From positions 1 to 64,000 of the forward strand of contig NZ_JBCAUS010000002.1 of the NCBI RefSeq assembly GCF_038432375.1: 64,000 bases of DNA, read 5' to 3'. Numbering within the stretch: position 1 is the stretch's first letter; every line of letters starts with the position of its first letter. The DNA comes from Methanococcoides sp. LMO-2 (GTDB taxonomy: Archaea; Halobacteriota; Methanosarcinia; Methanosarcinales; Methanosarcinaceae). The notes under the pieces are model-generated. The model did not search any database. It saw only the letters and a program-made list of their open reading frames with translations, and was not told where the DNA came from. Shown here piece by piece: positions 1 through 64,000 of this stretch. The translations under genes and the position numbers were made by a program.

Positions 1-987
1 ACTGAGGATAACTCCAGTCAGAATTTCGTTCATACCTACGATACAGCTGGCCTGTACACTGTGAATCTTACTGTCAGTAATATCAATGGTACTGATTCCG
101 AGGTCAAGACCGGTTATATCACAGTTGCCCTCTCAAACCAGCCACCAGTAGCAGACGCCAATGGTCCCTATTTTGGTGACGAAAGTTCATTCATTATTTT
201 CAATGCCAGTAATTCTACCGATCTCGATGGTAGCATCGTTTCATATGAATGGGATCTGGATGATGATGGAGAATTTGATGATGGTACAGGTGTTACTGTT
301 ACGAATACTTGGTCTGATGACTATTCAGGAAATGTTTCTGTTAGAGTTACCGATGATGAAGGATCCACTGATATTGATACTACGACATTGACTGTCAACA
401 ATGTTGCACCTGTTGTTGATGCAGGTCCAGATCAGACAGTTAACGTGGGTGAAGATGTCGTATTTTCTGGAAGCTTTACTGATCTTGGATCCCTCGATAC
501 CCACACGATTTTCTGGGATTTCGGAGATGGTAATACTACAGAAGGCACATTGACACCTGTACATACTTATGCTGGTAGTGGTGTTTACTATGTGATTTTG
601 ACAGTAATCGATGATGATGGTGCATCAACATCAGATACAGCAACGGTAACAGTATCTGATACCACAGGCTCAACGATGTCTGTAGATTCGATATCCATAT
701 CAGTAATACAGAAAGGTAAGAGCTACGAAGCTGTAGCGACTTTAAAAGTACTGGATGAGAATAGTAATTTGGTGAAAGGAGCTACTGTGAACGGGTACTT
801 CACACTCAATACCAACAATGTCATCTCAACTGTTTCGGGAACTACAGTCGGAAATGGAGAAGCAAGAATTGGTTCTGGAAAATTCAAAGCTAATGGAGGA
901 GATGTAATTACGTTCAATGTGACAGGTGTTGATCACCCGGAATACAGTTACGAACCTGGAATGACATCATTTAAGGTCTCAATTTGA
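1..987 (+). CDS. PKD-repeat surface protein, C-terminal part (5' end outside window)
   Basis: The frame is open from base 1 and the sequence is already inside a PKD domain (FVHTYDTAGLYTVNLTVSN), so the gene starts upstream of the window. Two further PKD domains follow, with the hallmark motifs YEWDLDDDG and FWDFGDGN ending in the usual VHTYAGSGVYYV strand. The last 100 or so residues look like a bacterial-Ig-like domain (KVLDENSNLVKGATVNGYF). PKD and Ig-like modules are typical of methanogen cell-surface and adhesion proteins; an extracellular structural role is inferred. No membrane anchor, PGF motif or sorting tail is visible at the C-terminus, so attachment, if any, must lie in the missing N-terminal part or be non-covalent. 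Confidence 0.9.
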   Translation, partial: TEDNSSQNFVHTYDTAGLYTVNLTVSNINGTDSEVKTGYITVALSNQPPVADANGPYFGDESSFIIFNASNSTDLDGSIVSYEWDLDDDGEFDDGTGVTVTNTWSDDYSGNVSVRVTDDEGSTDIDTTTLTVNNVAPVVDAGPDQTVNVGEDVVFSGSFTDLGSLDTHTIFWDFGDGNTTEGTLTPVHTYAGSGVYYVILTVIDDDGASTSDTATVTVSDTTGSTMSVDSISISVIQKGKSYEAVATLKVLDENSNLVKGATVNGYFTLNTNNVISTVSGTTVGNGEARIGSGKFKANGGDVITFNVTGVDHPEYSYEPGMTSFKVSI

Positions 988-1148
988 GACCGTCTATTTT
1001 TTAATTTTTCTTCCAATGGCTTGAGCTGACATAATTAAATCCGGGAATCAGTATATTTAGAAAATTCGGATTTTAAAATACCTGCACAAACAATCGGCTG
1101 TAAATAAGGACTATTCGCTACCCAGATCACGCTTCTGGAGTGCGGACC

Positions 1149-1175
1149 GAGGTGCTGAGCTATGCTCAACACCTC
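1149..1175. other. Perfect-ended hairpin of unknown role
   Basis: GAGGTG, a single C/A mismatch, TGAGC, a TAT loop, GCTCA and CACCTC form a 6+5-bp hairpin in the gap between the PKD gene and tRNA-Val. It is not followed by a T-run on either strand, so it is not a standard intrinsic terminator. It could be a remnant of an inserted element or a protein-binding site. Confidence 0.3.
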
Positions 1176-1265
1176 ACTGAATGAAAAAAGTAAGGTTCTG
1201 ATATTAGATTCAAAATAACAAAAACAAGGCTCACTCTTATGAATTTTTTAGAATTTGATATATGA

Positions 1266-1339
1266 TGGGCCCGGGGAGATTCGAACACCCGACCTCTGCC
1301 GTGTGAAGGCAACGTCATGACCAGCTAGACCACGAGCCC
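1266..1339 (-). tRNA. tRNA-Val (anticodon CAC)
   Basis: The reverse complement folds as a cloverleaf. The acceptor stem pairs GGGCTCG with CGGGCCC (one G-U), with discriminator A and no encoded CCA. The anticodon stem TTGCC/GGCAG closes a loop TTCACAC carrying CAC, which reads the valine codon GTG. The T-loop is TTCGAAT. The T-stem, GGGTG with CTCCC, contains one T-T mismatch, which is unusual but tolerable. There is no intron. The gene stands alone between the PKD gene and the candidate RNA at 1532. Confidence 0.93.
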
Positions 1340-1500
1340 ATTTTAATTTGTTTTGACCTGAAATGTAAGTCATTATTCAATTTTCAGGTGCTACTGAACC
1401 ATTACATGGGTTTGATGGGCTATAAGGTTAACGGCAATTTATTGTAGGTCTTATTATTAAAACGAGGATATATTCATAAACTCGTCTAAAAATAGAAAGG

Positions 1501-1510
1501 TTTAAGTATA
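1501..1510 (+). promoter_or_regulatory. TATA box of candidate small RNA
   Basis: TTTAAGTATA is preceded by a purine-rich BRE-like AGAAAGG and lies about 27 bases before the predicted 5' end of the structured RNA at 1532. No protein gene starts downstream on this strand until 4714, so this promoter should serve a non-coding transcript. Confidence 0.5.
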
Positions 1511-1531
1511 ATTCGTGCCTTTATTGAATTG

Positions 1532-1660
1532 TACATTGGCAGAGAACTTTGAGTAGTTTCTTGAACAACTGATGAGTCACTACCCTAAAACACACACAAA
1601 CACCACACACTCCCTTCCAACTCGAAGTTCTCTCCTGATTACTCCTATTTCTTCTTTTTA
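1532..1660 (+). ncRNA. Candidate structured small RNA
   Basis: A 14-bp nearly perfect long-range helix (1541-1554 with 1620-1633, one G-U) closes a 65-base loop rich in CA runs. A TATA box sits about 27 bases upstream and a pyrimidine/T-rich stretch (1643-1659) lies just after the helix, as in archaeal termination. The arrangement promoter, closed helix, T-rich end, with no ORF, is what a stable small RNA gene looks like. The loop contains TGATGA and the 3' side contains CTGA, which resemble C and D boxes, but their spacing relative to the long helix does not fit a standard C/D RNA. No known RNA family is recognised. The plus strand is favoured because only that direction ends in a T-rich tract. 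Confidence 0.5.
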
Positions 1661-1775
1661 AATTTAAATATTGGATTTTCTGGTTTCTGGTCCTTTGTAG
1701 ATGAAATCAAAAAAGAGATAGGCAGGGGATAGAGCAAAATGGTTGAAAAAAGATAGAAATACTCTGGTAACTAAT

Positions 1776-2240
1776 TTATCGCTCCAGAGCCATGCGTTTC
1801 TTTAATTGTGAAGAGTCAAGCCAGATGCCTCTGAGCTCCACCTGTCCTTCGGAGTTCACGAATATAAGTCTTAGGATCACATCGTCGGTCTGTTTCTCGA
1901 AGTTGGCTTGATAGACAACAACTGTATGTTTATCACCGGCATTGATCTCCAGGAGTTCTTTTGAGGTATAGTTTCCAAGCTCGTCCTGAACAATGTCTGC
2001 AGATTTGAGGAAAACCTCTTCTGTGAATGCCTTTTTCATTGTCGGGTCCAGATCCGCGGAGAATCTTGTATAATTCTTCTCATTGAGTGCCAAGAGTGCA
2101 TTCTCTGCAATAGGATCTGCATATCCTTCTATATCTGCATTGAAGCTCTCTTCATCTATGGAGGTGCATCCGCTAAGGATGATCGCCGCTAAAACGATAA
2201 TGCCTGCTAATGCTTTGATCTTTAATTTCATGTCTCTCAC
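1776..2240 (-). CDS. Small lipoprotein, DUF3887-like
   Basis: The protein has a basic N-terminus, a hydrophobic stretch and the lipobox LSGC at about residues 22-25, so it should be lipid-anchored outside the membrane. The mature part (SFNADIEGYADPIAENALLALNEKNYTRFSADLDPTMKKAF) resembles DUF3887, a cystatin/NTF2-like small ligand-binding fold found in archaeal and clostridial lipoproteins. It directly follows the stop codon of the histidine kinase (the first base after TAA begins GTG), so it is the third gene of the two-component operon and may modulate the kinase's external sensor domain; that is inference. The start could be GTG 2240 or ATG 2231. Confidence 0.8.
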   Translation of the reverse strand: MRDMKLKIKALAGIIVLAAIILSGCTSIDEESFNADIEGYADPIAENALLALNEKNYTRFSADLDPTMKKAFTEEVFLKSADIVQDELGNYTSKELLEINAGDKHTVVVYQANFEKQTDDVILRLIFVNSEGQVELRGIWLDSSQLKKRMALER

Positions 2241-4019
2241 TTAATGCTGCTCTATCTCTGTGAAGTCTTCTTCCTTCAGTTCTTTTGGTAATCTGAATGT
2301 GAATGTGCTGCCTTTACCGTTCTCGCTTTCCACAAATATGTTGCCGCCCTGTCCATCTATGATACCTTTGATAATGGCAAGTCCAAGGCCGGTACCGCCT
2401 GCCTTTCTTGTGGCGGTGCTGTCCACCTGGTAGAACTTGTCGAATATCTTATCACGCTTCTCCGGTGGTATGCCGATTCCATTGTCCTTTATGCTGGCCT
2501 GTATGTTGTCACCGGTATCAGTTACGCTGATCTCCACATCTCCGTCATGTGGTGTGAACTTGATGGCATTCGTCAGGAGGTTTACGAATACCCTGATAAG
2601 CTTGTCCTTATCGGTCCTGATCGTCAGGCTCTCTTGTGGATATCCTACCTTTAGATTGATTCCTTTGTCCTTTGCCTGCTTTTCAACTGTCTGGAGGGAT
2701 GTCTCAACGATCTCCCTGATATTCACATCTTCAGGGTTGAACTTCATCCTGCCGGATTCAATGCGTGAGATGTCCAGCAGGTCATCCACCATTCTTGACT
2801 GGCGATCGATGTTCCTTATGATAAGGTCAAGCATCTCTTCCTTGACCTCTGGATCGCATTCTGTCTCCTTCATGAACTCGCTGGAGGTTTTCATGGCGGT
2901 AAGTGGTGTCTTTAGCTCATGCGATACCATTGATACGAAGTCGTTTTTGAGACTGTCAAGCTCCTTTAGCTTCCGGTTGGCATTTTGCAGGTATTCATTG
3001 GATTTTTCCAGTTCTGACGTCTTGCTTTGCACCTCATCCTCAAGTGTCTTGTTCCAGGAGAACAGGATCAGTGCTATGAATGAGCCTATGAAGAGGATGA
3101 ATGCAACAGAGATCATTGCAAACAAACCCTGTTTTACATATATTGACTGTACAAGTGATTCCACGTACCACAGTGGTGTAACAACACCTACGGACCATTG
3201 CTGGTTCTTCCATATCACAGGTTCGTAGGATATGATCTTCTGCTCCAGGAAGCCGTTCTCATTCCTTTCCGAGAATGTCCCGCTGCCTGAAAGTCCTTCA
3301 GTCTGCATGCCGATTATCTCAAGGCGGCTGACATCGGGCTCGTTTATGATGTCAAAGTAGTTCTTTCCGATGAGGTCTGTTTCAGCACTATCGTACAGAA
3401 GCCTTGCATTGTCGTTGATCAGGTAGATATATCCTGCCGGATTTTCCGTTTTTATTGTTTCCTCTGTGATCTTATCGATCTCAATGACTGCAATAAAGGC
3501 ACCTTCAAACTCATCCTCTCCGACGTAAACAGGTACCCATACATAGATCGCCAGCTCCTTTTCAAATGTTGTCAGCGGGTCAGTGATATAGGTTTCACCT
3601 GTTTCCCGTACGATATCAAAAGGAATGCTCCTCTCATTTTCGTACAGGTTGTATTGCAGTGGAGTGTTCTCTTCAGGATATCCTGAGACTATTGTTCCGT
3701 TCTTGTCCACATATTCGATAACGTAGAAGCCCTTCGACTTCTCGTATATATTTTCGAACGTTCTTGTGAAATTGTCATCTGGTATCTGGTGGGGCTGTAT
3801 GGAAAGGACCTCAAGCATGGTGACCTTTTCATTAAGGAAGGTCGTTATGCCGTTGGAGATCTGTTGCGCCTGTGATGTCTGGCCTTGTGCAAATTGGTCT
3901 ATGAACTGCTCTTCGACCTCAGCGTTGGCCCTGATCCCCAGAAAAAGGATCGAGCTGATAAAGAGCATCGTTATGATAAGAACGATGATCGCATTCCATC
4001 TGCTTTTTTTGGCAAACAT
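2241..4019 (-). CDS. Membrane sensor histidine kinase with extracellular Cache-like domain
   Basis: This 592-residue protein has a membrane segment at about 10-30, a 265-residue extracellular region that looks like a double Cache domain (TGETYITDPLTTFEKELAIYV is typical), a second membrane segment at about 299-320, a coiled linker, and a kinase core. The H-box SHELKTP places the phosphorylated His at 367. The N-box is NLLTNAIKF (480-488), G1 is DNGIGI (512-517) and G2 is GGTGLGLA (541-548). It should autophosphorylate in response to a small external ligand and pass phosphate to the response regulator encoded 30 bases upstream. Operon order is regulator, kinase, lipoprotein. Confidence 0.93.
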   Translation of the reverse strand: MFAKKSRWNAIIVLIITMLFISSILFLGIRANAEVEEQFIDQFAQGQTSQAQQISNGITTFLNEKVTMLEVLSIQPHQIPDDNFTRTFENIYEKSKGFYVIEYVDKNGTIVSGYPEENTPLQYNLYENERSIPFDIVRETGETYITDPLTTFEKELAIYVWVPVYVGEDEFEGAFIAVIEIDKITEETIKTENPAGYIYLINDNARLLYDSAETDLIGKNYFDIINEPDVSRLEIIGMQTEGLSGSGTFSERNENGFLEQKIISYEPVIWKNQQWSVGVVTPLWYVESLVQSIYVKQGLFAMISVAFILFIGSFIALILFSWNKTLEDEVQSKTSELEKSNEYLQNANRKLKELDSLKNDFVSMVSHELKTPLTAMKTSSEFMKETECDPEVKEEMLDLIIRNIDRQSRMVDDLLDISRIESGRMKFNPEDVNIREIVETSLQTVEKQAKDKGINLKVGYPQESLTIRTDKDKLIRVFVNLLTNAIKFTPHDGDVEISVTDTGDNIQASIKDNGIGIPPEKRDKIFDKFYQVDSTATRKAGGTGLGLAIIKGIIDGQGGNIFVESENGKGSTFTFRLPKELKEEDFTEIEQH

Positions 4020-4049
4020 GTGAGGTCAGCACATAATGTGCGTTGTAGT

Positions 4050-4571
4050 TTAGTCCTGTGTTCTTCTCAACACAGTTTTGATCCTTGCTTTCAGCTCCTT
4101 CAGGTTGAAAGGCTTTGTTATGTAGTCATCCGCACCGATATCAAGACCGCCTACCTTGTCATCGATCTCTCCTTTTGCAGTAAGCATTATAACCGGTATA
4201 TCCCTGTAAGCCGGATCATCTTTCAGTCTTTTGCAAACCTCGAAGCCGTCCATGTCAGGCATCATTACATCTAGAAGGATCACGTCGGGAATATCTGATT
4301 TCAGCATATCGAAAGCCATGGCTCCGTTCTCTGCATCGATGACATTGTACCCATCTGCCTCAAGTGCCCTTTTGGTAGCGATGACAGCATCCGGTTCATC
4401 GTCTACAATAAGGATCATTTCCCTTGTATCTGAAAGGGCTGCTACCCTTTTTGCAACCGTATCTTCAGGAACAGATAGTTTATCTGCAATTTCTTTGTTG
4501 CTGATGCCAGGCTGTTCCTCAAGAAGTCTCAGGATGTCTTTGTCAAGCGTTTCCTTTTCCATATATACCAC
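4050..4571 (-). CDS. Response regulator with N-terminal helix-turn-helix and C-terminal receiver
   Basis: Residues 5-47 form a winged-helix/HTH segment (ISNKEIADKLSVPEDTVAKRV). Residues 51-170 are a CheY-like receiver with the acidic pair D57/D58, phospho-acceptor D101 in DVILLDVMMPDMDG, T131 and K153. The usual bacterial order is receiver first and DNA-binding domain last; here it is reversed, so phosphorylation must be transmitted to a preceding domain. It is the cognate regulator of the kinase encoded next. The start may be GTG 4571 or ATG 4562; an AT-rich TATA-like stretch at 4585-4598 would suit a nearly leaderless transcript. Confidence 0.9.
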   Translation of the reverse strand: MVYMEKETLDKDILRLLEEQPGISNKEIADKLSVPEDTVAKRVAALSDTREMILIVDDEPDAVIATKRALEADGYNVIDAENGAMAFDMLKSDIPDVILLDVMMPDMDGFEVCKRLKDDPAYRDIPVIMLTAKGEIDDKVGGLDIGADDYITKPFNLKELKARIKTVLRRTQD

Positions 4572-4676
4572 AACTTTGAAATATGGATAATTATTAAAGG
4601 ATGATATTATTAAAGCCTTTCTAAATATGATAAGGTCTATTCATATTTTGAATCGACCAGCCAATTATTAGAAAGT

Positions 4677-4684
4677 CTTATAAG
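4677..4684 (+). promoter_or_regulatory. TATA box of the winged-helix gene
   Basis: CTTATAAG is centred about 26 bases before 4707. This places transcription start just ahead of ATG 4714 and after ATG 4702, which argues for the shorter protein. The same intergenic region also holds the divergent promoter of the response regulator. Confidence 0.5.
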
Positions 4685-4713
4685 TCATAATTGTATATTT
4701 TATGTTGATACTA

Positions 4714-4995
4714 ATGGATGCTCTTGAAAAAATATTCGGAAAGACAGCTCAGATCACTGTTCTCAAGAACCTTATTCTACACAAAGGCGAGTCCACATAC
4801 CTTTCAGGTATTGCGGATGAGACCGGTCTTTCCCATTCAAGTGTCGCAAGGGTCATTGAACCTCTGCTCAAAGCGGATATCGTAACCGAGAAACGCCTTG
4901 GAAAGCAGATCCGCACCTTTAGCCTGAATCTTGATAATGAGCTGACATTACTGATACTTGAGTTTTACGATGACCTTGCTAAAATGAAGGTCTGA
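4714..4995 (+). CDS. Small winged-helix transcriptional regulator
   Basis: The 93-residue protein (MDALEKIFGKTAQITVL) is a compact winged helix: helices 1-2, then the turn and recognition helix (YLSGIADETGLSHSSVARVIEPL), then the wing (KADIVTEKRLGKQIRTFSLN). It resembles archaeal ArsR/MarR-type single-domain repressors. It is divergent from the two-component operon and could regulate it or itself. An in-frame ATG lies 12 bases upstream (4702) but falls at or before the predicted transcription start. No ligand or metal-binding cysteines are present. Confidence 0.8.
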   Translation: MDALEKIFGKTAQITVLKNLILHKGESTYLSGIADETGLSHSSVARVIEPLLKADIVTEKRLGKQIRTFSLNLDNELTLLILEFYDDLAKMKV

Positions 4996-5034
4996 CCCCA
5001 GCTCAGTAATTTCATTAACTTTTGTTCCTGTTGT

Positions 5035-5829
5035 TTATTTTAATGATGCTGTTGATGCTTCATCGTTAGCTTCAACTGCTGTTCCAGAGAGCTTATCATT
5101 CAGGTCACTTTCTGCATCATACTCCAGGTCATCTTCCATATCTTCTTCATCGATGTCGTCTAGGTCTTCGATGTATGTATAATCGTTTTCATTGGTGTAT
5201 GCAGATCCTGTGCTTCCAAGCAGGTTATAGGCCAGTGCTCCGGAAAGCTTTGCAAGGGCGTTCATGATGTGCAGTGAGACGAATCCCAGAAGCAGGCCAC
5301 CAAACATCAGCACAAGAGCTACTCCCATTGTTTCTACTTCAGCTTCTCCGAAGTTCACGTAACCGGTGTTGTAGATAAAAGGCATTGAGATCAATACCAG
5401 TGTGAAAATCAGGAGTATGAACGCGATTACCAGTGTGAATATTCCAAGCGGGAACTTTATGAACAGGAAAACAAGCCCTTTCCATGTTACAGGATTGAGG
5501 ATGTATCCTTTCAGCTTCTCCGTCATCTTCTGGTTTGATATCTTCCGTGGTTCCATTGGGGGTATGTCGATCCCGAGAAGCCAGATGGCAAGCTGTCTTT
5601 CAAAGGATGCCAGTTCCCACCATGCCACAAGCATCAATATCAGTATGGGAATTCCGATAAGGGTTATTGACAGGCTCAGTCCCATTGAAAGTCCTGTCAC
5701 GAGGAATATGAAATAAGCTGTTCCAAGTGGGAAAGAGAACAATAGGTATGTGAGGTTCAGGTAGGTCTGCTTACGTGTGACCACTCCAAAAAAGTCTCTT
5801 ATAATACTGCTTATTCCTCTTTCTTTCAT
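5035..5829 (-). CDS. Membrane protein with putative sensor domain
   Basis: The protein resembles the Pfam 'Sensor' membrane domain (PF13796), known from the membrane half of actinobacterial sensor kinases and from stand-alone archaeal proteins. It has four or five hydrophobic segments, with FGVVTRKQTYLNLTYLLFSF at the start followed by LGTAYFIFLVTGLSMGLSLS. The tail, about residues 215-264, is very acidic (YIEDLDDIDEEDMEDDLEYD) and probably cytoplasmic. There is no kinase domain, so any signalling output is unknown. It is followed on the other side by a second small membrane gene. Confidence 0.75.
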   Translation of the reverse strand: MKERGISSIIRDFFGVVTRKQTYLNLTYLLFSFPLGTAYFIFLVTGLSMGLSLSITLIGIPILILMLVAWWELASFERQLAIWLLGIDIPPMEPRKISNQKMTEKLKGYILNPVTWKGLVFLFIKFPLGIFTLVIAFILLIFTLVLISMPFIYNTGYVNFGEAEVETMGVALVLMFGGLLLGFVSLHIMNALAKLSGALAYNLLGSTGSAYTNENDYTYIEDLDDIDEEDMEDDLEYDAESDLNDKLSGTAVEANDEASTASLK

Positions 5830-5878
5830 ATCTACCCCGTCCTTTACCCTATTCTTTTTATTTTTATTTATACCTTTA

Positions 5879-6133
5879 TCATTTTTCCGGATTCATCATA
5901 GGTTCCTGTGCGATCCTTTTTGGTCTTCTGATGAAGAAATAGATCAGTGCTCCGACAAACTGGGCAAATATAATTATAATTACCCATATCAGCTTATCAT
6001 TACCCTGTGACGGTTCGTTCATTGCACAGTCGATAAGCATCCAGAGCCAGAATAATGTACCTGCTATTGCAAGTCCTGCAAATGTCAGGAACACTATTGC
6101 GTTTATCGGAAAAAATATCCAGCTATCAAGCAT
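5879..6133 (-). CDS. Small two-helix membrane protein, PLDc_N-like
   Basis: The 84-residue protein has two membrane helices separated by FWLWMLIDCAMNEPSQGNDK and ends IYFFIRRPKR. This is the pattern of the PLDc_N domain (PF13396) found at the front of cardiolipin synthases and as stand-alone proteins of unknown role. The catalytic phospholipase D part is absent. The start ATG is preceded by GGTGAAC. It lies just upstream of the Sensor-domain gene on the same strand and may be cotranscribed with it. Confidence 0.8.
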   Translation of the reverse strand: MLDSWIFFPINAIVFLTFAGLAIAGTLFWLWMLIDCAMNEPSQGNDKLIWVIIIIFAQFVGALIYFFIRRPKRIAQEPMMNPEK

Positions 6134-6199
6134 CTATGTTCACCTTCCTCTTCTTTTCTTTTTTAGGTGTTCTCTTTATTCTCTTTCATTATGTTCTCA

Positions 6200-7414
6200 T
6201 CAGTCATGACGGAGTGCATCCACCGGTTTCATCTTCGCGGCTTTGTTTGCAGGGTATGCACCTGCTATCAGGCCTACAACAATGGAAACCACAAAACCTG
6301 CGAATATCTTCCCTGCAGGCAGGACCACTGGCAGGTTCATGAAGGTCGCAGCAGCATAGGCTCCACCACATCCGAGGATCATACCAAGAACCCCTCCAAG
6401 GGTTCCCACAACAGCAGATTCCACAATGAACATAGTCAGCACATCATAATTGGAGTAACCGATAGCTTTCATCAACCCGATCTCGGACGTACGTTCAGTC
6501 ACTGTCACAAGCATGATGTTCATGATACCAATGGAACCAACTACCAGTGAGATCAGTGCAACTGCTGTAAGCAGTGCAGTAAGGGCATCTGAAAGGCTTC
6601 CTGCTTCTTCGAGCAACTCCTGCTGGTCCACTATGAAGTATGGCTTGACATCATCCTTTTCCATGTCTCGGGATGATATTCCCAGATATCTCCCCAGCCG
6701 GGTGTCTATCTCATCCGAAGTTTCTGTTACGGTATCAATGGATTCGGCTTCTGCAAATATTCCGGAATAATCCTCCACATTGAGGATCTCGTTCATGGTG
6801 GTGATCGGTATGAATATGCGGTTGTCCGGATTCATTCCTGATGAAATGAAGCTAGCTTCGGACTTTTCCACTATACCCTTTACCTGAAATGTCTGAGTGA
6901 TGACCTCTCCATCACGTGTCCTGAAGGTAATGTCAATTGAATTCTTGTTTGCAAGGGTACGGTCAAAGGTATCTCCTGATATTTCGCTACCAATAACAGC
7001 AACGTACTGATCATTATCTTTAAGGAAATTACCTTCACTGAGCTGGAGATTGGCGACCTCATCATAGTCGCCTGTAACTCCCATGATAGTAACCCTTCTC
7101 GAGTCCGACATGTATGTCACCTCAGCAACCTGCTCATTGAGTGGTGAAGCTCTTACAATTCCGGGTGTGTTCCTGACAACTTCCAGTTCATTATCGAACA
7201 GGATATTTGGTTCATTTGTTCCGACATATATGAAGTTCGAGCCGATCGTACCTATCTCTTCGTCAAAGTACTGGTTAAAGCTTGCACCGATGGCAACATT
7301 TGCTATCACGGCAGCTACTCCTATTACGATACCAAGGGTTGTCAGGGTGGAACGAAGCTTTGAGCTGAAGATGCTTCCTGTTGCGATCTCAAGTGATTGC
7401 CTGAGGTTGACCAT
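6200..7414 (-). CDS. MacB/FtsX-type ABC transporter permease
   Basis: The N-terminus (LRSTLTTLGIVIGVAAVIA) is the first membrane helix of MacB_PCD proteins. A roughly 230-residue extracytoplasmic domain follows, then three C-terminal FtsX helices with the conserved VTERTSEIGLMKAIGYSNYD coupling region and ALRHD ending. Such permeases work with a LolD-like ATPase to move or release lipoproteins, peptides or drugs. The upstream gene's TAA overlaps an ATG at 7421, but AGGAG is only two bases from it. The ATG at 7414 has an eight-base spacing to the same AGGAG and is preferred. It is third in the operon after the ATPase and a secreted accessory protein. Confidence 0.9.
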   Translation of the reverse strand: MVNLRQSLEIATGSIFSSKLRSTLTTLGIVIGVAAVIANVAIGASFNQYFDEEIGTIGSNFIYVGTNEPNILFDNELEVVRNTPGIVRASPLNEQVAEVTYMSDSRRVTIMGVTGDYDEVANLQLSEGNFLKDNDQYVAVIGSEISGDTFDRTLANKNSIDITFRTRDGEVITQTFQVKGIVEKSEASFISSGMNPDNRIFIPITTMNEILNVEDYSGIFAEAESIDTVTETSDEIDTRLGRYLGISSRDMEKDDVKPYFIVDQQELLEEAGSLSDALTALLTAVALISLVVGSIGIMNIMLVTVTERTSEIGLMKAIGYSNYDVLTMFIVESAVVGTLGGVLGMILGCGGAYAAATFMNLPVVLPAGKIFAGFVVSIVVGLIAGAYPANKAAKMKPVDALRHD

Positions 7415-7419
7415 GTCCA

Positions 7420-8673
7420 TTACTCCTGAATTTTGTCCTGTTTCTTCTTCCTGTAGACAAATAGGGATGATCCGGCAACAGCTACAAGTCCAAAGGCAGC
7501 AGCAGTTGTAGTTGTATTGCCATCATTTTCCTCTGTTATGTCAAAGCTGCCGATCTCTTCTGTGTTCGAATGCTCGTTGAATCCGTTCCTGTATTCTGCT
7601 GTCAGGTTAAGGGGTGTAAGTGCTTCTTCATTTTCCACTACTGCAGTGAACTCGATGGTAAAGAGCTCATCCGGCTTCATGGTGCCTATGAAATATTCTG
7701 CAGGTGAGAATCTGACTCCTTCTGCTTCAGGTCTGACACTTACGGATGAAAGCGTGTTCGGATGAAGGTTTGCAACATCGAACTGGACCTTTCCTTCTCC
7801 ATTGACAAGTGTTAAAGGCTTAGAGGGGATCATTTTTAGTGCTGAACTGTCAACAGTGACCGGGACTCTCCAGTTGTTATTGTATGCGTGTGAATTCCCG
7901 AGGACCGAGAGGTCAAGGTAGTATGTTCCATCCGGAGTATCATCGGGAACCTCTACATTGAATGTAAGTGTGACAGAATTTCCCGGTCCGATAATACCTG
8001 CATCTTGTTCGCTGCTTGTGACAAGTATATTGTCAGAGCCGGAAAGGAATGCGGACTGGATGCGTGCATTGGTGTCATAGTCCTTGCCTTCGAAGGTTAT
8101 CGTGTTCTGTGTAGCAGTGTTGGTGAGCGTAAAAGTGATAGTACCTGTATCGCCGGGGCTGAAGACTCCCGGATCAGCGGAGGACTCTTCCAGTTCAAGT
8201 GTTCCCCTGCTCTCAAATGTCGTAGAGCCGACCTTCATCTCAAAAGTATCTTTTAGCCAGGTGCTGTCGCTATCGCCCCTGTAGTAGACATCAAAAGAAG
8301 CTGTTCCTGGTTTTGCATTTTCATCGACATACAGGCGATATTCCTGTACAGATGCAGTGCCTGGTGAGAGTATGCCGATATTTTTAATGGCATTGTTCTC
8401 TGAATCCAGGGAAAGGGGGTATTCAGGTACAAGTCTTATGGAAACGTCATCTGATTGTCCTGATCGGAAGTTCTCTACCTTGATCCAGACATCGACGTAT
8501 TGTCCTATCTCTGCCGGATATGGTTCGTACTTCTGCACATCCACATCAAGGCTTGTGGAACTGCTTTCCTGGGCCGATGCCGGGCTCAGCATACATGTCA
8601 ACAGCATCAACAGGACCACGAGTGTAGGTAATTCTTTTGTTATCTTCAGGTTACTTATTTGCATTATGATCAT
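7420..8673 (-). CDS. Secreted COG1361-type accessory protein of ABC exporter, C-terminal anchor
   Basis: A signal peptide (LVVLLMLLTCMLSPASAQ) is followed by about 350 residues of beta-sandwich repeats of the COG1361/NEW3 type (SPGDTGTITFTLTNTATQNT; GPGNSVTLTFNVEVPDDTPD). A C-terminal membrane helix then ends in basic YRKKKQ. Proteins of this layout are found next to MacB-type ABC genes in Methanosarcinales and are thought to be the extracellular partner of the exporter, comparable in role to a periplasmic adaptor. The gene lies between the ATPase and the permease, only one base from the former and overlapping the latter, so all three are surely one transcript. ATG 8664 (residue 4) may be the true start. 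Confidence 0.85.
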   Translation of the reverse strand: MIIMQISNLKITKELPTLVVLLMLLTCMLSPASAQESSSTSLDVDVQKYEPYPAEIGQYVDVWIKVENFRSGQSDDVSIRLVPEYPLSLDSENNAIKNIGILSPGTASVQEYRLYVDENAKPGTASFDVYYRGDSDSTWLKDTFEMKVGSTTFESRGTLELEESSADPGVFSPGDTGTITFTLTNTATQNTITFEGKDYDTNARIQSAFLSGSDNILVTSSEQDAGIIGPGNSVTLTFNVEVPDDTPDGTYYLDLSVLGNSHAYNNNWRVPVTVDSSALKMIPSKPLTLVNGEGKVQFDVANLHPNTLSSVSVRPEAEGVRFSPAEYFIGTMKPDELFTIEFTAVVENEEALTPLNLTAEYRNGFNEHSNTEEIGSFDITEENDGNTTTTAAAFGLVAVAGSSLFVYRKKKQDKIQE

Positions 8674-8674
8674 C

Positions 8675-9382
8675 TCAATTGTTCTCTATATAGCCGTCCT
8701 TCACATGGATCGTCCTGTCAGCATATTCTGAAGTTTCAGGGTCATGAGTGATCATGATTATCGTACTTCCTTTCCTGTGAAGGTCGGAAAAGAGTTCCAT
8801 TATCTCAACACTTGTCTTTGAGTCAAGGTTCCCTGTAGGTTCATCTGCAAGGATTATGGCAGGATCGTTGATCAGTGCCCGGGCAATGGCAACCCTCTGG
8901 GATTGTCCTCCTGAGAGCTCAGTTGGTTTGTGGTCCATGCGGTCTGAAAGTCCCACAAGTTCCAGCAATTTCCGTGCACGTTCATTCATGTCGATATTCG
9001 GCCTGTGGTTTGCATAGGTTGGCAAGAGTACGTTCTGTAGGGCAGAGAGTCTGGAGACAAGGTTGAAGTTCTGGAACACGAACCCTATCTCCATCCCTCT
9101 TAGCTTTGCCAGTTCTATATCGGAGATCCTGTTGATGTCCATCCCCATGACCATCACATGGCCTTCACTGGGCCGGTCAAGACATCCAAGCATGTTCATC
9201 AGAGTACTTTTACCGGAACCGGAAGGACCCATTATTGCTACGAAATCCCCTTTTTTGACTTCAATGTTAATGTCATGAAGTATGGGTACCTCAACATCTG
9301 TCAGGTAGTAGCTCTTTTTTAATCCAATTGTTTCGATAACTGTTTCTTGTTCCTGTTTGTTTTGTTCAGCCAGAACGACCAT
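8675..9382 (-). CDS. LolD/MacB-type ABC transporter ATPase
   Basis: A complete ABC ATPase with Walker [11 protein letters not shown]-loop (FVFQNFNL), signature LSGGQSQR, Walker [13 protein letters not shown] and switch His in MITHDPE. It is about the usual length of LolD-family proteins and powers the permease encoded two genes on. The start is set at ATG 9382. Although the frame is open to a TTG at 9406, the TATA box at 9427-9436 puts transcription start near 9406, leaving that codon at the very end of the message. Confidence 0.92.
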
Positions 9383-9426
9383 CTCCACATTTCCGAATAT
9401 ATACAAACTCGTCTATTTTTCGTCAA

Positions 9427-9436
9427 ATATGTATAA
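9427..9436 (-). promoter_or_regulatory. TATA box of ABC exporter operon
   Basis: On the minus strand this reads CTTATACATATT, with predicted transcription start near 9406 and a leader of about 25 bases before ATG 9382. A second TATA-like site, GGTTTAAATT, is at 9448-9457. The rest of the gap up to thiC (9470-9669) is AT-rich and shows no gene. Confidence 0.45.
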
Positions 9437-9669
9437 GGCAGTTCACAATTTAAACCTTTCGATATTTAGTCAGGTTTGAATATGGGTTTAGTGTTGAAGA
9501 AAGATCGGGTTCAAAATAAGTTCTTAACTAAGGAGAATGATCGCGAAGAGGAAATAAATCAAAAATATAATTCAAAGTAACGAAAGAAAAAAAGAAATGC
9601 GGATAATAAGGAATATCACTAAAAAGATTACATCAATTAATTATTTAATTAAAAAGAGGATCAGAAAGA

Positions 9670-10959
9670 TCAATTGTCTTTCTGCCTGCTTTCTTCCAGT
9701 GCACTCTTGACTATTTTCATTGCACAAAGTTCGCCACACATGGAACATGCATCGCTTCCTGTATACCTGTTCTCCCTTATGGTGCGTGCTCTTTCAGTAT
9801 CAATGGCTGTCGCATACTGTGTGTCCCAATCAAGTTCTGCACGGGCTACTGCCATTCTTTCGTCCACTGCACGTGCACGCTCTTTCTGCCCATCACGGGT
9901 AAGGTCAGCAGCATGGGCTGCTATCCTTGTAACAGTGGCTCCTTCACGGATGTCCTCGGCAGTAGGTAGCGCAAGATGTTCTGCCGGTGTTGTCATACAG
10001 AGGAAATCAGCTCCGCACATGCCGGCAAGAGTGCCTCCGATGGCTCCTGTGATGTGGTCATAGCCAGGTGCAATGTCAGTGACCAGCGGACCAAGCAGGT
10101 AAAGTGGGGCTTCGTGGCACAGTTCTTTCATTGCCCTTACGCTGAGCTCGACCTCGTTGAGGGGCACGTGTCCCGGACCTTCCACAAAGGTCTGTACGTT
10201 GGACTGCCTTGCTTTTCTCACAAGTTCTCCAAGTGTGATGAATTCCATGAACTTCGGTCCGTCAGATGCATCATGTATGCATCCCGGTCTCATACCATCA
10301 CCGAGGCTCAATGTGAGATCATATTCCTTTGCGATCTCAACAAGATAGTCATATTCTGCGTAGAAAGGATTTTCCTGCTCGTTGTGTATCATCCATGCAA
10401 AGGTAAAGGAACCTCCACGGCTGACCATGTTCGTGATCCTGTCGCTGTTCTTGAGCCTTTCAATTGCGTTGTAATTGACACCTGCATGTACCGTTACAAA
10501 GTCCACACCGTCCTCGGCATGCTTGCGTACGGCATTGAACATGTCATCGGATGTCATATCAACGACTGTCTTGTGGGAAGCAGCAGCCTGGTATATTGGC
10601 ACGGTACCGATTGGTACATCCACTGCATCCATGATCCTTGCACGTATCAGGTCAAGGTCTCCGCCTGTGGAAAGGTCCATTATCGTGTCAGCACCGTATT
10701 CTACAGCGACCTTTGCTTTCTCAACTTCGTCATCAATGTCCACAAAGTCCCGGGAGGTTCCGATATTGGCGTTGATCTTCACGCTCATATATTTCCCGAT
10801 ACCAAAAGCCCGGGATTTTCCCTTGATGTTCCTTGGGATCGTCACAAGACCTTTTGCAACACAAGATCTAACTGTATCAGCATCGATGCCTTCTACCTCT
10901 GCAACACTTTTTATCTCAGGAGTGATAAGGCCCTTCTTTGCATCTTCCATTAATGTCAT
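9670..10959 (-). CDS. thiC: Phosphomethylpyrimidine synthase ThiC
   Basis: ThiC converts 5-aminoimidazole ribotide into HMP phosphate, the pyrimidine half of thiamine, using radical SAM chemistry. Family motifs are visible throughout ([83 protein letters not shown]). The C-terminal CxxCxxxxC cluster ligands are CSMCGELC. Length (429) matches the archaeal/bacterial core without the plant extension. Start ATG 10959 has GGAG five bases before it. No TPP riboswitch is visible in the short leader. It stands alone, not in a thiamine operon. Confidence 0.96.
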
Positions 10960-11103
10960 TGTTACTCCGAATGATGATTTTTAGAATGATCGTAGGCGGT
11001 TCTTAGGATTCAATACAGCAATGATACATATATATGTTTCACAATCCGGCATTCCTATCTCTTGTTATGTTTTGGGAAAGTTCATATATCAGTGAGGTCA
11101 ATA

Positions 11104-11115
11104 TTTATGTATAAA
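11104..11115 (+). promoter_or_regulatory. TATA box of universal stress gene
   Basis: TTTATGTATAAA is centred about 26 bases before position 11136, leaving a leader of roughly 23 bases that contains AAGGGGG in front of GTG 11159. This supports the short form of the protein. Confidence 0.5.
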
Positions 11116-11158
11116 AGTGCAAAATGCACATCTAACAGATCAACAAGGGGGTAATTGT

Positions 11159-11605
11159 GTGACTGCTAAAGACTATAAGAAGATCCTGATAGCTACTGAC
11201 GGGTCTGAGAATGCTGATACTGCTATATTGTCGGGTATCGACATTGCAAAGAAACTTGGTGCAAAGGTATATGCTATTTGTGTAGTACCTACCCATCCAT
11301 CGTCATCTATGCCTATAGGCTCCAGGATGATGCAATGGGAAGTGCCATTTCAGGTAATGATGGATGAGGCTGAAAAGGCCGTTCAGCAGGTTGCCGATGC
11401 ATGTTCATCATGTGAGGTTGAGGTTGAGAAGCTGGTTCTTGAAGGGCATCCTGCAGAAGAGATCATCAAGTTTGCTGAAGAGAACGAGATCGATCTTATT
11501 GTAATGGGAAGCCTTGGTAAGACCGGACTTACGAGATTACTTCTAGGAAGCGTTGCAGAGGAAGTTGTCCGTCACTCAAAAGTGGATGTTATGATCTCAA
11601 GATGA
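11159..11605 (+). CDS. Universal stress protein (UspA family)
   Basis: A single 148-residue Usp domain begins KILIATDGSENADTA and ends with the ATP-binding loop GSLGKTGLTRLLLGSVAEEVVRHS (G-2x-G-9x-G-S/T type), so it should be of the nucleotide-binding class. Such proteins are induced by stress or starvation in many archaea; the specific role is unknown. The start is GTG 11159, with AAGGGGG seven bases before. The frame extends upstream to a GTG at 11117, but that part lies ahead of the predicted transcription start. Confidence 0.92.
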   Translation: MTAKDYKKILIATDGSENADTAILSGIDIAKKLGAKVYAICVVPTHPSSSMPIGSRMMQWEVPFQVMMDEAEKAVQQVADACSSCEVEVEKLVLEGHPAEEIIKFAEENEIDLIVMGSLGKTGLTRLLLGSVAEEVVRHSKVDVMISR

Positions 11606-11761
11606 GGTCATATTATTCTTTTTTAACAGCCTCGTTTCCTTGTTTGTTCCATTTCATTTTTATTTTTAAGTCATAAGAATAGCAAGAAATGGAAAACTGG
11701 TAAGGATGGCATAGGTAGCAAGAACATATGGTTCCAGCTACCATTTTATCTATTTAAATCT

Positions 11762-11968
11762 TTAATCCTCGACTTCCATTGCATTGATTATATCATTGAC
11801 AGTAAGCTCCCCTTTTGTTGCTCTTTTAACCATCGGATAGATGTAGGAGCAGTCATCGATTGCATTCCACCTCTTTTCCCCGACCTTGTGGATTATCTCG
11901 TCCATTATCTTTTCACAATCGTTACAATATTTGTTCTTAGTTTCAACTCCGCAAACAGCACATTGCAT
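11762..11968 (-). CDS. Small zinc-finger protein of unknown function
   Basis: The 68-residue protein starts MQCAVCGVETKNKYCNDCEK, a CxxC...CxxC zinc knuckle. A helical region with YPMVKRATKGELTVNDIINAM follows. The start ATG has an excellent GGAGGG five bases upstream, so it is translated. No family is recognised. It sits alone between the stress protein and topA, and could be a nucleic-acid or protein interaction module. Confidence 0.75.
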   Translation of the reverse strand: MQCAVCGVETKNKYCNDCEKIMDEIIHKVGEKRWNAIDDCSYIYPMVKRATKGELTVNDIINAMEVED

Positions 11969-12136
11969 GGTTACCCTCCAATATTATATTGGTACGAACG
12001 GTTATGAAGTTTTTGATAAGTTCCCGTCGATACCCTGATCCGATACGATAATTAATGTACTGTAAGTACCATCTTATGTTACACCTTTTTGAGGAACAGT
12101 ACCGTTATCTGAATACTTGATTTACTTTCGATTCCC

Positions 12137-14494
12137 ATGACCACAGTCGTATTTACTGAGAAGAACAAAGCTGCAGCCCAGATCTCGAACATATTGGCCG
12201 GAGGCTCGGCCAGACGAACAATTGTAGACGGGGTTCCTGTTTATGAGTTCCAGAGGAATGGTGTCCCCTGGAAAGTAATGGGACTAGCAGGCCATATCAT
12301 GGGATATGACTATCCGGAGGAGTTCAGTAACTGGAGGGATGTGGATCCTGCCATGCTTCTGGACACCGAACCGATAAAAAAGGTAACTAAGACCCAGTTT
12401 GGCAGTGCTATACTAAAGCTTTCAAAGGATGCTGACCTTCTGGTCCTTGCCTGCGATTTTGACCGGGAAGGGGAAAATATCGGCTTTGAAGCAAAATCCA
12501 TAGCCGAAAAGGTATCCGGATCAACCGTCAAACGTGCCAGGTTCTCTTCTCTTTCAAAAAGTGAGATTGACAAGGCCTTCACTGATCTTGTGGAGCCTGA
12601 TGAGAACATGGCAATGTCCGCAGAGGCAAGACAGATACTTGACCTCAAAATGGGTGCAGCATTTACACGTTTTGTAACGCTTTCCGTAAGGGAACGTGCA
12701 AGAACAAAAGGTGTCCTGTCCATCGGTCCCTGCCAGACTCCCACATGTGGTTTCGTCTATGAGCGTGAACTTGCAATACGTAAGTTCGATCCAAAGGACT
12801 TCTGGAAGATCGAGGGTATCTTCAACGGAAAAGGTACCGATTTTACAGGTGCCCACCGCGGAGGTCACATCTATGAAAAGGAAAAGGCCGATGCAATATT
12901 CAGCAAGTTGAAGAATTGCAGGACCGCGGTGGTATCGAAGAAGACCGTAAAGGAGATGAAGACAAATCCTCCGTTCCCGCTTAACACCAACGAGTTCCTC
13001 AAACGTTCATCCAAATACCTCGGTGTAAGCCCCGAACAGGCCCTGGAGATCGCAGAACAGCTCTATCTTTCGGGTTTCACAAGTTACCCGAGGACAGAGA
13101 CCAACAAGTATGCTGATGACATGGATTTCAAGAAGATCCTCAAAGGTTTTACCAGAGGAGATTATCAGGACTTTGCCATGCTGCTTCTTTCCCAGGATAA
13201 GATAACTCCTCGAAACGGAAAGAAAGACGGACATGACCACCCCCCTATTCATCCGATCAAGGCCGGCTCCCGTGCAGAGGTGGAAAAAGCTGTCAAGATG
13301 CCCCGTGCATGGGATGTCTATGATCTCATCGTAAGACACTTTATTGCAAACCTCCTGCCCGAAGCCATATTTGAGAAGACCCGTTTTGAGATTACAGCAG
13401 AAGGCGAGCTATTCGATTCCACAGGCTCTGTCCAGAAGAGCGCCGGCTGGCTTGCAGTATATCCTTTTGAAAAGCCACAGGACAAGCTCCTGCCACTCCT
13501 TGAAGAGAAGGATGTTATTGACGTAAAGAAGATCAACAACATCAAGTCACAGACAACACCTCCAAAGAGGCTAACAGAAGCTGAACTGCTGACACTTATG
13601 GACAAGCATGGTATAGGTACCAAGGCAACTGCTCCTTCCCACATTGAGACCAACAAGAAACGTGGTTATTTTGAGACAAAGGGCAAGACCATTGCAATAA
13701 TGGATACAGGATTCACTCTGATGGATGCGCTGAACAGCTCTGTTCCTATACTTGTCAAACCGGATATTCGTTCCAGGATCGAATCCCTGATTCAGGAGGT
13801 TGAGGACGGAACAAAGAAGTTCCCACTGGCTCTTGAGGAAGGAACTACACTTATCAAGGAGATGTATTCCCACCTGTTGAAGAACCGCGAACTTATGGTT
13901 TCGCAGATAGCAGGCACAATTACCGATGAGGCTGTTGCAGCTGACAAGAAGAACCACGTCGGCACATGTCCGGAATGCGGCCGTATGCTTCGCATGGTCA
14001 TCACTGACAAAGGCCGTTTCGTGGGATGCACGGGATATCCTCAGTGCAAGAACACATATCCGCTTCCAAAGGCAGGTGCCCTGGCGGTACAGCGCTCCAG
14101 GAAGTGCAAAAAGGATGGCATTGCAGTTATAAAGGTCGGAAACAAATATTTCTGGTCTGTGGGAATCGGTCCGTGTTTTTCATGTGAGAAGGAAAAGGAA
14201 TGCTTCCCTCCTGAAGTCATAGGTCCGTGCCCTTCATGTGATGGCCAGATGTTCCTTATCGCTACAAAGGATTCACGTTTCCTGGGATGCACCAAAAGGT
14301 GTGGCCATACCCAATCGGTCCCTAAGAAAGGTCGCCTGACCGTGACGGACAAGGTCTGTGAGGGTTGTGGATGGCACTTCATAAGGGTAAAAGAACAGGG
14401 CAAGGATGCAAAAGAATACTGTGCCAACCGTAAATGTGAAGCAGCAGCTGCAGCCCGTAAGGATGCGATCAGGAAAGCCAGGACCAGAGAATAA
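12137..14494 (+). CDS. topA: DNA topoisomerase I, type IA
   Basis: Relaxes negative supercoils by single-strand passage. The TOPRIM domain carries the acidic triad in CDFDREGEN (D107, D109, E111). The catalytic tyrosine is Y317 in TSYPRTETNKY. The conserved KHGIGTKATAPSHIET region follows. The last 180 residues hold several zinc ribbons (CPECGRMLRMVITDKGRFVGC; CPSCDGQMFLIATKDSRFLGC; CEGCGWHF), as in other euryarchaeal topoisomerase I proteins. At 785 residues the length is normal. It converges on the nitroreductase gene, with only 40 AT-rich bases between stops. Confidence 0.96.
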   Translation: MTTVVFTEKNKAAAQISNILAGGSARRTIVDGVPVYEFQRNGVPWKVMGLAGHIMGYDYPEEFSNWRDVDPAMLLDTEPIKKVTKTQFGSAILKLSKDADLLVLACDFDREGENIGFEAKSIAEKVSGSTVKRARFSSLSKSEIDKAFTDLVEPDENMAMSAEARQILDLKMGAAFTRFVTLSVRERARTKGVLSIGPCQTPTCGFVYERELAIRKFDPKDFWKIEGIFNGKGTDFTGAHRGGHIYEKEKADAIFSKLKNCRTAVVSKKTVKEMKTNPPFPLNTNEFLKRSSKYLGVSPEQALEIAEQLYLSGFTSYPRTETNKYADDMDFKKILKGFTRGDYQDFAMLLLSQDKITPRNGKKDGHDHPPIHPIKAGSRAEVEKAVKMPRAWDVYDLIVRHFIANLLPEAIFEKTRFEITAEGELFDSTGSVQKSAGWLAVYPFEKPQDKLLPLLEEKDVIDVKKINNIKSQTTPPKRLTEAELLTLMDKHGIGTKATAPSHIETNKKRGYFETKGKTIAIMDTGFTLMDALNSSVPILVKPDIRSRIESLIQEVEDGTKKFPLALEEGTTLIKEMYSHLLKNRELMVSQIAGTITDEAVAADKKNHVGTCPECGRMLRMVITDKGRFVGCTGYPQCKNTYPLPKAGALAVQRSRKCKKDGIAVIKVGNKYFWSVGIGPCFSCEKEKECFPPEVIGPCPSCDGQMFLIATKDSRFLGCTKRCGHTQSVPKKGRLTVTDKVCEGCGWHFIRVKEQGKDAKEYCANRKCEAAAAARKDAIRKARTRE

Positions 14495-14534
14495 ATTGAA
14501 ATTTATATTTAATTTAATAAAGGGGTGGCAGGTC

Positions 14535-15068
14535 TTAGTTTTCGCCTGTCCACTTTTCACCATACTTTTCGTTGAATGTGATCTCTTCGAGAGCTTTCCT
14601 TGTTGATGTACGTTCTCTTTCCACGGGCTGGCCGATAGCAAGGACTGCCATAAGTTCAAGACTTTCCGGCACTTCAAGAATGGTATTTACCTGTTCGCTC
14701 TTTTTGAGGATCTCTCCGAGCCACACCGCTCCAAGTCCAAGGTCCTCGCAGGCAAGAAGTATGTTCTGTATGGAAGCACCGATGGCAAGTACATCCTTGT
14801 CGTGGTGATACATCGTCTCCTGATCGAGATATACTGCTATCAGGACGTTTGCCTGCAGGACTATCTTTGAGTAATGTGTGCAGTCTGCCAGTTCATTGAT
14901 GGTGTCCTCGTTACGGATCACGATGAACTTCCAGGGCTGGTTGTTAAGGCCTGACGGTGCCCACCTGCCACAATCCAGGATGGTGTTGATGTCATCGTTG
15001 CTTACAGGGTCTTCTGTGTATTCCCTGATGCTTCTGCGTGCAAATATGGTCTCTATAGTAGCTGACAT
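14535..15068 (-). CDS. Nitroreductase-family flavoprotein
   Basis: A 177-residue FMN-binding nitroreductase fold. The N-terminal RRSIREYTEDPV is the FMN phosphate-binding motif, followed by WAPSGLNNQPWKF and the C-terminal LGLGAVWLGE loop; the ending NEKYGEKW is common in archaeal homologues. It probably reduces a quinone, nitro-compound or flavin-like substrate with NAD(P)H or F420H2; the substrate cannot be told from sequence. It lies 80 bases downstream of ilvC on the same strand and may be read through from that operon. Confidence 0.9.
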   Translation of the reverse strand: MSATIETIFARRSIREYTEDPVSNDDINTILDCGRWAPSGLNNQPWKFIVIRNEDTINELADCTHYSKIVLQANVLIAVYLDQETMYHHDKDVLAIGASIQNILLACEDLGLGAVWLGEILKKSEQVNTILEVPESLELMAVLAIGQPVERERTSTRKALEEITFNEKYGEKWTGEN

Positions 15069-15148
15069 GTTATCACAGGATCATCAAAAAAAGAATGGTT
15101 TTTCAGGACATGTGTCCTGAAAAATGTATTTTAGGATCGATTTTTAGC

Positions 15149-16156
15149 TTACTCTTCGTTGAGCTCGCTGTTGAGCCATGGCATCATTGCCCTGAGCTTC
15201 TTACCAACGACCTCGACAGGGTGCTCGTTCTCCAGACGCTCCATGGAGGTAAGTACAGCGTGGTTTGTTTGTCCTTCAAGGACGAACTCACGTGCGAACT
15301 CACCGTTCTGGATCCTCTCGAGTGCAATGTACATTGCTTCACGGGACTCTTCGTTGATGACCTGTGGGCCAACTGTGAGACCACCGTATTCTGCTGTGTT
15401 GGAGACTGAATACCACATCTTCTCAAGACCGCCCTCATGGATGAGGTCAACGATGAGCTTGAGCTCGTGGAGTGTCTCGAAGTATGCCATTTCCGGCTGG
15501 TAACCTGCTTCAACGAGTACTTCGAAGGATGTCTTGATGAGGCTTGCAACACCACCACAGAGGTCTACCTGCTCACCGAAGAGATCGGTCTCAGTTTCCT
15601 CGCGGAAGGTTGTCTCGATGACACCGGCTCTTGTACAGCCGACACCCTTTGCGTGTGCGAGTGCCATCTCATGTGCATTTCCTGTTGCATCCTGGTAGAT
15701 AGCGATAAGACCTGGAACACCAGCGCCTTCATTGTAGGTCCTTCTTACAAGGTGTCCCGGGCTCTTTGGTGCGACCATGTAGACGTCCACATCTTTTGAT
15801 GGTACGATCTGGTTGTAGTGGATGTTAAATCCGTGGGAGAATACGAGTGCATTGCCTGCTTCAAGCCCTGGCTCGATCTCTGCGTAGTATACCTGTGACT
15901 GGATCTCATCAGGAAGGAGGATCTGGATGACGTCTGCAGCCTTTGCAGCATCTGCAACTGTCATTACCTTAAGACCGTCGTTCTCTGCCTGTGCCCAGCG
16001 GCGGCTTCCTTCCCTGAGGCCGATGACAACATCAAGGCCTGAGTCGTGAAGGTTCTGTGCCTGTGCGTGTCCCTGGCTACCGTAGCCCATTACAGCTACT
16101 GTTTTACCTTTAAGTGCGCCGAGATCGGCGTCTTTGTCATAGAACATTTCTACCAT
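15149..16156 (-). CDS. ilvC: Ketol-acid reductoisomerase IlvC
   Basis: Second common step of valine and isoleucine synthesis: isomerises and reduces acetolactate or acetohydroxybutyrate. The Rossmann motif is [18 protein letters not shown]. The cofactor-specificity loop [13 protein letters not shown] has R and S at the NADPH phosphate-contacting places. The acidic metal ligands are in [17 protein letters not shown], followed by the helical C-terminal domain. Length 335 is the short class I form. The ATG is preceded by GGAG eight bases away. It forms an operon with ilvB and ilvN upstream. Confidence 0.97.
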
Positions 16157-16195
16157 GTTTATTTCTCCGTATTTTAATAGATCAAATTAATTCAA

Positions 16196-16681
16196 TTATG
16201 AACTTTTAGAACCCCTTGTAAGTGCTACCTTACCGGTCCTTGCCATTTCCTTGATACCGAAAGGTCTCAGCAATGTCTGGATCGCCTTGATCTTGTTGGC
16301 ATCTCCTGTGACCTCAATGGTAACTGATTTTGAAGCAACGTCAATTATCCTTGCCCTGAAGATATCCACGATCTGGATGATCTCAGCACGGTTGCTGGCA
16401 TCAGTATTCACTTTTATAAGTGCCAGTTCCCTTTCAACGGATTCATCAGCTCCAAGGTCTGTTACACGAATGACTTCGATAAGCTTGTTAAGCTGCTTTG
16501 TGACCTGCTCAAGCACATGCTCATCGCCGCGAACAACAATTGTCATCCTTGAGATGGTGGGGTCTTCAGTGATTCCCACTGCAAGGCTGTCAATATTGAA
16601 ACCACGTCGTGAGAATAGCCCTGCAACCCTTGTCAGTACTCCATATTTGTTCTCTACCAGAACTGCAAGTGTATGTTTCAT
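16196..16681 (-). CDS. ilvN: Acetolactate synthase small (regulatory) subunit IlvN
   Basis: The protein has an N-terminal ACT domain ([24 protein letters not shown]) and a C-terminal ALS small-subunit domain ending near [16 protein letters not shown]. It binds valine and gives feedback control to the IlvB catalytic subunit. The start ATG overlaps the ilvB stop (ATGA), indicating translational coupling. Length 161 is typical. Confidence 0.96.
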
Positions 16682-18369
16682 TGTGTCCTCTCCAGGTCAA
16701 GTATTTCGTTGATCGCTGCGCCTGCCGGTACCATTGGTGATACGTTCTCTTCCCTCTCGACGATGAAGTCGATGATCACAGGTCTGTTCGCTTCGATGGC
16801 CTTTTCAATTGCAGGTCTGACCTCTGATGGCTTCTCAACACGAATTCCAAGAGCGCCGTATGCCTCTGCCAGTTTGACGAAGTCAACGCTGTCCTCGATG
16901 GTGGTGTGTGAATAGCGGTGTTCGAAGAACAATGCCTGCCACTGCCTGACCATTCCCAGGTAACCGTTGTTGAACAGTGCAATGATGATCGGAATATCGT
17001 TCTGTACGATGGTTGCCATTTCCTGGGAGTTCATCTGGAATGATCCGTCACCGGAAATGTCGAAGACGACCTTGTCAGGCCTTCCGAGCTTTGCACCGAT
17101 GGCTGCGGGGAATCCGTATCCCATGGTTCCCAGTCCGCCTGAGGTTATGAATGTGCGTGGCTCTTTGTACTTGAAGTACTGGGCTGCCCACATCTGGTGC
17201 TGTCCTACCTCGGTTACGATGATCGCATCAGGACATGCCTCATTGATCTGTTCGATGATGTACTGTGGCTTGATCGCATCATCTCTGTTGACGTAGTAAA
17301 GCGGGAAATCCCTCTTCCAGATGGCGACCTTGTCAAGCCATTCCTTTGTGTCACATTCGCTAACATGTGGGAGGAGTGACTTGAGGATGTTTTTAGCATC
17401 TCCAACGATGGGTATGTCCACAGTGATGTTCTTTGAGATCTCTGCAGGATCGATATCAATGTGAATTATCTTTGCATTTGGTGCAAATGACTTGAGCTTT
17501 CCTGTGACCCTGTCGTCAAAACGTGCACCTACAGCGATCAGGAGGTCTGATTCCTGTATCGCATAGTTTGCATACTTTGTACCGTGCATTCCGGGCATCC
17601 CTAGGTAAAGTTCATTGTCGTTGGGGAAACCGCCTATGCCGGTCAGTGTTGTTGTGACAGGTGCCCTGATCTTTTCTGCAAAGGAAAGCAGTTCCTTGCT
17701 TGCATCTGAACCGATTACGCCACCACCTGCGTAGATAACAGGTCTTTTTGATTTTGCGATGGCTGTTGCAGCTCTTTTGATCTGCTGGCTGTTGCCTTTG
17801 TATGTTGGCTTGTAGCCGCGAAGCTCGACCTTGTCAGGATATACGAAATCGATCTCATCGGTCGTAACATCCTTTGGCATATCAATAAGAACAGGACCCG
17901 GCCTGCCTGTGGAGGCGATGTGGAATGCCTCTTTGATTATCCTTGGCAGGTCCTTTGCATCCTGTACGAGATAGTTGTGTTTTGTGATAGGCATCGTGAT
18001 GCCTGTGATGTTAGCTTCCTGGAAAGCATCGTTACCTAACATTGAGCTTGGTACCTGTCCTGTAAAAGCTACCAGTGGAATTGAATCCATGTATGCGTTT
18101 GCGATACCTGTGACAAGGTTTGTTGCTCCTGGGCCTGATGTTGCCAGGCAGACGCCTACCTTTCCTGTAGCCCTTGCATATCCTTCGGCTGCATGGACTG
18201 CTGCCTGCTCATGCCTGACGAGCAGATGGTGCAGGTGTGCATCATAGAGTTCATCATAGATAGGGAGCAGCACGCCGCCCGGGTATCCGAATAGAACTTC
18301 GACATTTTCCCTGTACAGGCACTCGACGAATGCTCTTGCGCCTGTCATTCTTTCTGGTTTTCCGGTCAT
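16678..18369 (-). CDS. ilvB: Acetolactate synthase large (catalytic) subunit IlvB
   Basis: TPP- and FAD-dependent enzyme that condenses pyruvate with pyruvate or 2-ketobutyrate. Catalytic Glu is in [15 protein letters not shown]. The TPP/Mg motif is [11 protein letters not shown] running to [14 protein letters not shown]. Other family marks are [21 protein letters not shown] and [12 protein letters not shown]. Complete at 563 residues. It overlaps ilvN by four bases and precedes it in the operon. A second, diverged paralogue lies at 43489. Confidence 0.97.
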
Positions 18370-18478
18370 GCTATCTTTTCCTTTTAGTTGATCGGTAAGA
18401 TATTATCAATTTATCAATATGTGTTCAAACATTTGTTTTTCAGTTTGTGATTGGCTGTTGTATCCTGTATATGGATGT

Positions 18479-19936
18479 TCAGTCCTGTATCAGCTGGTTG
18501 ATTCCGTTTATGATCGCTTCTACGGATGCCAGGATTATGTCTGTGCGGGCACCTCTTGAAGTGACCATCTTTCCTTCCCTGGAAAGCTTCACCAGTACTT
18601 CTACAAGTGCATCGGTACCACCGGTGATAGCATCCACATGATATTCTTCAAGCTGGATATCTGCAAAACCTGAAATGGCCTTGCGTATTCCCTCGAAAGT
18701 TGCATCAACAGGTCCGTCTCCGATGCCTGCTTCCACGATCTCCTTTCCATCAACGGTAAGTCTCACGGAAGCGGTTGGTATTGCCTTGTTACCTGAGACA
18801 ACAGTGAACTCCTCGAGCTTGACTTTTGATTCGCGGTAGATATCAAGCACAGCTTCAGCGATTGTCTGGAGGTCTGCATCTGTGACACGCTTGCCATGAT
18901 CACCTAACTCTTTGACACGACCCACGATCTCATTGAGCTGAGATTCATCCACATCAAGTCCCAGTTCCTTTAATGCAAGTGTCACTGAGCTCTTGCCTGC
19001 ATGCTTTCCAAGCACGATCTGCCTTTCACGTCCGATGCTTTCCGGTGTTATCGGCTCATATGTGGAGGTATCTGCCAGTAATCCGTGTACGTGGATACCT
19101 GCCTCGTGAGTGAATGCATTTCCACCGACAAGAGGCTTGTTCGATGCTACAGCCAGTCCTGTCAGGCGGCTGACAAGCCTTGAGGTCTTGTAAAGCTCAT
19201 CGGTCTTGATTCCGGTGTCGTATTTGTAGAGCCACTCAAGTACCATCACTACTTCTTCAAGCGCAGTATTTCCTGCCCTTTCTCCGATGCCATTGATGGT
19301 CATGTGCGCTTCTTTCGCACCACCGTTCAGTGCAGCGATGGTGTTCGAGACCGCGAGGCCGAAATCATTATGACAGTGGATGGCTACCGGTACATCGATA
19401 GCTGATGTAAGTTCTTTGAATATCTCGGTCGTTCTTTCTGGAACAAGCAATCCCACAGTATCACAGAAACATACCCTGTCAGCACCTACTTCCACACCTG
19501 CCTTGTACAGGTCCGTTAAGAAATCCAGATCTGCTCTGGATGCATCCTCTCCGCTAAGCTCCACTATAAGACCATGGTCCTTTGCATATTCGGTGGCACT
19601 TAATGCCATTTCCTTTAATGCTTCCCTGTCCTTCTTGAGCTTCACATTAATATGAAGGTCTGATACAGGAGCCACGAGGTGAATCGAATCCACATCACAC
19701 TCTAAGGCATAGTCCACATCCTGCTGCATAATGCGGCAGTAGCTGCATATCTCTGCGTCCAGACCTTCAGCTGTCACAGCACGAATTGCTTCGCGCTCGC
19801 CCTCTGAAGTGATGGCAGAACCTGCTTCGATGATGTTTACTCCCAGATCGTCGAGCTTGCGTGCGATCCAGACTTTCTCTTCTGTTTTCAGTGCGACACC
19901 AGGTGTCTGTTCACCGTCTCGTAAAGTTGTGTCCAA
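18479..19936 (-). CDS. cimA: Citramalate/2-isopropylmalate synthase family protein
   Basis: A DRE-TIM metallolyase: DTTLRDGEQTPGV holds the catalytic Arg and metal Asp, HCHNDFGLAVSNT the metal His pair region, and NGIGERAGNTALEEV is family-specific. The last 130 residues are a LeuA-type dimer/regulatory domain. Position in front of ilvBNC suggests it supplies 2-ketobutyrate for isoleucine via citramalate (pyruvate + acetyl-CoA), but leucine-pathway LeuA cannot be excluded. The coordinate given is the first conventional codon, a TTG. The family's first strand (NIRFL) lies just upstream in frame, which reaches a stop at 19967-19969 without any ATG, GTG or other TTG, so ATT 19961-19963 may be the real start. 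Confidence 0.88.
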   Translation of the reverse strand: MDTTLRDGEQTPGVALKTEEKVWIARKLDDLGVNIIEAGSAITSEGEREAIRAVTAEGLDAEICSYCRIMQQDVDYALECDVDSIHLVAPVSDLHINVKLKKDREALKEMALSATEYAKDHGLIVELSGEDASRADLDFLTDLYKAGVEVGADRVCFCDTVGLLVPERTTEIFKELTSAIDVPVAIHCHNDFGLAVSNTIAALNGGAKEAHMTINGIGERAGNTALEEVVMVLEWLYKYDTGIKTDELYKTSRLVSRLTGLAVASNKPLVGGNAFTHEAGIHVHGLLADTSTYEPITPESIGRERQIVLGKHAGKSSVTLALKELGLDVDESQLNEIVGRVKELGDHGKRVTDADLQTIAEAVLDIYRESKVKLEEFTVVSGNKAIPTASVRLTVDGKEIVEAGIGDGPVDATFEGIRKAISGFADIQLEEYHVDAITGGTDALVEVLVKLSREGKMVTSRGARTDIILASVEAIINGINQLIQD

Positions 19937-20045
19937 AAACCGGATATTTTCGAATAATGTAATCCCTCAGTTGTTTTTTTATTTCAGCGACGTATTTTCT
20001 CTGTTCGATCAATGATCTCTGAATTTATCACTAATAATCAGGATG

Positions 20046-20056
20046 TTATTTATAGA
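20046..20056 (-). promoter_or_regulatory. TATA box of citramalate synthase gene
   Basis: Reads TCTATAAATAA on the minus strand, giving a predicted transcription start near 20028 and a leader of about 65-90 bases before the synthase. The rest of the 19964-20262 gap shows no gene. Confidence 0.45.
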
Positions 20057-20262
20057 TGCATGTCGCTGACTATCACAGCCAAAATAATACTTCTATTGGT
20101 TTTAGTACTTTTGGTGTGGAGTTAACGGCTTACTTGCGTAACAATATCCAGTGATCCTTTCATAAACATAATTCCCGGACTGGATCTGTTTTTTCGATGT
20201 GGATTCATGATGTGGGGTCACAACAATAAAAAAAGAGATGCCATAGAGGCATCAGAAGCAGA

Positions 20263-21315
20263 TTAGAAGTACTTGTCGATATTGAGAACTGCCTTTGCGA
20301 TAAGGTCTGCACATGCCTGAAGGTCTTCCAGGGACAGCACTTCAACAGGGGAGTGGATATATCTTGTAGGCACGCTGATGGTGCTTGAAGGAATACCTTC
20401 TCGGGTGAGGTGAATTGCAGTAGCATCTGTTGTACCGCCACCGCCTACATTGAGTTGGTATGGTATGTCATTCTCCTCAGCGGTCTCTTTCAGCCACTTC
20501 ACGACATTCCTGTCTGCGATAAGACCTCTTCCGGATGCATCAACGACCGTGATAACTGCACCTTTTCCCATTTCCAGTGCAGAATCCTTCTTGTCAATAC
20601 CTGGATGATCTCCGGGGAATGTAACATCAACTGCAATGGCAACATCAGGGTTCAGTCCAAATGCGGATGTGCGTGCACCTTTAAGCCCGACCTCTTCCTG
20701 CACGGTTCCCACAGCATGTACAGTTGCCTTTACATGGTTTTCAGAGAGCTGTTTCATTGCATCGATGAGCATTGCAACTCCTGCACGGTTATCGAATGCC
20801 TTACATGTGACAAGTCCGTTGGCAAGAGGTGCGTAATCCCTGTCAAGAGAGATGGCAGTTCCGACATCGACTCCCATGTTGATGGCATCTTCCTTGTCCT
20901 TTGCACCGATATCGATGAACATGTCCTCGGCCTTTACCGGTCTCTTCCTGTCTTCCTCTTTCATTACATGTGGTGGTTTTGATCCGATGACACCTGTAAT
21001 AGGGCCGTTGCTTCCGTGAACGACCACTCTCTGGCTGTGAAGGGTCTGGTCGAACCATCCTCCGATCTTTACGAAACGCAGGAATCCGTTGTCATCGATG
21101 TACTGGACCATCAGTCCGATCTCGTCCATGTGTGCTGCCAGCATAATGGCAGGACCTTCACCTTTCTTTGTGGTGATGAGATTTCCCATCTTGTCTGTCC
21201 TTGCCTCATCTACATATGGTTTGATCTCTTCTTCCATGATATCCTTGATATTGTTTTCATATCCGGATATGCCGTGTGCGTTGGATAACTTTTCAAGTAG
21301 CTTCTCTAGTTCCAT
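20263..21315 (-). CDS. M42-family metallo-aminopeptidase
   Basis: A tetrahedral-type cytosolic aminopeptidase (FrvX/TET family). Metal and catalytic motifs are visible: AAHMDEIGLMV (metal His and Asp), CKAFDNRAGVAML (bridging Asp), VQEEVGLKGA (catalytic Glu pair), AVDVTFPGDHPG, and the C-terminal RYIHSPVEV His. It trims peptides released by the proteasome. The start is ATG 21315 (MELEKLLEKLSNAHGISGYE, 350 residues as usual). The frame extends 29 codons upstream, but a TATA box near 21344-21352 makes that part untranscribed. Confidence 0.93.
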   Translation of the reverse strand: MELEKLLEKLSNAHGISGYENNIKDIMEEEIKPYVDEARTDKMGNLITTKKGEGPAIMLAAHMDEIGLMVQYIDDNGFLRFVKIGGWFDQTLHSQRVVVHGSNGPITGVIGSKPPHVMKEEDRKRPVKAEDMFIDIGAKDKEDAINMGVDVGTAISLDRDYAPLANGLVTCKAFDNRAGVAMLIDAMKQLSENHVKATVHAVGTVQEEVGLKGARTSAFGLNPDVAIAVDVTFPGDHPGIDKKDSALEMGKGAVITVVDASGRGLIADRNVVKWLKETAEENDIPYQLNVGGGGTTDATAIHLTREGIPSSTISVPTRYIHSPVEVLSLEDLQACADLIAKAVLNIDKYF

Positions 21316-21458
21316 AGCTGATCGGTGGTAGATTGGTCTTTGAGGATATAAATGTTTGAGTAAGGGGTTACCAAGAAAACATATATTACTTTTGAGAACC
21401 ATTTTTAGATTATAGCTTAACGATTTGCTATATCTGTCTATTCGGGGGTGTTACAGAT

Positions 21459-22382
21459 ATGAAAAAGATTGCAGTCATAGGATCAGGTAACGTTGGTTGC
21501 GCTACTGTTCAACGTATCGCAGAGCTTGAAATTGGAAATATTGTCATGACCGATGCTACTGAGGGTGTGGCTAAAGGGAAGGCACTTGATATCATTGAGG
21601 CTGCCCCCGTTCTCGGCTATGATGTTGAGATACTGGGTACCAGTGATTACTCTGATATTGAAGGTTCTGATATTGTGGTCATTGCCGCAGGAGTTGCACG
21701 TAAAAAAGGAATGGTACGTGATGATCTGATGAAGGTCAATGCAAATATCATAAAAGAGGTTTCTGAAAAGATCTTACTATATGCACCCGATGCTATAGTT
21801 ATCACTGTAACCAATCCACTTGATATCATGACGTATGCTACACAGAAATGTACCGGATTTGATACAAATCGGGTATTTGGAATGAGCGGGATGCTTGATT
21901 CAAGTAGGTTTGCAGCTTTCATTGCTATGGAACTTGGTATTTCTGCAAAGGATGTTTCTGCACTGGTACTTGGTGGGCACGGTGATTCCATGGTCGCATT
22001 GCCACAATATACCACAGTGTCAGGTGTTCCATTACCTGAACTACTTCCTGAAGATACGATAGAGAGGCTTGTAAAGCGAACTGTCAACGCAGGAACTGAA
22101 ATTGTTGAATATCTTAAGACTGGCAGTTCCTTCTTTGCTCCTGCAGCAGCCATTGGATCGATGGTTGAATCCATAGTTAATGACCAAAAAAGAGTAATTC
22201 CAGCATCCTCTTACTTGCAGGGTGAATATGGTGAGGATGGACTGTATCTGGGAGTACCTGTGATCTTAGGTAAGAATGGCATAGAAAAGGTCATCGAACT
22301 CGAACTTACAGAAAGCCAACAACAGGCATTTTCAATATCTGCTGATCATATACGTAAAAGCATATTAAAATTGCAGCTGTGA
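21459..22382 (+). CDS. mdh: Malate dehydrogenase (LDH-like)
   Basis: NAD(P)-dependent malate/oxaloacetate interconversion. The Rossmann start is KKIAVIGSGNVGCATVQRIA. The adenosine-binding acidic residue is in MTDATEG. The active-site loop is GVARKKGMVRDDLMKVNA, in which the substrate-specificity positions carry R residues typical of MDH rather than lactate dehydrogenase. The catalytic His is in LGGHGDSMVALPQY. Length 307 is typical of the archaeal MDH2-type group. GGGGGTG lies eight bases before ATG. It converges on the reductase gene at 22569. Confidence 0.92.
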   Translation: MKKIAVIGSGNVGCATVQRIAELEIGNIVMTDATEGVAKGKALDIIEAAPVLGYDVEILGTSDYSDIEGSDIVVIAAGVARKKGMVRDDLMKVNANIIKEVSEKILLYAPDAIVITVTNPLDIMTYATQKCTGFDTNRVFGMSGMLDSSRFAAFIAMELGISAKDVSALVLGGHGDSMVALPQYTTVSGVPLPELLPEDTIERLVKRTVNAGTEIVEYLKTGSSFFAPAAAIGSMVESIVNDQKRVIPASSYLQGEYGEDGLYLGVPVILGKNGIEKVIELELTESQQQAFSISADHIRKSILKLQL

Positions 22383-22568
22383 TATACGTAAAAATCGGAT
22401 AAATTCTATCTCTATTTATTTTTTCGCTTTGTGGATGTTTTTTGATAGGCAGAAAAACTCCTATTTTTATTTTAAAATTTATTTTGCGGAATTTGGGGAT
22501 CGCTTTGATAAGGGTAAATAAATTTCTGGTTTTTGTAGTTTCAACTTAACCTTTAATTTGTAATTTAT

Positions 22569-23309
22569 TCAAATAACCTGGCAGCCATCAACAGATATCA
22601 CCTGGCCGCTTACATAATCCCCAAGCTCTGAACTTAAAAAAAGAATAACTTTTGCAACGTCTTCCGGTTTGCCACTTCGACCAAGAGCTATATTTGCTAT
22701 AAGTTTACCACGAATTTCTTCTTTCACATCTCTTGTCAGGTCAGTTTCAATGAACCCTGGTGCAATTGCATTTACAGTAATTCCATATCTTCCAAGCTCT
22801 TTTGCTGCAGATCTCGTGAATCCTACGACTCCTGCTTTGCTGGCCGAGTATGCGGTTTGGCCGGCATTTCCATTCAGTCCTATTATAGATGAGAGGTTAA
22901 TGATCTTTCCAGATCGTTGCTTTCTCATTATGTTCGAAGCATATCGGGTGCATAGGAAAGTTCCTTTCAGATTAACATCAATAATATGTTCAAACGACTT
23001 TGTACTTGTCATCATCAATAGATTGTTTTGCATTACTCCGGCATTATTGACAAGTATGTCGAGTTTTAAATATTGCTTTTTGATGAGGTCGAACATCTCC
23101 TTTACATCGCTCTCAACAGATACATCAGCTTTTACCATGGTCGCCTTATACCCTTTCTCTGTAATTTCATCTACAAGATCAGTAGCTTCATCTTCACTTT
23201 CGTTGTAGTTGATGATCACAGTTGCATGGTTCTCTGCTGCTAATAAGGCTGTAGCTCTCCCAATTCCCCGGCTGGATCCTGTGATCAGTATTACTTTGTC
23301 TTTGAGCAT
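22569..23309 (-). CDS. Short-chain dehydrogenase, FabG-like 3-oxoacyl-ACP reductase
   Basis: Classic SDR: GSSRGIGRATA cofactor loop, NNAGVM, catalytic Ser in INLSSIIG, and Tyr/Lys in YSASKAGV. The C-terminus PGFIETDLT and GQVISVDGCQ match FabG. Length from ATG 23309 is 246 residues, exactly that of FabG, with AAGGA eight bases before. The frame runs 25 codons further to an ATG that overlaps the nadE stop, but that extension resembles no SDR. In this cluster it may reduce a beta-keto group on a carrier-bound intermediate. It is last in the acyl-carrier operon. NAD(H) versus NADP(H) preference is not clear. Confidence 0.88.
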   Translation of the reverse strand: MLKDKVILITGSSRGIGRATALLAAENHATVIINYNESEDEATDLVDEITEKGYKATMVKADVSVESDVKEMFDLIKKQYLKLDILVNNAGVMQNNLLMMTSTKSFEHIIDVNLKGTFLCTRYASNIMRKQRSGKIINLSSIIGLNGNAGQTAYSASKAGVVGFTRSAAKELGRYGITVNAIAPGFIETDLTRDVKEEIRGKLIANIALGRSGKPEDVAKVILFLSSELGDYVSGQVISVDGCQVI

Positions 23310-23380
23310 GTATGTGTTCCTTTTATCGAAAAACAGGTCAAAATCATAACATATGATGAATTTCATCCCTGTTTCAGTAT

Positions 23381-24349
23381 TCATTTTTCAAGATAACATA
23401 TCGGAGGATTTGATGTGATATATTTGGATGCCTTTCCTATTTTTGCAATTCCTCTCTTTGCTTTGTTTATTGTTTCCTCTGATAATTCTGTATTCTCTTT
23501 AATCACATCCACAGGTAGTTCATGTTCCTGAGAATACAATAGTTGGTCCATGATATCAATTGGCATACGCCAGAAGAAGTCCTCATCAGATGTGTAGCTG
23601 CTCCATGTATCTGCGCTTGGAGGCCTTTCAATTATCTCTCTATCGACATCTAGCAGCTCTGCCAGTGCGTAGACCTGGGTTTTGTAGCAGTCTCCCAGAG
23701 GTTCGATATCCACTCCGCCATCGCCATATTTCACGAACTGGCCCAGAAGGTATTCGGTCTTATTGGTGGTACCGCATACAAGATAATTGTTCTTTTCAGC
23801 GTACATATACTGGACCAACATTCTTGATCTCTGTTTCACGTTCTGGATTCCGATCAGTTCGAGATAGTCCTTTGCTTTCAACCGATTCTTTGAAACGATC
23901 TCGCCATCTTTTACAAGTCTGATGGATGGGATGGTTATCATATTGTCTTCTAAGAGACTTGGTAGGACAAGTGACGTCTTGTGAATATCCGGATCATATT
24001 CCGGGCAGGTTCTCTTTATTATCTGCTCCTTTTTCCCGTATATGTCAAGTGCTTCAAGGATAGGGGTAATAGGGACCTCTTCATAAGAAACACCCAATGT
24101 GTCACAAAGTCTTGCTCCGAGTTCTTTGCTGGATGAAGCTGATTCTTTTTCAGGAAGCAGTAATCCGTAAACATTCTCCTTACCCAGTTTCTGAACAGCC
24201 AGTGCGAGTATGACTGCAGAATCGATACCTCCTGAAACTCCGATCACAACTCCCCTTTTCTTAAAGTCCTTCACATAGTCTTTAATGAAAGTCCTGATCT
24301 TAGAGGCGTTCTCTTCTGTATCTTTATTTATCTCATCAATTATTTTCAT
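23381..24349 (-). CDS. nadE: NAD synthase-like ammonia-dependent amidating enzyme
   Basis: The adenine-nucleotide alpha-hydrolase fold has PP-loop SGGIDSA at 39-45. The NadE-typical CGTTNKTEYLLGQFVKYGDGGVDIEPLGD and RPPSADTWSSYTSDEDFF regions are also present. No glutaminase domain is fused, so the amide donor is ammonia or a partner. Residues about 100-175 (KRTCPEYDPDIHKT through VKQRSRM) look longer than in a minimal 250-residue NadE. It may be the cell's NAD synthase, or a specialised relative working in the surrounding biosynthetic cluster; only a phylogeny would tell. It is cotranscribed with the upstream PP-loop protein (30-base gap). Confidence 0.82.
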   Translation of the reverse strand: MKIIDEINKDTEENASKIRTFIKDYVKDFKKRGVVIGVSGGIDSAVILALAVQKLGKENVYGLLLPEKESASSSKELGARLCDTLGVSYEEVPITPILEALDIYGKKEQIIKRTCPEYDPDIHKTSLVLPSLLEDNMITIPSIRLVKDGEIVSKNRLKAKDYLELIGIQNVKQRSRMLVQYMYAEKNNYLVCGTTNKTEYLLGQFVKYGDGGVDIEPLGDCYKTQVYALAELLDVDREIIERPPSADTWSSYTSDEDFFWRMPIDIMDQLLYSQEHELPVDVIKENTELSEETINKAKRGIAKIGKASKYITSNPPICYLEK

Positions 24350-24379
24350 GCTACTTCACCACTGGCAGGATCTACGCTT

Positions 24380-25393
24380 TTATTCCACTTCCAGATCAAG
24401 TTTCTTAGAGGCCATTTCTATCAATGGCTTTGACAATTCCTTATGCAATTTCTCAAGCCCCTCTTCCTGGGTCATATCTCCACTTCTCACAAGCCCCGCT
24501 ATATCGAAGGCATATGGATGGATATTGTATTTATCAATATGATTCTGGCAGGCAAATGCATTCAAAAGGCAGTTTGTTGAATTGCTGTCACTTATCTTTG
24601 GGGGCATCCAGCCGAGGTCAATCAGAGCCTCAATGATCTTATCTTCATTGTAATCCCACAGGCACATTGGGTGTAAGATCATTGGAATGTTATCTTTGTC
24701 TATGTTATTTATTATCTCATTTTTTAGAACGAAACTCTCATCCTTGTCATCTACCCCGATATTTTGAAGTTGTTTCTCAAAAAGATCCCGGGACCATTTT
24801 ATGAAATTAACCTGAAGGTCAATTATGGGAGTAGGTGACTGGCCGGATGTAAAAGCAAAAACAATGAATGGTGCTTTGCGAATTATTGCCTGTTCTATGA
24901 GCTTTTGTTTGATTATGCTGATGCAGGTATTGCAAATGTCACTGGCCCGGTATCTGGCAAATTTTGAGTATGCGTTGGTAGATGTGGCTGCTTTTCGAAA
25001 TGTATCACAAAGTGCCTTTTCATCCATGGTAAGTTTAAAGTAGTCGCATCCTGTGATCTCACACATCTTTTTTGCATTAGCAACAGCAGTGTCTGAAATG
25101 AAAGCATTGTCAAACTGAATTGCAAGTATGTTCAGGAATGGATACTCCTTCTTCAGTTTATACAGGCCGTATGAGGAATCTTTTCCGCCCGAGAGTGCAA
25201 AAATAACATCATATTCCCCTTTCCCACTTTTTTCTTTAAGCAGTTTTTCCATAATCCTCAGATATTTTATCTTATCTTCCGAAGAAAGGGGTTCATACTT
25301 CTCACAGAACTGGCAAAGACCGTTTTCCTCATTTATTGTTATACCAGGAATGTCTGAATCTAAAATACATCTTTTACATATTAGCTTTGACAT
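24380..25393 (-). CDS. PP-loop ATPase of the N-acetyl-sugar amidotransferase (WbpG-like) family
   Basis: The N-terminus has two zinc-knuckle pairs (CKRC at 6-9, CQFC at 27-30) around DIPGITINEENGLC, the start typical of WbpG/LegG-like amidotransferases. The PP-loop FALSGGKDSSYGL is at 66-78, and a further CNTC lies downstream. Known relatives use ATP to activate a sugar oxygen and add ammonia made by a HisH-like glutaminase, giving acetamidino groups. No HisH-like partner is present here, and the neighbours are carrier-protein genes rather than glycosyltransferases, so the substrate may differ. It overlaps the AMP-ligase gene by 20 bases, which shows tight coupling. Confidence 0.8.
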   Translation of the reverse strand: MSKLICKRCILDSDIPGITINEENGLCQFCEKYEPLSSEDKIKYLRIMEKLLKEKSGKGEYDVIFALSGGKDSSYGLYKLKKEYPFLNILAIQFDNAFISDTAVANAKKMCEITGCDYFKLTMDEKALCDTFRKAATSTNAYSKFARYRASDICNTCISIIKQKLIEQAIIRKAPFIVFAFTSGQSPTPIIDLQVNFIKWSRDLFEKQLQNIGVDDKDESFVLKNEIINNIDKDNIPMILHPMCLWDYNEDKIIEALIDLGWMPPKISDSNSTNCLLNAFACQNHIDKYNIHPYAFDIAGLVRSGDMTQEEGLEKLHKELSKPLIEMASKKLDLEVE

Positions 25394-26852
25394 TTTGATA
25401 CGCCTCTATTATGGACCTGTTTGATATTTTTCCACTTTTGCTTAGTGGTAAGTTCTCGATAAGAATTATTTCCAGTGGACACAGGAAACCGGGTAGGTTC
25501 TTCCTGCAAAATGAATACAGTGTTTCAACTTCAGTATCTTCCGTTGGGATCACCATAAGACTGATGGCATTTCCCATATACTCATGATCGACCGGGACGA
25601 CGAATACATCTGAAAGCTCATTGTTTTTTCCAATGTATTTTTCCACTTCCCTCGGATTTATACGATGATCGGCAACTTTGATCAGGTCATCTTTGCGACC
25701 TAATAATTTGAAGTAACCATTTGGCAGTTTTTGTGCCAGGTCTCCGGTATACATCCAGCCATCGATTATTTTTTTGCGGGTAGCTTCTTCATCATTAAGG
25801 TAACCTATTAGTATGTTCTTTCCTCTGGCTATTAACTCTCCTGTAATTCCCGGCTCTACCGGATTTTTATTATCATCAACAACATCAAGCTCAACGCCTG
25901 GTATCGGTCTTCCGATAGTATCAGAATATTCTTCCAGTTCTTCTGAAGGGACATAAGCAAGTCTGGCAGTAGCTTCTGTTTGTCCATACATTGGTATGAT
26001 CTCAATGCTGTCATTCAATTCTTTGATCCTCTTTGTGATCTCTGTTTCCATGGCCCCGCCTGCGGATGCAGCAAGCCTGACGTTCCTGAATGCTTTCTGG
26101 AAGCTGGAAGGATATTTTAGAAGAATACGATAAGTGCTTGGAACTCCATAGAATATGGTTACTCCCGATTCTATGAGCTCGAATGTCGATCTGAGGAAAG
26201 TAAGACCTCCGATCGCTATGGATCCTCCTGCAACCAATTGGGAATTTACGATGGAATTTCCAAAAGCATGGTGTGGAGAAATTACCTGTGCAGCCTTGTC
26301 TTCAGGTGTTATGCTTAGTACTTCGATTATGGAATTTGCATTCGAGATCAGGTTTTCATCACTTAACATGACACCTTTTGGTGCTCCTGTTGTTCCGGAG
26401 GTGTACATAACGAGTCGTAACAGGTCATTATTATTTTCACTAATTACATTTTTACGTAGTTTTTTCACGGATGAGTCTTTTGAAATCCGGATCAAAGTAC
26501 TGAACCGGTCAAAGAATGTACTTTCAAATCTTGAATATTGTTGTTCGGTGACAATAATATTATTTATGCGGTTGCTATCCAGTATCTGCTGAATATTAGA
26601 TTCTGTAAGTTCCACAGGAAGAGGTACAGCAATGTTGTTCGATCTATACACTGCCATTAAAGCCCGAATGTACTCTATACCTGATTCGGCAAAGATGGCA
26701 AATTTACAGTGATCGAAGTCCTCTATTTCTGTTGCTATGGTGTTTATAGCTTCATCAAGATGTGCATAGGATATTGATCTGCTTTTTTCTTCCAATGCAA
26801 TTCTTTGAGGAGTTTCTCTGGCATGTTTTGCAACATATTGATCGAGCTTCAT
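25374..26852 (-). CDS. AMP-forming acyl/aminoacyl ligase (adenylation enzyme)
   Basis: A complete ANL-superfamily enzyme of 492 residues: P-loop YTSGTTGAPKG (150-160), MYGQTEA (288-294), GYLNDEEATRK and WMYTGD (D371), hinge GRKDDLIKVADHRI and catalytic Lys about 475 in SKSGKI. The A8 loop reads KVADHRI instead of the common KVRGHRI. It should activate a carboxylic or amino acid as its adenylate and load it on the carrier protein encoded four bases upstream. The substrate cannot be read from sequence. Confidence 0.9.
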   Translation of the reverse strand: MKLDQYVAKHARETPQRIALEEKSRSISYAHLDEAINTIATEIEDFDHCKFAIFAESGIEYIRALMAVYRSNNIAVPLPVELTESNIQQILDSNRINNIIVTEQQYSRFESTFFDRFSTLIRISKDSSVKKLRKNVISENNNDLLRLVMYTSGTTGAPKGVMLSDENLISNANSIIEVLSITPEDKAAQVISPHHAFGNSIVNSQLVAGGSIAIGGLTFLRSTFELIESGVTIFYGVPSTYRILLKYPSSFQKAFRNVRLAASAGGAMETEITKRIKELNDSIEIIPMYGQTEATARLAYVPSEELEEYSDTIGRPIPGVELDVVDDNKNPVEPGITGELIARGKNILIGYLNDEEATRKKIIDGWMYTGDLAQKLPNGYFKLLGRKDDLIKVADHRINPREVEKYIGKNNELSDVFVVPVDHEYMGNAISLMVIPTEDTEVETLYSFCRKNLPGFLCPLEIILIENLPLSKSGKISNRSIIEAYQNVKANM

Positions 26853-26856
26853 GTTT

Positions 26857-27102
26857 TCACTTTATCAATTTTTGAATCGTATTTGCAATGCCGTTGATCG
26901 AATCAAAATTTTCAGGAGTTAACATATCCTCAGGAATATCTATGGAATACTTTTCAGAAATAAAATCCAAAAATTCGATCAACCCAATTGAATCGATAAT
27001 TCCGTTCATTGTTAAAGAATCATCATCTCCTAATTGTGTGCTACTGTCCATAAACGAATTATTTTGTAAAAACCCAAGTATGTCTTGTTTGATCTCATCC
27101 AT
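26857..27102 (-). CDS. Acyl/peptidyl carrier protein
   Basis: An 81-residue carrier protein of helical ACP fold; the phosphopantetheine attachment site is Ser38 in IIDSIGLIEFLDFI. The body is acidic and hydrophobic as usual. It is first in the operon, followed at once by the adenylation enzyme. Most methanogens lack type II fatty-acid synthesis, so a dedicated carrier points to a specialised product. A TATA-like CTTTAAAAG near 27124-27132 on the minus strand could be the promoter. Confidence 0.92.
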   Translation of the reverse strand: MDEIKQDILGFLQNNSFMDSSTQLGDDDSLTMNGIIDSIGLIEFLDFISEKYSIDIPEDMLTPENFDSINGIANTIQKLIK

Positions 27103-27304
27103 GTTGTCAACCCATTCTGTTTGCTTTTAAAGAGAATGATAACTTAACAGTGATCAAAAAGTAGCTCAGTGGATGTAAATGGAATACTCTCTGCAGCATA
27201 ACTATTTGACCTAATTCCCCACTAATAATTTAACTTCTCTAGTATATAAGATATTTCTATAGCAGATACTTTATTCAACTTGATGGAGGGTTGAATATGA
27301 TTAC

Positions 27305-27328
27305 TTAGTTAGTTAGTTAGTTAGTTAG
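27305..27328. repeat. Tandem tetranucleotide repeat (TTAG)x6
   Basis: Six perfect TTAG copies flanked by TTAC on each side, in the 283-base gap between the carrier-protein and phosphopantetheinyl-transferase genes. It lies between the transferase stop (27386) and the operon promoter. Such repeats can change length by slippage. Confidence 0.85.
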
Positions 27329-27385
27329 TTACTTTAGTTTATTAATGAGCAACTTCTAAAAATTATCAAAATCATTGGATGTAGC

Positions 27386-28099
27386 TTATAAGGACTTTAG
27401 AAGTAGTTTTTCTATTTTTATAGGATATCCTTTTTGGAGATGACATATATTGACCTCGTTGCTTTTTGAAGTGAGAACAACAGAAAGTATATACTTATCA
27501 TTTATACTGAGTTGATGGTGATCGAGACCATCAAGAACAATTTCTTTATTCAAGCATGCCAGCATACTCTGATCTGTCAGTTTACAATATGCTTCCTTTA
27601 ATGTCCATTCTTTTAGCAGGTCAATATTGTCTTCTTGAAGCATATCTCTTTCAAATCTTTTATTATGGACATATTTTGAAAAAGTCTTCAGATCAATTTG
27701 CCTTATGTGCTCAATGTCAATTCCTATTTTTTGTTTTGATAATGAGATAGCAACGAGGTTCTCGGAATATGAGATACAAATATAGATCTCCTCGTGGTTC
27801 TTAACGCATACACGTCCTTCATTGTTTTGATAGAGGGATATGTCTGAAGATGACCTTTTTTTCAGGATATGCTGAAGGACGGTCTTCAGGAGTGATCGGG
27901 ATACAATGAACCTTTTTCTAAAGTATTCCGTTTTTAATGTGTTAAGATATTCTTTTTCATCATTGGTTAGATCTGATAGTCGTAATTGCTCATGTATTTC
28001 CAGATCGATGAAAAAAATAAGGGCTTCGTTCTTATTCCATAGTTTATGGATCGATAAAGATGACAAAGTAGCTGATGATTCTACTGTTTTAATATGCAT
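27386..28099 (-). CDS. 4'-phosphopantetheinyl transferase, Sfp type
   Basis: Transfers phosphopantetheine from CoA to carrier-protein serines. Mg ligands are D128 and E130 in GIDIEHI, and E169/K173 lie in EWTLKEAYCKL (the WxxKEAxxK signature). The N-terminal half contains the KRFIVSRSLLK motif of the Sfp/Gsp group. At 237 residues it is a full two-subdomain Sfp type. Start ATG 28099 has AAAAGG about eight bases upstream; the frame also extends to a TTG at 28126. It lies just upstream of the carrier-protein operon and should activate that carrier. Confidence 0.92.
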   Translation of the reverse strand: MHIKTVESSATLSSLSIHKLWNKNEALIFFIDLEIHEQLRLSDLTNDEKEYLNTLKTEYFRKRFIVSRSLLKTVLQHILKKRSSSDISLYQNNEGRVCVKNHEEIYICISYSENLVAISLSKQKIGIDIEHIRQIDLKTFSKYVHNKRFERDMLQEDNIDLLKEWTLKEAYCKLTDQSMLACLNKEIVLDGLDHHQLSINDKYILSVVLTSKSNEVNICHLQKGYPIKIEKLLLKSL

Positions 28100-28505
28100 G
28101 AAAGAACCTTTTGTTTGCGATAACAAAATGATGTTGGAATGTAGCTGGCAGACTTGGAAATTCTTTTGATGTTCTGGCGTTGATCATTTATAGTCCTATT
28201 TTTCGCTGGTTACACTGATCATAACAAGTTCTCAATTTTATTTTTATAATTTAAGCATTTAATTTTCATTAGTTTTTGCATTTGTTTACTTATTTATTTT
28301 TGTCAGCACAGGTCACATCCGTTTTATCACAGATTATTATATTTAAATCCTATAAATCTCATAATGATGAGTATCATAACATTCTCGTTTTTTTCATAAT
28401 GTTTATATATCACCAGTGCCAATTGGAATATGGGGATTTTAAACTTTGGTAATTGCGATCAAGTCAGTTCAACTTATCAATGCATTTAACAACAAAGGAA
28501 AAAAC
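28100..28505. other. AT-rich intergenic region with divergent promoters
   Basis: No gene is seen in these 406 bases. A plus-strand TATA box (TTTATATAT, 28402-28410) predicts transcription near 28432 and a leader of about 70 bases for the cohesin-dockerin gene. The left part must hold the promoter of the phosphopantetheinyl transferase. Several long A/T stretches, no other structure. Confidence 0.5.
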
Positions 28506-29162
28506 ATGTTCGGGATAAAAAAGTTTTTAATAGTAGCAGCTATGTTTGCATTATTTGCAGCCACAGCTAACGTTTCTGCCGCGGCTTCAGATGTAACTCT
28601 GGAACCATCTTCCCAGATCGTTACTCCGGGTGAGACTTTCACAGTAAATATCTTCGTGTCACCGGATGTGGATATTGCAGGGATGCAGTTCGATCTTGTC
28701 TTTGACAGCTCCCAGTTCCAGATATCAGAAGCAAGTGAAGGTAGTCTGTTCAAACAAAGTGGTATGGGCACATTTTTCGTTTCAGGCTCAGTAAATTCCG
28801 GTCTGCTCAATGATGCTTACGGTTGCATCCTTGGTGCTTCGGATGTAGCAACACCGGCAAACTTTGCCAGCGTTAGTGTAACAGCAACAGAGCAGTCCAA
28901 CGGCAGATCTGAGCTGGTCCTGAAGGATGTCATCATAAGTGATCCGTCAGGTAATGCTGTGGACATTGAATTAACAAATACAGTTATCTCTGTTGTAATA
29001 GTTGATATTAATCAGGATGGTGTGGTTGATTTTGAGGATTATGGTTTGGTTGAGGAGCATTTCGATGAAACAACTTCATACCCTTATCCTGCATGGGATG
29101 TAAATCAGGATAATATTGCAAATGTTCTTGACCTAATGCTTGTATTATCTCACATGGATTAA
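28506..29162 (+). CDS. Secreted cohesin-dockerin protein
   Basis: A signal peptide (MFGIKKFLIVAAMFALFAAT, then ANVSAAA) is followed by a cohesin domain at about 30-160 (VTPGETFTVNIFVSPDVDIAGMQFDLVFD is the type I cohesin start). The dockerin at about 163-218 has two calcium-loop segments, VDINQDGVVDFEDYGLV and WDVNQDNIANVLDLMLVL. Cohesins bind dockerins in cellulosomes and in other archaeal surface assemblies, so this protein could bridge or self-associate. ATG 28506 is chosen because AAAGGA lies six bases before it; the longer frame from 28446 would bury the signal peptide. It is followed 21 bases later by an anchored cohesin protein. Confidence 0.88.
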   Translation: MFGIKKFLIVAAMFALFAATANVSAAASDVTLEPSSQIVTPGETFTVNIFVSPDVDIAGMQFDLVFDSSQFQISEASEGSLFKQSGMGTFFVSGSVNSGLLNDAYGCILGASDVATPANFASVSVTATEQSNGRSELVLKDVIISDPSGNAVDIELTNTVISVVIVDINQDGVVDFEDYGLVEEHFDETTSYPYPAWDVNQDNIANVLDLMLVLSHMD

Positions 29163-29183
29163 TATGGTAGGTAAGGGATTCCG

Positions 29184-30374
29184 ATGAAATGGGACATTCT
29201 CATCTCTGGTAAAAGTAATGTATTTTCCTTACTTATTTTTTCTTTAGTAACGATTACCTGTCTTAGCGGACTCGCCGGTGCCACTTCAACTATTAGTATA
29301 GTTCCTGAATCAGAATCCATAGTAACGGGTCAGGAATTCTCTGTAAACGTATATCTGCAGCCAGATCGTCCCGTTGCTGGTATTCAGTTCGATCTGATAT
29401 ATGATAGTGATCTTGTCAATGTGGTCACAGTTTCTGAAGGTGATTTCTTAGGGCAGGATGGTGCTCTTGTCTTGTTCAATCCCGGTAATATCGATAGTTC
29501 AAGCGGGAAAGTTGATTCTGTATATGGTCTGATACTTGACAAGACAAGCGTCGTCGGACCGGGGTCAGTTGCCGTCATCCAGATGAACGCCGGTAATATC
29601 TCAGGTACAAGTACCCTCTACCTATCTAATGTTATAGTAAGTGATGCGCAGGGACAGATCATACCTACGGAAATTGTCAATGGATCGATCATGATCTCAT
29701 CTGAAACATCCTCATCAGGCAAATCAGTTTCAAGTGATGGAACCGATGATGTGGAATCCCCGGGAATTACTACCACAAGCGAGTCATATGAAACATTTGA
29801 GGCTATTGAAAGAGAGCGCCAGGCCGTGTATCTGGGTTCTCAGGTTTCCTATCAGTTCGATAAATCGGAAAACCCGATCCGGTATATCAATTATGAGTCT
29901 CTTGCAAATGCCGGTAATGTAATAGCAACGATCGAAGTCCTTAATGGTCCTTCTCGTTTTGTTTCATCTGAACCTCCCGGTACAGTATACAAAAACGTAA
30001 ATATCTGGCTGGGGAAGCCCGGATATGGAACAGAGAAGGACATTAAAGATGCAGTTATTGGATTCAGGGTTGATAATTCATGGTTTGAAGACAACCGCAT
30101 ATCTGATAGCTCTGTAATGGTGTATCGTTATGAGCAGGACTCCTGGATACCTCTTCCAACCATGAAGATCAGTGAGACAAGCAGTTATGTTAATTATGAA
30201 TCCAGCACAACTGAATTTTCTCCATTTGTGATCGTAGGGGATATTTCAGAAGAGGTCATTGAGGAAGTAGCAGAAGCTGCTGAAATTCCCGAAGAAGATA
30301 AAAATCTTGATCAGAATGCAGCTCTAATTTTATGCTTATCAATCCTGGGACTGTTGTTTGCAAGAAGAAGATAA
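29184..30374 (+). CDS. Surface-anchored cohesin protein with PGF-pre-PGF domain
   Basis: Signal peptide (LIFSLVTITCLSGLAGATS), cohesin domain at about 37-170 (VTGQEFSVNVYLQPDRPVAGIQFDLIYD), a Ser/Asp/Glu-rich linker, then a domain of the PGF-pre-PGF type (YESLANAGNVIATIEVLNGPSRF; IGFRVDNSWFEDNRISDSSVM; STTEFSPFVIVG). It ends with a membrane helix and an arginine run (LCLSILGLLFARRR), which anchors it with the cohesin outside. It probably presents a cohesin on the cell surface to bind dockerin proteins such as the upstream gene product. No PGF tripeptide precedes the helix, so archaeosortase processing is uncertain. Confidence 0.87.
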   Translation: MKWDILISGKSNVFSLLIFSLVTITCLSGLAGATSTISIVPESESIVTGQEFSVNVYLQPDRPVAGIQFDLIYDSDLVNVVTVSEGDFLGQDGALVLFNPGNIDSSSGKVDSVYGLILDKTSVVGPGSVAVIQMNAGNISGTSTLYLSNVIVSDAQGQIIPTEIVNGSIMISSETSSSGKSVSSDGTDDVESPGITTTSESYETFEAIERERQAVYLGSQVSYQFDKSENPIRYINYESLANAGNVIATIEVLNGPSRFVSSEPPGTVYKNVNIWLGKPGYGTEKDIKDAVIGFRVDNSWFEDNRISDSSVMVYRYEQDSWIPLPTMKISETSSYVNYESSTTEFSPFVIVGDISEEVIEEVAEAAEIPEEDKNLDQNAALILCLSILGLLFARRR

Positions 30375-30572
30375 GATTCAGTTGTTTCTGTAATACCTTC
30401 TTCACTTTCCTTCTTTTAATTTTGAGTTAGCTCTATGTTCTACTAACTCTATCCATTAGCTTTAATTCACTTGGGAAAGGGCTTTTATGCGATATTCAAT
30501 TCAGTAGTTTTAAAGATCATCCTTGATAATTGAGTTTAACAACGATTACCATGCTTTAATTGAGGCACCAAT

Positions 30573-30983
30573 ATGTTTGAAAAACTAATTCCCAAACAGA
30601 GAACAACTTCCACCCGTCTTGGAGGTCTACTGATCCTCGTAGGTGAGACCATGTTCCTGTTCTCTATCCTGAACTTCATTATGATCACCCGTCTTCAGTA
30701 TTACAGTTCAGGTGACTCATTTGCAAGGACCATATTCCCGAAATATTACTTCTTCCTGTTTGGAATGCTCGCCGTAGCTTTCATAGGAATGTGGCTTGCA
30801 TATGTCTACATATTCCCGAGCAAGCAGAAGTTCTCGCAGGAGCAGGCTGTAAAGGATAACAGGAGTCCAATGTACAATCGCCTTGTGGAGATGCATGAGG
30901 AAATGCGTGAGATGCAGTCCATGGTGAAGGAATTGCAGGAAAAGGTAGATACCCTGAGCAGAGAGGGACAGAAAGAACAATGA
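30573..30983 (+). CDS. Two-helix membrane protein with cytoplasmic coiled coil
   Basis: Unrecognised family. Two membrane segments (about 17-38 and 58-82) are followed by a C-terminal amphipathic region with heptad spacing (RLVEMHEEMREMQSMVKELQ) that predicts a coiled coil. The stop overlaps the start of the metallophosphoesterase gene by four bases (ATGA), so the two are made together with the Lhr helicase. It might tether or oligomerise a partner at the membrane; that is inference. Confidence 0.75.
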   Translation: MFEKLIPKQRTTSTRLGGLLILVGETMFLFSILNFIMITRLQYYSSGDSFARTIFPKYYFFLFGMLAVAFIGMWLAYVYIFPSKQKFSQEQAVKDNRSPMYNRLVEMHEEMREMQSMVKELQEKVDTLSREGQKEQ

Positions 30984-31888
30984 CAATTACGGTTGAACCT
31001 GTGGTCAATGAACCTGCCCTTGTAGTAAATTCCGATACAAAGGCCCTTGTACTGGCAGATATCCATCTTGGCATCGAATGGGACCTCTACAGGAGTGGTT
31101 TTTCCATACCCAGCCAGATAGAGCAGAGACTTGAGCGGATAATGGCACTTGTGGAGCAGGAAGAACCTGACAGGATCGTGCTTCTTGGGGACGTCAAACA
31201 TAATGTTCCACAGGTTTCCTGGCAGGAACGTGATGAGATTCCTTATTTTATTGGTAGCCTTTCAGAGAAGGCAACTGTTGATATCTTCCCTGGGAATCAC
31301 GATGGTGGAATAGAGTTCCTGCTGCCTCCTGACAGTGACGTGAACGTTTATCCGGCAAGAGGTGATGTTATTGATGGAGTCGGCTATTTCCATGGTCATA
31401 CATGGCCATCAGTGGAACTGCTATCTGCGGAACATGTTATCGTTGCTCACAATCATCCCACAGTACGCTTTACGGACTCCATGGGATACTCCGTTGTGGA
31501 ACAGGTCTGGATAAGGGCACGGTTCGAAAGGGAGGTGCTTGCAGGCCACTTCAAGAGTGCTGACCTATCGGAAGAAAGTGATGCATGGTCAGATCCCGAT
31601 GTCGTAGTGGTTCCGGCCTTCAACGAACTTTGTGGAGGTGTGGCTTTCAATGAATCGATGCTTGACGACCTTCTGGGGCCGATATTTTCATCCGGTGCGC
31701 TTGATATCGATCACTCTGATGTCTATATGCTGGACGGTACCTATCTCGGGATGTTGAAGAACATCAGGAAACTGGAGGAGACACGATCCGATAGAGGCAG
31801 GAGTAAGGGCGGTCGAAGCAAAAAGGAAAGCAAGAAGAACAGAGCCAGCCGCTCAAAACCGGATCGCTCAAAGGAGGGGCTGAAATGA
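30980..31888 (+). CDS. Calcineurin-like metallophosphoesterase, COG1407 type
   Basis: Metal-binding motifs in order: [28 protein letters not shown] and AHNHP, the layout of the archaeal COG1407 group of predicted DNA-repair phosphoesterases. The last 40 residues are an unusual Lys/Arg/Ser-rich tail ([20 protein letters not shown]) likely to bind nucleic acid. Homologues sit beside Lhr helicases in many bacteria and archaea, and here the stop overlaps the lhr start (ATGA). A role in DNA end or RNA processing with the helicase is a reasonable inference. Confidence 0.9.
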
Positions 31889-34719
31889 GCTTTGGCAACC
31901 AGTTCGACAAGTTCCATCCCGCAATTCAGGAAACCCTGAGGAAAATGGGCTTTACGGCTCCCACCAAACCCCAGGAGATGTGCTTCCCCCATATCCTTGC
32001 AGCGGAGCATACATTCCTGATCGCACCGACAGGCTCCGGTAAGACCGAATCTGCCGTACTCCCAATGTTCCATCATATTCTTCACAAAAGTGAAGAAGGG
32101 CGCACGGGGATCTCTGCTCTTTACATTACTCCATTGCGTGCCCTCAATCGTGATATGCTCACACGTATCCAGACGTGGGGTAAGGAGCTAGGCATAACCG
32201 TACAGGTGCGCCATGGGGACACCTCTCCGTATGAAAGGCAGAAACAATCCCGGAATCCTCCTGACCTTTTGATCACGACTCCTGAGACACTTCAGGCGAT
32301 GTTCACAGGCTCGCGTCTCAGGAAGAATCTTGAATGCGTCAGTTACGTTGTGGTTGATGAGATCCATGAACTGGCATCTTCCAAAAGAGGTGCACAGCTT
32401 TCCGTGGGACTTGAGAGGCTTGTGGAGATCTCCGGTGAGTTCCTGAGAGTGGGGCTTTCAGCCACCGTTGGTAATCCTGATGTGGTTGCACAGTTCCTTG
32501 TAGGTTCAGGCAGGGAAGTATCCGTTGTGCAGGTCACCATGATAAGCCTGCTCGAGTTCAATGTGGTCAGCCCGCAGGTAACCGACGATGATATTGCTAT
32601 CGGGAAGAAGCTCGGCTGTGAGCCGGAGTTCGCATCCCACCTGCGCTGTATCCGCGAGATCGTGGATACCCATCTTTCAACTCTTATTTTCGTTAATACA
32701 AGACAGAGTGCAGAAGCTCTTGCTTCCGGTTTCAAGATACTGGGAGCTTCAATAGGTGTGCATCACGGCTCGCTTTCGGTGGATGCACGTATTGAAGCTG
32801 AGGAATCCTTCAAGGCAGGTGATATAAAGGGTCTGATCTGTACCTCTTCAATGGAGCTTGGCATCGATATCGGCAAGGTTGATCACGTTGTACAGTATGG
32901 TTCCCCGAGACAGGTCTCACGCCTGCTCCAGCGTGTGGGACGGGCAGGGCACAGGATACACGAAGTTTCCCGTGGAACTATCCTTGCAATGGGTTCGGAT
33001 GATATCGTTGAGAGCATGGCTATCACAAAAGCTGCTATGGCAGGTAAGGTTGAAGACATCACTCCTCATAGCGGATCACTTGACGTTGTGGCAAACCAGA
33101 TATCCGGGATGGTGATCGATTTTGGTGATGTTGAGATAAAAAAGATCCATTCCATACTGACCCGTACCTATCCTTTCAGGGATCTTTCCATAGAACAGCT
33201 TGAACGTGTTATCAACCAGATCATCGATTACCGCATGGTCTGGCGTGATGAGGGTTCCACCAGCATCAGCAGGCGAAAGAAGAGCTGGCAGTATTACTAT
33301 GACAACCTCTCAATGATACCTGATGAGAGGAAGTTCGAGATCTACGATATTGTTTCCGGCAGGTCTGTGGGAATGCTGGATGAGGCATTTGTTGTTAATT
33401 TTGCATCCCCGGGTGCTGTATTCATCACCAAGGGTGACATGTGGCGTGTTATTGAGATGAACACCGACCGGGACCGGATCAAAGTGGAACCTGTCAAGAC
33501 CATGGGTGAGATCCCCAGCTGGGTGGGAGAGGAGATCCCGGTCCCGTTCGCAGTGGCACAGGAAGTTGGGCGAATTCGGTTTAAGATATCCTTCCTGATA
33601 CATGACGGGAAAACCGACGAAGAGATCGCTGAAGCACTGATGGAAGAATATCCTGTTGATATCCACAGTGCACTTGAGGTCATTGAGCTTGTAAAAGAGC
33701 ACCTTTCAAAGGGATGTCCGCTTCCTGATAATGATACTATCGTGATCGAGGATGAAGGTGAGGCTGTTATTATCAATTCATGTTTCGGCCACACCACCAA
33801 CGAGACCATAGGCAAGGTCATCACTTCACTACTTGCTGCCCGTTTTGGCAGTAGTGTGACCCAGGAGATCGATCCTTACAGGATAAGGATGCAGCTCCCA
33901 AGGCGTATGAAGGCTCTGCATATACAGGAGATGATCTACGACATCAAGCCTGAACACATTGAGCCGATCATTGAGATGACCCTGAAGAACACTTCGGTGA
34001 TGAAGTGGAAGATGGTCCATGTGGCACGCAAGTTCGGTGCATTGAGCAAGGACATCGATTATGACCGTATCAGTATGAAGAAGCTGCTTGAGATCTACAA
34101 GGGCACTTCCATGTACGATGAGGTCATGCGTGAGATCTTCCACAACATGCTGGATGTGGATCAGGCGAGGGATGTGCTTGCACGGATAGCCTCAGAGGAA
34201 ATGGTAATTCTGGTAAGTCCTGCTCCGACACCCATCGGCTCGGCAGGATTTGCAATGAGGCGTGACCTCGTGGCTCCTGAGAAAGCTGACAGGTCCATCG
34301 TGCTCGCCCTTAAGGACAGGATAATGCATGATCGGGTCATACTGTTCTGTGTTCACTGCAAGACCTGGGTGTCACGCAGGAAGGTCATGAACGTTCCCGA
34401 TGAGATCGTGTGTCCTGTCTGTGATTCCAGGATGGTGGCTGCACTCAAGCCCTGGGAAGAGGACGAGATAAAGCTTGTCCGGAAGCAGGGCAAGGTCACT
34501 GCAAAGGAAGATGTGAAGCGCATCCAGCGGGTATATCGAAATGCTGGTATTGTTATGGCAAACGGTAAGCTTGCGGTCATAGCTCTTGCAAGTCGTGGAA
34601 TTGGTCCGGAGACGGCTTCCCGTGTGATCGAGAAGATGCGTGTGGACGAGGAAGCTTTCTACAGGGATATCATGGCTGCAGAAAGGAACTACGCCAAGAA
34701 CAAGCAGTTCTGGAAATAA
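31885..34719 (+). CDS. lhr: Lhr-type superfamily 2 helicase
   Basis: Archaeal Lhr core: Walker [10 protein letters not shown] (K53), motif Ia TPLRALNRD, Walker B DEIH (158-161), motif III SATVGN, motif [11 protein letters not shown], followed by the winged-helix and Lhr-specific beta-sheet domains. It ends with a zinc-finger-like CVHCKTW...CPVCDSRM segment. Characterised Lhr enzymes unwind RNA:DNA hybrids and branched DNA in repair. The size, 944 residues, matches other euryarchaeal Lhr proteins. A strong AAAGGAGG precedes the start and the gene is coupled to the phosphoesterase. Confidence 0.94.
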
Positions 34720-34773
34720 GAACCAGTAACATGGCGCAACGTCCTTATACTTTGTAAATCCAAAAAACCTGTC

Positions 34774-36510
34774 ATGGATATCAGGGACAGGATACTTGCA
34801 GCTACAGGTGCAGTAAAAGCAGATTCTATCTTTACCGGCGGTCGTATTGTTAACGTTAATACGAAAGAGATTCTTGACAGGGATATTGCTGTAAAGGACG
34901 GTTACATTGTAGGTATCGGAGATGTTTCCTGCCTGGAAGGCGAGGACACTCAACTGATCGATGTAAGTGGTCGCTACATCTCTCCGGGTCTTATCGACGG
35001 CCATGTTCATTTTGAATCCAGTATGGTTACCCTGAGCCAGTTCTCTGTACCTGCCCTTGAACACGGTACAACATCTGTTGTGATCGATCCTCATGAGATA
35101 GCCAATGTCCTTGGCAGGAAAGGCATCGAACTCGTGCTTGAAGAAGCGGCATCATTGCCATTGAATGCTTTTGTGGCGATCTCCTCATGTGTTCCCGCAA
35201 CGGCCTTTGAAACTGCAGGTGCATCCATCAGTGCGGATGATATTGATTCCCTTATCAACAACGAGAATGTCGTTGGTCTTGGTGAGATGATGGATTATCC
35301 CGGTGTATTGGGGGGGGATGAGAACAAGCTATCCATGATAAGGGCTGCACTAAGGGACAGGCTCGTGGTCGATGGTCACTGTCCGGCAATTTCCGGGGAA
35401 CAACTCTGGGGCTATATGGCAGCCGGAATTTCCACGGACCACGAATCCATTGAATATGAAGAGGCGCTGGAGAAACTGCGTCTTGGAATGAAGCTTATGA
35501 TAAGGGAAGGGTCCGCAGCTAAATCCCTTGATCGATTCCTCCCACGGCTTATTGAGGAAGGCGTATCCCTTGAGAACGTTTTCTTCGTCACCGATGACAA
35601 GCATCCCTCCGACCTGATGAAAGGTTACATGGATGTGATCGTCAGGCGGGCCATAGCAATGGGACTCTCCCCGATGGATGCTATCTGCATGGCCAGCATC
35701 AATACTGCAAAGCATTATCACCTTGACAACATGGTTGGTTCCATTTCCATTGGCAGGAAGGCCGACCTGATCGTTCTTGAAGATCTTGATACGTTCAGCA
35801 TAGATTCGGTCTATGCTGCAGGGAAGCCGGTAGAGGGCTTCATTCCTTCCTACGAATATCCTGATGCAGTTTTTAACACGGTACAATTCTCACAGGTCAG
35901 TGGATCAGACCTGCAGCTAAAAGCAGGTCCCGACAGTGATCAGAGGGTTTCAGTGATCAAGGTCCTGCCTGATCTGATCCTTACGGAAAAAGAAAGTGCC
36001 ATCCTCTATTCGGATAGCAATGGGGTGCTGCTTCCGGACCTTGATAATGATATCCTGAGCGTTGCTGTGATCGAAAGGCATGGCAGAAGTGGTACCATAG
36101 GTCTTGGCTTCATCAAGGGAATAGGCATAAAGAATGGTGCTATCGGCCAGAGCATAGGCCATGACAGTCACAATGTTGTTGTGACCGGGGATAATCATTC
36201 GGACATGGCATTGTGTGCCAATACTATCCGTGAGATGAATGGCGGCATATGCATTGTCAGCGATGGAAAGGTAGCAGGAAAACTTGAACTTCCTTTTGCA
36301 GGATTGTTGAGTACTCTTCCGGTTGAAGAGGTCGAGGAACAACTGAACGAGCTTCACAGGTCAGTACAGAGCATAGGCTGTGACCTCCCGGCACCGTTTA
36401 TAACTCACTCTTTCATAGCTCTCCCGGTGATCCCGTCCCTGAGGCTTACGGACATGGGTCTTTTTGATGTTGAGAAGTTTAGTCTTGTTTCTCCGATAGA
36501 AGATGAATAA
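34774..36510 (+). CDS. ade: Adenine deaminase
   Basis: Amidohydrolase converting adenine to hypoxanthine. Family signatures: the N-terminal ADSIFTGGRIVNVNTKEIL beta-domain, metal His pair LIDGHVHFESS, TTSVVIDPHEIANVLG, VVDGHCPAISG, STDHESIEYEEA, and the C-terminal adenine-deaminase-specific region (IGLGFIKGIGIKNGAIGQSIGHDSHN). Length 578 is typical. It lies 54 bases after lhr on the same strand, with no clear ribosome site. Confidence 0.95.
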   Translation: MDIRDRILAATGAVKADSIFTGGRIVNVNTKEILDRDIAVKDGYIVGIGDVSCLEGEDTQLIDVSGRYISPGLIDGHVHFESSMVTLSQFSVPALEHGTTSVVIDPHEIANVLGRKGIELVLEEAASLPLNAFVAISSCVPATAFETAGASISADDIDSLINNENVVGLGEMMDYPGVLGGDENKLSMIRAALRDRLVVDGHCPAISGEQLWGYMAAGISTDHESIEYEEALEKLRLGMKLMIREGSAAKSLDRFLPRLIEEGVSLENVFFVTDDKHPSDLMKGYMDVIVRRAIAMGLSPMDAICMASINTAKHYHLDNMVGSISIGRKADLIVLEDLDTFSIDSVYAAGKPVEGFIPSYEYPDAVFNTVQFSQVSGSDLQLKAGPDSDQRVSVIKVLPDLILTEKESAILYSDSNGVLLPDLDNDILSVAVIERHGRSGTIGLGFIKGIGIKNGAIGQSIGHDSHNVVVTGDNHSDMALCANTIREMNGGICIVSDGKVAGKLELPFAGLLSTLPVEEVEEQLNELHRSVQSIGCDLPAPFITHSFIALPVIPSLRLTDMGLFDVEKFSLVSPIEDE

Positions 36511-36593
36511 GGCGAACAAATAAAAGATAAAGATAAAAAAGAAAATGAAGTAGAAAAAGGAGGTGGCTTCAGTATCACTCTCCCGATTCCATC

Positions 36594-37826
36594 TTATCCG
36601 AATTTTTCGACATAGTTCTTGTATGCCCTGATATACTCAGCATGAGGCCAGATCAGGGGTATTGTTACGTATGCCATTCCATCGTTCCATTTAGGATGGT
36701 TTCGCACGTTCTCGATCATGGTGAGCTTGCTGTCCCTGAGGATCTTTGCGTTGGTGTAGTCCTCATGCCAAATCTCAAACCTTTCGATGGTCGAAATATG
36801 CTCAGGTAACTGGTAGTTGTGTGCCATGTCAACCACCCAGCCCAGATACATCTCTGCCATGTCCTGGTCATCGATCTCAACATAGTGGTTTGCAAGCTGG
36901 CAGGTGAAGTGGCACCATGGGCCATATCCTCCGTTGTTCCTGTCCCACATTTCAGGATAGCGGTTCAGGCCGCCAATCTCCTTGTCCCAGAGCTTGTCGT
37001 GTATCCTTCTGACAGTATAGCGATTCTTGATGTCGTGCTGGTCGATGAGCCCGAAGTATGCAGGCGCGTATTCCACAACATCCACATCGATGACGCTTGA
37101 GGCAAAGGCATCATATCCGATAGGGTTGCTGCTTTTCTCTTTTACACGGATGCATTTGATGAATGAACGCCTGCGGGGGCTGTACATGCGGGTAAGGATG
37201 GCCTCCCTGATCTTTTCAGCTTCTGCTTCCCAGGTGGCAACGTCTTCCTCAAGAGCTTGTCCCATCTTTACTGCTGCTTCGATACCTGCACAGCAGGCGG
37301 AGTTGGCGTAGATCTCAAATCCATGTTCGTATGCTGGATACTCATGGATACTGTTCACGGTGTGGATAAGGTCTACCTCTTCGTTCTTGTTCATCAGTAT
37401 GAACTCAACTGCTTTTTTGACAGTTTCCCAGTGCTTTTCCACAAAGGCCCTGTCTGCCATAGATTCAAAGAAGAGTCCTCCTGTTGCTTCGAAGTATTTT
37501 CCCATTGCATAGAGGACCAGTCCGTTTCCGTCGATCTGCAGGTCCTTATAGCTGGCATCATTTCCGTCAACATCATATCTCTGGGAAAATTCACCCAGCG
37601 GTTTTTGGGAATTCAATACAAACTCAAGCCCTCTTCGGGCCTCATCCAGCATTTCGGCATCAATACATCCAAGTATTGCCACCGAGTGGTCCCTGGGGTA
37701 GATGAAAGGATAACGTGTTCCCGGGGGACTTGCATAGAACCCTCCTTTTTCATGCTGGTTGTTTTTCAGGATCTTCACGCTGTTTTCGTATAGTTTTTCA
37801 GCTTCGATCAGATTCAAAGAATTCAC
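36594..37826 (-). CDS. GH15-like (alpha/alpha)6 glycoside hydrolase
   Basis: Resembles family GH15 glucoamylase-type proteins: YASPPGTRYPFIYPRDHSVAI at the start, DLQIDGNGLVLYAMGKYFEATGG, PEMWDRNNGGYGPWCHFTCQLANHY, and a closing IPLIWPHAEYIRAY. At 410 residues it lacks the N-terminal beta-sandwich of full glucoamylases. Its location beside the glucosylglycerate genes suggests it may hydrolyse or turn over a glucoside such as glucosylglycerate; that is inference. The start could be GTG 37826, overlapping the upstream stop, or TTG 37817, which has the better spacing (seven bases) from AAGGAG. Confidence 0.8.
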   Translation of the reverse strand: MNSLNLIEAEKLYENSVKILKNNQHEKGGFYASPPGTRYPFIYPRDHSVAILGCIDAEMLDEARRGLEFVLNSQKPLGEFSQRYDVDGNDASYKDLQIDGNGLVLYAMGKYFEATGGLFFESMADRAFVEKHWETVKKAVEFILMNKNEEVDLIHTVNSIHEYPAYEHGFEIYANSACCAGIEAAVKMGQALEEDVATWEAEAEKIREAILTRMYSPRRRSFIKCIRVKEKSSNPIGYDAFASSVIDVDVVEYAPAYFGLIDQHDIKNRYTVRRIHDKLWDKEIGGLNRYPEMWDRNNGGYGPWCHFTCQLANHYVEIDDQDMAEMYLGWVVDMAHNYQLPEHISTIERFEIWHEDYTNAKILRDSKLTMIENVRNHPKWNDGMAYVTIPLIWPHAEYIRAYKNYVEKFG

Positions 37827-38353
37827 TCCTTTTCAAGGTGGTTTATCTTGCAAACGTAATATCCTTTATCGAGAAATTTGTCAACTTCTTCTTTTGTCAT
37901 ATTTGCCTTTTCAAGGGCTTTCTCATTGTAGACTACATTGTTGGTTCGGGGGCATCTGGATCCGACGTTGAGGAGTTCAACACCTGCCAGTTCACCTCTT
38001 CGTCTTATGTAGCTGTGATGGAGTATACCTGTGACCGTTGTAAGTGCAGGGTATTCCCATCCGTCGTCTGCTTCCATCATCTGCTTGTTAGAAAGATTTA
38101 CAAGCTCAATGAACTGTGAAGGTCTCTCTCCGTACATCTTTATAAAGTCAAGAAGCGTATTCGAGAACGGGCATACTGGTAAATAGTTGACCTCATCTTC
38201 ACGGGCACCTTCAAATCCCGGACCTTCGATCTCAGCCAATTCTTCTCCGATCTCGCGTAACCACTCCAGTGCGTTCTGGGCTCCGTTCTTGTCCACCATT
38301 TTGATAATGCCTATCAAAAAGGCTCTTGAAATCAGATTCTCAATTCTTATCAA
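37823..38353 (-). CDS. Conserved-looking protein of unknown function
   Basis: A 176-residue soluble protein with no recognised family. Notable patterns are NYLPVCPFSNTLLDFI, GWEYPALTTVTGILHHSYI and VGSRCPRTNNVVYNEKALEKA; the two Cys-Pro pairs may be metal or redox related. The start is TTG 38353, supported by GGGGG seven bases before. It is cotranscribed with the GH15-like gene (stop/start overlap) and probably with gpgP (37-base gap), so a link to glucosylglycerate metabolism or its regulation is possible. Confidence 0.75.
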   Translation of the reverse strand: MIRIENLISRAFLIGIIKMVDKNGAQNALEWLREIGEELAEIEGPGFEGAREDEVNYLPVCPFSNTLLDFIKMYGERPSQFIELVNLSNKQMMEADDGWEYPALTTVTGILHHSYIRRRGELAGVELLNVGSRCPRTNNVVYNEKALEKANMTKEEVDKFLDKGYYVCKINHLEKE

Positions 38354-38390
38354 TTCGTTTCCCCCTTACTTAATTATCATCGATTTGCCA

Positions 38391-39206
38391 TTACCTGCCG
38401 ATTATTTCATTGATCGCGTTGCCCCATCCGATGGGTCCGATTCCCTCTACCCGCTTTATCTTTGTATCAGTTATTGAAGGATCGTGCGAGCCTCCAGGTT
38501 TTTGTACAAGGACAGATATGTCCACAGATTCCAGCATTGGAAGGTCGTTTTGGCTGTCACCGAGACCGATGGTGGTAATGTCAGTGAACTGTTGCCTGTA
38601 GATGTCGGTAAGGATCCTGACAGCTTTGCCCTTATCATTGTTCCCGATAATATGCCAGTATCTTCCTCCCCTGGTGTAGTTATATCCTGCAGCACCGATC
38701 AGCTCTTTCATCTTCGAGGCCTTGTTTTCATCCTCGTCGATTATTCTGAACGCTTCATCATAGTCTCGCATTTTAGCAAGCTCTGCAGAGCGAATGTCAA
38801 GTCCGGTGTCCTTGCTGACCTCTTCAGTGGTCATTTTCCCGAAATTGATGATCTCAATGCCGGACCCTTTGCTGATTTCCATGAGTGTATCCTTCAATGC
38901 AGAATAGCCGGTCCCGAGCTCTATGACATCGTAGTTCCCGACCTTGTGGTCGAAATCGATGTCAATGTCAAAATACCCTTCCGGAACGAAGATACCTCCT
39001 CCGTTCTCTGATATGAAGGGATGGTGGCAGTCCAGCTCTTCAACATAAACTTCAAGTTCGGCCCGTGTTTTGCTGGTGCAAAATATGAGTGGTATTCCCT
39101 TTTGCTTTAACAGGTCAATTGCAGGTCTGGCTGCTTCGTATGAATAGCTATCATGGTCTACCAGAGTTCCGTCAAGGTCTGTAAATACGACATATGTCAA
39201 GATCAT
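38391..39206 (-). CDS. gpgP: Glucosyl-3-phosphoglycerate phosphatase (MpgP/GpgP family)
   Basis: HAD-superfamily phosphatase of the MpgP type: nucleophile motif FTDLDGTLVDHD, motif II FCTSKT, cap region (ISENGGGIFVP; TRGGRYWHIIG), and motif IV IGLGDSQNDLPML. It removes the phosphate from glucosyl-3-phosphoglycerate to give the compatible solute glucosylglycerate. The partner synthase is divergently encoded at 39443. The pathway has been characterised in Methanococcoides burtonii. Mannosyl-type activity is possible as these phosphatases are promiscuous. The start may be ATG 39206 or TTG 39200; GGGGG spacing favours the TTG. Confidence 0.9.
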   Translation of the reverse strand: MILTYVVFTDLDGTLVDHDSYSYEAARPAIDLLKQKGIPLIFCTSKTRAELEVYVEELDCHHPFISENGGGIFVPEGYFDIDIDFDHKVGNYDVIELGTGYSALKDTLMEISKGSGIEIINFGKMTTEEVSKDTGLDIRSAELAKMRDYDEAFRIIDEDENKASKMKELIGAAGYNYTRGGRYWHIIGNNDKGKAVRILTDIYRQQFTDITTIGLGDSQNDLPMLESVDISVLVQKPGGSHDPSITDTKIKRVEGIGPIGWGNAINEIIGR

Positions 39207-39309
39207 TCCCCCGCCGGCATTTAAAAAATATGTGACCCGCTGTTAAAATTTTAGGGAGCCGCTGCCGGTTTTACATTTCCCTTTCGTATAAAAGTTTATA
39301 TTGAATGTT

Positions 39310-39319
39310 CTATATATAG
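39310..39319 (+). promoter_or_regulatory. TATA box of gpgS, with a long leader
   Basis: CTATATATAG predicts transcription near 39340 and an untranslated leader of about 100 bases before ATG 39443, much longer than for other genes here. The leader contains GCATGC and GGGGGC/GCCGGGC elements that could pair. A long leader in an osmolyte gene may be regulatory. Confidence 0.45.
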
Positions 39320-39442
39320 GTATTCAGACTTATCATACAACGGGAATGGGGTAATGCATCGACAGTTGGGGGCATGCATTTCTTTGTCTGTTTGCCGGGC
39401 TATGAGCACTTTGTAGACCTATCAACGCTATCGGGGAGTTAG

Positions 39443-40672
39443 ATGGATTTTTATCAGGAATACATTACAACAATTCATGATTTCAGTATTGATAAAGAAA
39501 GGCTCATCAAGAGGATCAACGAACTTAAGGGTCGCAGACCTGCATCACTTGTGATTCCTATTTTGTATGAGGAAGTTAACAATCCTCCTCTTAAGAATAT
39601 AATTTCCAATCTTAATGAGGGTACGTGCGTTAATCAGGTTGTCGTTGCCCTTGCTGCTGAAAATGCAGAACAGTATATTCACGTGGTCGAATTTTTCAAG
39701 GAATTGAATGTACCTCACATTGTGGTCTGGTGTGACGGTCCAAGGATCCAGCATATCTTATTCACTATGAAAAAGATGGGAATTGACCTGACGTCCTATA
39801 AGGGTAAAGGAAAAGATGTCTGGATAGCTACTGGAATAGCAACTATTGACTCATATGCGATTGCCTATCACGATGCTGATATTGTAACTTATTCAAAGGA
39901 TTTCCCTGCAAAACTCCTTTATCCTGTTGTTGAACCTGAACTCAACTTTTTCTTCAACAAGGGATATTATGCCAGGATCAATATGGAAAATAAGACCATG
40001 CATGGTCGTGTTTTCAGGCTTTTCATCCGTCCTTTGCTCGATACTATGCAAATGGATTCCAAAGCGGATATCCTGAGATATCTTCTTGCTTTCCGATACA
40101 CCCTTGCAGGTGAATTCGCCATGACAAGCGACCTTGCGATGAACATACGCATCCCGGCTGACTGGGGTCTTGAGGTCGGGCTTCTTGCAGAGGTCTACAG
40201 GAACACGACAACTAAAAAGGTGTGCCAGACAGATCTTGGTTATTACGACCACAAGCATCAGGATGTAGGTTCCAACAGATCAGAAGGGCTTTGCAAAATG
40301 GTCGGTGATATTTTCACGACCTTTATGAGGATCGCAACGGAATCTACTGATAATAAAATTTCACCTTCTTATCTGCATGGCATCCACGTAAAGTACAAAC
40401 GTCTCGGACAGGACCTGATAAGAAGGTATCATGCTGATGCCCTCTGTAATGGCCTTTGCTATAACAGGCACGAGGAAGAATTGTATGTTGACATGTTCGC
40501 ACGTGTGATCAGGAGAGCAGGCGAGGATTACCTTGAGCATCCTTCAGACGTACTCATGCCTGACTGGACACGTGCCCTCTCAGCCATGCCGGACCTTCGT
40601 GAGCAGTTATATGAGGCCTGTGTTGCTGATGAAAAGGAATATTGCAGTGGACCAGTAAAAGGGGATGACTGA
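39443..40672 (+). CDS. gpgS: Glucosyl-3-phosphoglycerate synthase, GT81
   Basis: Family GT-A glycosyltransferase making glucosyl-3-phosphoglycerate from an NDP-glucose and 3-phosphoglycerate. N-terminal half: PASLVIPILYEEVNNPPL and NQVVVALAAENAEQYIHV. The metal-binding DxD-like motif is AYHDADIVTY. A further conserved part is EVGLLAEVYRNT with YDHKHQDVGSN. Length 409 fits GpgS. GGGGAG lies before the ATG. It is divergent from gpgP with a shared 236-base promoter region, so both should respond to salt or nitrogen stress. Confidence 0.92.
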   Translation: MDFYQEYITTIHDFSIDKERLIKRINELKGRRPASLVIPILYEEVNNPPLKNIISNLNEGTCVNQVVVALAAENAEQYIHVVEFFKELNVPHIVVWCDGPRIQHILFTMKKMGIDLTSYKGKGKDVWIATGIATIDSYAIAYHDADIVTYSKDFPAKLLYPVVEPELNFFFNKGYYARINMENKTMHGRVFRLFIRPLLDTMQMDSKADILRYLLAFRYTLAGEFAMTSDLAMNIRIPADWGLEVGLLAEVYRNTTTKKVCQTDLGYYDHKHQDVGSNRSEGLCKMVGDIFTTFMRIATESTDNKISPSYLHGIHVKYKRLGQDLIRRYHADALCNGLCYNRHEEELYVDMFARVIRRAGEDYLEHPSDVLMPDWTRALSAMPDLREQLYEACVADEKEYCSGPVKGDD

Positions 40673-40849
40673 CCGGATATTCCATCGCATGCAGGTATAA
40701 CTGCATTTTCATTTTTACTTTTTTGATGGACTGGATGGCATCGATCCTGAATTTCTTTATCGATTGCATGTGCAATAAGTTACCCTTAAATAAAACTCAG
40801 GAACATATCAACTAAAAACGTAAGAACTCAGGATCAGGAGCCAATTAGA

Positions 40850-42025
40850 ATGACCCATTTATCTACCTCTTCATCATTATCCCAAAGGTCTGTGAATATC
40901 CCTCCCTTCTATGTCATGGAAGTGCTTGAAAGCGCCCAGAAACTGGAAGCATCCGGCAGGGATATCGTCCATCTTGAGATCGGGGAACCGGACTTCCCAA
41001 CAGCACCACATATCTGTGATGCAGCAAACCGGTCCCTTGCATCCTGCAACACCCGCTATACCCACAGCCAGGGTCTGCCTGAGCTGAGAAGTGCGATAGT
41101 GGACGATTACAACAACCGATTCGGTCTCGATCTGGTTCCCGAGCAGGTGCTTGTGACATCTGGAACAAGCCCTGCATTGATGCTGACCTTCATGGCATTG
41201 CTTGACCAGGGTGATAAATGTCTCCTGCCAAACCCGCATTATGCCTGCTACCCTAACTTTGTCAGCGCTCTTGGATGCCGATCGAACTTTGCATACACAT
41301 CCGAAGAGAATGGCTTTGGCCTGACACCGGAACTTGTGTCCGAGAACCTTGACGCAGAGACCAGTGCAATCCTCATCAACAGTCCCTCAAATCCCACGGG
41401 CTACGTAATGTCATCAAAGGAGATGCAGGGAATAGCAGAAATAGCAGGATCGGAAGGTAATATACCTATAATTTCGGATGAGATCTACCAGGGTCTTATC
41501 TATGGCGGAAAAGACCACAGTATTCTGGAATATACTGACAATGCCTTTGTCCTTAATGGATTCTCCAAGAAGTACTGTATGACTGGCTGGCGGCTTGGAT
41601 ACCTTATCGCACCCCTCGATTGCATGAGGGTGCTGCAAAAGCTCCAGCAGAACTTCTTCATCTGTGCTAACAGCTTCGTTCAGGAAGCCGGGATCGCTGC
41701 ACTTCGTGGACCTCAGGACCATGTTGACAAAATGGTGGAGACGTATGACGAACGCAGAAGGTACATGCTGAAGAGACTGAAAGGCATCGGTTTCAGGGTG
41801 GGGTATGAACCAATGGGAGCTTTCTATGTGCTTGCTGATGCCAGTGAGTTCGGAAACGATTCCCTTGAACTTAGCCGCACAATTCTTAATGAAGCAGGTG
41901 TGGCTGTCACGCCGGGAATTGATTTTGGAGATGGTGCTGAAGGTTATATCAGGTTCTCGTATGCGAACAATATCGAGAACATTGAGGAAGGTATGAAGAG
42001 GCTTGATGGTTTTCTGAATGGTTGA
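40850..42025 (+). CDS. Class I aminotransferase (aspartate/aromatic type)
   Basis: PLP fold type I enzyme of 391 residues: IGEPDFPTAPHI substrate-binding start, TSGTSPALMLTF, NSPSNPTGYVM, SDEIYQGLIY, Schiff-base Lys in GFSKKYCMTGWRLGY, and the carboxylate-binding Arg in YIRFSYANN. Most like AspC/AraT-type subgroup I-gamma transaminases; the substrate may be aspartate, an aromatic or a branched-chain amino acid. AGGAG precedes the ATG. It stands alone. Confidence 0.93.
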   Translation: MTHLSTSSSLSQRSVNIPPFYVMEVLESAQKLEASGRDIVHLEIGEPDFPTAPHICDAANRSLASCNTRYTHSQGLPELRSAIVDDYNNRFGLDLVPEQVLVTSGTSPALMLTFMALLDQGDKCLLPNPHYACYPNFVSALGCRSNFAYTSEENGFGLTPELVSENLDAETSAILINSPSNPTGYVMSSKEMQGIAEIAGSEGNIPIISDEIYQGLIYGGKDHSILEYTDNAFVLNGFSKKYCMTGWRLGYLIAPLDCMRVLQKLQQNFFICANSFVQEAGIAALRGPQDHVDKMVETYDERRRYMLKRLKGIGFRVGYEPMGAFYVLADASEFGNDSLELSRTILNEAGVAVTPGIDFGDGAEGYIRFSYANNIENIEEGMKRLDGFLNG

Positions 42026-42129
42026 TCTTCTGAAGGTTTAATAATTAACTTGAATTTAGTTGCAAAAACGGTTCCTGACAAAAATTAGAAATGTGATGCA
42101 TTAATATTTCTTTTTACAGAGGTGTGTGA

Positions 42130-42765
42130 GTGGAGAAAGAAACCAGCCCTTCAATAAACGTATCAAAAAATGGACCATATATTGTGAAAGACCTTAAGAC
42201 ACTCAGGAATTCAAAGGGTGTTTTCATCGAGGTAAAACCTGTTATTGCACTTTGCAGATGTGGTGGGTCGGGGAATATGCCATTTTGTGATGGGACGCAT
42301 TTAAAGAACGATTTTTCCGGGGAAAAAGAAAAAGACCGTATTCCCGATAGGGTTGATACTTACGTTGGGAAACATATTACCATTCATCGTAACAGGGACG
42401 TGTGTTCTCACGTAGGGCATTGTGTTCGTAATCTACCTTCTGTTTTCAAAAAGGGTGAAGAGCCCTGGGCAGACCCGGATGCTGCAGATCCCGAAGAGAT
42501 AGCAGAACTGATCAGGACCTGTCCTTCTGGTGCGTTGAGTTATACTGTTAATGGAAAATTGTATAAGGATTATTCACATGGCCCGGAAATTTTTGTCCTG
42601 AAGGATGGACCTTACAATGTTACCGGAGTCACGCTTGATGACCCTGATGGTTCAGTACCTGAAACCCAGGACCATTATGCTCTCTGCAGATGCGGTAAAT
42701 CCCGAAATAAACCATTCTGTGACGGCCGGCACTCCAGTGCTGAATTTAAGGACAGGAAGAATTGA
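42130..42765 (+). CDS. Double-CDGSH iron-sulfur protein with central divergent-ferredoxin domain
   Basis: Three parts are visible. The first is a CDGSH domain with cluster ligands C42, C44, C53 and H57 (CRCGGSGNMPFCDGTH). The middle is a Fer4_19-type domain (DVCSHVGHCVRNLPSVFK ... RTCPSGALSYTVNG). The second CDGSH has ligands C186, C188, C197 and H201 (CRCGKSRNKPFCDGRH). CDGSH proteins carry labile 2Fe-2S clusters used in electron or cluster transfer. The start is GTG 42130. It converges on a small ferredoxin gene, which may be its redox partner. Confidence 0.92.
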   Translation: MEKETSPSINVSKNGPYIVKDLKTLRNSKGVFIEVKPVIALCRCGGSGNMPFCDGTHLKNDFSGEKEKDRIPDRVDTYVGKHITIHRNRDVCSHVGHCVRNLPSVFKKGEEPWADPDAADPEEIAELIRTCPSGALSYTVNGKLYKDYSHGPEIFVLKDGPYNVTGVTLDDPDGSVPETQDHYALCRCGKSRNKPFCDGRHSSAEFKDRKN

Positions 42766-42839
42766 AGCAACAGGCAGAACAGGAACTGGAAACGAAACTA
42801 TTGAATATAAAAAATAGAAAATAAATGGAATAAACCTTC

Positions 42840-43016
42840 TTATTCCATTGAAATTGCTTCGGATGGACAGGAGTCCACACATATACCACATTCAGTGCAT
42901 GCGTCAGCATCTACTACAGCGATGTTGTCGCCGTCCATTGAAATTGCTTCAGCTGGGCAATCATCTACACATACTCCGCATCCTACACATTCGTCCCTGT
43001 TAATTACAGCTACCAT
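42840..43016 (-). CDS. Small 2[4Fe-4S] ferredoxin
   Basis: A 58-residue ferredoxin. The first cluster motif is [12 protein letters not shown] and the second [12 protein letters not shown], each followed by AEAISMD/SEAISME, so the protein is an evident tandem repeat. It is a low-potential electron carrier of the type that serves methanogenesis enzymes. GGAG lies nine bases before ATG 43016. It is convergent with the CDGSH gene, with only 75 bases between stops. Confidence 0.95.
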
Positions 43017-43488
43017 TATTATTTTCTCCTATTAAAGTTGGTTGAACTTGCATTAGTTGCAAATTTTACAATATACACATTAAGTGATGTTCGATAAAAA
43101 TGTATCGAGTATCAAGGCAAAGTTTGCTCAATACCATGCTTATGAAGATCAGGGACACAAGGGTAAAATTTGGCAAGAAGCTCATTGAGGTAAACGTCTT
43201 TAATCAGAGAATTATCATGATGATTTATGCAGGAGCATTTGATCAAAGAAATAGTCGATTGCTAAATAGATTACGGCAAATCTTAAATAAAACCTAATCC
43301 ATTTCGCTTTACAATGCTAAATTCTATCACTGACTACAATGTATTCAATTTACCTGTATCTGTAGTAGTGGTAGCTTTAGTAGCTTGAGCAAGAAAAAGA
43401 AACTTTCTGGCTCAAGTGGTTGTTTTTTGGTTATTATACTGATTAGTGTACCTCATGCCAGTTTGGTTTCTTTCTAAGGAGTTTAAAT
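43017..43488. other. Intergenic region with hairpin, no convincing gene
   Basis: These 472 bases hold the ferredoxin promoter, a TATA-like CTTAAATAAAA at 43281-43291, a terminator-like hairpin at 43384-43416, and a second TATA-like TTATTATACT (43431-43440) that best fits the downstream synthase-like gene. A 65-codon frame at 43100-43297 was not accepted as coding. Confidence 0.5.
43384..43426 (+). terminator. Terminator-like hairpin before acetolactate-synthase-like gene
   Basis: CTTGAGC (43384-43390) pairs with GCTCAAG (43410-43416) and the interior AGAAA/TTTCT can extend it; GGTTGTTTTTT follows. It lies upstream of the likely promoter of the next gene, so it would end some transcript coming from the left, perhaps an unannotated RNA starting near 43312. 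Alternatively it acts as an attenuator if transcription begins further upstream. Confidence 0.5.
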
Positions 43489-45246
43489 ATGGAAGAAATG
43501 AACGGAGCAGAAGTTCTGATTAAATGCCTGGAAGACCTTGGTGTCAAACATATCTTTGGTTATACGGGAGCAGCAATACTTCCAGTGTTTCACGCTCTCA
43601 GACAGAGTGATATTGAGATAATTGTTAATTCCAATGAGCAGTCATCAGCATTTAGCGCAGCTGGTTATTCAAGGTCGAGCGATCAAGTCGGCATAGCTAT
43701 GGTCACATCCGGACCTGCTATAACTAATACACTTACAAGTGTTGCTGATGCGTATAGTGATAGCATTCCTCTACTTGTATTTGCAGGTCAGGTCCCTGAG
43801 CACAAGATAGGAACCGATTCCTTTCAGCATATTAATGTCAAAGGTATTTTCGGAGATGTAACAAAGAAGGTCATACAACTGTCCAACGATGATGACATCG
43901 AATCCATAGTCAAGGATGCCTATTACTTTGCAAGATCTGGAAAACCCGGTCCTGTTGTCATAGATTTCCCTCTTGACAAACAGCAGAAGGTCCATTGTTA
44001 CCAGAACATGGATGTCACAAAGTTCAGGGATAGTTATCATGACGACAGACATCTGAGTGAGAAACAATGCGAGGACTTTTTTAAACTGCTCCTCAATTCC
44101 AAAAGACCATTGCTCTATCTTGGAGGTGGACTGAACTCAGAGCATGGAAAGCAGACCATCAGGGAATTCAATGACCTTTTCGGGATACCTTCTGTCAATA
44201 CACTCATGGCAAAAGGCACCGTTGATGAAAGGGATGATCTGAACCTGGGAATGCTGGGGATGTTCGGTACACCATATGCGAACATGCTTATCCAGGAGAA
44301 CGATTTCTTTTTCGCGATCGGTGTTAGATGGGATGACAGGGTTGCGGAAAAGGTAGGATTTGCAATCGGGGCTGACATCGCCTATATCAATATTGACCCT
44401 GAGAAAATGCATCAGATAAAGATCGAACGTGAACCTAAATTCACATTCATAGGAGATGCTGCAACAGCTATCGATGACCTGCTTAACTATGCCAGGAATC
44501 ACAAAATCTGCCTCGATATTCAGGAGTGGCAGAAGCGTGCAGCGTACCTGAAAAGATCATGGCCACTAGATCACAATCGGGAATCTGAATGTATGCAATC
44601 TGCCGAAGTAATGGCAAATCTTGCAGATTATGTTGATGAAAATACAAAGATAGCTACAGGTGTAGGCAACCACCAGATGCTTGCAGCACAGTACCTTCCT
44701 ATGCAAATGGCAAAGTCTTTCATGACTTCCGGCTCCTTTGGAACAATGGGTTTTTGCCTGCCCACAGCGATCGGTATCCATTATGCGAACCCTTATTCAA
44801 GAGTTCTGGCTATCGATGGTGACGGCAGCCTTCGAATGAATCTTGGAGAGTTGCATACCATTGCATCATTGGAACTGCCGATCAAGATACTTATGCTGAA
44901 CAACAATAGCGATGGAATGGTCCAGAACTTGCAAGACACAGAATATGAAGGTGTTCGCATAGGGACACAAAGACCAAAAGATGTTAATTTTGCAGATATT
45001 GCAAGTTCATTTGGCTTTACTTACGCAGAGAGGATAAGCAATAAAAATGATCTAAAAAAGAGCATTGAAGAATTCATGAATGCAGAAGGACCTTGTTTCC
45101 TGGAAGTTTGTACAGATCGGGAAGAGATCCTGTATCCGAAGGTCCCAGCAGGAGAATCTTATAAGGATATGATCCTGGGGCCATACATAAAACATGTTCC
45201 TGAAAACAAGTCTTCTCAGTTCCTTCCATCTCAGCATACTTCCTGA
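43489..45246 (+). CDS. Divergent acetolactate-synthase-like TPP enzyme
   Basis: Full three-domain TPP enzyme of 585 residues related to IlvB. The activating Glu is kept (NSNEQSSAFSAAGYSR) and the TPP/Mg motif is GDGSLRMN through MLNNNSDGM. Hallmarks differ from the true IlvB at 16678: GYTGAAILPV replaces [17 protein letters not shown] replaces TSGPGATN, and AEGYAR has become AAGYSR. No small subunit gene is adjacent. It may be a ketoacid decarboxylase or carboligase with a different substrate. GGAG lies seven bases before ATG. Monocistronic, with a terminator at 45270. Confidence 0.88.
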   Translation: MEEMNGAEVLIKCLEDLGVKHIFGYTGAAILPVFHALRQSDIEIIVNSNEQSSAFSAAGYSRSSDQVGIAMVTSGPAITNTLTSVADAYSDSIPLLVFAGQVPEHKIGTDSFQHINVKGIFGDVTKKVIQLSNDDDIESIVKDAYYFARSGKPGPVVIDFPLDKQQKVHCYQNMDVTKFRDSYHDDRHLSEKQCEDFFKLLLNSKRPLLYLGGGLNSEHGKQTIREFNDLFGIPSVNTLMAKGTVDERDDLNLGMLGMFGTPYANMLIQENDFFFAIGVRWDDRVAEKVGFAIGADIAYINIDPEKMHQIKIEREPKFTFIGDAATAIDDLLNYARNHKICLDIQEWQKRAAYLKRSWPLDHNRESECMQSAEVMANLADYVDENTKIATGVGNHQMLAAQYLPMQMAKSFMTSGSFGTMGFCLPTAIGIHYANPYSRVLAIDGDGSLRMNLGELHTIASLELPIKILMLNNNSDGMVQNLQDTEYEGVRIGTQRPKDVNFADIASSFGFTYAERISNKNDLKKSIEEFMNAEGPCFLEVCTDREEILYPKVPAGESYKDMILGPYIKHVPENKSSQFLPSQHTS

Positions 45247-45269
45247 GGAATGAAGTTATTCTGGGTTAA

Positions 45270-45305
45270 GGGGATTGGTTGGCTCTTTCCAATCTCCTGC
45301 TTTTT
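45270..45305 (+). terminator. Intrinsic-type terminator
   Basis: GGGGATTGG (45270-45278) pairs with CCAATCTCC (45289-45297) with one G-U, followed by TGCTTTTT. It lies 24 bases after the stop of the synthase-like gene. Confidence 0.7.
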
Positions 45306-45404
45306 GTATTATTTAGCACAATGTTTCCGGAAGGGAAAAGAGAATCCATGATAAAAAAGACATTTAGCACAGCATCACTTCGACTAAATTCTGGTAATAT
45401 GTGT

Positions 45405-45818
45405 TTACATTATCCTGAACATCCCTGGTCCTTCAGATGGTCTTTCTGTGAATCCATAGCGCTCATAAAATCTGGAAAGACCTTTTGCAGACATTAATCC
45501 GACAAAAGTACCGGGGGAAGCATGTTCTTCTAGATAGTCCATAATTGTATCGATGATCTGTTTGCCCAGACCTTTCCCTTGGAATTCGGGTAAAACTATG
45601 ATGTCCTGGACATAATAGTAAATTCCCATGTCTCCGATTACCCTGCCACATCCAATAACTTTGTTGTCTAAAACGACACAGACACAAAATAGTGAGTTGT
45701 TCAAACCGGTCTCGACTGCTTTTGGATCAGCTATTCTGTTCCATCCAACAGCTTCACGAAGTGTTTGATATTCTTCAACAGTTGGGATCTGCTCGATTAG
45801 TTTGTATTCTCGTTCCAC
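45405..45818 (-). CDS. GNAT-family N-acetyltransferase
   Basis: The 137-residue acetyl-CoA-dependent transferase has the pyrophosphate-binding motif VLPEFQGKGLGKQIID (Q/RxxGxG/A) and the C-terminal YERYGFTERP strand. The substrate is unknown; the N-terminus VEEYQTLREAVGW is common among small archaeal GNATs. The start codon is GTG. It converges on the acetolactate-synthase-like gene. Confidence 0.9.
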   Translation of the reverse strand: MEREYKLIEQIPTVEEYQTLREAVGWNRIADPKAVETGLNNSLFCVCVVLDNKVIGCGRVIGDMGIYYYVQDIIVLPEFQGKGLGKQIIDTIMDYLEEHASPGTFVGLMSAKGLSRFYERYGFTERPSEGPGMFRIM

Positions 45819-45984
45819 TTACTATCATCTCGAAGGACAACTTGAACTATGTAACGTATAATCAGTAACAGTTGATAATATTAATTAAAAAGAACTGACG
45901 TTAAGGATCGAGTTGAATCAAATCAAGATCAATAACAGTAAAAAAAGAAGTTCGTATGCGACAACCGCATACGAGTAATTAATC

Positions 45985-47169
45985 TTAGTTTTGATCAACG
46001 AATTTCCTGAACAGGCGTGCCTGGAATCCGTGGTATTTTGCAAATCCTTCGGCGTCTTTCTGGTCGATGGTGGTTCCATCAAAGGATACAAGCTCCTCTG
46101 AGTAGAGTGCTGCAGGTGATGTTCTTGCAAGTATGGTAAGGCTTCCCTTGTACAGTTTCAGGGTGACAGTACCGTTTACACGTGTCTGTGTATTGTCGAT
46201 GAATGCATTAAGGTCATCGTAGAGTGGTTCGTCCACAAGACCGTAGTATGCAAGTTCGGACCACTGTTCGTCCACCATTGCCTTGAACTTGAGCTCAGAG
46301 CGTGTGAGTACGAGTTTCTCGAGGTCCCTGTGTGCTGCAAGGAGTACGGTTGCTGCAGGGTGCTCGTAGTTCTCACGTGCCTTGAGTCCGAGGACACGGT
46401 CTTCGATCATGTCGGTACGTCCGACACCGTGTGTTCCTGCAATGACGTTGAGCTTTTCGATGAGCTCTACACCGCCCATCTTCTCACCGTCAAGTGAGAC
46501 TGGCACACCGTTCTCGAAACCGATCACGATGGTCTGGGCATCAGGTGAGTCCTCTGGTGAAGCTGTCCACTTGTAGATCTCCTCAGGTGGGATGTATCCG
46601 GGGTCTTCGAGCTTTCCACCCTCGATGCTTCTGCTCCAGATGTTCTCGTCAACGCTCCATGGCTTTGCAGTTGTGACACCTACTGGAATGCCGTGTTCTT
46701 TTGCGTACTCGATCTCCCATTCACGGGTCAGGTTCATCTCCCTCATTGGTGCGATGACATCCATGTCAGTGAGCCTGAACACTGCCTCGAAACGAAGCTG
46801 GTCGTTGCCTTTACCGGTACATCCGTGTGCCAGTGCAACAGCTCCTTCCTGCTCAGCGATCTCTACGACCTTTTTTGCGATGAGTGGGCGTGCGATGGAT
46901 GTTCCCATCACATAGCCTTCGTAGTCTCCATTGGCCCTGATAAGAGGGAAGATGTAGTCGTTCACGAACTCCTCGCGAACATCAAGTGTGAAATGGAGGT
47001 CACTGATCTTCTTTGCCTTCTCTTCTGCCTGAGTGACATCTTCCTTTGGCTGTCCTACATCGACTGCCACTGTTATGACTTCATCATATCCGTATTCTTC
47101 TTTGAGGAGCGGGATACAAATAGATGTGTCCAGTCCTCCGGAATAAGCAAGTACTACTTTCTTTGACAT
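45985..47169 (-). CDS. argG: Argininosuccinate synthase
   Basis: Joins citrulline and aspartate with ATP. P-loop [46 protein letters not shown] and [17 protein letters not shown] are ArgG signatures. Length 394 is usual. It follows carB on the same strand with a 33-base gap, making an arginine/pyrimidine group carA-carB-argG in which carbamoyl phosphate feeds the pathway. Confidence 0.97.
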
Positions 47170-47202
47170 GTTGATTCGTTCCGTTTCTCTGTATTATGAT
47201 AA

Positions 47203-50200
47203 TTAGTCCCTGATGATATCCTTGTGATAGTCATTGATGGACTTGATAGTAAGATCTCCCTTCTTCATGGAGACAATTGCATCAGCTGCTGCCTTTGCTG
47301 CCTGGATGGTGGTGATGTACGGCACCTTGAAATCCACTGCTGCACGGCGGATGTGGTATCCGTCCTTTCGTGACTGCCTTCCTGTTGGGGTGTTCACGAT
47401 CAGTGCGACCTCGTCCCTGCGCATCATGTCGATAACGTTCGGGCTGCCTTCGTGTACTTTCATCACTGCTTCCATGTTGATGCCTTTCTCGGCAAGGTAG
47501 TTCACAGTTCCTTTGGTACCGATCAGCTTAAGTCCTGCATCCTGCAGCTTGCGTGCGGTCTCAACAAAGGCTTCCTTGTCGTTCCTCCTGATGGACAGGA
47601 AGACATAGCCGCTTAGTGGCAGGATGTTGTCAGCGCTGAGCTGTGCCTTGAAGAAAGCACGTCCGAAGTCATAGTCAATTCCCATGACCTCTCCGGTACT
47701 CTTCATCTCAGGACTGAGCACAGGGTCTGCACCTGGCAGTTTGTCGAATGGGAGCAATACTTCCTTGACGGAGTAGTGTTCCACATGTGTCTCATCGTGG
47801 TTTGCATATCCAAGGTCATCAAGTGTATGGCCGATAATGACCTGTGCAGCGATCTTGGCAAGTGGAACTCCCACAGCCTTTGATACGAATGGTATTGTTC
47901 GGCTGGAACGTGGATTTGCTTCAAGCACATAGACCTTGCCGTTCTGCTCTGCCATCTGGATGTTGATAAGTCCCTTAACGTTGAGCGCAAGTGCGATCTT
48001 GCGGGTGTAATCACGTACTGTTGCCAGTGTTTCCTCGGAGAGTGAATATGGTGGGATCACACATGCAGAGTCACCGGAGTGAACACCTGCTTCTTCGATG
48101 TGCTCCATAATAGCGCCGATAAGCACGTCCTTTCCGTCACACACAGCATCCACATCGATCTCCACAGCTCCCTCAAGGAAGTCGTCGATAAGGATCGGGT
48201 GTTCAGGGGATACACGAACTGCTTCCCTCATGTAACGTTCAAGATCGGCCTGCTCATAGACGATCTCCATTGCACGTCCGCCGAGAACGTATGATGGCCT
48301 GACAAGTACAGGATATCCGATGCGTGTTGCGATCGCAATAGCATCTTCCTGGGATGTTGCATAACCTGCTTCAGGCTGTGCAACGCCAAGCTTGCTCATC
48401 ATTACATTGAATTTCTCCCTGTCCTCTGCCATATCGATATCCTCAGGTAATGTTCCGAGGATTATCGTATCGATGTCATCACGGCGGTCGAGTTCCTTCT
48501 GAAGAGGCATTGCGAGGTTCACAGATGTCTGTCCACCGAACTGGACAAGCACACCGTATGGTTTCTCACGATCGATGATGTTCATGACGTCCTCAAGTGT
48601 CAGAGGCTCGAAGAACAGCTTGTCGGATGTATCGTAGTCAGTTGATACCGTCTCAGGGTTGTTGTTGATGATATGTGCTTCAAGGCCTTCCTCACGGATG
48701 GCTGTGACAGCATGGACGGTACAATAATCGAACTCGATACCCTGACCGATGCGTATAGGACCTGCACCAAGGATCAGGATCTTCTTCCTGTCTGTTGGCT
48801 GGTCTTCGCACATGGTCTCATAGCATGAATAATAGTAAGGTGTCTCTGCAGCGAATTCCGCAGCACAGGTATCTACCATCTTGTAGGTGGTATTGACGTT
48901 CTCACGGCGGAGGTCATTGATCTCCTCACGGGTCTTGCCTGTAAGCTCTGCGATCCTGTCATCGGTGAATCCCATCTGCTTGGCAGCCCGGAGCATGTCA
49001 ATGTCCGGCTCACCTGCGAACATCTTGTTCTCAAGATCGTTCTCCATCTCGACGATGTTGTTGATCTTAGTTACAAAGAATATATCATAGCCTGATAGTT
49101 CTGAGACCTCTTCAATGCTCATTCCGTTCTTCAGTGCATCGAAGATAACGAAAAGCCTCTCACTGGTAGGTGTTTTCAGAAGTGTTCTGGCTTCTGCCTC
49201 TTCCCATGTATTGCTTCCGAACTTCATGTCGATATCAAGGGAACGTACCGCTTTCTGGAGTGATTCTTCAATGGTACGTCCTATGGACATTACCTCACCG
49301 GTACTTTTCATGGCAGTTGTAAGTGTCTTGTCAGCGGTTACGAACTTGTCGAAAGGCCACCTCGGGATCTTTGTTACCACGTAGTCGATTGTAGGCTCAA
49401 AGGAAGCAGGTGTTTTCTTGGTTACATCGTTAAGGATCTGGTCCAGTGTCATGCCGATAGCGATCTTGGCTGTTACCCTGGCAATTGGGTAACCGGTTGC
49501 TTTTGATGCAAGGGCCGATGACCTTGAAACACGTGGGTTGACCTCTACGATCCTGTATTCGCCATCTTTTGCAGCGAACTGGATGTTACATCCACCTTCG
49601 ATTCCGAGAGCACGTATGATCTTGATAGCTGCTGTTCTCAGCATCTGGTGCTCAATATCGTTCAGTGTCTGGGATGGTGTTACCACAATTGATTCACCGG
49701 TGTGTACTCCCATTGGGTCAAGGTTCTCCATGTTACAGATGACAATACATGTGTCATTGGAGTCACGCATGACTTCGTATTCGAATTCCTTCCATCCGAG
49801 CACACTCTCTTCAATGAGGACCTGGTTGATCCTACTTCGGCGAAGTCCTCTTTCGCTGATCTCGAGGAGCTGTTCTCTTGTGTATGCGATACCGCCACCG
49901 GCACCACCAAGGGTGTATGCAGGTCGGATGATAAGTGGAAGTCCGAGTTCATCAATGAGCGCTTCAGCTTCTTTCAGTGAAGAGACTGCCACGCTTCTTG
50001 GCACTTTCTCACCGATTTCATACATCTTCTGCTTGAAAAGTTCACGGTCCTCGGTGTTCTTAATGGCTTCAAGGGACGTTCCAAGCAGTTCGACATTGAA
50101 CTTTTCGAAAACTCCCATATCAGCAAGTTCACTTGTGATGTTCAGTCCGGTCTGACCACCAATACCTGCAATGATCCCGTCCGGTCGTTCCTTTTCGATG

Positions 50201-50430
50201 ATCTTGGCAATGATCTTTGCCTCGATAGGCTCGATGTAGACCGCATCTGCTGTTTCAGGGTCTGTCATGATGGTTGCCGGGTTGGAGTTAACGAGAACGA
50301 CCTCATATCCTTCTTCCCTGAGTGACCTGCAGGCCTGGCTTCCTGAGAAATCGAATTCTGCAGCCTGTCCGATCATGATCGGTCCGGAACCGATAAGCAG
50401 GATCTTCTTAATATCTGTTCGTTTTGTCAT
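47203..50430 (-). CDS. carB: Carbamoyl phosphate synthase large subunit
   Basis: A 1075-residue enzyme with two homologous ATP-grasp halves (each begins KILILGAGPIRIGQ-like: KILLIGSGPIMIGQAAEFD and KILILGAGPIRIGQGIEFD) and a C-terminal MGS-type allosteric domain (IGTKGTVNYLAEKGINMEAV). The start ATG overlaps the carA stop (TAATG), with GGGAGG upstream. Uses ammonia channelled from CarA. Complete, no frameshift. Confidence 0.98.
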   Translation of the reverse strand: MTKRTDIKKILLIGSGPIMIGQAAEFDFSGSQACRSLREEGYEVVLVNSNPATIMTDPETADAVYIEPIEAKIIAKIIEKERPDGIIAGIGGQTGLNITSELADMGVFEKFNVELLGTSLEAIKNTEDRELFKQKMYEIGEKVPRSVAVSSLKEAEALIDELGLPLIIRPAYTLGGAGGGIAYTREQLLEISERGLRRSRINQVLIEESVLGWKEFEYEVMRDSNDTCIVICNMENLDPMGVHTGESIVVTPSQTLNDIEHQMLRTAAIKIIRALGIEGGCNIQFAAKDGEYRIVEVNPRVSRSSALASKATGYPIARVTAKIAIGMTLDQILNDVTKKTPASFEPTIDYVVTKIPRWPFDKFVTADKTLTTAMKSTGEVMSIGRTIEESLQKAVRSLDIDMKFGSNTWEEAEARTLLKTPTSERLFVIFDALKNGMSIEEVSELSGYDIFFVTKINNIVEMENDLENKMFAGEPDIDMLRAAKQMGFTDDRIAELTGKTREEINDLRRENVNTTYKMVDTCAAEFAAETPYYYSCYETMCEDQPTDRKKILILGAGPIRIGQGIEFDYCTVHAVTAIREEGLEAHIINNNPETVSTDYDTSDKLFFEPLTLEDVMNIIDREKPYGVLVQFGGQTSVNLAMPLQKELDRRDDIDTIILGTLPEDIDMAEDREKFNVMMSKLGVAQPEAGYATSQEDAIAIATRIGYPVLVRPSYVLGGRAMEIVYEQADLERYMREAVRVSPEHPILIDDFLEGAVEIDVDAVCDGKDVLIGAIMEHIEEAGVHSGDSACVIPPYSLSEETLATVRDYTRKIALALNVKGLINIQMAEQNGKVYVLEANPRSSRTIPFVSKAVGVPLAKIAAQVIIGHTLDDLGYANHDETHVEHYSVKEVLLPFDKLPGADPVLSPEMKSTGEVMGIDYDFGRAFFKAQLSADNILPLSGYVFLSIRRNDKEAFVETARKLQDAGLKLIGTKGTVNYLAEKGINMEAVMKVHEGSPNVIDMMRRDEVALIVNTPTGRQSRKDGYHIRRAAVDFKVPYITTIQAAKAAADAIVSMKKGDLTIKSINDYHKDIIRD

Positions 50431-51524
50431 TATACCCTGCCTCCCATAGCCTTCATGACCTTTCCAAAGAATATCTTTTCAGTGTCCCTTGGTCCGGCAT
50501 TGGCTTCCGGATGGTACTGGACACTGAAGATGTCAAGATCGTTGTGTTCGATACCTTCTACTGTATTATCGTTAGTGTTGATCTGTGTCACATTCACATC
50601 GGTGCCGTCAAAAGAGTCTCCATCCACAGCAAAACCGTGGTTCTGTGATGTAATGTGGACAATTCCGGATTCCAGGTCCTTTACAGGCTGGTTTGCTCCG
50701 CGGTGTCCAAACTTAAGTTTATATGTATCTGCTCCAAGTGCCCTTGAGATGACCTGGTGGCCAAGGCAGATACCTGAGATAGGCATACTTCCTGCCAGGT
50801 CCTTTACGACATTGATAGCATTCTGTGCGTTCTGAGGATCTCCAGGACCGTTGGAAAGGAAAAGCAGGTCAGGGTTGTATTCCTCGATCACAGATGTAGG
50901 TGTGCTGGCTGGTACTACTGTGACATCAACACCCCTGTTCAAGAGGCTTATTGAGATGTTCTTCTTCATACCAAGATCAAAGAGCACAACATGTTTTTTA
51001 TCACCTGTCTTGACCTTACTTTCTATTGTGTAAGGTTCCTTGCAGGTGACCCTTGAGATAAGGTCAAGGGTTGAGATATCAGGCTGTTCCCTTGCAAGCC
51101 TGACAGCTTCCTCACCATCGTCGCTGCCGTTTATCAGCGCAGCACGCATGGTACCATGTTCCCTGGTACCTATGGTGAGCATACGTGTGTCAATTCCGGA
51201 GATTCCCGGCTTGCCTTCGTCTTCCATCAATTTGTAAATATTACGTGTTGACAGGTGGTGACTTGGGGAAGGGCAGGCTTCCCTTACAACAAGCCCTTCG
51301 GCCTTTACGCCGTCGGACTGGAAGGTCTCATCATTGACTCCATAATTCCCTATTAAAGGGTACGTGAACATTAATATCTGACCAGCGTATGAAGGGTCGG
51401 TGAGTGACTCCTCATATCCTGTGTACTGGGTAGTAAAAACAAGTTCTCCGCAAACGATACCTTCGGCACCAAAACCAGTACCTTTTAAAATTGTTCCATC
51501 TTCTAATCCTATTACTGCAGACAT
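50430..51524 (-). CDS. carA: Carbamoyl phosphate synthase small subunit
   Basis: The N-terminal CarA domain (SAVIGLEDGTILKGTGFGAEG) is followed by a class I glutamine amidotransferase with nucleophile Cys in SGICLGHQVISRALG and the His/Glu pair in VQYHPEANAGP. Provides ammonia to CarB. The start is set at ATG 51524, matching the family N-terminus; AGGT lies ahead. The frame extends seven codons upstream to an ATG at 51545. Confidence 0.97.
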   Translation of the reverse strand: MSAVIGLEDGTILKGTGFGAEGIVCGELVFTTQYTGYEESLTDPSYAGQILMFTYPLIGNYGVNDETFQSDGVKAEGLVVREACPSPSHHLSTRNIYKLMEDEGKPGISGIDTRMLTIGTREHGTMRAALINGSDDGEEAVRLAREQPDISTLDLISRVTCKEPYTIESKVKTGDKKHVVLFDLGMKKNISISLLNRGVDVTVVPASTPTSVIEEYNPDLLFLSNGPGDPQNAQNAINVVKDLAGSMPISGICLGHQVISRALGADTYKLKFGHRGANQPVKDLESGIVHITSQNHGFAVDGDSFDGTDVNVTQINTNDNTVEGIEHNDLDIFSVQYHPEANAGPRDTEKIFFGKVMKAMGGRV

Positions 51525-51675
51525 CATCCGAACCTGCGAATACATGTCATGAATAGGCTATAAGCGTTACGATGGATTCTATGCATTTTGAAATAACTGT
51601 AATTTGAAGGACTCTCGTCTATATAATTCTAGGATAATATAAGATAATAATAAAAAAAGAAATATCAAAGGACTG

Positions 51676-52713
51676 TCAGTCCAGTCCTTTCAGGAAGTTC
51701 CTTAGGAAGAATAACATTGTCACTACAGACATTGCAAACAGTATTACAAGTGTTCTTAGTGGTGATTCCAGTACAAATTCCTCAATTTCTTTTATGATAT
51801 CTAATTTCTCTTCTTCAACTATGAGTTCCTTGTCCTGCCCCAGTTCTATTGGACTGTTGGTATCTGAAAGTGTTATCGTCCAGATATTGAAGTCACCGCC
51901 TTCATTGGATGCAAATGCGAGTTTATCGCCTTCAGGGCTCCAGGCTGGATGCGTCTGGCTGGAATTATCAAATGTGATCTGCTCTATACCCAAATTATCA
52001 GAGTTCATTACCCACAGGTCAAAATTCCCTGATCTGTCCGATACAAATGCTATCTTTGTACCATCCGGACTGAACACCGGGTGTGTGTTCTCAAAAGCAT
52101 CATCCCTGAGGACAACAGGAACACTGCCATCAATGCCAACTTTCCAGATGTTGCCTCCCAGTGAATACACCAGCACCTTACCATCAGGTGACCATGCCGG
52201 AGCTCCCTCATCGGAACTGGAATCTGTAATCTGCCTGTTGCTACTGCCATCAGGGTTCATTACCCAGATGTCATAGTTTCCTGCAGCTTTTGAAAGATAT
52301 GCTATCTTTGTCCCGTCAGGGCTCATAACAGGAGCTCTCTTGTCAGTAGTGGAATCTGCTACCTGAAAGCTATTGCTCTTTTCCGCAACCTCTACCATGC
52401 GGATACTGACAAAGTTGGAAGAGAATGGCTGGACATGCTCCGTAGCAAAATAGATGAACTTCCCATCTGCGCTGAAAGAAGGTTCTCCTTCCCAGGCAAT
52501 GGTATCATAGATCCTTGTCTGTTCAGAACCGTCAGCATTCATGAACCAGATTGCCTGCTCTGAAGAATAAGTAATGAGCTGTCCGTCCGGACTCCATGCA
52601 GGCGCTCTCTGGTTGACCTCAAAGGTAAGTTGCTCTGTCTCTTCTACTGTTACAGCACTAACAAGAGTAGCTGATATCAGTAGAAGTGACGCGATCAATG
52701 CAATCTTTAACAC
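51676..52713 (-). CDS. Secreted TolB-like beta-propeller protein, C-terminal anchor
   Basis: A signal peptide (LKIALIASLLLISATLVSA) is followed by six or seven PD40/WD40-like blades with the repeated APAWSPDGQLITYSS pattern (for example PVFSPDGTKIAFVSDRSGNFDLWVM). The C-terminal membrane helix is LRTLVILFAMSVVTMLFFL. This is a TolB-type propeller facing outside; a scaffolding or ligand-binding role is likely but unspecified. GTG 52713 is preferred as start: GGGG is six bases ahead, and a TATA box near 52757-52766 puts transcription start after the ATG at 52746 that begins the longer frame. Confidence 0.82.
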   Translation of the reverse strand: MLKIALIASLLLISATLVSAVTVEETEQLTFEVNQRAPAWSPDGQLITYSSEQAIWFMNADGSEQTRIYDTIAWEGEPSFSADGKFIYFATEHVQPFSSNFVSIRMVEVAEKSNSFQVADSTTDKRAPVMSPDGTKIAYLSKAAGNYDIWVMNPDGSSNRQITDSSSDEGAPAWSPDGKVLVYSLGGNIWKVGIDGSVPVVLRDDAFENTHPVFSPDGTKIAFVSDRSGNFDLWVMNSDNLGIEQITFDNSSQTHPAWSPEGDKLAFASNEGGDFNIWTITLSDTNSPIELGQDKELIVEEEKLDIIKEIEEFVLESPLRTLVILFAMSVVTMLFFLRNFLKGLD

Positions 52714-52761
52714 CAATGTCCCCGTGTAATTCCTTCCGCCAATCATAATATCTATAAGACA

Positions 52762-54663
52762 TTATGTATTAATTTGCTCATTAATCTTTTGTTTCAGGAG
52801 TTCGCTAAGTACCTTTCCGTCAACTTTTCCGCGGAATTCTCCCATGACAACTCCCATGAGTGGACCAACGGCTCCCATTCCTTTTTCTGCTACAAATTCC
52901 TGCCTTTCGGAGACTACCTTTGCTATGAATGCCTCGATTTCGGAGGTATCTATGGCTGTCAGGCCGAGTTCTTCCAGACTGTCCCTGATATTGGCCTTAG
53001 GTTTCTTTGCAACATGGCGTAGGATCTGTTCTATACCTTCCTTGGCGACATCACCGGATGATACTATCTCGAAGGTCTCTTTGAAATGCTCATCATTGAT
53101 GTTGGTAACATCAACGCCATCACGCTTGAGTTCAGGCACAAGTCCTGTTATCGTTGTAACGATAAGGGTTGCAGTAACGGTCTTGTCATCGCTGAAACTG
53201 TCCATCAGTTCCTCGAAGAGAGGGAGGTGTTGTGAATATGCGATCTTTTCTGCAAGTTCCTCGTTGAGTCCGTAGTCTTTGCTAAACCTCTTTGCCCTCT
53301 CGGTCAGAAGTTCAGGGATCTCGATAGCCTCAAAATACTCCTTTCCAATTTCTACCTGTGGGACATCGGTCTCAGGGTACATCCTTGATGCGCCCGGAAG
53401 CGGTCTCATGTATGCACTGTTACCATCAGGAAGTGCACGCCTTGTTTCTTCAGGAACGAACTCAAGGGCTTCCTGTGCACGGATCAGTACACTTTCCATG
53501 GCACCGCGTGCACGTTTTTCCTTGTCAGCTACCATTACGACAGCATCGCCTTCCTTTGCACCAACGAAGTCACGCAATGATGCGACCTCTTCTTCGGTTA
53601 TACCATAATTGGGTAGTTCATCGGTGTGGAATATACCGCCTACGCCTGAGGTCTTCGCACGGTCGGAGAATTCAGTACCTAGGCGTCTTCCGGGCTGTAC
53701 TTCCATGCCCACATGTCCTGCGAATCCGGTCAGAAGGACTGCCAGTACCTTTCCCTTCTTGAGTGCTTTCTTTATGACCTTTGATTCTGTTCCCTTGAAA
53801 AGGTCTGTCACGTCAAAGATCTCATCATGGACGCTTGCACTCCTTTCCAGAAGGGACCTGCGTATCTCAAGCAGGTTTACCTGTCTCTCAGCTTCCCTTT
53901 CAACAATGGTCTCTATAAGGTCCAGTGCCTGGACACCCTTGATCTCCACACGTGCTCCTTCTGCAATGGAGATATTAACATCCTGCCTGATGGTACCCAG
54001 TCCCCTTTTCACCTTTCCGGTGGAACGGAGTAACATTCCGATATTTGCAGCCGTTTCTCTTGCATGTGCCGGTGTGATTATGTCAGGTGCTGTTCCGATC
54101 TCTACCAGTGGTATACCAAGCCTGTCAAGGGAATAAATGATGGAATCGCCTTGATCCTCTATTTTCTGTGCAGCTTCTTCTTCCACACAGAGGACATCAA
54201 CGCCCACGGGTCCTTCGGACGTATCGAGGTGTCCGCCTCCGGCGAGGAAAGCAGTTCTCTGGAATCCGCTGGTGTTTGACCCGTCCACAACGATCTTTCG
54301 CATGACGTGGAGTTGCTCGACCGGGATCATGTGAAGCAGTTTTGCAATGGACAATGCGATATCAAGTGATTCCTGGTTTAGTTCACGCGGTGGTTCCTCA
54401 TCGTTCTCCACAAGGCAGGTGGTGTCGTATGCCTTATAGATGTACTTCCTGTTGACCTTTGTCTGCTCAAGCGCAGCCCTGTCGGTCTCTCCCATCTCAC
54501 TTGCAGTGGGACGCAGGTAACGGAAAAATTCAAAGTTCGACTCATCCGTGTCCCGTATCTTAGTAGGGCATTTACAGAAAAGTTTCTCTTTTGAGTCCAG
54601 TTGCTGATGGATCTCAAGTCCGCATTTCAATCCAAGTTCACGGTAGTCGATCTTTTCGCTCAT
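52762..54663 (-). CDS. gatE: Glutamyl-tRNA(Gln) amidotransferase subunit E
   Basis: Archaeal GatDE converts Glu-tRNA(Gln) to Gln-tRNA(Gln). GatE features: [22 protein letters not shown], the inserted AspRS-like domain ([30 protein letters not shown]), and the GatB/YqeY tail ([21 protein letters not shown]). Length from ATG 54663 is 633, typical. GGTGAT lies six bases before this ATG, and the TATA box at 54717 shows that a 43-codon upstream extension of the frame is not transcribed. Confidence 0.96.
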
Positions 54664-54716
54664 AGAAGTATCACCAATTACTCTGTCACAATCTAGACAA
54701 CAAAACGTGTTAGCCG

Positions 54717-54725
54717 TTATAAAAG
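54717..54725 (-). promoter_or_regulatory. TATA box of gatE
   Basis: CTTTTATAA on the minus strand, predicted transcription start near 54693, leader about 30 bases. It lies roughly 90 bases from the left end of the mobile element. Confidence 0.5.
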
Positions 54726-54814
54726 TATTGTTTGCTATCCGTTCACTGGAATGTATTATAACATTTTGTATTTTGTTCCATGACCTGAGCATCCTCTTTA
54801 TTTCTTATAATCTT

Positions 54815-54825
54815 CCTCCTGATAG
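54815..54825. repeat. Target-site duplication, left copy
   Basis: CCTCCTGATAG is identical to 58745-58755 on the other side of the element. Because the inverted repeat could begin one base earlier, the duplication is 9, 10 or 11 bases. It is the expected footprint of a transposition event. Confidence 0.8.
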
Positions 54826-54843
54826 GGCTTGCCCATAAAGTCC
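54826..54843 (+). repeat. Left terminal inverted repeat
   Basis: GGCTTGCCCATAAAGTCC, perfect complement of 58727-58744. The internal part (CTTGCCCATAAAGT) resembles the iteron unit in reverse orientation. Confidence 0.85.
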
Positions 54844-54844
54844 C

Positions 54845-54899
54845 TTACTTTGTGGTCAACTACCTTACTTTATAGTCAAGTTGCCTACATTGTGGTCAA
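54845..54899 (+). repeat. Left iteron array, three units of 20 bp
   Basis: TTACTTTGTGGTCAA, TTACTTTATAGTCAA and CTACATTGTGGTCAA end at 54859, 54879 and 54899, an exact 20-base period (two helical turns). They have the same orientation as the right array. Likely binding sites for a transposase or regulator; too short and too similar in unit structure to be CRISPR. Confidence 0.75.
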
Positions 54900-54983
54900 A
54901 TCGCATGTCGGTAAGCTATTTCCGACTATTAAACGGACAGAAAATCATTACTTGGTTGTAAATGTGCGATATTAAAATTTCAT

Positions 54984-55049
54984 CAATATTGCTGCTTTGT
55001 CCGAAAAATAGGGTATTTATCGGACAACCGCACGAATTTTCGGACAAAA
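54984..55049 (-). repeat. 3' module, copy C1
   Basis: Located 48 bases after the stop of the 196-residue gene. It aligns with 55967-56031, about 86 percent identical by hand. It contains TTTGTCCGAAAAATA, a TCGGACAA and ATTTTCGGACAAAA, so it is partly self-complementary (TTTGTCCGAAAA with TTTTCGGACAAA) and could form a hairpin that ends transcription. Confidence 0.75.
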
Positions 55050-55097
55050 TTATGAATATTCGGACAAAGCGTGATATTGAGGGCAAGTTCCAAGGTA

Positions 55098-55688
55098 TCA
55101 AAAAGGTGGTATGGGAGATTCCCATTCTTCACAATCTAAAATGACGTAATATTCAGGAGATTCCAATCTTGGTACTTCCTCTTCTGGAATCGGGGATGGG
55201 AAACTAATGTGAACTACAGCCACATTGCTTTTGTTATACTGAAATATATACTTTAAATTGGCTTTATACACCAATGATTCATTTTCCTTGGAAACGCAAA
55301 TATCCCAGGTCGGATCCACCAATGAAGCTGATAGATATTCATCATCAATCACCCTACCGTTTTCCGATAACTCTATCAGTACCTCTTCATTTATCCCATC
55401 GATATGTTTTACCGTGAGTTCATGGTCATCGGAAAGCTTGATAACATCCCCATTTCGTAAAGAATATGTGGCACCAAAACAATCCCCAACCACGATACCA
55501 CGCTCGGATAAATTTTCATCCACGAGTTCTTCTCCCATCTGCTCATCTATGTGGACCTCATCCATGGTTTCTCCCGTGTCATTTTCAACACCATCTTCAG
55601 GAAAAACGTGTATTTGGGTAGAGATTACTACCAATAACAAAACCACAATCAAACAAACCAATACAACTTGCTTAATTCTCATTTGCAT
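55098..55688 (-). CDS. Secreted or membrane-anchored protein with S-layer-like segment
   Basis: An N-terminal hydrophobic helix (LVCLIVVLLLVVIST) acts as signal or anchor. An acidic linker is followed by about 130 residues containing GDVIKLSDDHELTVKHIDGI and VLIELSENGRVIDDEYLSASL. That spacing recalls the beta-strands of methanosarcinal S-layer (DUF1608) domains, but this is only a pattern likeness. Translation starts MQMRIK, the same MQM start as the neighbouring NosD-like gene. The start codon and GGGGAG lie inside or next to the shared 5' module. First cassette of the element. Confidence 0.75.
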   Translation of the reverse strand: MQMRIKQVVLVCLIVVLLLVVISTQIHVFPEDGVENDTGETMDEVHIDEQMGEELVDENLSERGIVVGDCFGATYSLRNGDVIKLSDDHELTVKHIDGINEEVLIELSENGRVIDDEYLSASLVDPTWDICVSKENESLVYKANLKYIFQYNKSNVAVVHISFPSPIPEEEVPRLESPEYYVILDCEEWESPIPPF

Positions 55689-55928
55689 CTATAACAACTC
55701 CCCAATATTGACAATATATTTTAGTTGGAAGTATATGAATACATCGGACAAATATGTTAACTGTGTGAGTATAGATGTTGAACCAATAGCGCATTTGCTT
55801 AAAAAATGTAGACTATAAGAGTGGGAGCTAACGGATCTTTGTCAACTGGATATGATTCTGGTTTGGTGATCCCCATGGGAAAACATCAACAACTTTGCAT
55901 CTATTTGAATCATTTTTCGGTCAAAAAT
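55680..55928 (-). repeat. 5' module, copy A (promoter and leader)
   Basis: About 250 bases aligning with 57528-57777 at roughly 89 percent identity by hand count. It contains the ribosome site GGGGAG, a TATA-like TAAAATATA, and the first codons (ATGCAAATG) of the gene it drives. The outer end carries TTTTTCGGTCAAAAAT. Confidence 0.85.
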
Positions 55929-55966
55929 ACGTTTTTTCGGACAAATTGATTTTTCGGACAAAGTTG

Positions 55967-56031
55967 CAATATTGCGCTTTGTCTGAAAAATAGAACACTT
56001 ATTGGACAACAGCATGAATTTTCGGACAAAA
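55967..56031 (-). repeat. 3' module, copy C2
   Basis: Counterpart of 54984-55049, located 72 bases after the stop of the NosD-like gene. Holds TTTGTCTGAAAAATA, TTGGACAA and ATTTTCGGACAAAA. Directly abuts the 5' module of the next cassette through further TTTTTCGGACAAA copies (55934-55962). Confidence 0.75.
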
Positions 56032-56102
56032 AGTAAAAAACGCCAATCTCCCTTGTTTTAACTGTCACCTTCTCTACAGTTTTTAATTAAGCCCGACACA
56101 CC

Positions 56103-57536
56103 TCATTCTCTTCTTATAAACATAAATGCGATTCCCAACATGATCATTGTCAGCACGGAACCGATAAAAGGCATCTCAGTAATTCCCCTATCGTTGATGT
56201 AGTTGATACCAATGTTATTTTCAGAAACATTTGCAACGAGACCTTTTCCATTGTCGAATAGATGATTTCCACTCACCGTGTTGTTATTGCTGGAATCTTC
56301 AAGGAACTTGCAATATTTGAAATCATGTGTTACGATATCGGTATTCACAGTTTTGTTATTGGATTGATTGAGATTGATACCGTGATAGTCGTTCAAGTTT
56401 GCAGTATTATTAATAATGGTGTTGAATGTGGAAGACTTCAGGTATATCCCATGTACTTTGTTCGAGTTTGCAGTGTTTCCCTCGATGCTGTTGTTGCTGG
56501 TTTCATTCAGATAGATGCCATATTGTTCGTTCGAATTTGCAGTATTATTGATCAATGAGTTATGGTCGCTGTAATAATACAACAGGATTCCGTGCTCATT
56601 ATTCGAAGCAGTGTTGTTTCCCAGATAATTGCCCCAGGAAAAATCATTAAGATAGATTCCATGTTCACCGTTTGAATTTGCTGTGTTGCCTTCCAGCACG
56701 TTGTAATGAGAAGAATCAAGGTAGATACCGTCACGTTTGTTGAAGTTTGCAGTGTTATTTATAAGTGTGAGATTTGAGGCTTCTCTAATGTAGATACCAT
56801 GTTCGTTGTCCGAAGCTCTGTTATTGATAAACGTATTGTCGTTGCTATAAAAGTGCAAAACAATAGCAATCCCGTTGTTCGAAATGTTGTTATTGTTAAA
56901 TGTGTTATTAGAGCCTCCATACATAAGGATGCCTCCTTCATTGTTCAGTACAGCATTATTACTCAGTTCGCTGTTGTTGGAACTCGACAAAAAGATGGCG
57001 ATACGGTTGCCTGACGCAGTATTATTACTCAGTACATTATTGCTGGATCCCTCCAAAAAGACACCTATGCTATTGTTGAACAATCGGTTGTTAGTAATAA
57101 TACAACCTTGGACCTCAGTATCCTTTACGGGAACAAATACAGGAACTCCATCAAGATATATTCCATAGGCAGGACTGTTTTTTTCAGTGCTATTGGCACC
57201 TGTTATGTTAAATCCGCTGATTGTTACGTTATTTGCAGTCACATGAAATACAGAATCATTTGAGTCTGCGGCTTGAACAGCCGTATCATCTGGATTTCCA
57301 GATTCCGCAACTATTGCTAACTCTTTGTTTACATCAACGTTTTCTGAATACTTCCCAGGATAAACAAAGATCGTATCACCATTATTTGCAGCGTCGATGG
57401 CTGCCTGTATGGTAGTATAATCTACAGTCCCACTATCGCCGACAATAATCGTATCTGCCGCAGCACTACCTGTGGCCATAGTCAAAAAACCAATTGTCAT
57501 TGCAATGTAAAATATGTGACATGATTTCATTTGCAT
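56103..57536 (-). CDS. NosD-like right-handed beta-helix surface protein
   Basis: A signal peptide (FYIAMTIGFLTMATGSAAA) leads into VDYTTIQAAIDAANNGDTIFVYPGKY, the usual cap of NosD/pectate-lyase-like beta-helices. About twelve 23-residue coils follow, of the form NTASNNEHGILLYYYSDHNS. The C-terminal helix (FIGSVLTMIMLGIAFMFI) with RRE anchors it. Dozens of N-x-S/T sequons suggest heavy glycosylation. Such proteins are surface or carbohydrate-interacting in Methanosarcinales. Second cassette of the element; it shares the MQM start and 5' module with the 196-residue gene although the two proteins are otherwise unrelated. Confidence 0.88.
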   Translation of the reverse strand: MQMKSCHIFYIAMTIGFLTMATGSAAADTIIVGDSGTVDYTTIQAAIDAANNGDTIFVYPGKYSENVDVNKELAIVAESGNPDDTAVQAADSNDSVFHVTANNVTISGFNITGANSTEKNSPAYGIYLDGVPVFVPVKDTEVQGCIITNNRLFNNSIGVFLEGSSNNVLSNNTASGNRIAIFLSSSNNSELSNNAVLNNEGGILMYGGSNNTFNNNNISNNGIAIVLHFYSNDNTFINNRASDNEHGIYIREASNLTLINNTANFNKRDGIYLDSSHYNVLEGNTANSNGEHGIYLNDFSWGNYLGNNTASNNEHGILLYYYSDHNSLINNTANSNEQYGIYLNETSNNSIEGNTANSNKVHGIYLKSSTFNTIINNTANLNDYHGINLNQSNNKTVNTDIVTHDFKYCKFLEDSSNNNTVSGNHLFDNGKGLVANVSENNIGINYINDRGITEMPFIGSVLTMIMLGIAFMFIRRE

Positions 57537-57777
57537 CTATTACAACTCCCCAACATCGGCAATATATTTCAATTAGAAGTAGATAAATACATCGGGCAAA
57601 AATGTTAACTGTGTGAATATAGATGGTGAACCAATATCCGTATTTGCTTAAAAAATGTAGAATATAAGAGTGGGAGCTAACGGACCTTTGTCAACTGGCT
57701 GTGATCCTGGCTAGGTAATCTCCATGGGAAAACGTCAACAACTTTGCATCTATTTGAATCATTTTTCGGACAAAAAT
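57528..57777 (-). repeat. 5' module, copy B (promoter and leader)
   Basis: Aligns with 55680-55928 over its full length with one single-base gap and about 27 substitutions counted by eye. It overlaps the first codons of the NosD-like gene and ends in TTTTTCGGACAAAAAT. The remaining gap to 57970 is AT-rich and should contain the promoter of the plus-strand small genes. Confidence 0.85.
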
Positions 57778-57970
57778 GTGGATTTTCAGTCACGTCATAA
57801 AAACAGGGCTACAGCTGTTGCAATTTTCATTTATGAATATCAATATGCGGAGGATTTTCTACATTTAATGTAACGAAACATACCAATTATTTTTTATATT
57901 ACAGAATATAATTTTGCATATGTAAAGAAAAATCCATTTCAAAGAAGAAATTCCATCGTGGGAGTAATTA

Positions 57971-58147
57971 ATGAACATCAAAAATTTAGTAATTCCAATC
58001 ATAATATCTTCAGTAATAATCATTGCTACAACTGGAGTATTGTATTTTAAAGATGCATTAAAAATAATAATTGGTAGCCCATTGACGTTTCTGATTGAGA
58101 CTTTGGGATTATTTCTTCTGGCACTAGCTCCTATTATACATGGTTGA
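57971..58147 (+). CDS. Small hydrophobic protein (possible first part of a frameshifted gene)
   Basis: The 58-residue ORF has two membrane helices (LVIPIIISSVIIIATTGVLY and LIETLGLFLLALAPII) with GGGAG six bases before the ATG. Its TGA overlaps the TTG that opens the next frame (TTGA). Either these are two coupled small membrane proteins or one four-helix protein broken by a single-base change. No family is recognised. Confidence 0.55.
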   Translation: MNIKNLVIPIIISSVIIIATTGVLYFKDALKIIIGSPLTFLIETLGLFLLALAPIIHG

Positions 58148-58401
58148 TTACAAGGAATAAGATCGGATCCGTTATGATTGGAGTGATACCTGTTATCGGA
58201 TTTTACCTCTATTTCAATTTGAGTTCGATCATATCGGGAGACTTTACCAGTATGGATACTCTTGTTTATTTTGGAGTCCTTGCTATCCTTGGTGGTTTGG
58301 AAGGTTATTTTGCAGCAATAGAAAAAATAGAGTACAACCTTTTGGCAGTATGCTGTTTTCTGTTATGGGTAGTATTCTTTTTAAGAGGATTTATTGATTA
58401 A
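58144..58401 (+). CDS. Small hydrophobic protein overlapping the previous ORF
   Basis: The 85-residue frame opens at TTG 58144 and contains three membrane helices (IGVIPVIGFYLYFNL; LVYFGVLAILGGLEGYF; LLAVCCFLLWVVFFL). It lacks a convincing ribosome site of its own, which favours translational coupling or a frameshifted single gene. Unrecognised family. Confidence 0.5.
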   Translation: MITRNKIGSVMIGVIPVIGFYLYFNLSSIISGDFTSMDTLVYFGVLAILGGLEGYFAAIEKIEYNLLAVCCFLLWVVFFLRGFID

Positions 58402-58568
58402 ACCCAGAATTATGCTGTTTACCTAAAAATCCAGTCCTTAGATGGAGAGTATATACCTTCAAATGTGGCAATGATTTCCCAAGTTGAAATCCGTTTTAGA
58501 CTAATCCCTCATCCACCAAACTGGATTGATGTTGACAGGCAATGAAACCACTGAATAACAATAATAAC

Positions 58569-58608
58569 ATGAATTTTCGGTCAAAAATACGATTTTTTCG
58601 GACTAAAT
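58569..58608. repeat. Right-end remnant of cassette repeats
   Basis: CATGAATTTTCGGTCAAAAA followed by TACGATTTTTTCGGACT matches both the 3' module end (CATGAATTTTCGGACAAAA) and the junction at 55913-55944 (TTTTCGGTCAAAAATACG then TTTTTTCGGACAAA). This suggests that a third cassette boundary once lay here. Confidence 0.55.
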
Positions 58609-58651
58609 GAATAGTTCAATCCATAAACTGTTGCCGCACATATGACAGAGA

Positions 58652-58741
58652 GAATTTATAGTCAAAATTTGACTTTATGGTCAAACGTACTACTTTGTGG
58701 TCAAGTAGCGTAGTTTGTGGTCAAGAGGACTTTATGGGCAA
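58652..58741 (+). repeat. Right iteron array, four units running into the terminal repeat
   Basis: Units ending GTCAA at 58665, 58684, 58704 and 58724 (GAATTTATAGTCAA, GACTTTATGGTCAA, TACTTTGTGGTCAA, AGTTTGTGGTCAA), spaced 19-20 bases. The terminal repeat itself, GACTTTATGGGCAA, is a fifth related unit. Confidence 0.75.
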
Positions 58742-58755
58742 GCCCCTCCTGATAG
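58727..58755 (-). repeat. Right terminal inverted repeat plus right target duplication
   Basis: 58727-58744 is the exact complement of 54826-54843; 58745-58755 repeats CCTCCTGATAG from 54815-54825. Removing one duplication and everything between rejoins a sensible 150-200-base intergenic region between gatE and the next gene. Confidence 0.82.
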
Positions 58756-58801
58756 AAAATTACTTATTGCAGTACTCAGAAATATTTTTCCGGGTACTAT
58801 A

Positions 58802-61417
58802 ATGGATAAAAGAATAGCGAGCAGCGGATTAGAGGGACTCGACGAACTGCTTCAGAACCTATGGTATGGTGACAACGTTGTCTGGCAGGTTGACGACCTT
58901 GAGGATTACATCTTCTTTGCAGAGAAGTTCATGGACAATGCGATAGAAGAGGGGCACAGGTGTGTCTATATCAGATTTGCTCCCCACAGGCTGATCCTGG
59001 AACCAACTAAGGGGTTGGATATCGTCGAAGTCGATCCCGCAAAGGGTTTTGATTATTTCAGTACTGAGGTCCACAGGATCATTGAGAGCTATGGTCGTGA
59101 GGTATTCTACGTATTCGATAACCTTTCAACACTGGTTGTTGAATGGGCAACAGACGAATTGCTTGCGAATTTCTTTAAGGCCACATGTCCCTATCTTTAT
59201 GAGCTTGACACGGTAACGTATTTTGCACTTACAAAAGGAAGGCATGGCCATCAGGCGGTAGCAGCTATAAGGGAGACCACGCAGTTGCTCCTGAACTTCT
59301 ACCATGTGGAAGGCAATGCATACATCCATCCGCTAAAGGTGTATGGCCGTTATTCAAGCCAGATGTTCCTCCCCCATCTCATGCAGGAGGACGAGTGGGT
59401 CCCATTGTTCAACAGCGGAGAAGCGGCATCAGTCTCCGGAGGGAAAGACCGCCACATATTGGATCCGGGGGTAAGCAGCATAGCTCCCTGGGACACGATC
59501 TATAGCAAGGCGTTGCAGTATCAAATGCTCTATGAGGAAGGTAAGATCCCTCTGCAGGAAATGATGGCGCTCAAAAGTGAACTATGCCGTATGATCATAG
59601 GTGACAGGCCACGGTTCAGGGAACTCGCCGAGAAATATTTCGATATCGATGACCTGCTCTATATCAGGGAAAGGATCATCGGTTCCGGGATGATCGGTGG
59701 CAAAAGTGTCGGAATGTTGCTTTCAAGGAACATTGTTCTCAAGGAAGATGACACTGGCGAGTTCGCAAAGATCATGGAGCCTCATGATTCATTCTACATC
59801 GGTTCCGATGTTTTCTTTACATTCCTCATCAACAACGACCTCTTTCGTCTGAAGATCGACCTTTCAAATGGCTACCGGCTCTCAAAGGAGGAGTTCCGGG
59901 AGGTCGAACAACGTTTCCTTGAGGGAACATTCCCTGCTGATATTATGGAGCAGTTCCGCAGTATGCTGGATTATTTCGGTCAGGCTCCTATAATCGTCAG
60001 GTCAAGCAGCCTGCTGGAAGACAATTTCGGCAATGCATTTGCAGGAAAGTACCGGAGCGAGTTCTGCACGAACCAGGGAGACCCTGAGGAAAGACTGGCT
60101 GCTTTCCTGGAAGCCGTCAAACTGGTCTATGCCAGTGCTCTTGATCCGGATGCGCTGATCTACCGCAAGGTACATGGCCTTGATAATACTGATGAGCAGA
60201 TGGCAATCCTTGTACAGCGTGTATCAGGTACTCACTACAAGAACTACTTCTTCCCGGCTCTGGCAGGTGTGACATTCTCCAGGAACCTATTTGCCTGGAG
60301 TGAGCAGATCGATCCGAACAAAGGTATGATACGTCTGGTGTTCGGACTTGGTACGCGGGCCGTGGACCGTGTTGATCGGGATTATCCACGTATCGTCTCG
60401 GTAAGCCATCCCCAACTGAGGCCTGAGAGGGGTCGCCAGATCGCCAGGTATTCCCAGATAGAGGTGGACCTGCTGGACCTTGAAAGGAACGAGTTTAGGA
60501 CGGTTCCCGTTTCCACATTGCTTAAGGATTTTGATTATCCCAGGCTGAGAATGTATACTTCTCTACTGAAGGATGACTATCTCAGGGACCCTGTCACAAA
60601 CTTCATATCAGCCTCCGATGGGAAGCCTGTACTTACTTTCAATAATCTGATATCCAAAACAAAGTTCGTTGAGATCATCGGTAATGCCATCCAGACCATC
60701 GAAAAAGCATATGGTCAGCCTGTGGATGTGGAATTCACTGCATTTATCGGCAAGTCGAACAACATCAAGCTTAACATCCTCCAGTGCAGGCCGATGAAGA
60801 TCCCCGGAAAGGTGGAATCACTTTCAGTGCCTGCTGACCTTAGTTCGGATGAAATATTGTTCAAGTCTTCAAAGACCATTTGCGGAGGGGTTGTTCCTGA
60901 TATCCGTTATATCGTCTATGTGGATCCTGTTATATATTCTACAGATATTGATTTTGAAAAGAAGCAATCCCTTGGAAGGATAATCGGTCATCTGAACGAA
61001 AAGCTGGGTAAAGAGGGGGAGGAGTTCATCCTCATGGGACCTGGAAGGTGGGGTAGCAGTAACCTTGAACTTGGTGTCAACGTGACATATTCGGAGATAC
61101 GAAACACGTCCGTGCTCATCGAGGTAGCAAGGCAGACCACCGAGCACAGGCCTGATGTTTCCTATGGTACCCATTTCTTCCTGGATCTTGTCGAGGAAGA
61201 GATCATCTACCTGCCTTTGTATCCTGACGAGCCTGAATCTCAGTTCAATGAGAGGTTCTTTGAGAGATCAGCAAATTCATTCTCAGATGTCCTTCCTGAA
61301 TACGATAGTTTCAGCGATATAATAAAACTGATCGATGTTCCTGCTGTTACAGGTGCTCATGCATGTGTGTCGGCAGATCCGGAGAAGCAGGATGCTATCT
61401 GTTTCCTGAAAAAATGA
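58802..61417 (+). CDS. PEP/pyruvate-binding-domain protein with N-terminal RecA/KaiC-like region
   Basis: Residues 1-200 look like a KaiC/RadA-type core (SSGLEGLDELLQNLWYGDNV; VFYVFDNLSTLV) in which the Walker A GxxxxGKT is lost. From about 280 on there is a PPDK_N-type ATP-grasp domain (GSGMIGGKSVGMLLSRNIVL; PIIVRSSSLLEDNFGNAFAG; GVTFSRNLF; ILQCRPMKI), the nucleotide-binding part of PEP synthase and pyruvate phosphate dikinase. The swivelling His domain and the PEP barrel are absent, so it is not a complete PEP synthase. The tail has ILMGPGRWGSSNLELGV. ATG 58802 is chosen; the upstream frame enters the mobile element. Function unknown; phosphotransfer is possible. Confidence 0.85.
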   Translation: MDKRIASSGLEGLDELLQNLWYGDNVVWQVDDLEDYIFFAEKFMDNAIEEGHRCVYIRFAPHRLILEPTKGLDIVEVDPAKGFDYFSTEVHRIIESYGREVFYVFDNLSTLVVEWATDELLANFFKATCPYLYELDTVTYFALTKGRHGHQAVAAIRETTQLLLNFYHVEGNAYIHPLKVYGRYSSQMFLPHLMQEDEWVPLFNSGEAASVSGGKDRHILDPGVSSIAPWDTIYSKALQYQMLYEEGKIPLQEMMALKSELCRMIIGDRPRFRELAEKYFDIDDLLYIRERIIGSGMIGGKSVGMLLSRNIVLKEDDTGEFAKIMEPHDSFYIGSDVFFTFLINNDLFRLKIDLSNGYRLSKEEFREVEQRFLEGTFPADIMEQFRSMLDYFGQAPIIVRSSSLLEDNFGNAFAGKYRSEFCTNQGDPEERLAAFLEAVKLVYASALDPDALIYRKVHGLDNTDEQMAILVQRVSGTHYKNYFFPALAGVTFSRNLFAWSEQIDPNKGMIRLVFGLGTRAVDRVDRDYPRIVSVSHPQLRPERGRQIARYSQIEVDLLDLERNEFRTVPVSTLLKDFDYPRLRMYTSLLKDDYLRDPVTNFISASDGKPVLTFNNLISKTKFVEIIGNAIQTIEKAYGQPVDVEFTAFIGKSNNIKLNILQCRPMKIPGKVESLSVPADLSSDEILFKSSKTICGGVVPDIRYIVYVDPVIYSTDIDFEKKQSLGRIIGHLNEKLGKEGEEFILMGPGRWGSSNLELGVNVTYSEIRNTSVLIEVARQTTEHRPDVSYGTHFFLDLVEEEIIYLPLYPDEPESQFNERFFERSANSFSDVLPEYDSFSDIIKLIDVPAVTGAHACVSADPEKQDAICFLKK

Positions 61418-61430
61418 CTGAAAACTTGTG

Positions 61431-61460
61431 AATGAATGAATGAATGAATGAATGAATGAA
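61431..61460. repeat. Tandem tetranucleotide repeat (AATG)x7.5
   Basis: Seven and a half perfect AATG copies 13 bases after the stop of the PEP-binding gene. With ATTTC repeats on the far side of the terminator (61513-61528) it could extend the stem loosely. Confidence 0.85.
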
Positions 61461-61471
61461 AAGCGAAAGTT

Positions 61472-61510
61472 GAAAGGGGAAAATCCCGGAGTTTTCCAGT
61501 TTTCCCTTTC
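61472..61510. terminator. Bidirectional terminator between convergent genes
   Basis: GAAAGGGGAAAA (61472-61483) pairs with TTTTCCCTTTC (61500-61510) with one bulged base. An inner alternative is GGAAAA with TTTTCC (61492-61497). It lies between two genes that end toward each other. Confidence 0.6.
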
Positions 61511-61521
61511 TTCATTTCATT

Positions 61522-62811
61522 TCATTTCTGAATTGACCGGTGGACCTCTTCAGCCTTGCCTTTGTTCAGTATCCTCCTGAACTTCGGTTCAGTGATGGAA
61601 TCCTTTGCTTTCTGCATCCTTTCAGAAACCTTTGCCATCATTTCTTCATCGACATCAGGGAACGCGATGTCCACATGTTCTTTCAGAGGCTCGGGTTCGA
61701 CTTCAAGTGCCCTGGACAGGTCCGGTCGTTTCCTTTCCTTTGTCAGCAGTGAATCGATGGCATCTTTCCACTCTGCTGCCCAGGGCGTGTCAGGTATCTC
61801 AGTGTGATTCACCTTGCTGCGTGCGACTTTCATAACATCCACAGGACAGGCATTAACACATGCTCCGCAGTAAGTGCAGAGGTCGTGTACTGCTGCGATC
61901 TTCTTTCCGTCCTCAGGAACGTACCAGAGGTGTGAAGGGCAGATGTTGAAACATGCATGACAGCCCTGCGTGTCGCATTTCTCAACGTGTTCATCGACAA
62001 GGACAAGTTCGCCTTCGAACGGCTTGACCAGGTCGACCGCGTCATAAGGGCATACAGCATCACACCAGCCACAGCGTGTGCATTTGTCATCGTCAACGGT
62101 GACATGTCCTGAGACAACTGGCGGTTCGCAGGGACGCTCGCCCTTGACCTTGATGGCATTCTCGGGACATATATCCTGGCAGAGCATACAGTAATCGCAC
62201 ATGTCTTCGTCAACGATAAGTTGCTCGAATGGCATGGGGTCGGTCGGTGTCGCTTCCTTTTCCAGCATTAGGAAGGCATCACAGAAATACGCACAAATGC
62301 CGCAAAGGTTACACTTATCGGTGTCTATCTCGATCTCGCCTTTGGCGTTCTCCTTCAGTGGTGCTATCTCTTCCTTTTTAGGGAATGTGTATTCCAGTTC
62401 AATGGCATCCTCCGGGCAGGCTGCTTCACAGAGAGAGCAAGGGACACATTTCTCGTTCATCTCGACCTTGTACTCCAGTACAGGGAAAAGCTCCTCTTCA
62501 GGGAAATCTCCTTCAGTCCGCATTTCCAGCGCTGTTACCGGGCAGAAGTTCACGCACATGGAACAGAAGGTGCACTTCTCAAGGTCCATCATCACAGGCG
62601 GTGCGTCCATGCCTGTGGCTATTTCCTTGATGGGTCCGAGCTCCAGTGCCTTTGTGGGACAGATCCTTACACAGATCCCGCATCCCATACATCGTTTGTA
62701 ATCGTAATCAAGCGTCTTTTCAGACCTGTCGGAGACCAGCTTGTAAAGAATGTGGTTGTCCTGTATGTCCATCTCCCTTGAGACTTCCATGGGCTTCTCT
62801 TCGTCGGTCAT
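61522..62811 (-). CDS. Eight-cluster polyferredoxin (FwdF-like)
   Basis: Eight [4Fe-4S] motifs are visible in order: CMGCGICVRICP, CTFCSMCVNFCP, CVPCSLCEAACP, CNLCGICAYFCD, CDYCMLCQDICP, CTRCGWCDAVCP, CDTQGCHACFNICP and CTYCGACVNACP. This matches FwdF/FmdF, the electron wire of formylmethanofuran dehydrogenase. A 100-residue charged C-terminal extension is added. The gene overlaps the HdrA-MvhD stop (ATGA), so it should pass electrons between that flavin-bifurcating subunit and another partner, perhaps formylmethanofuran dehydrogenase or ferredoxin. The fourth motif lacks Pro after its last Cys. Confidence 0.9.
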   Translation of the reverse strand: MTDEEKPMEVSREMDIQDNHILYKLVSDRSEKTLDYDYKRCMGCGICVRICPTKALELGPIKEIATGMDAPPVMMDLEKCTFCSMCVNFCPVTALEMRTEGDFPEEELFPVLEYKVEMNEKCVPCSLCEAACPEDAIELEYTFPKKEEIAPLKENAKGEIEIDTDKCNLCGICAYFCDAFLMLEKEATPTDPMPFEQLIVDEDMCDYCMLCQDICPENAIKVKGERPCEPPVVSGHVTVDDDKCTRCGWCDAVCPYDAVDLVKPFEGELVLVDEHVEKCDTQGCHACFNICPSHLWYVPEDGKKIAAVHDLCTYCGACVNACPVDVMKVARSKVNHTEIPDTPWAAEWKDAIDSLLTKERKRPDLSRALEVEPEPLKEHVDIAFPDVDEEMMAKVSERMQKAKDSITEPKFRRILNKGKAEEVHRSIQK

Positions 62812-64000
62812 TCATTTACCTCCGGCAACTCTGAGCCAACAGGGCCAAGTTCGGTCAGTTCGTCAACGAAATCCTCTATGGTCTTTGCAAACTTGTCGCC
62901 TTCTGCTGCGGATATCCATTGCAGCTTCAGCCTTGCCGGGTCCAGTCCCATCTCGTCGAGAACTTCTTTCAGGTTCTCCATCCTGTGCTTTGCATCATGG
63001 TTTCCGAGTATGTAGTGACATTCATCGAGACGGCAGCCGGTAACGAGCACTCCGTCAGCGCCTACCTGCAGTGCTTCCAGCACAAAGTCCGGGTCCACGC
63101 GTCCGGCACACATGAGTTTGATGATCCTTACGTTAGTAGGGTACTGTATTCTTGATGTTCCTGCAAGGTCGGCTGAACCATAGCTGCACCAGTTGCAGAG
63201 GAATGCGATGATCAGAGGAAATTCGTCTTTTACCTCAAGGGCTGCCCTGATCTGTGCTATGATCTGCTCATCAGTGCTGTGGGGCATGGTGATCGCATCT
63301 GTGGGGCAAGATGCACTGCATGAACCGCATGTCTGGCAGGAGATCTCATCGACAACCGCCTTGCCTTCTATTACTTTGATGGTATTGAAATTACAGGTAT
63401 CTTCACATATACGACATCCGATGCATTTTTCAGGATCCACGTGTGCACTGAACGGGTCATTCTTAAGCTCGCCCTTTGCCAGCAGGCGGGTGGACCTTGC
63501 AGCAGCTGCACTTCCCTGTGCGATGGATGTCTGGATCTCCTTTGGACCTGAGGCACAGCCCGCGATGAAGACGCCGTTTATGTGTGCATCCACAGGTCTC
63601 ATCTTGGGGTGTGCGATTGAAAAGAACCTGTCAGGCCTTTTTGAGAGGTTCAGCATCTTTGCTATCGGATCTGAAGTTGTGCTGGCTTCCATTCCGGTTG
63701 CCAGGATTACAAGATCGTAAGGATCCTCACGGATGGCACACTCAAGTGTGTCCTCATAGCGAAGCTGCATCTGGCCCTGCGGGTCAGGCTGAACTTCTGC
63801 AACCTTGCCGCGGATAAAATTGATTCCCATTGATTGTGAGCGTACATAGTATTCCTCATACATCTCGCCGGACGCACGTACATCAATGTAATGGATCGTA
63901 ACATCACAATCCGGATAGCGTTCCTTTATCATCTGTGCGTTCTTCATGGAGGACATGCAGCATACTCGTGAGCAGTATGGGTTGCCGACGGTCTCGTCCC
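62808..64000 (-). CDS. hdrA: HdrA-MvhD fusion, C-terminal part (5' end outside window)
   Basis: The frame continues to the window edge (GNPYCSRVCCMSSMKNA at the edge is the HdrA pattern). Visible are the FAD-domain end (DLVILATGMEA; GVFIAGCASGPKEIQTSIAQ), two [4Fe-4S] motifs (CIGCRICEDTC; CQTCGSCSASCP), and a fused MvhD domain (IIAFLCNWCSYGSADLAGTSR; VLVTGCRLDECHYILGNHDA). HdrA with a C-terminal MvhD part is known from the HdrA2 type of Methanosarcina acetivorans, which bifurcates electrons from F420H2 to heterodisulfide and ferredoxin. The hdrB and hdrC partners are not in the window. Confidence 0.93.
   Translation of the reverse strand, partial: DETVGNPYCSRVCCMSSMKNAQMIKERYPDCDVTIHYIDVRASGEMYEEYYVRSQSMGINFIRGKVAEVQPDPQGQMQLRYEDTLECAIREDPYDLVILATGMEASTTSDPIAKMLNLSKRPDRFFSIAHPKMRPVDAHINGVFIAGCASGPKEIQTSIAQGSAAAARSTRLLAKGELKNDPFSAHVDPEKCIGCRICEDTCNFNTIKVIEGKAVVDEISCQTCGSCSASCPTDAITMPHSTDEQIIAQIRAALEVKDEFPLIIAFLCNWCSYGSADLAGTSRIQYPTNVRIIKLMCAGRVDPDFVLEALQVGADGVLVTGCRLDECHYILGNHDAKHRMENLKEVLDEMGLDPARLKLQWISAAEGDKFAKTIEDFVDELTELGPVGSELPEVNE

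What the first reader, a model, noticed from the sequence alone, without database searches (positions are those of the whole stretch)
54984..57777. Gene-cassette array: two unrelated surface genes between duplicated 5' and 3' modules
The 196-residue gene (55098-55688) and the NosD-like gene (56103-57536) share no visible homology beyond the first residues (MQM). Each is preceded by the same 250-base module (55680-55928 and 57528-57777, about 89 percent identical by hand) and followed by the same 65-base module (54984-55049 and 55967-56031, about 86 percent). So promoter, ribosome site, start and terminator are constant while the coding part is swapped. This is what a system for exchanging or collecting surface-protein genes behind a fixed expression frame would leave. 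A third boundary remnant at 58569-58608 suggests more cassettes have come and gone.
Basis: partly seen in the sequence, partly recalled or inferred. Interest (0 to 1): 0.85.

Follow-up and report, generated by a model that had tools for sequence, protein, structure and literature searches.

The report
Nested transposon cassettes carrying surface-protein genes
In this methane-producing archaeon the two surface-protein genes sit inside nested jumping-DNA cassettes that have lost their own jumping enzyme; related cassettes in sister species carry mostly other secreted or membrane proteins, so a transposon family is moving surface genes between these archaea.

Summary
The repeats are real, but they are transposon ends plus a gene leader, not a generic expression frame. 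The genome is a Methanococcoides. The stretch 54825-58745 is one 3.9-kb element with terminal inverted repeats GGGCTTGCCCATAAAGTCC and a perfect 9-bp target duplication (CTCCTGATA). A sister species has the empty site. Nested inside, the 196-aa gene is its own 974-bp element (54993-55966), with a related repeat (CGCTTTGTCCGAAAAAT) and a perfect duplication CAATATTGC. Two relatives show its unfilled target. The '65-base module' is one end of this type. The '250-base module' is the other end plus the leader of a resident NosD-like gene. I delimited 30 such elements in Methanosarcinaceae: 23 have perfect and 6 near-perfect duplications, against 0 perfect in 868 mismatched control pairs. Three carry a SWIM/DDE transposase. 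Cassette cargo is mostly exported or membrane proteins (17 of 21 families; neighbouring genes 40 of 134). One 5.4-kb element is 99.98% identical at unrelated sites in two species whose core gene differs by 13%. The two genes are unrelated (S-layer domain; beta-helix). It works like bacterial mobile insertion cassettes: a new variant of a known kind. This genome retains no intact transposase of the type.

The parts
54816..54824 (.). target-site duplication of the outer (type A) element, CTCCTGATA
   Evidence: single copy at the empty site in G019
54825..54899 (+). outer element, 'inverted-motif' end: TIR GGGCTTGCCCATAAAGTCC, then motif copies at 54846, 54866, 54886 (20-bp steps)
54984..54992 (.). 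target-site duplication of the inner 196-aa cassette, CAATATTGC
   Evidence: unfilled target in L064 and L066
55098..55688 (-). cargo gene 1: 196 aa, N-terminal TM segment plus one S-layer (PF07752-type) domain, aa 73-160
55689..55928 (-). leader/promoter region of NosD origin ('5' module')
55911..55966 (-). other type B end of the 196-aa cassette (CAACTTTGTCCGAAAAAT plus motifs)
55967..55975 (.). second copy of target-site duplication CAATATTGC
56103..57536 (-). cargo gene 2: 477-aa NosD-like beta-helix surface protein, C-terminal TM
57537..57777 (-). leader/promoter region of NosD ('5' module') with one remaining type B motif at 57760-57773
57971..58401 (+). probable decayed (frameshifted) small membrane-protein cargo gene in two open pieces, 57971-58146 and 58144-58401
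   Evidence: weak similarity to L069 and L148 cargo, E about 2-4e-4
58569..58608 (-). remnant of a further type B end (two motifs)
58671..58745 (-). outer element, 'same-motif' end: motifs plus GGACTTTATGGGCAAGCCC
58746..58754 (.). second copy of target-site duplication CTCCTGATA

Best explanation
The block is a nest of non-autonomous cut-and-paste DNA transposons (mobile insertion cassettes). An outer type A element (54825-58745) inserted between gatE and a PEP-synthase-like gene. It already carried a NosD-like gene with its own leader, bounded on one side by a related type B end. A separate type B cassette carrying the leader plus a single-S-layer-domain gene then inserted next to that end. 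Both were probably mobilised in trans by SWIM-zinc-finger/DDE transposases, which recognise ends built of a ~10-bp terminal repeat plus a 14-bp motif repeated at 17/20/20-bp steps and make 9-bp target duplications. The leader comes from a resident chromosomal nosD-like gene captured by such ends. SHOWN by sequence: element boundaries, target duplications, empty sites, transposase-bearing full elements with the same ends, identical elements at different sites in two species, exported-protein bias of cargo. INFERRED: the actual transposition reaction, the binding role of the repeats, expression from the leader, and selection for surface variation as the reason for the cargo bias.
For: TIR plus perfect 9-bp duplications for both nested elements. 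Empty site of the outer element: one uninterrupted 390-bp match at 97% with a single CTCCTGATA in G019, and an 87% match across the site in G018. Unfilled target of the 196-aa cassette in two relatives' elements. 30 elements: 23 perfect and 6 one-mismatch duplications, against 0 and 2 in 868 mismatched control pairs. Shared end geometry, motif starts at 5/22/42/62 on one end and 22/42/62 on the other, in most A and B elements. Transposase-bearing elements with perfect duplications: L097 type B 5.5 kb, L095 type B 5.9 kb containing leader + NosD + transposase + serpin, and a 12.4-kb type A element in G034. The 5369-bp element is 99.98% identical in G019 and G020 with unrelated flanks and different duplications, while their gatE orthologues are 86.9% identical. 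Resident NosD with the leader at one syntenic locus in G000, G020 and G024; no ends found at the G000 copy. Cargo 17 of 21 families exported/membrane vs 40 of 134 neighbouring genes, p about 1e-5.
Against: No intact transposase of this type in this genome (99.9% complete), only one broken DDE_Tnp_1 fragment, so mobility here is past or depends on a donor. The leader-side end of the NosD cassette is decayed, so that cassette has no independent duplication. Elements were chosen by their ends, and some paired ends lack a duplication (L071; L135 was not recovered). The L005 site is not a clean empty site in relatives.
Confidence: 0.93

Rival explanations
1. Simple old tandem gene duplication in which one copy diverged beyond recognition.
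For: Repeated upstream and downstream sequence around two adjacent same-strand genes.
Against: The coding regions belong to different families (S-layer domain vs beta-helix). The modules coincide with transposon ends and target duplications. The unfilled target exists in relatives. The order differs in the 5369-bp element.
Confidence: 0.03
2. A dedicated surface-antigen exchange system: a fixed leader/start behind which coding parts are swapped by recombination, integron- or phase-variation-like.
For: Leader 89-94% identical in front of unrelated genes, with the boundary at codon 3-4. Mosaic NosD 5' coding region. Strong exported-protein bias.
Against: The leader occurs only with NosD and the S-layer-domain gene; other cassettes use other upstream regions. 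No invertase, integrase or attC-like feature was seen among the cargo. Boundaries are DDE-type TIR/TSD. Selection looks purifying (196-aa gene dN/dS about 0.29).
Confidence: 0.15
3. Homologous recombination (gene conversion) between NosD paralogues through the leader explains the shared modules, and the terminal repeats are passive hitch-hikers.
For: NosD bodies are mosaic: the first ~150 nt and the rest have different closest relatives. The leader is repeated in one genome.
Against: It does not explain the 9-bp duplications, empty sites, or identical elements at unrelated loci in two species. It may well add to the main explanation.
Confidence: 0.05

Closest known systems
Mobile insertion cassettes (MIC231 of Bacillus cereus, with IS231/IS4-family ends; Chen et al. 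1999, De Palmenaer et al. 2004, cited in PMC2266710; term used in PMC3129680)
   Same: Terminal inverted repeats of an IS with cargo genes in place of the transposase; target duplications; presumed mobilisation in trans; modular relation to transposase-bearing versions.
   Different: Archaeal; IS5/IS4-superfamily DDE transposase with a SWIM finger; ends with repeated 14-bp motifs in 20-bp steps and one asymmetric end of each kind; nesting; cargo mostly exported/membrane proteins.
Transporter IS (tIS) with passenger genes (PMC3129680)
   Same: The L095, L097 and 12.4-kb elements carry transposase plus passenger genes.
   Different: The window elements lack a transposase; passengers are surface proteins, serpin, and in one case PARIS plus type I R-M.
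IS5 family (NCBIfam NF033579, transpos_IS5_2)
   Same: Best family match of all four transposases (E 1e-31 to 1e-38); Pfam DDE_Tnp_1. From memory only: the IS903 group has 9-bp duplications and a similar GGCTTTGTTGAATAAATC end.
   Different: Scores 108-131 bits, below the curated 140-bit cut-off; extra N-terminal SWIM domain; 5-12 kb elements; repeated subterminal motifs.
MITEs
   Same: Short solo elements of the same ends with duplications, e.g. 99 bp at C2:460145-460243.
   Different: Most elements here carry genes.
Integron gene cassettes
   Same: Mobile single-gene units that can lie in arrays.
   Different: TIR/TSD-bounded, bring their own leader, insert at many sites; no integrase or attC seen.

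Membership tests
Mobile insertion cassette (MIC) | Bounded by terminal inverted repeats of an IS/transposon family | tested here: met
Mobile insertion cassette (MIC) | Target-site duplication and empty site | tested here: met
Mobile insertion cassette (MIC) | Cargo gene(s) and no transposase inside | tested here: met
   for the window elements
Mobile insertion cassette (MIC) | Transposase-bearing relatives with the same ends exist | tested here: met
   L097, L095 (type B) and the 12.4-kb G034 element (type A)
Mobile insertion cassette (MIC) | Trans-mobilisation shown by experiment | not testable with these tools
   needs a transposition assay
IS5 family | Transposase passes the curated NCBIfam cut-off | tested here: not met
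   NF033579 108-131.5 bits vs cut-off 140; related, but not filed as a member
IS5 family | DDE_Tnp_1 catalytic domain | tested here: met
   PF01609 above cut-off
Integron cassette | attC recombination site and cognate tyrosine integrase | tested here: not met
   No integrase ORF noticed in any delimited element and boundaries are TIR/TSD; attC was not searched with a dedicated model
Tandem duplication | Homologous coding regions in the two units | tested here: not met
Tn7-like element | TnsABC machinery and 5-bp duplication | tested here: not met
   9-bp duplications; single DDE_Tnp_1 transposase; no TnsABC noticed among the listed ORFs

The most novel reading that the evidence does not exclude
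Methanosarcinaceae harbour a transposon superfamily, recognised by asymmetric ends with 20-bp-stepped motifs and SWIM/DDE transposases, whose cargo niche is the cell surface. Small transposase-less cassettes repeatedly capture, nest, recombine and exchange genes for exported and membrane proteins between species and genera, while the large autonomous members can carry defence systems. Together they act as a distributed surface-gene exchange network analogous in effect to integrons.
Probability: 0.35. Interest if true: 0.78.

Novelty: new variant of a known kind. Interest (0 to 1): 0.62.

Why it matters
Surface proteins, S-layer parts included, vary strongly among archaea, and the route of exchange is seldom visible. 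Here the vehicles, their boundaries, empty sites, a probable mobilising enzyme and a recent interspecies transfer can all be read from sequence. That makes the system directly testable, and it gives simple sequence marks (two ends, 9-bp duplications) for finding many unannotated cassettes. It also shows how a leader can come to sit before an unrelated gene.

Tried and rejected
Tandem duplication: rejected (unrelated folds, target duplications). Shared terminator for the 3' module: rejected (solo copies with duplications occur away from surface genes, e.g. L016). RNA family in the leader: no Rfam match; consensus fold weak. The transposase left end in L079/L096 was first not found; extending upstream gave a 12.4-kb element with perfect duplication. 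L098 transposase: its ends resemble this design (TTTGCACAAAAA copies 20 bp apart) but were not delimited. Flank test for the L005 element gave no clean empty site, because G018 and G020 also carry a type A end there. Exact TIR hits in bacterial MAGs were not followed; they may be chance matches to 19 bp. Literature searches found no report of these elements in methanogens, but the library is open-access only and ISfinder was not available.

Full report
SETTING. The window is contig C2:1-64000 of a 2.31-Mb genome. Relatives in the same genus include a contig matching Methanococcoides seepicolus by length (15,145 bp), so the host is a Methanococcoides species (Methanosarcinaceae). Genera of other G-handles were inferred the same way: G036 is Methanohalophilus sp. 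RSK and G063 is Methanolobus vulcani B1d.

OBSERVATION. The two modules, their identities and the remnant are as described. The 196-aa and 477-aa proteins are unrelated. The first carries one S-layer domain (PF07752 E 1.8e-7; TIGR01567 weak; PDB 3u2g S-layer protein MA0829 E 1e-6). The second is a NosD/right-handed beta-helix protein.

OUTER ELEMENT. Exact inverted repeats GGGCTTGCCCATAAAGTCC lie at 54825-54843 and 58727-58745 (none expected in shuffles), with CTCCTGATA directly outside both. Joined flanks match sister genome G019 without interruption over 390 bp at 97%, and G018 at 87%. The G019 alignment shows one copy of CTCCTGATA. So a 3921-bp element inserted here after the split from G019, whose gatE is 95% identical.

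INNER ELEMENT. The 196-aa gene lies in 54993-55966, bounded by a second kind of end (TGCTTTGTCCGAAAAAT / CAACTTTGTCCGAAAAAT) and a perfect duplication CAATATTGC. The same backbone without this insert is seen in L064 (...GGACAAAGTG-GCAATATTG-ATGAAATTTTAATA) and in L066 (GTAATATTG). The module at 55967-56031 is the duplication plus the matching end of the NosD cassette.

THE LEADER. The 240 bp upstream of both genes also precedes NosD genes in L005, L064, L066 (part) and L095. At one syntenic place, between a CCA-type nucleotidyltransferase-like gene and a ferritin gene, three genomes (G000, G020, G024) carry NosD with the same leader; the motif scan of the G000 copy found no transposon ends there. 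The leader is therefore NosD's own. Among mobile copies it is 89-99% identical (L066, with only 110 bp, is lower) whether the gene is NosD or the S-layer-domain gene, against 73-84% to the resident copies. Coding identity starts or ends at codon 3-4, so one leader/coding exchange happened in the mobile lineage. NosD itself is mosaic.

THE FAMILY. Using the two ends as probes, type A TIRs occur in 21 of 112 family genomes. Type B TIRs occur in 77 of 112 at two mismatches, with substantial chance background in Methanosarcina as judged by the reversed-pattern control. I delimited 30 elements. Twenty-three have perfect and six one-mismatch 9-bp duplications; 868 mismatched flank pairs gave 0 and 2. 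Selection caveat: several elements were accepted because a duplication was found, and at least two end pairs (L071, L135) show none. Most elements have one end with 14-bp motifs starting at 5, 22, 42, 62 in the orientation of the TIR, and the other with motifs at 22, 42, 62 in the opposite orientation, for both A and B. A and B are thus related designs.

TRANSPOSASE. Three elements with perfect duplications carry a ~480-540-aa protein with a DDE_Tnp_1 domain and, in two, a detectable SWIM finger. They are L097 (type B, 5456 bp, TCAAAACTA), L095 (type B, 5905 bp, CATTTTTTC; leader + NosD, zinc-ribbon ORF, transposase, serpin lipoprotein in two pieces) and a type A element in G034 (12,402 bp, TCAGGATTA). 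NCBIfam relates them to IS5_2 below its cut-off. This genome has no such gene and only a 99-aa broken DDE_Tnp_1 piece. Its cassettes are therefore stranded unless a donor transposase arrives.

CARGO. After removing transposase and zinc-ribbon ORFs and the 12.4-kb element, cargo falls into 21 families, 17 with TM/signal segments and 4 soluble. Neighbouring genes of 150-600 aa are 40 vs 94 (Fisher p about 1e-5). The predictor is a simple hydropathy window and cargo genes are small, so the strength is approximate. Cargo families cross end types and genera. The 148-aa secreted protein is 92.5% identical between a type A element in Methanococcoides G018 and a type B element in Methanohalophilus G030. 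A proteinase-inhibitor-like lipoprotein family (my reading; no Pfam family passed its cut-off) and serpins also recur.

TRANSFER. The 5369-bp element (S-layer-domain gene with a stop, 167-aa membrane protein, two NosD genes) is identical at 5368 of 5369 positions in G019 and G020, with no similarity of flanks and different perfect duplications, while gatE orthologues are 86.9% identical. This needs recent transfer between species. The vehicle is unknown.

MECHANISM. Shown: boundaries, duplications, empty sites, family membership of ends, transposase-bearing siblings. Inferred: trans-mobilisation, motif binding, leader activity, and surface variation under selection. Pairwise dN/dS (0.19-0.46) indicates overall purifying selection, not diversifying selection on whole genes.

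COMPARISON. The closest known kind is the mobile insertion cassette, described with IS231 in Bacillus (references in PMC2266710; term used in PMC3129680). What differs is the host, the transposase type, the stepped-motif ends, the nesting and the cargo bias. Verdict: new variant of a known kind.

Noticed in passing
G034:C1:1130056-1142457 (loci L150 and L096), Methanohalophilus: 12.4-kb type A transposon with perfect duplication TCAGGATTA carrying a PARIS-like pair (AriA E 7e-30, AriB E 4e-19), type I R-M genes HsdS and HsdM, and the SWIM/DDE transposase: a transposon-borne defence set.
   Followed up: partly
window 55771-55865 and L039, L041, L042, L037, L040 (about 1480-1600 each): The ~95-bp core of the NosD leader recurs at 75-79% identity in unrelated intergenic places of three Methanococcoides genomes; no Rfam family and only a weak consensus fold. 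Possibly a shared regulatory element or small RNA.
   Followed up: partly
L005 4909-7885 (G000:C6:356908-359884): A second TIR-bounded NosD element in the same genome with perfect duplication TAAAAATTA contains a third, internal type A end at 7029, as if two elements fused or a one-ended event occurred. G018 and G020 also have a type A end at the orthologous site.
   Followed up: partly
L015 5561-7199 (G000:C2:341560-343198): A type B cassette in this genome with perfect duplication TCTCTCTCA carrying a 311-aa lipoprotein and a 172-aa secreted protein.
   Followed up: yes
L095 7378-8658 (G018:C5) and L133 2153-3403 (G021): Serpin lipoproteins as transposon cargo in methanogens; the L095 copy is split in two frames.
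   Followed up: no
L070 2861-4998 (Methanohalophilus sp. RSK): Type A element with a UvrA-like fragment, a DHFR-like gene and a MarR gene 86% identical to a chromosomal MarR of this genome: an example of capture of ordinary chromosomal genes (UvrA/DHFR named from sequence by eye).
   Followed up: no
L098 4250-6708 (G028): More distant SWIM/DDE transposase whose 3' flank has TTTGCACAAAAA copies about 20 bp apart, suggesting a third end type of the same design.
   Followed up: no
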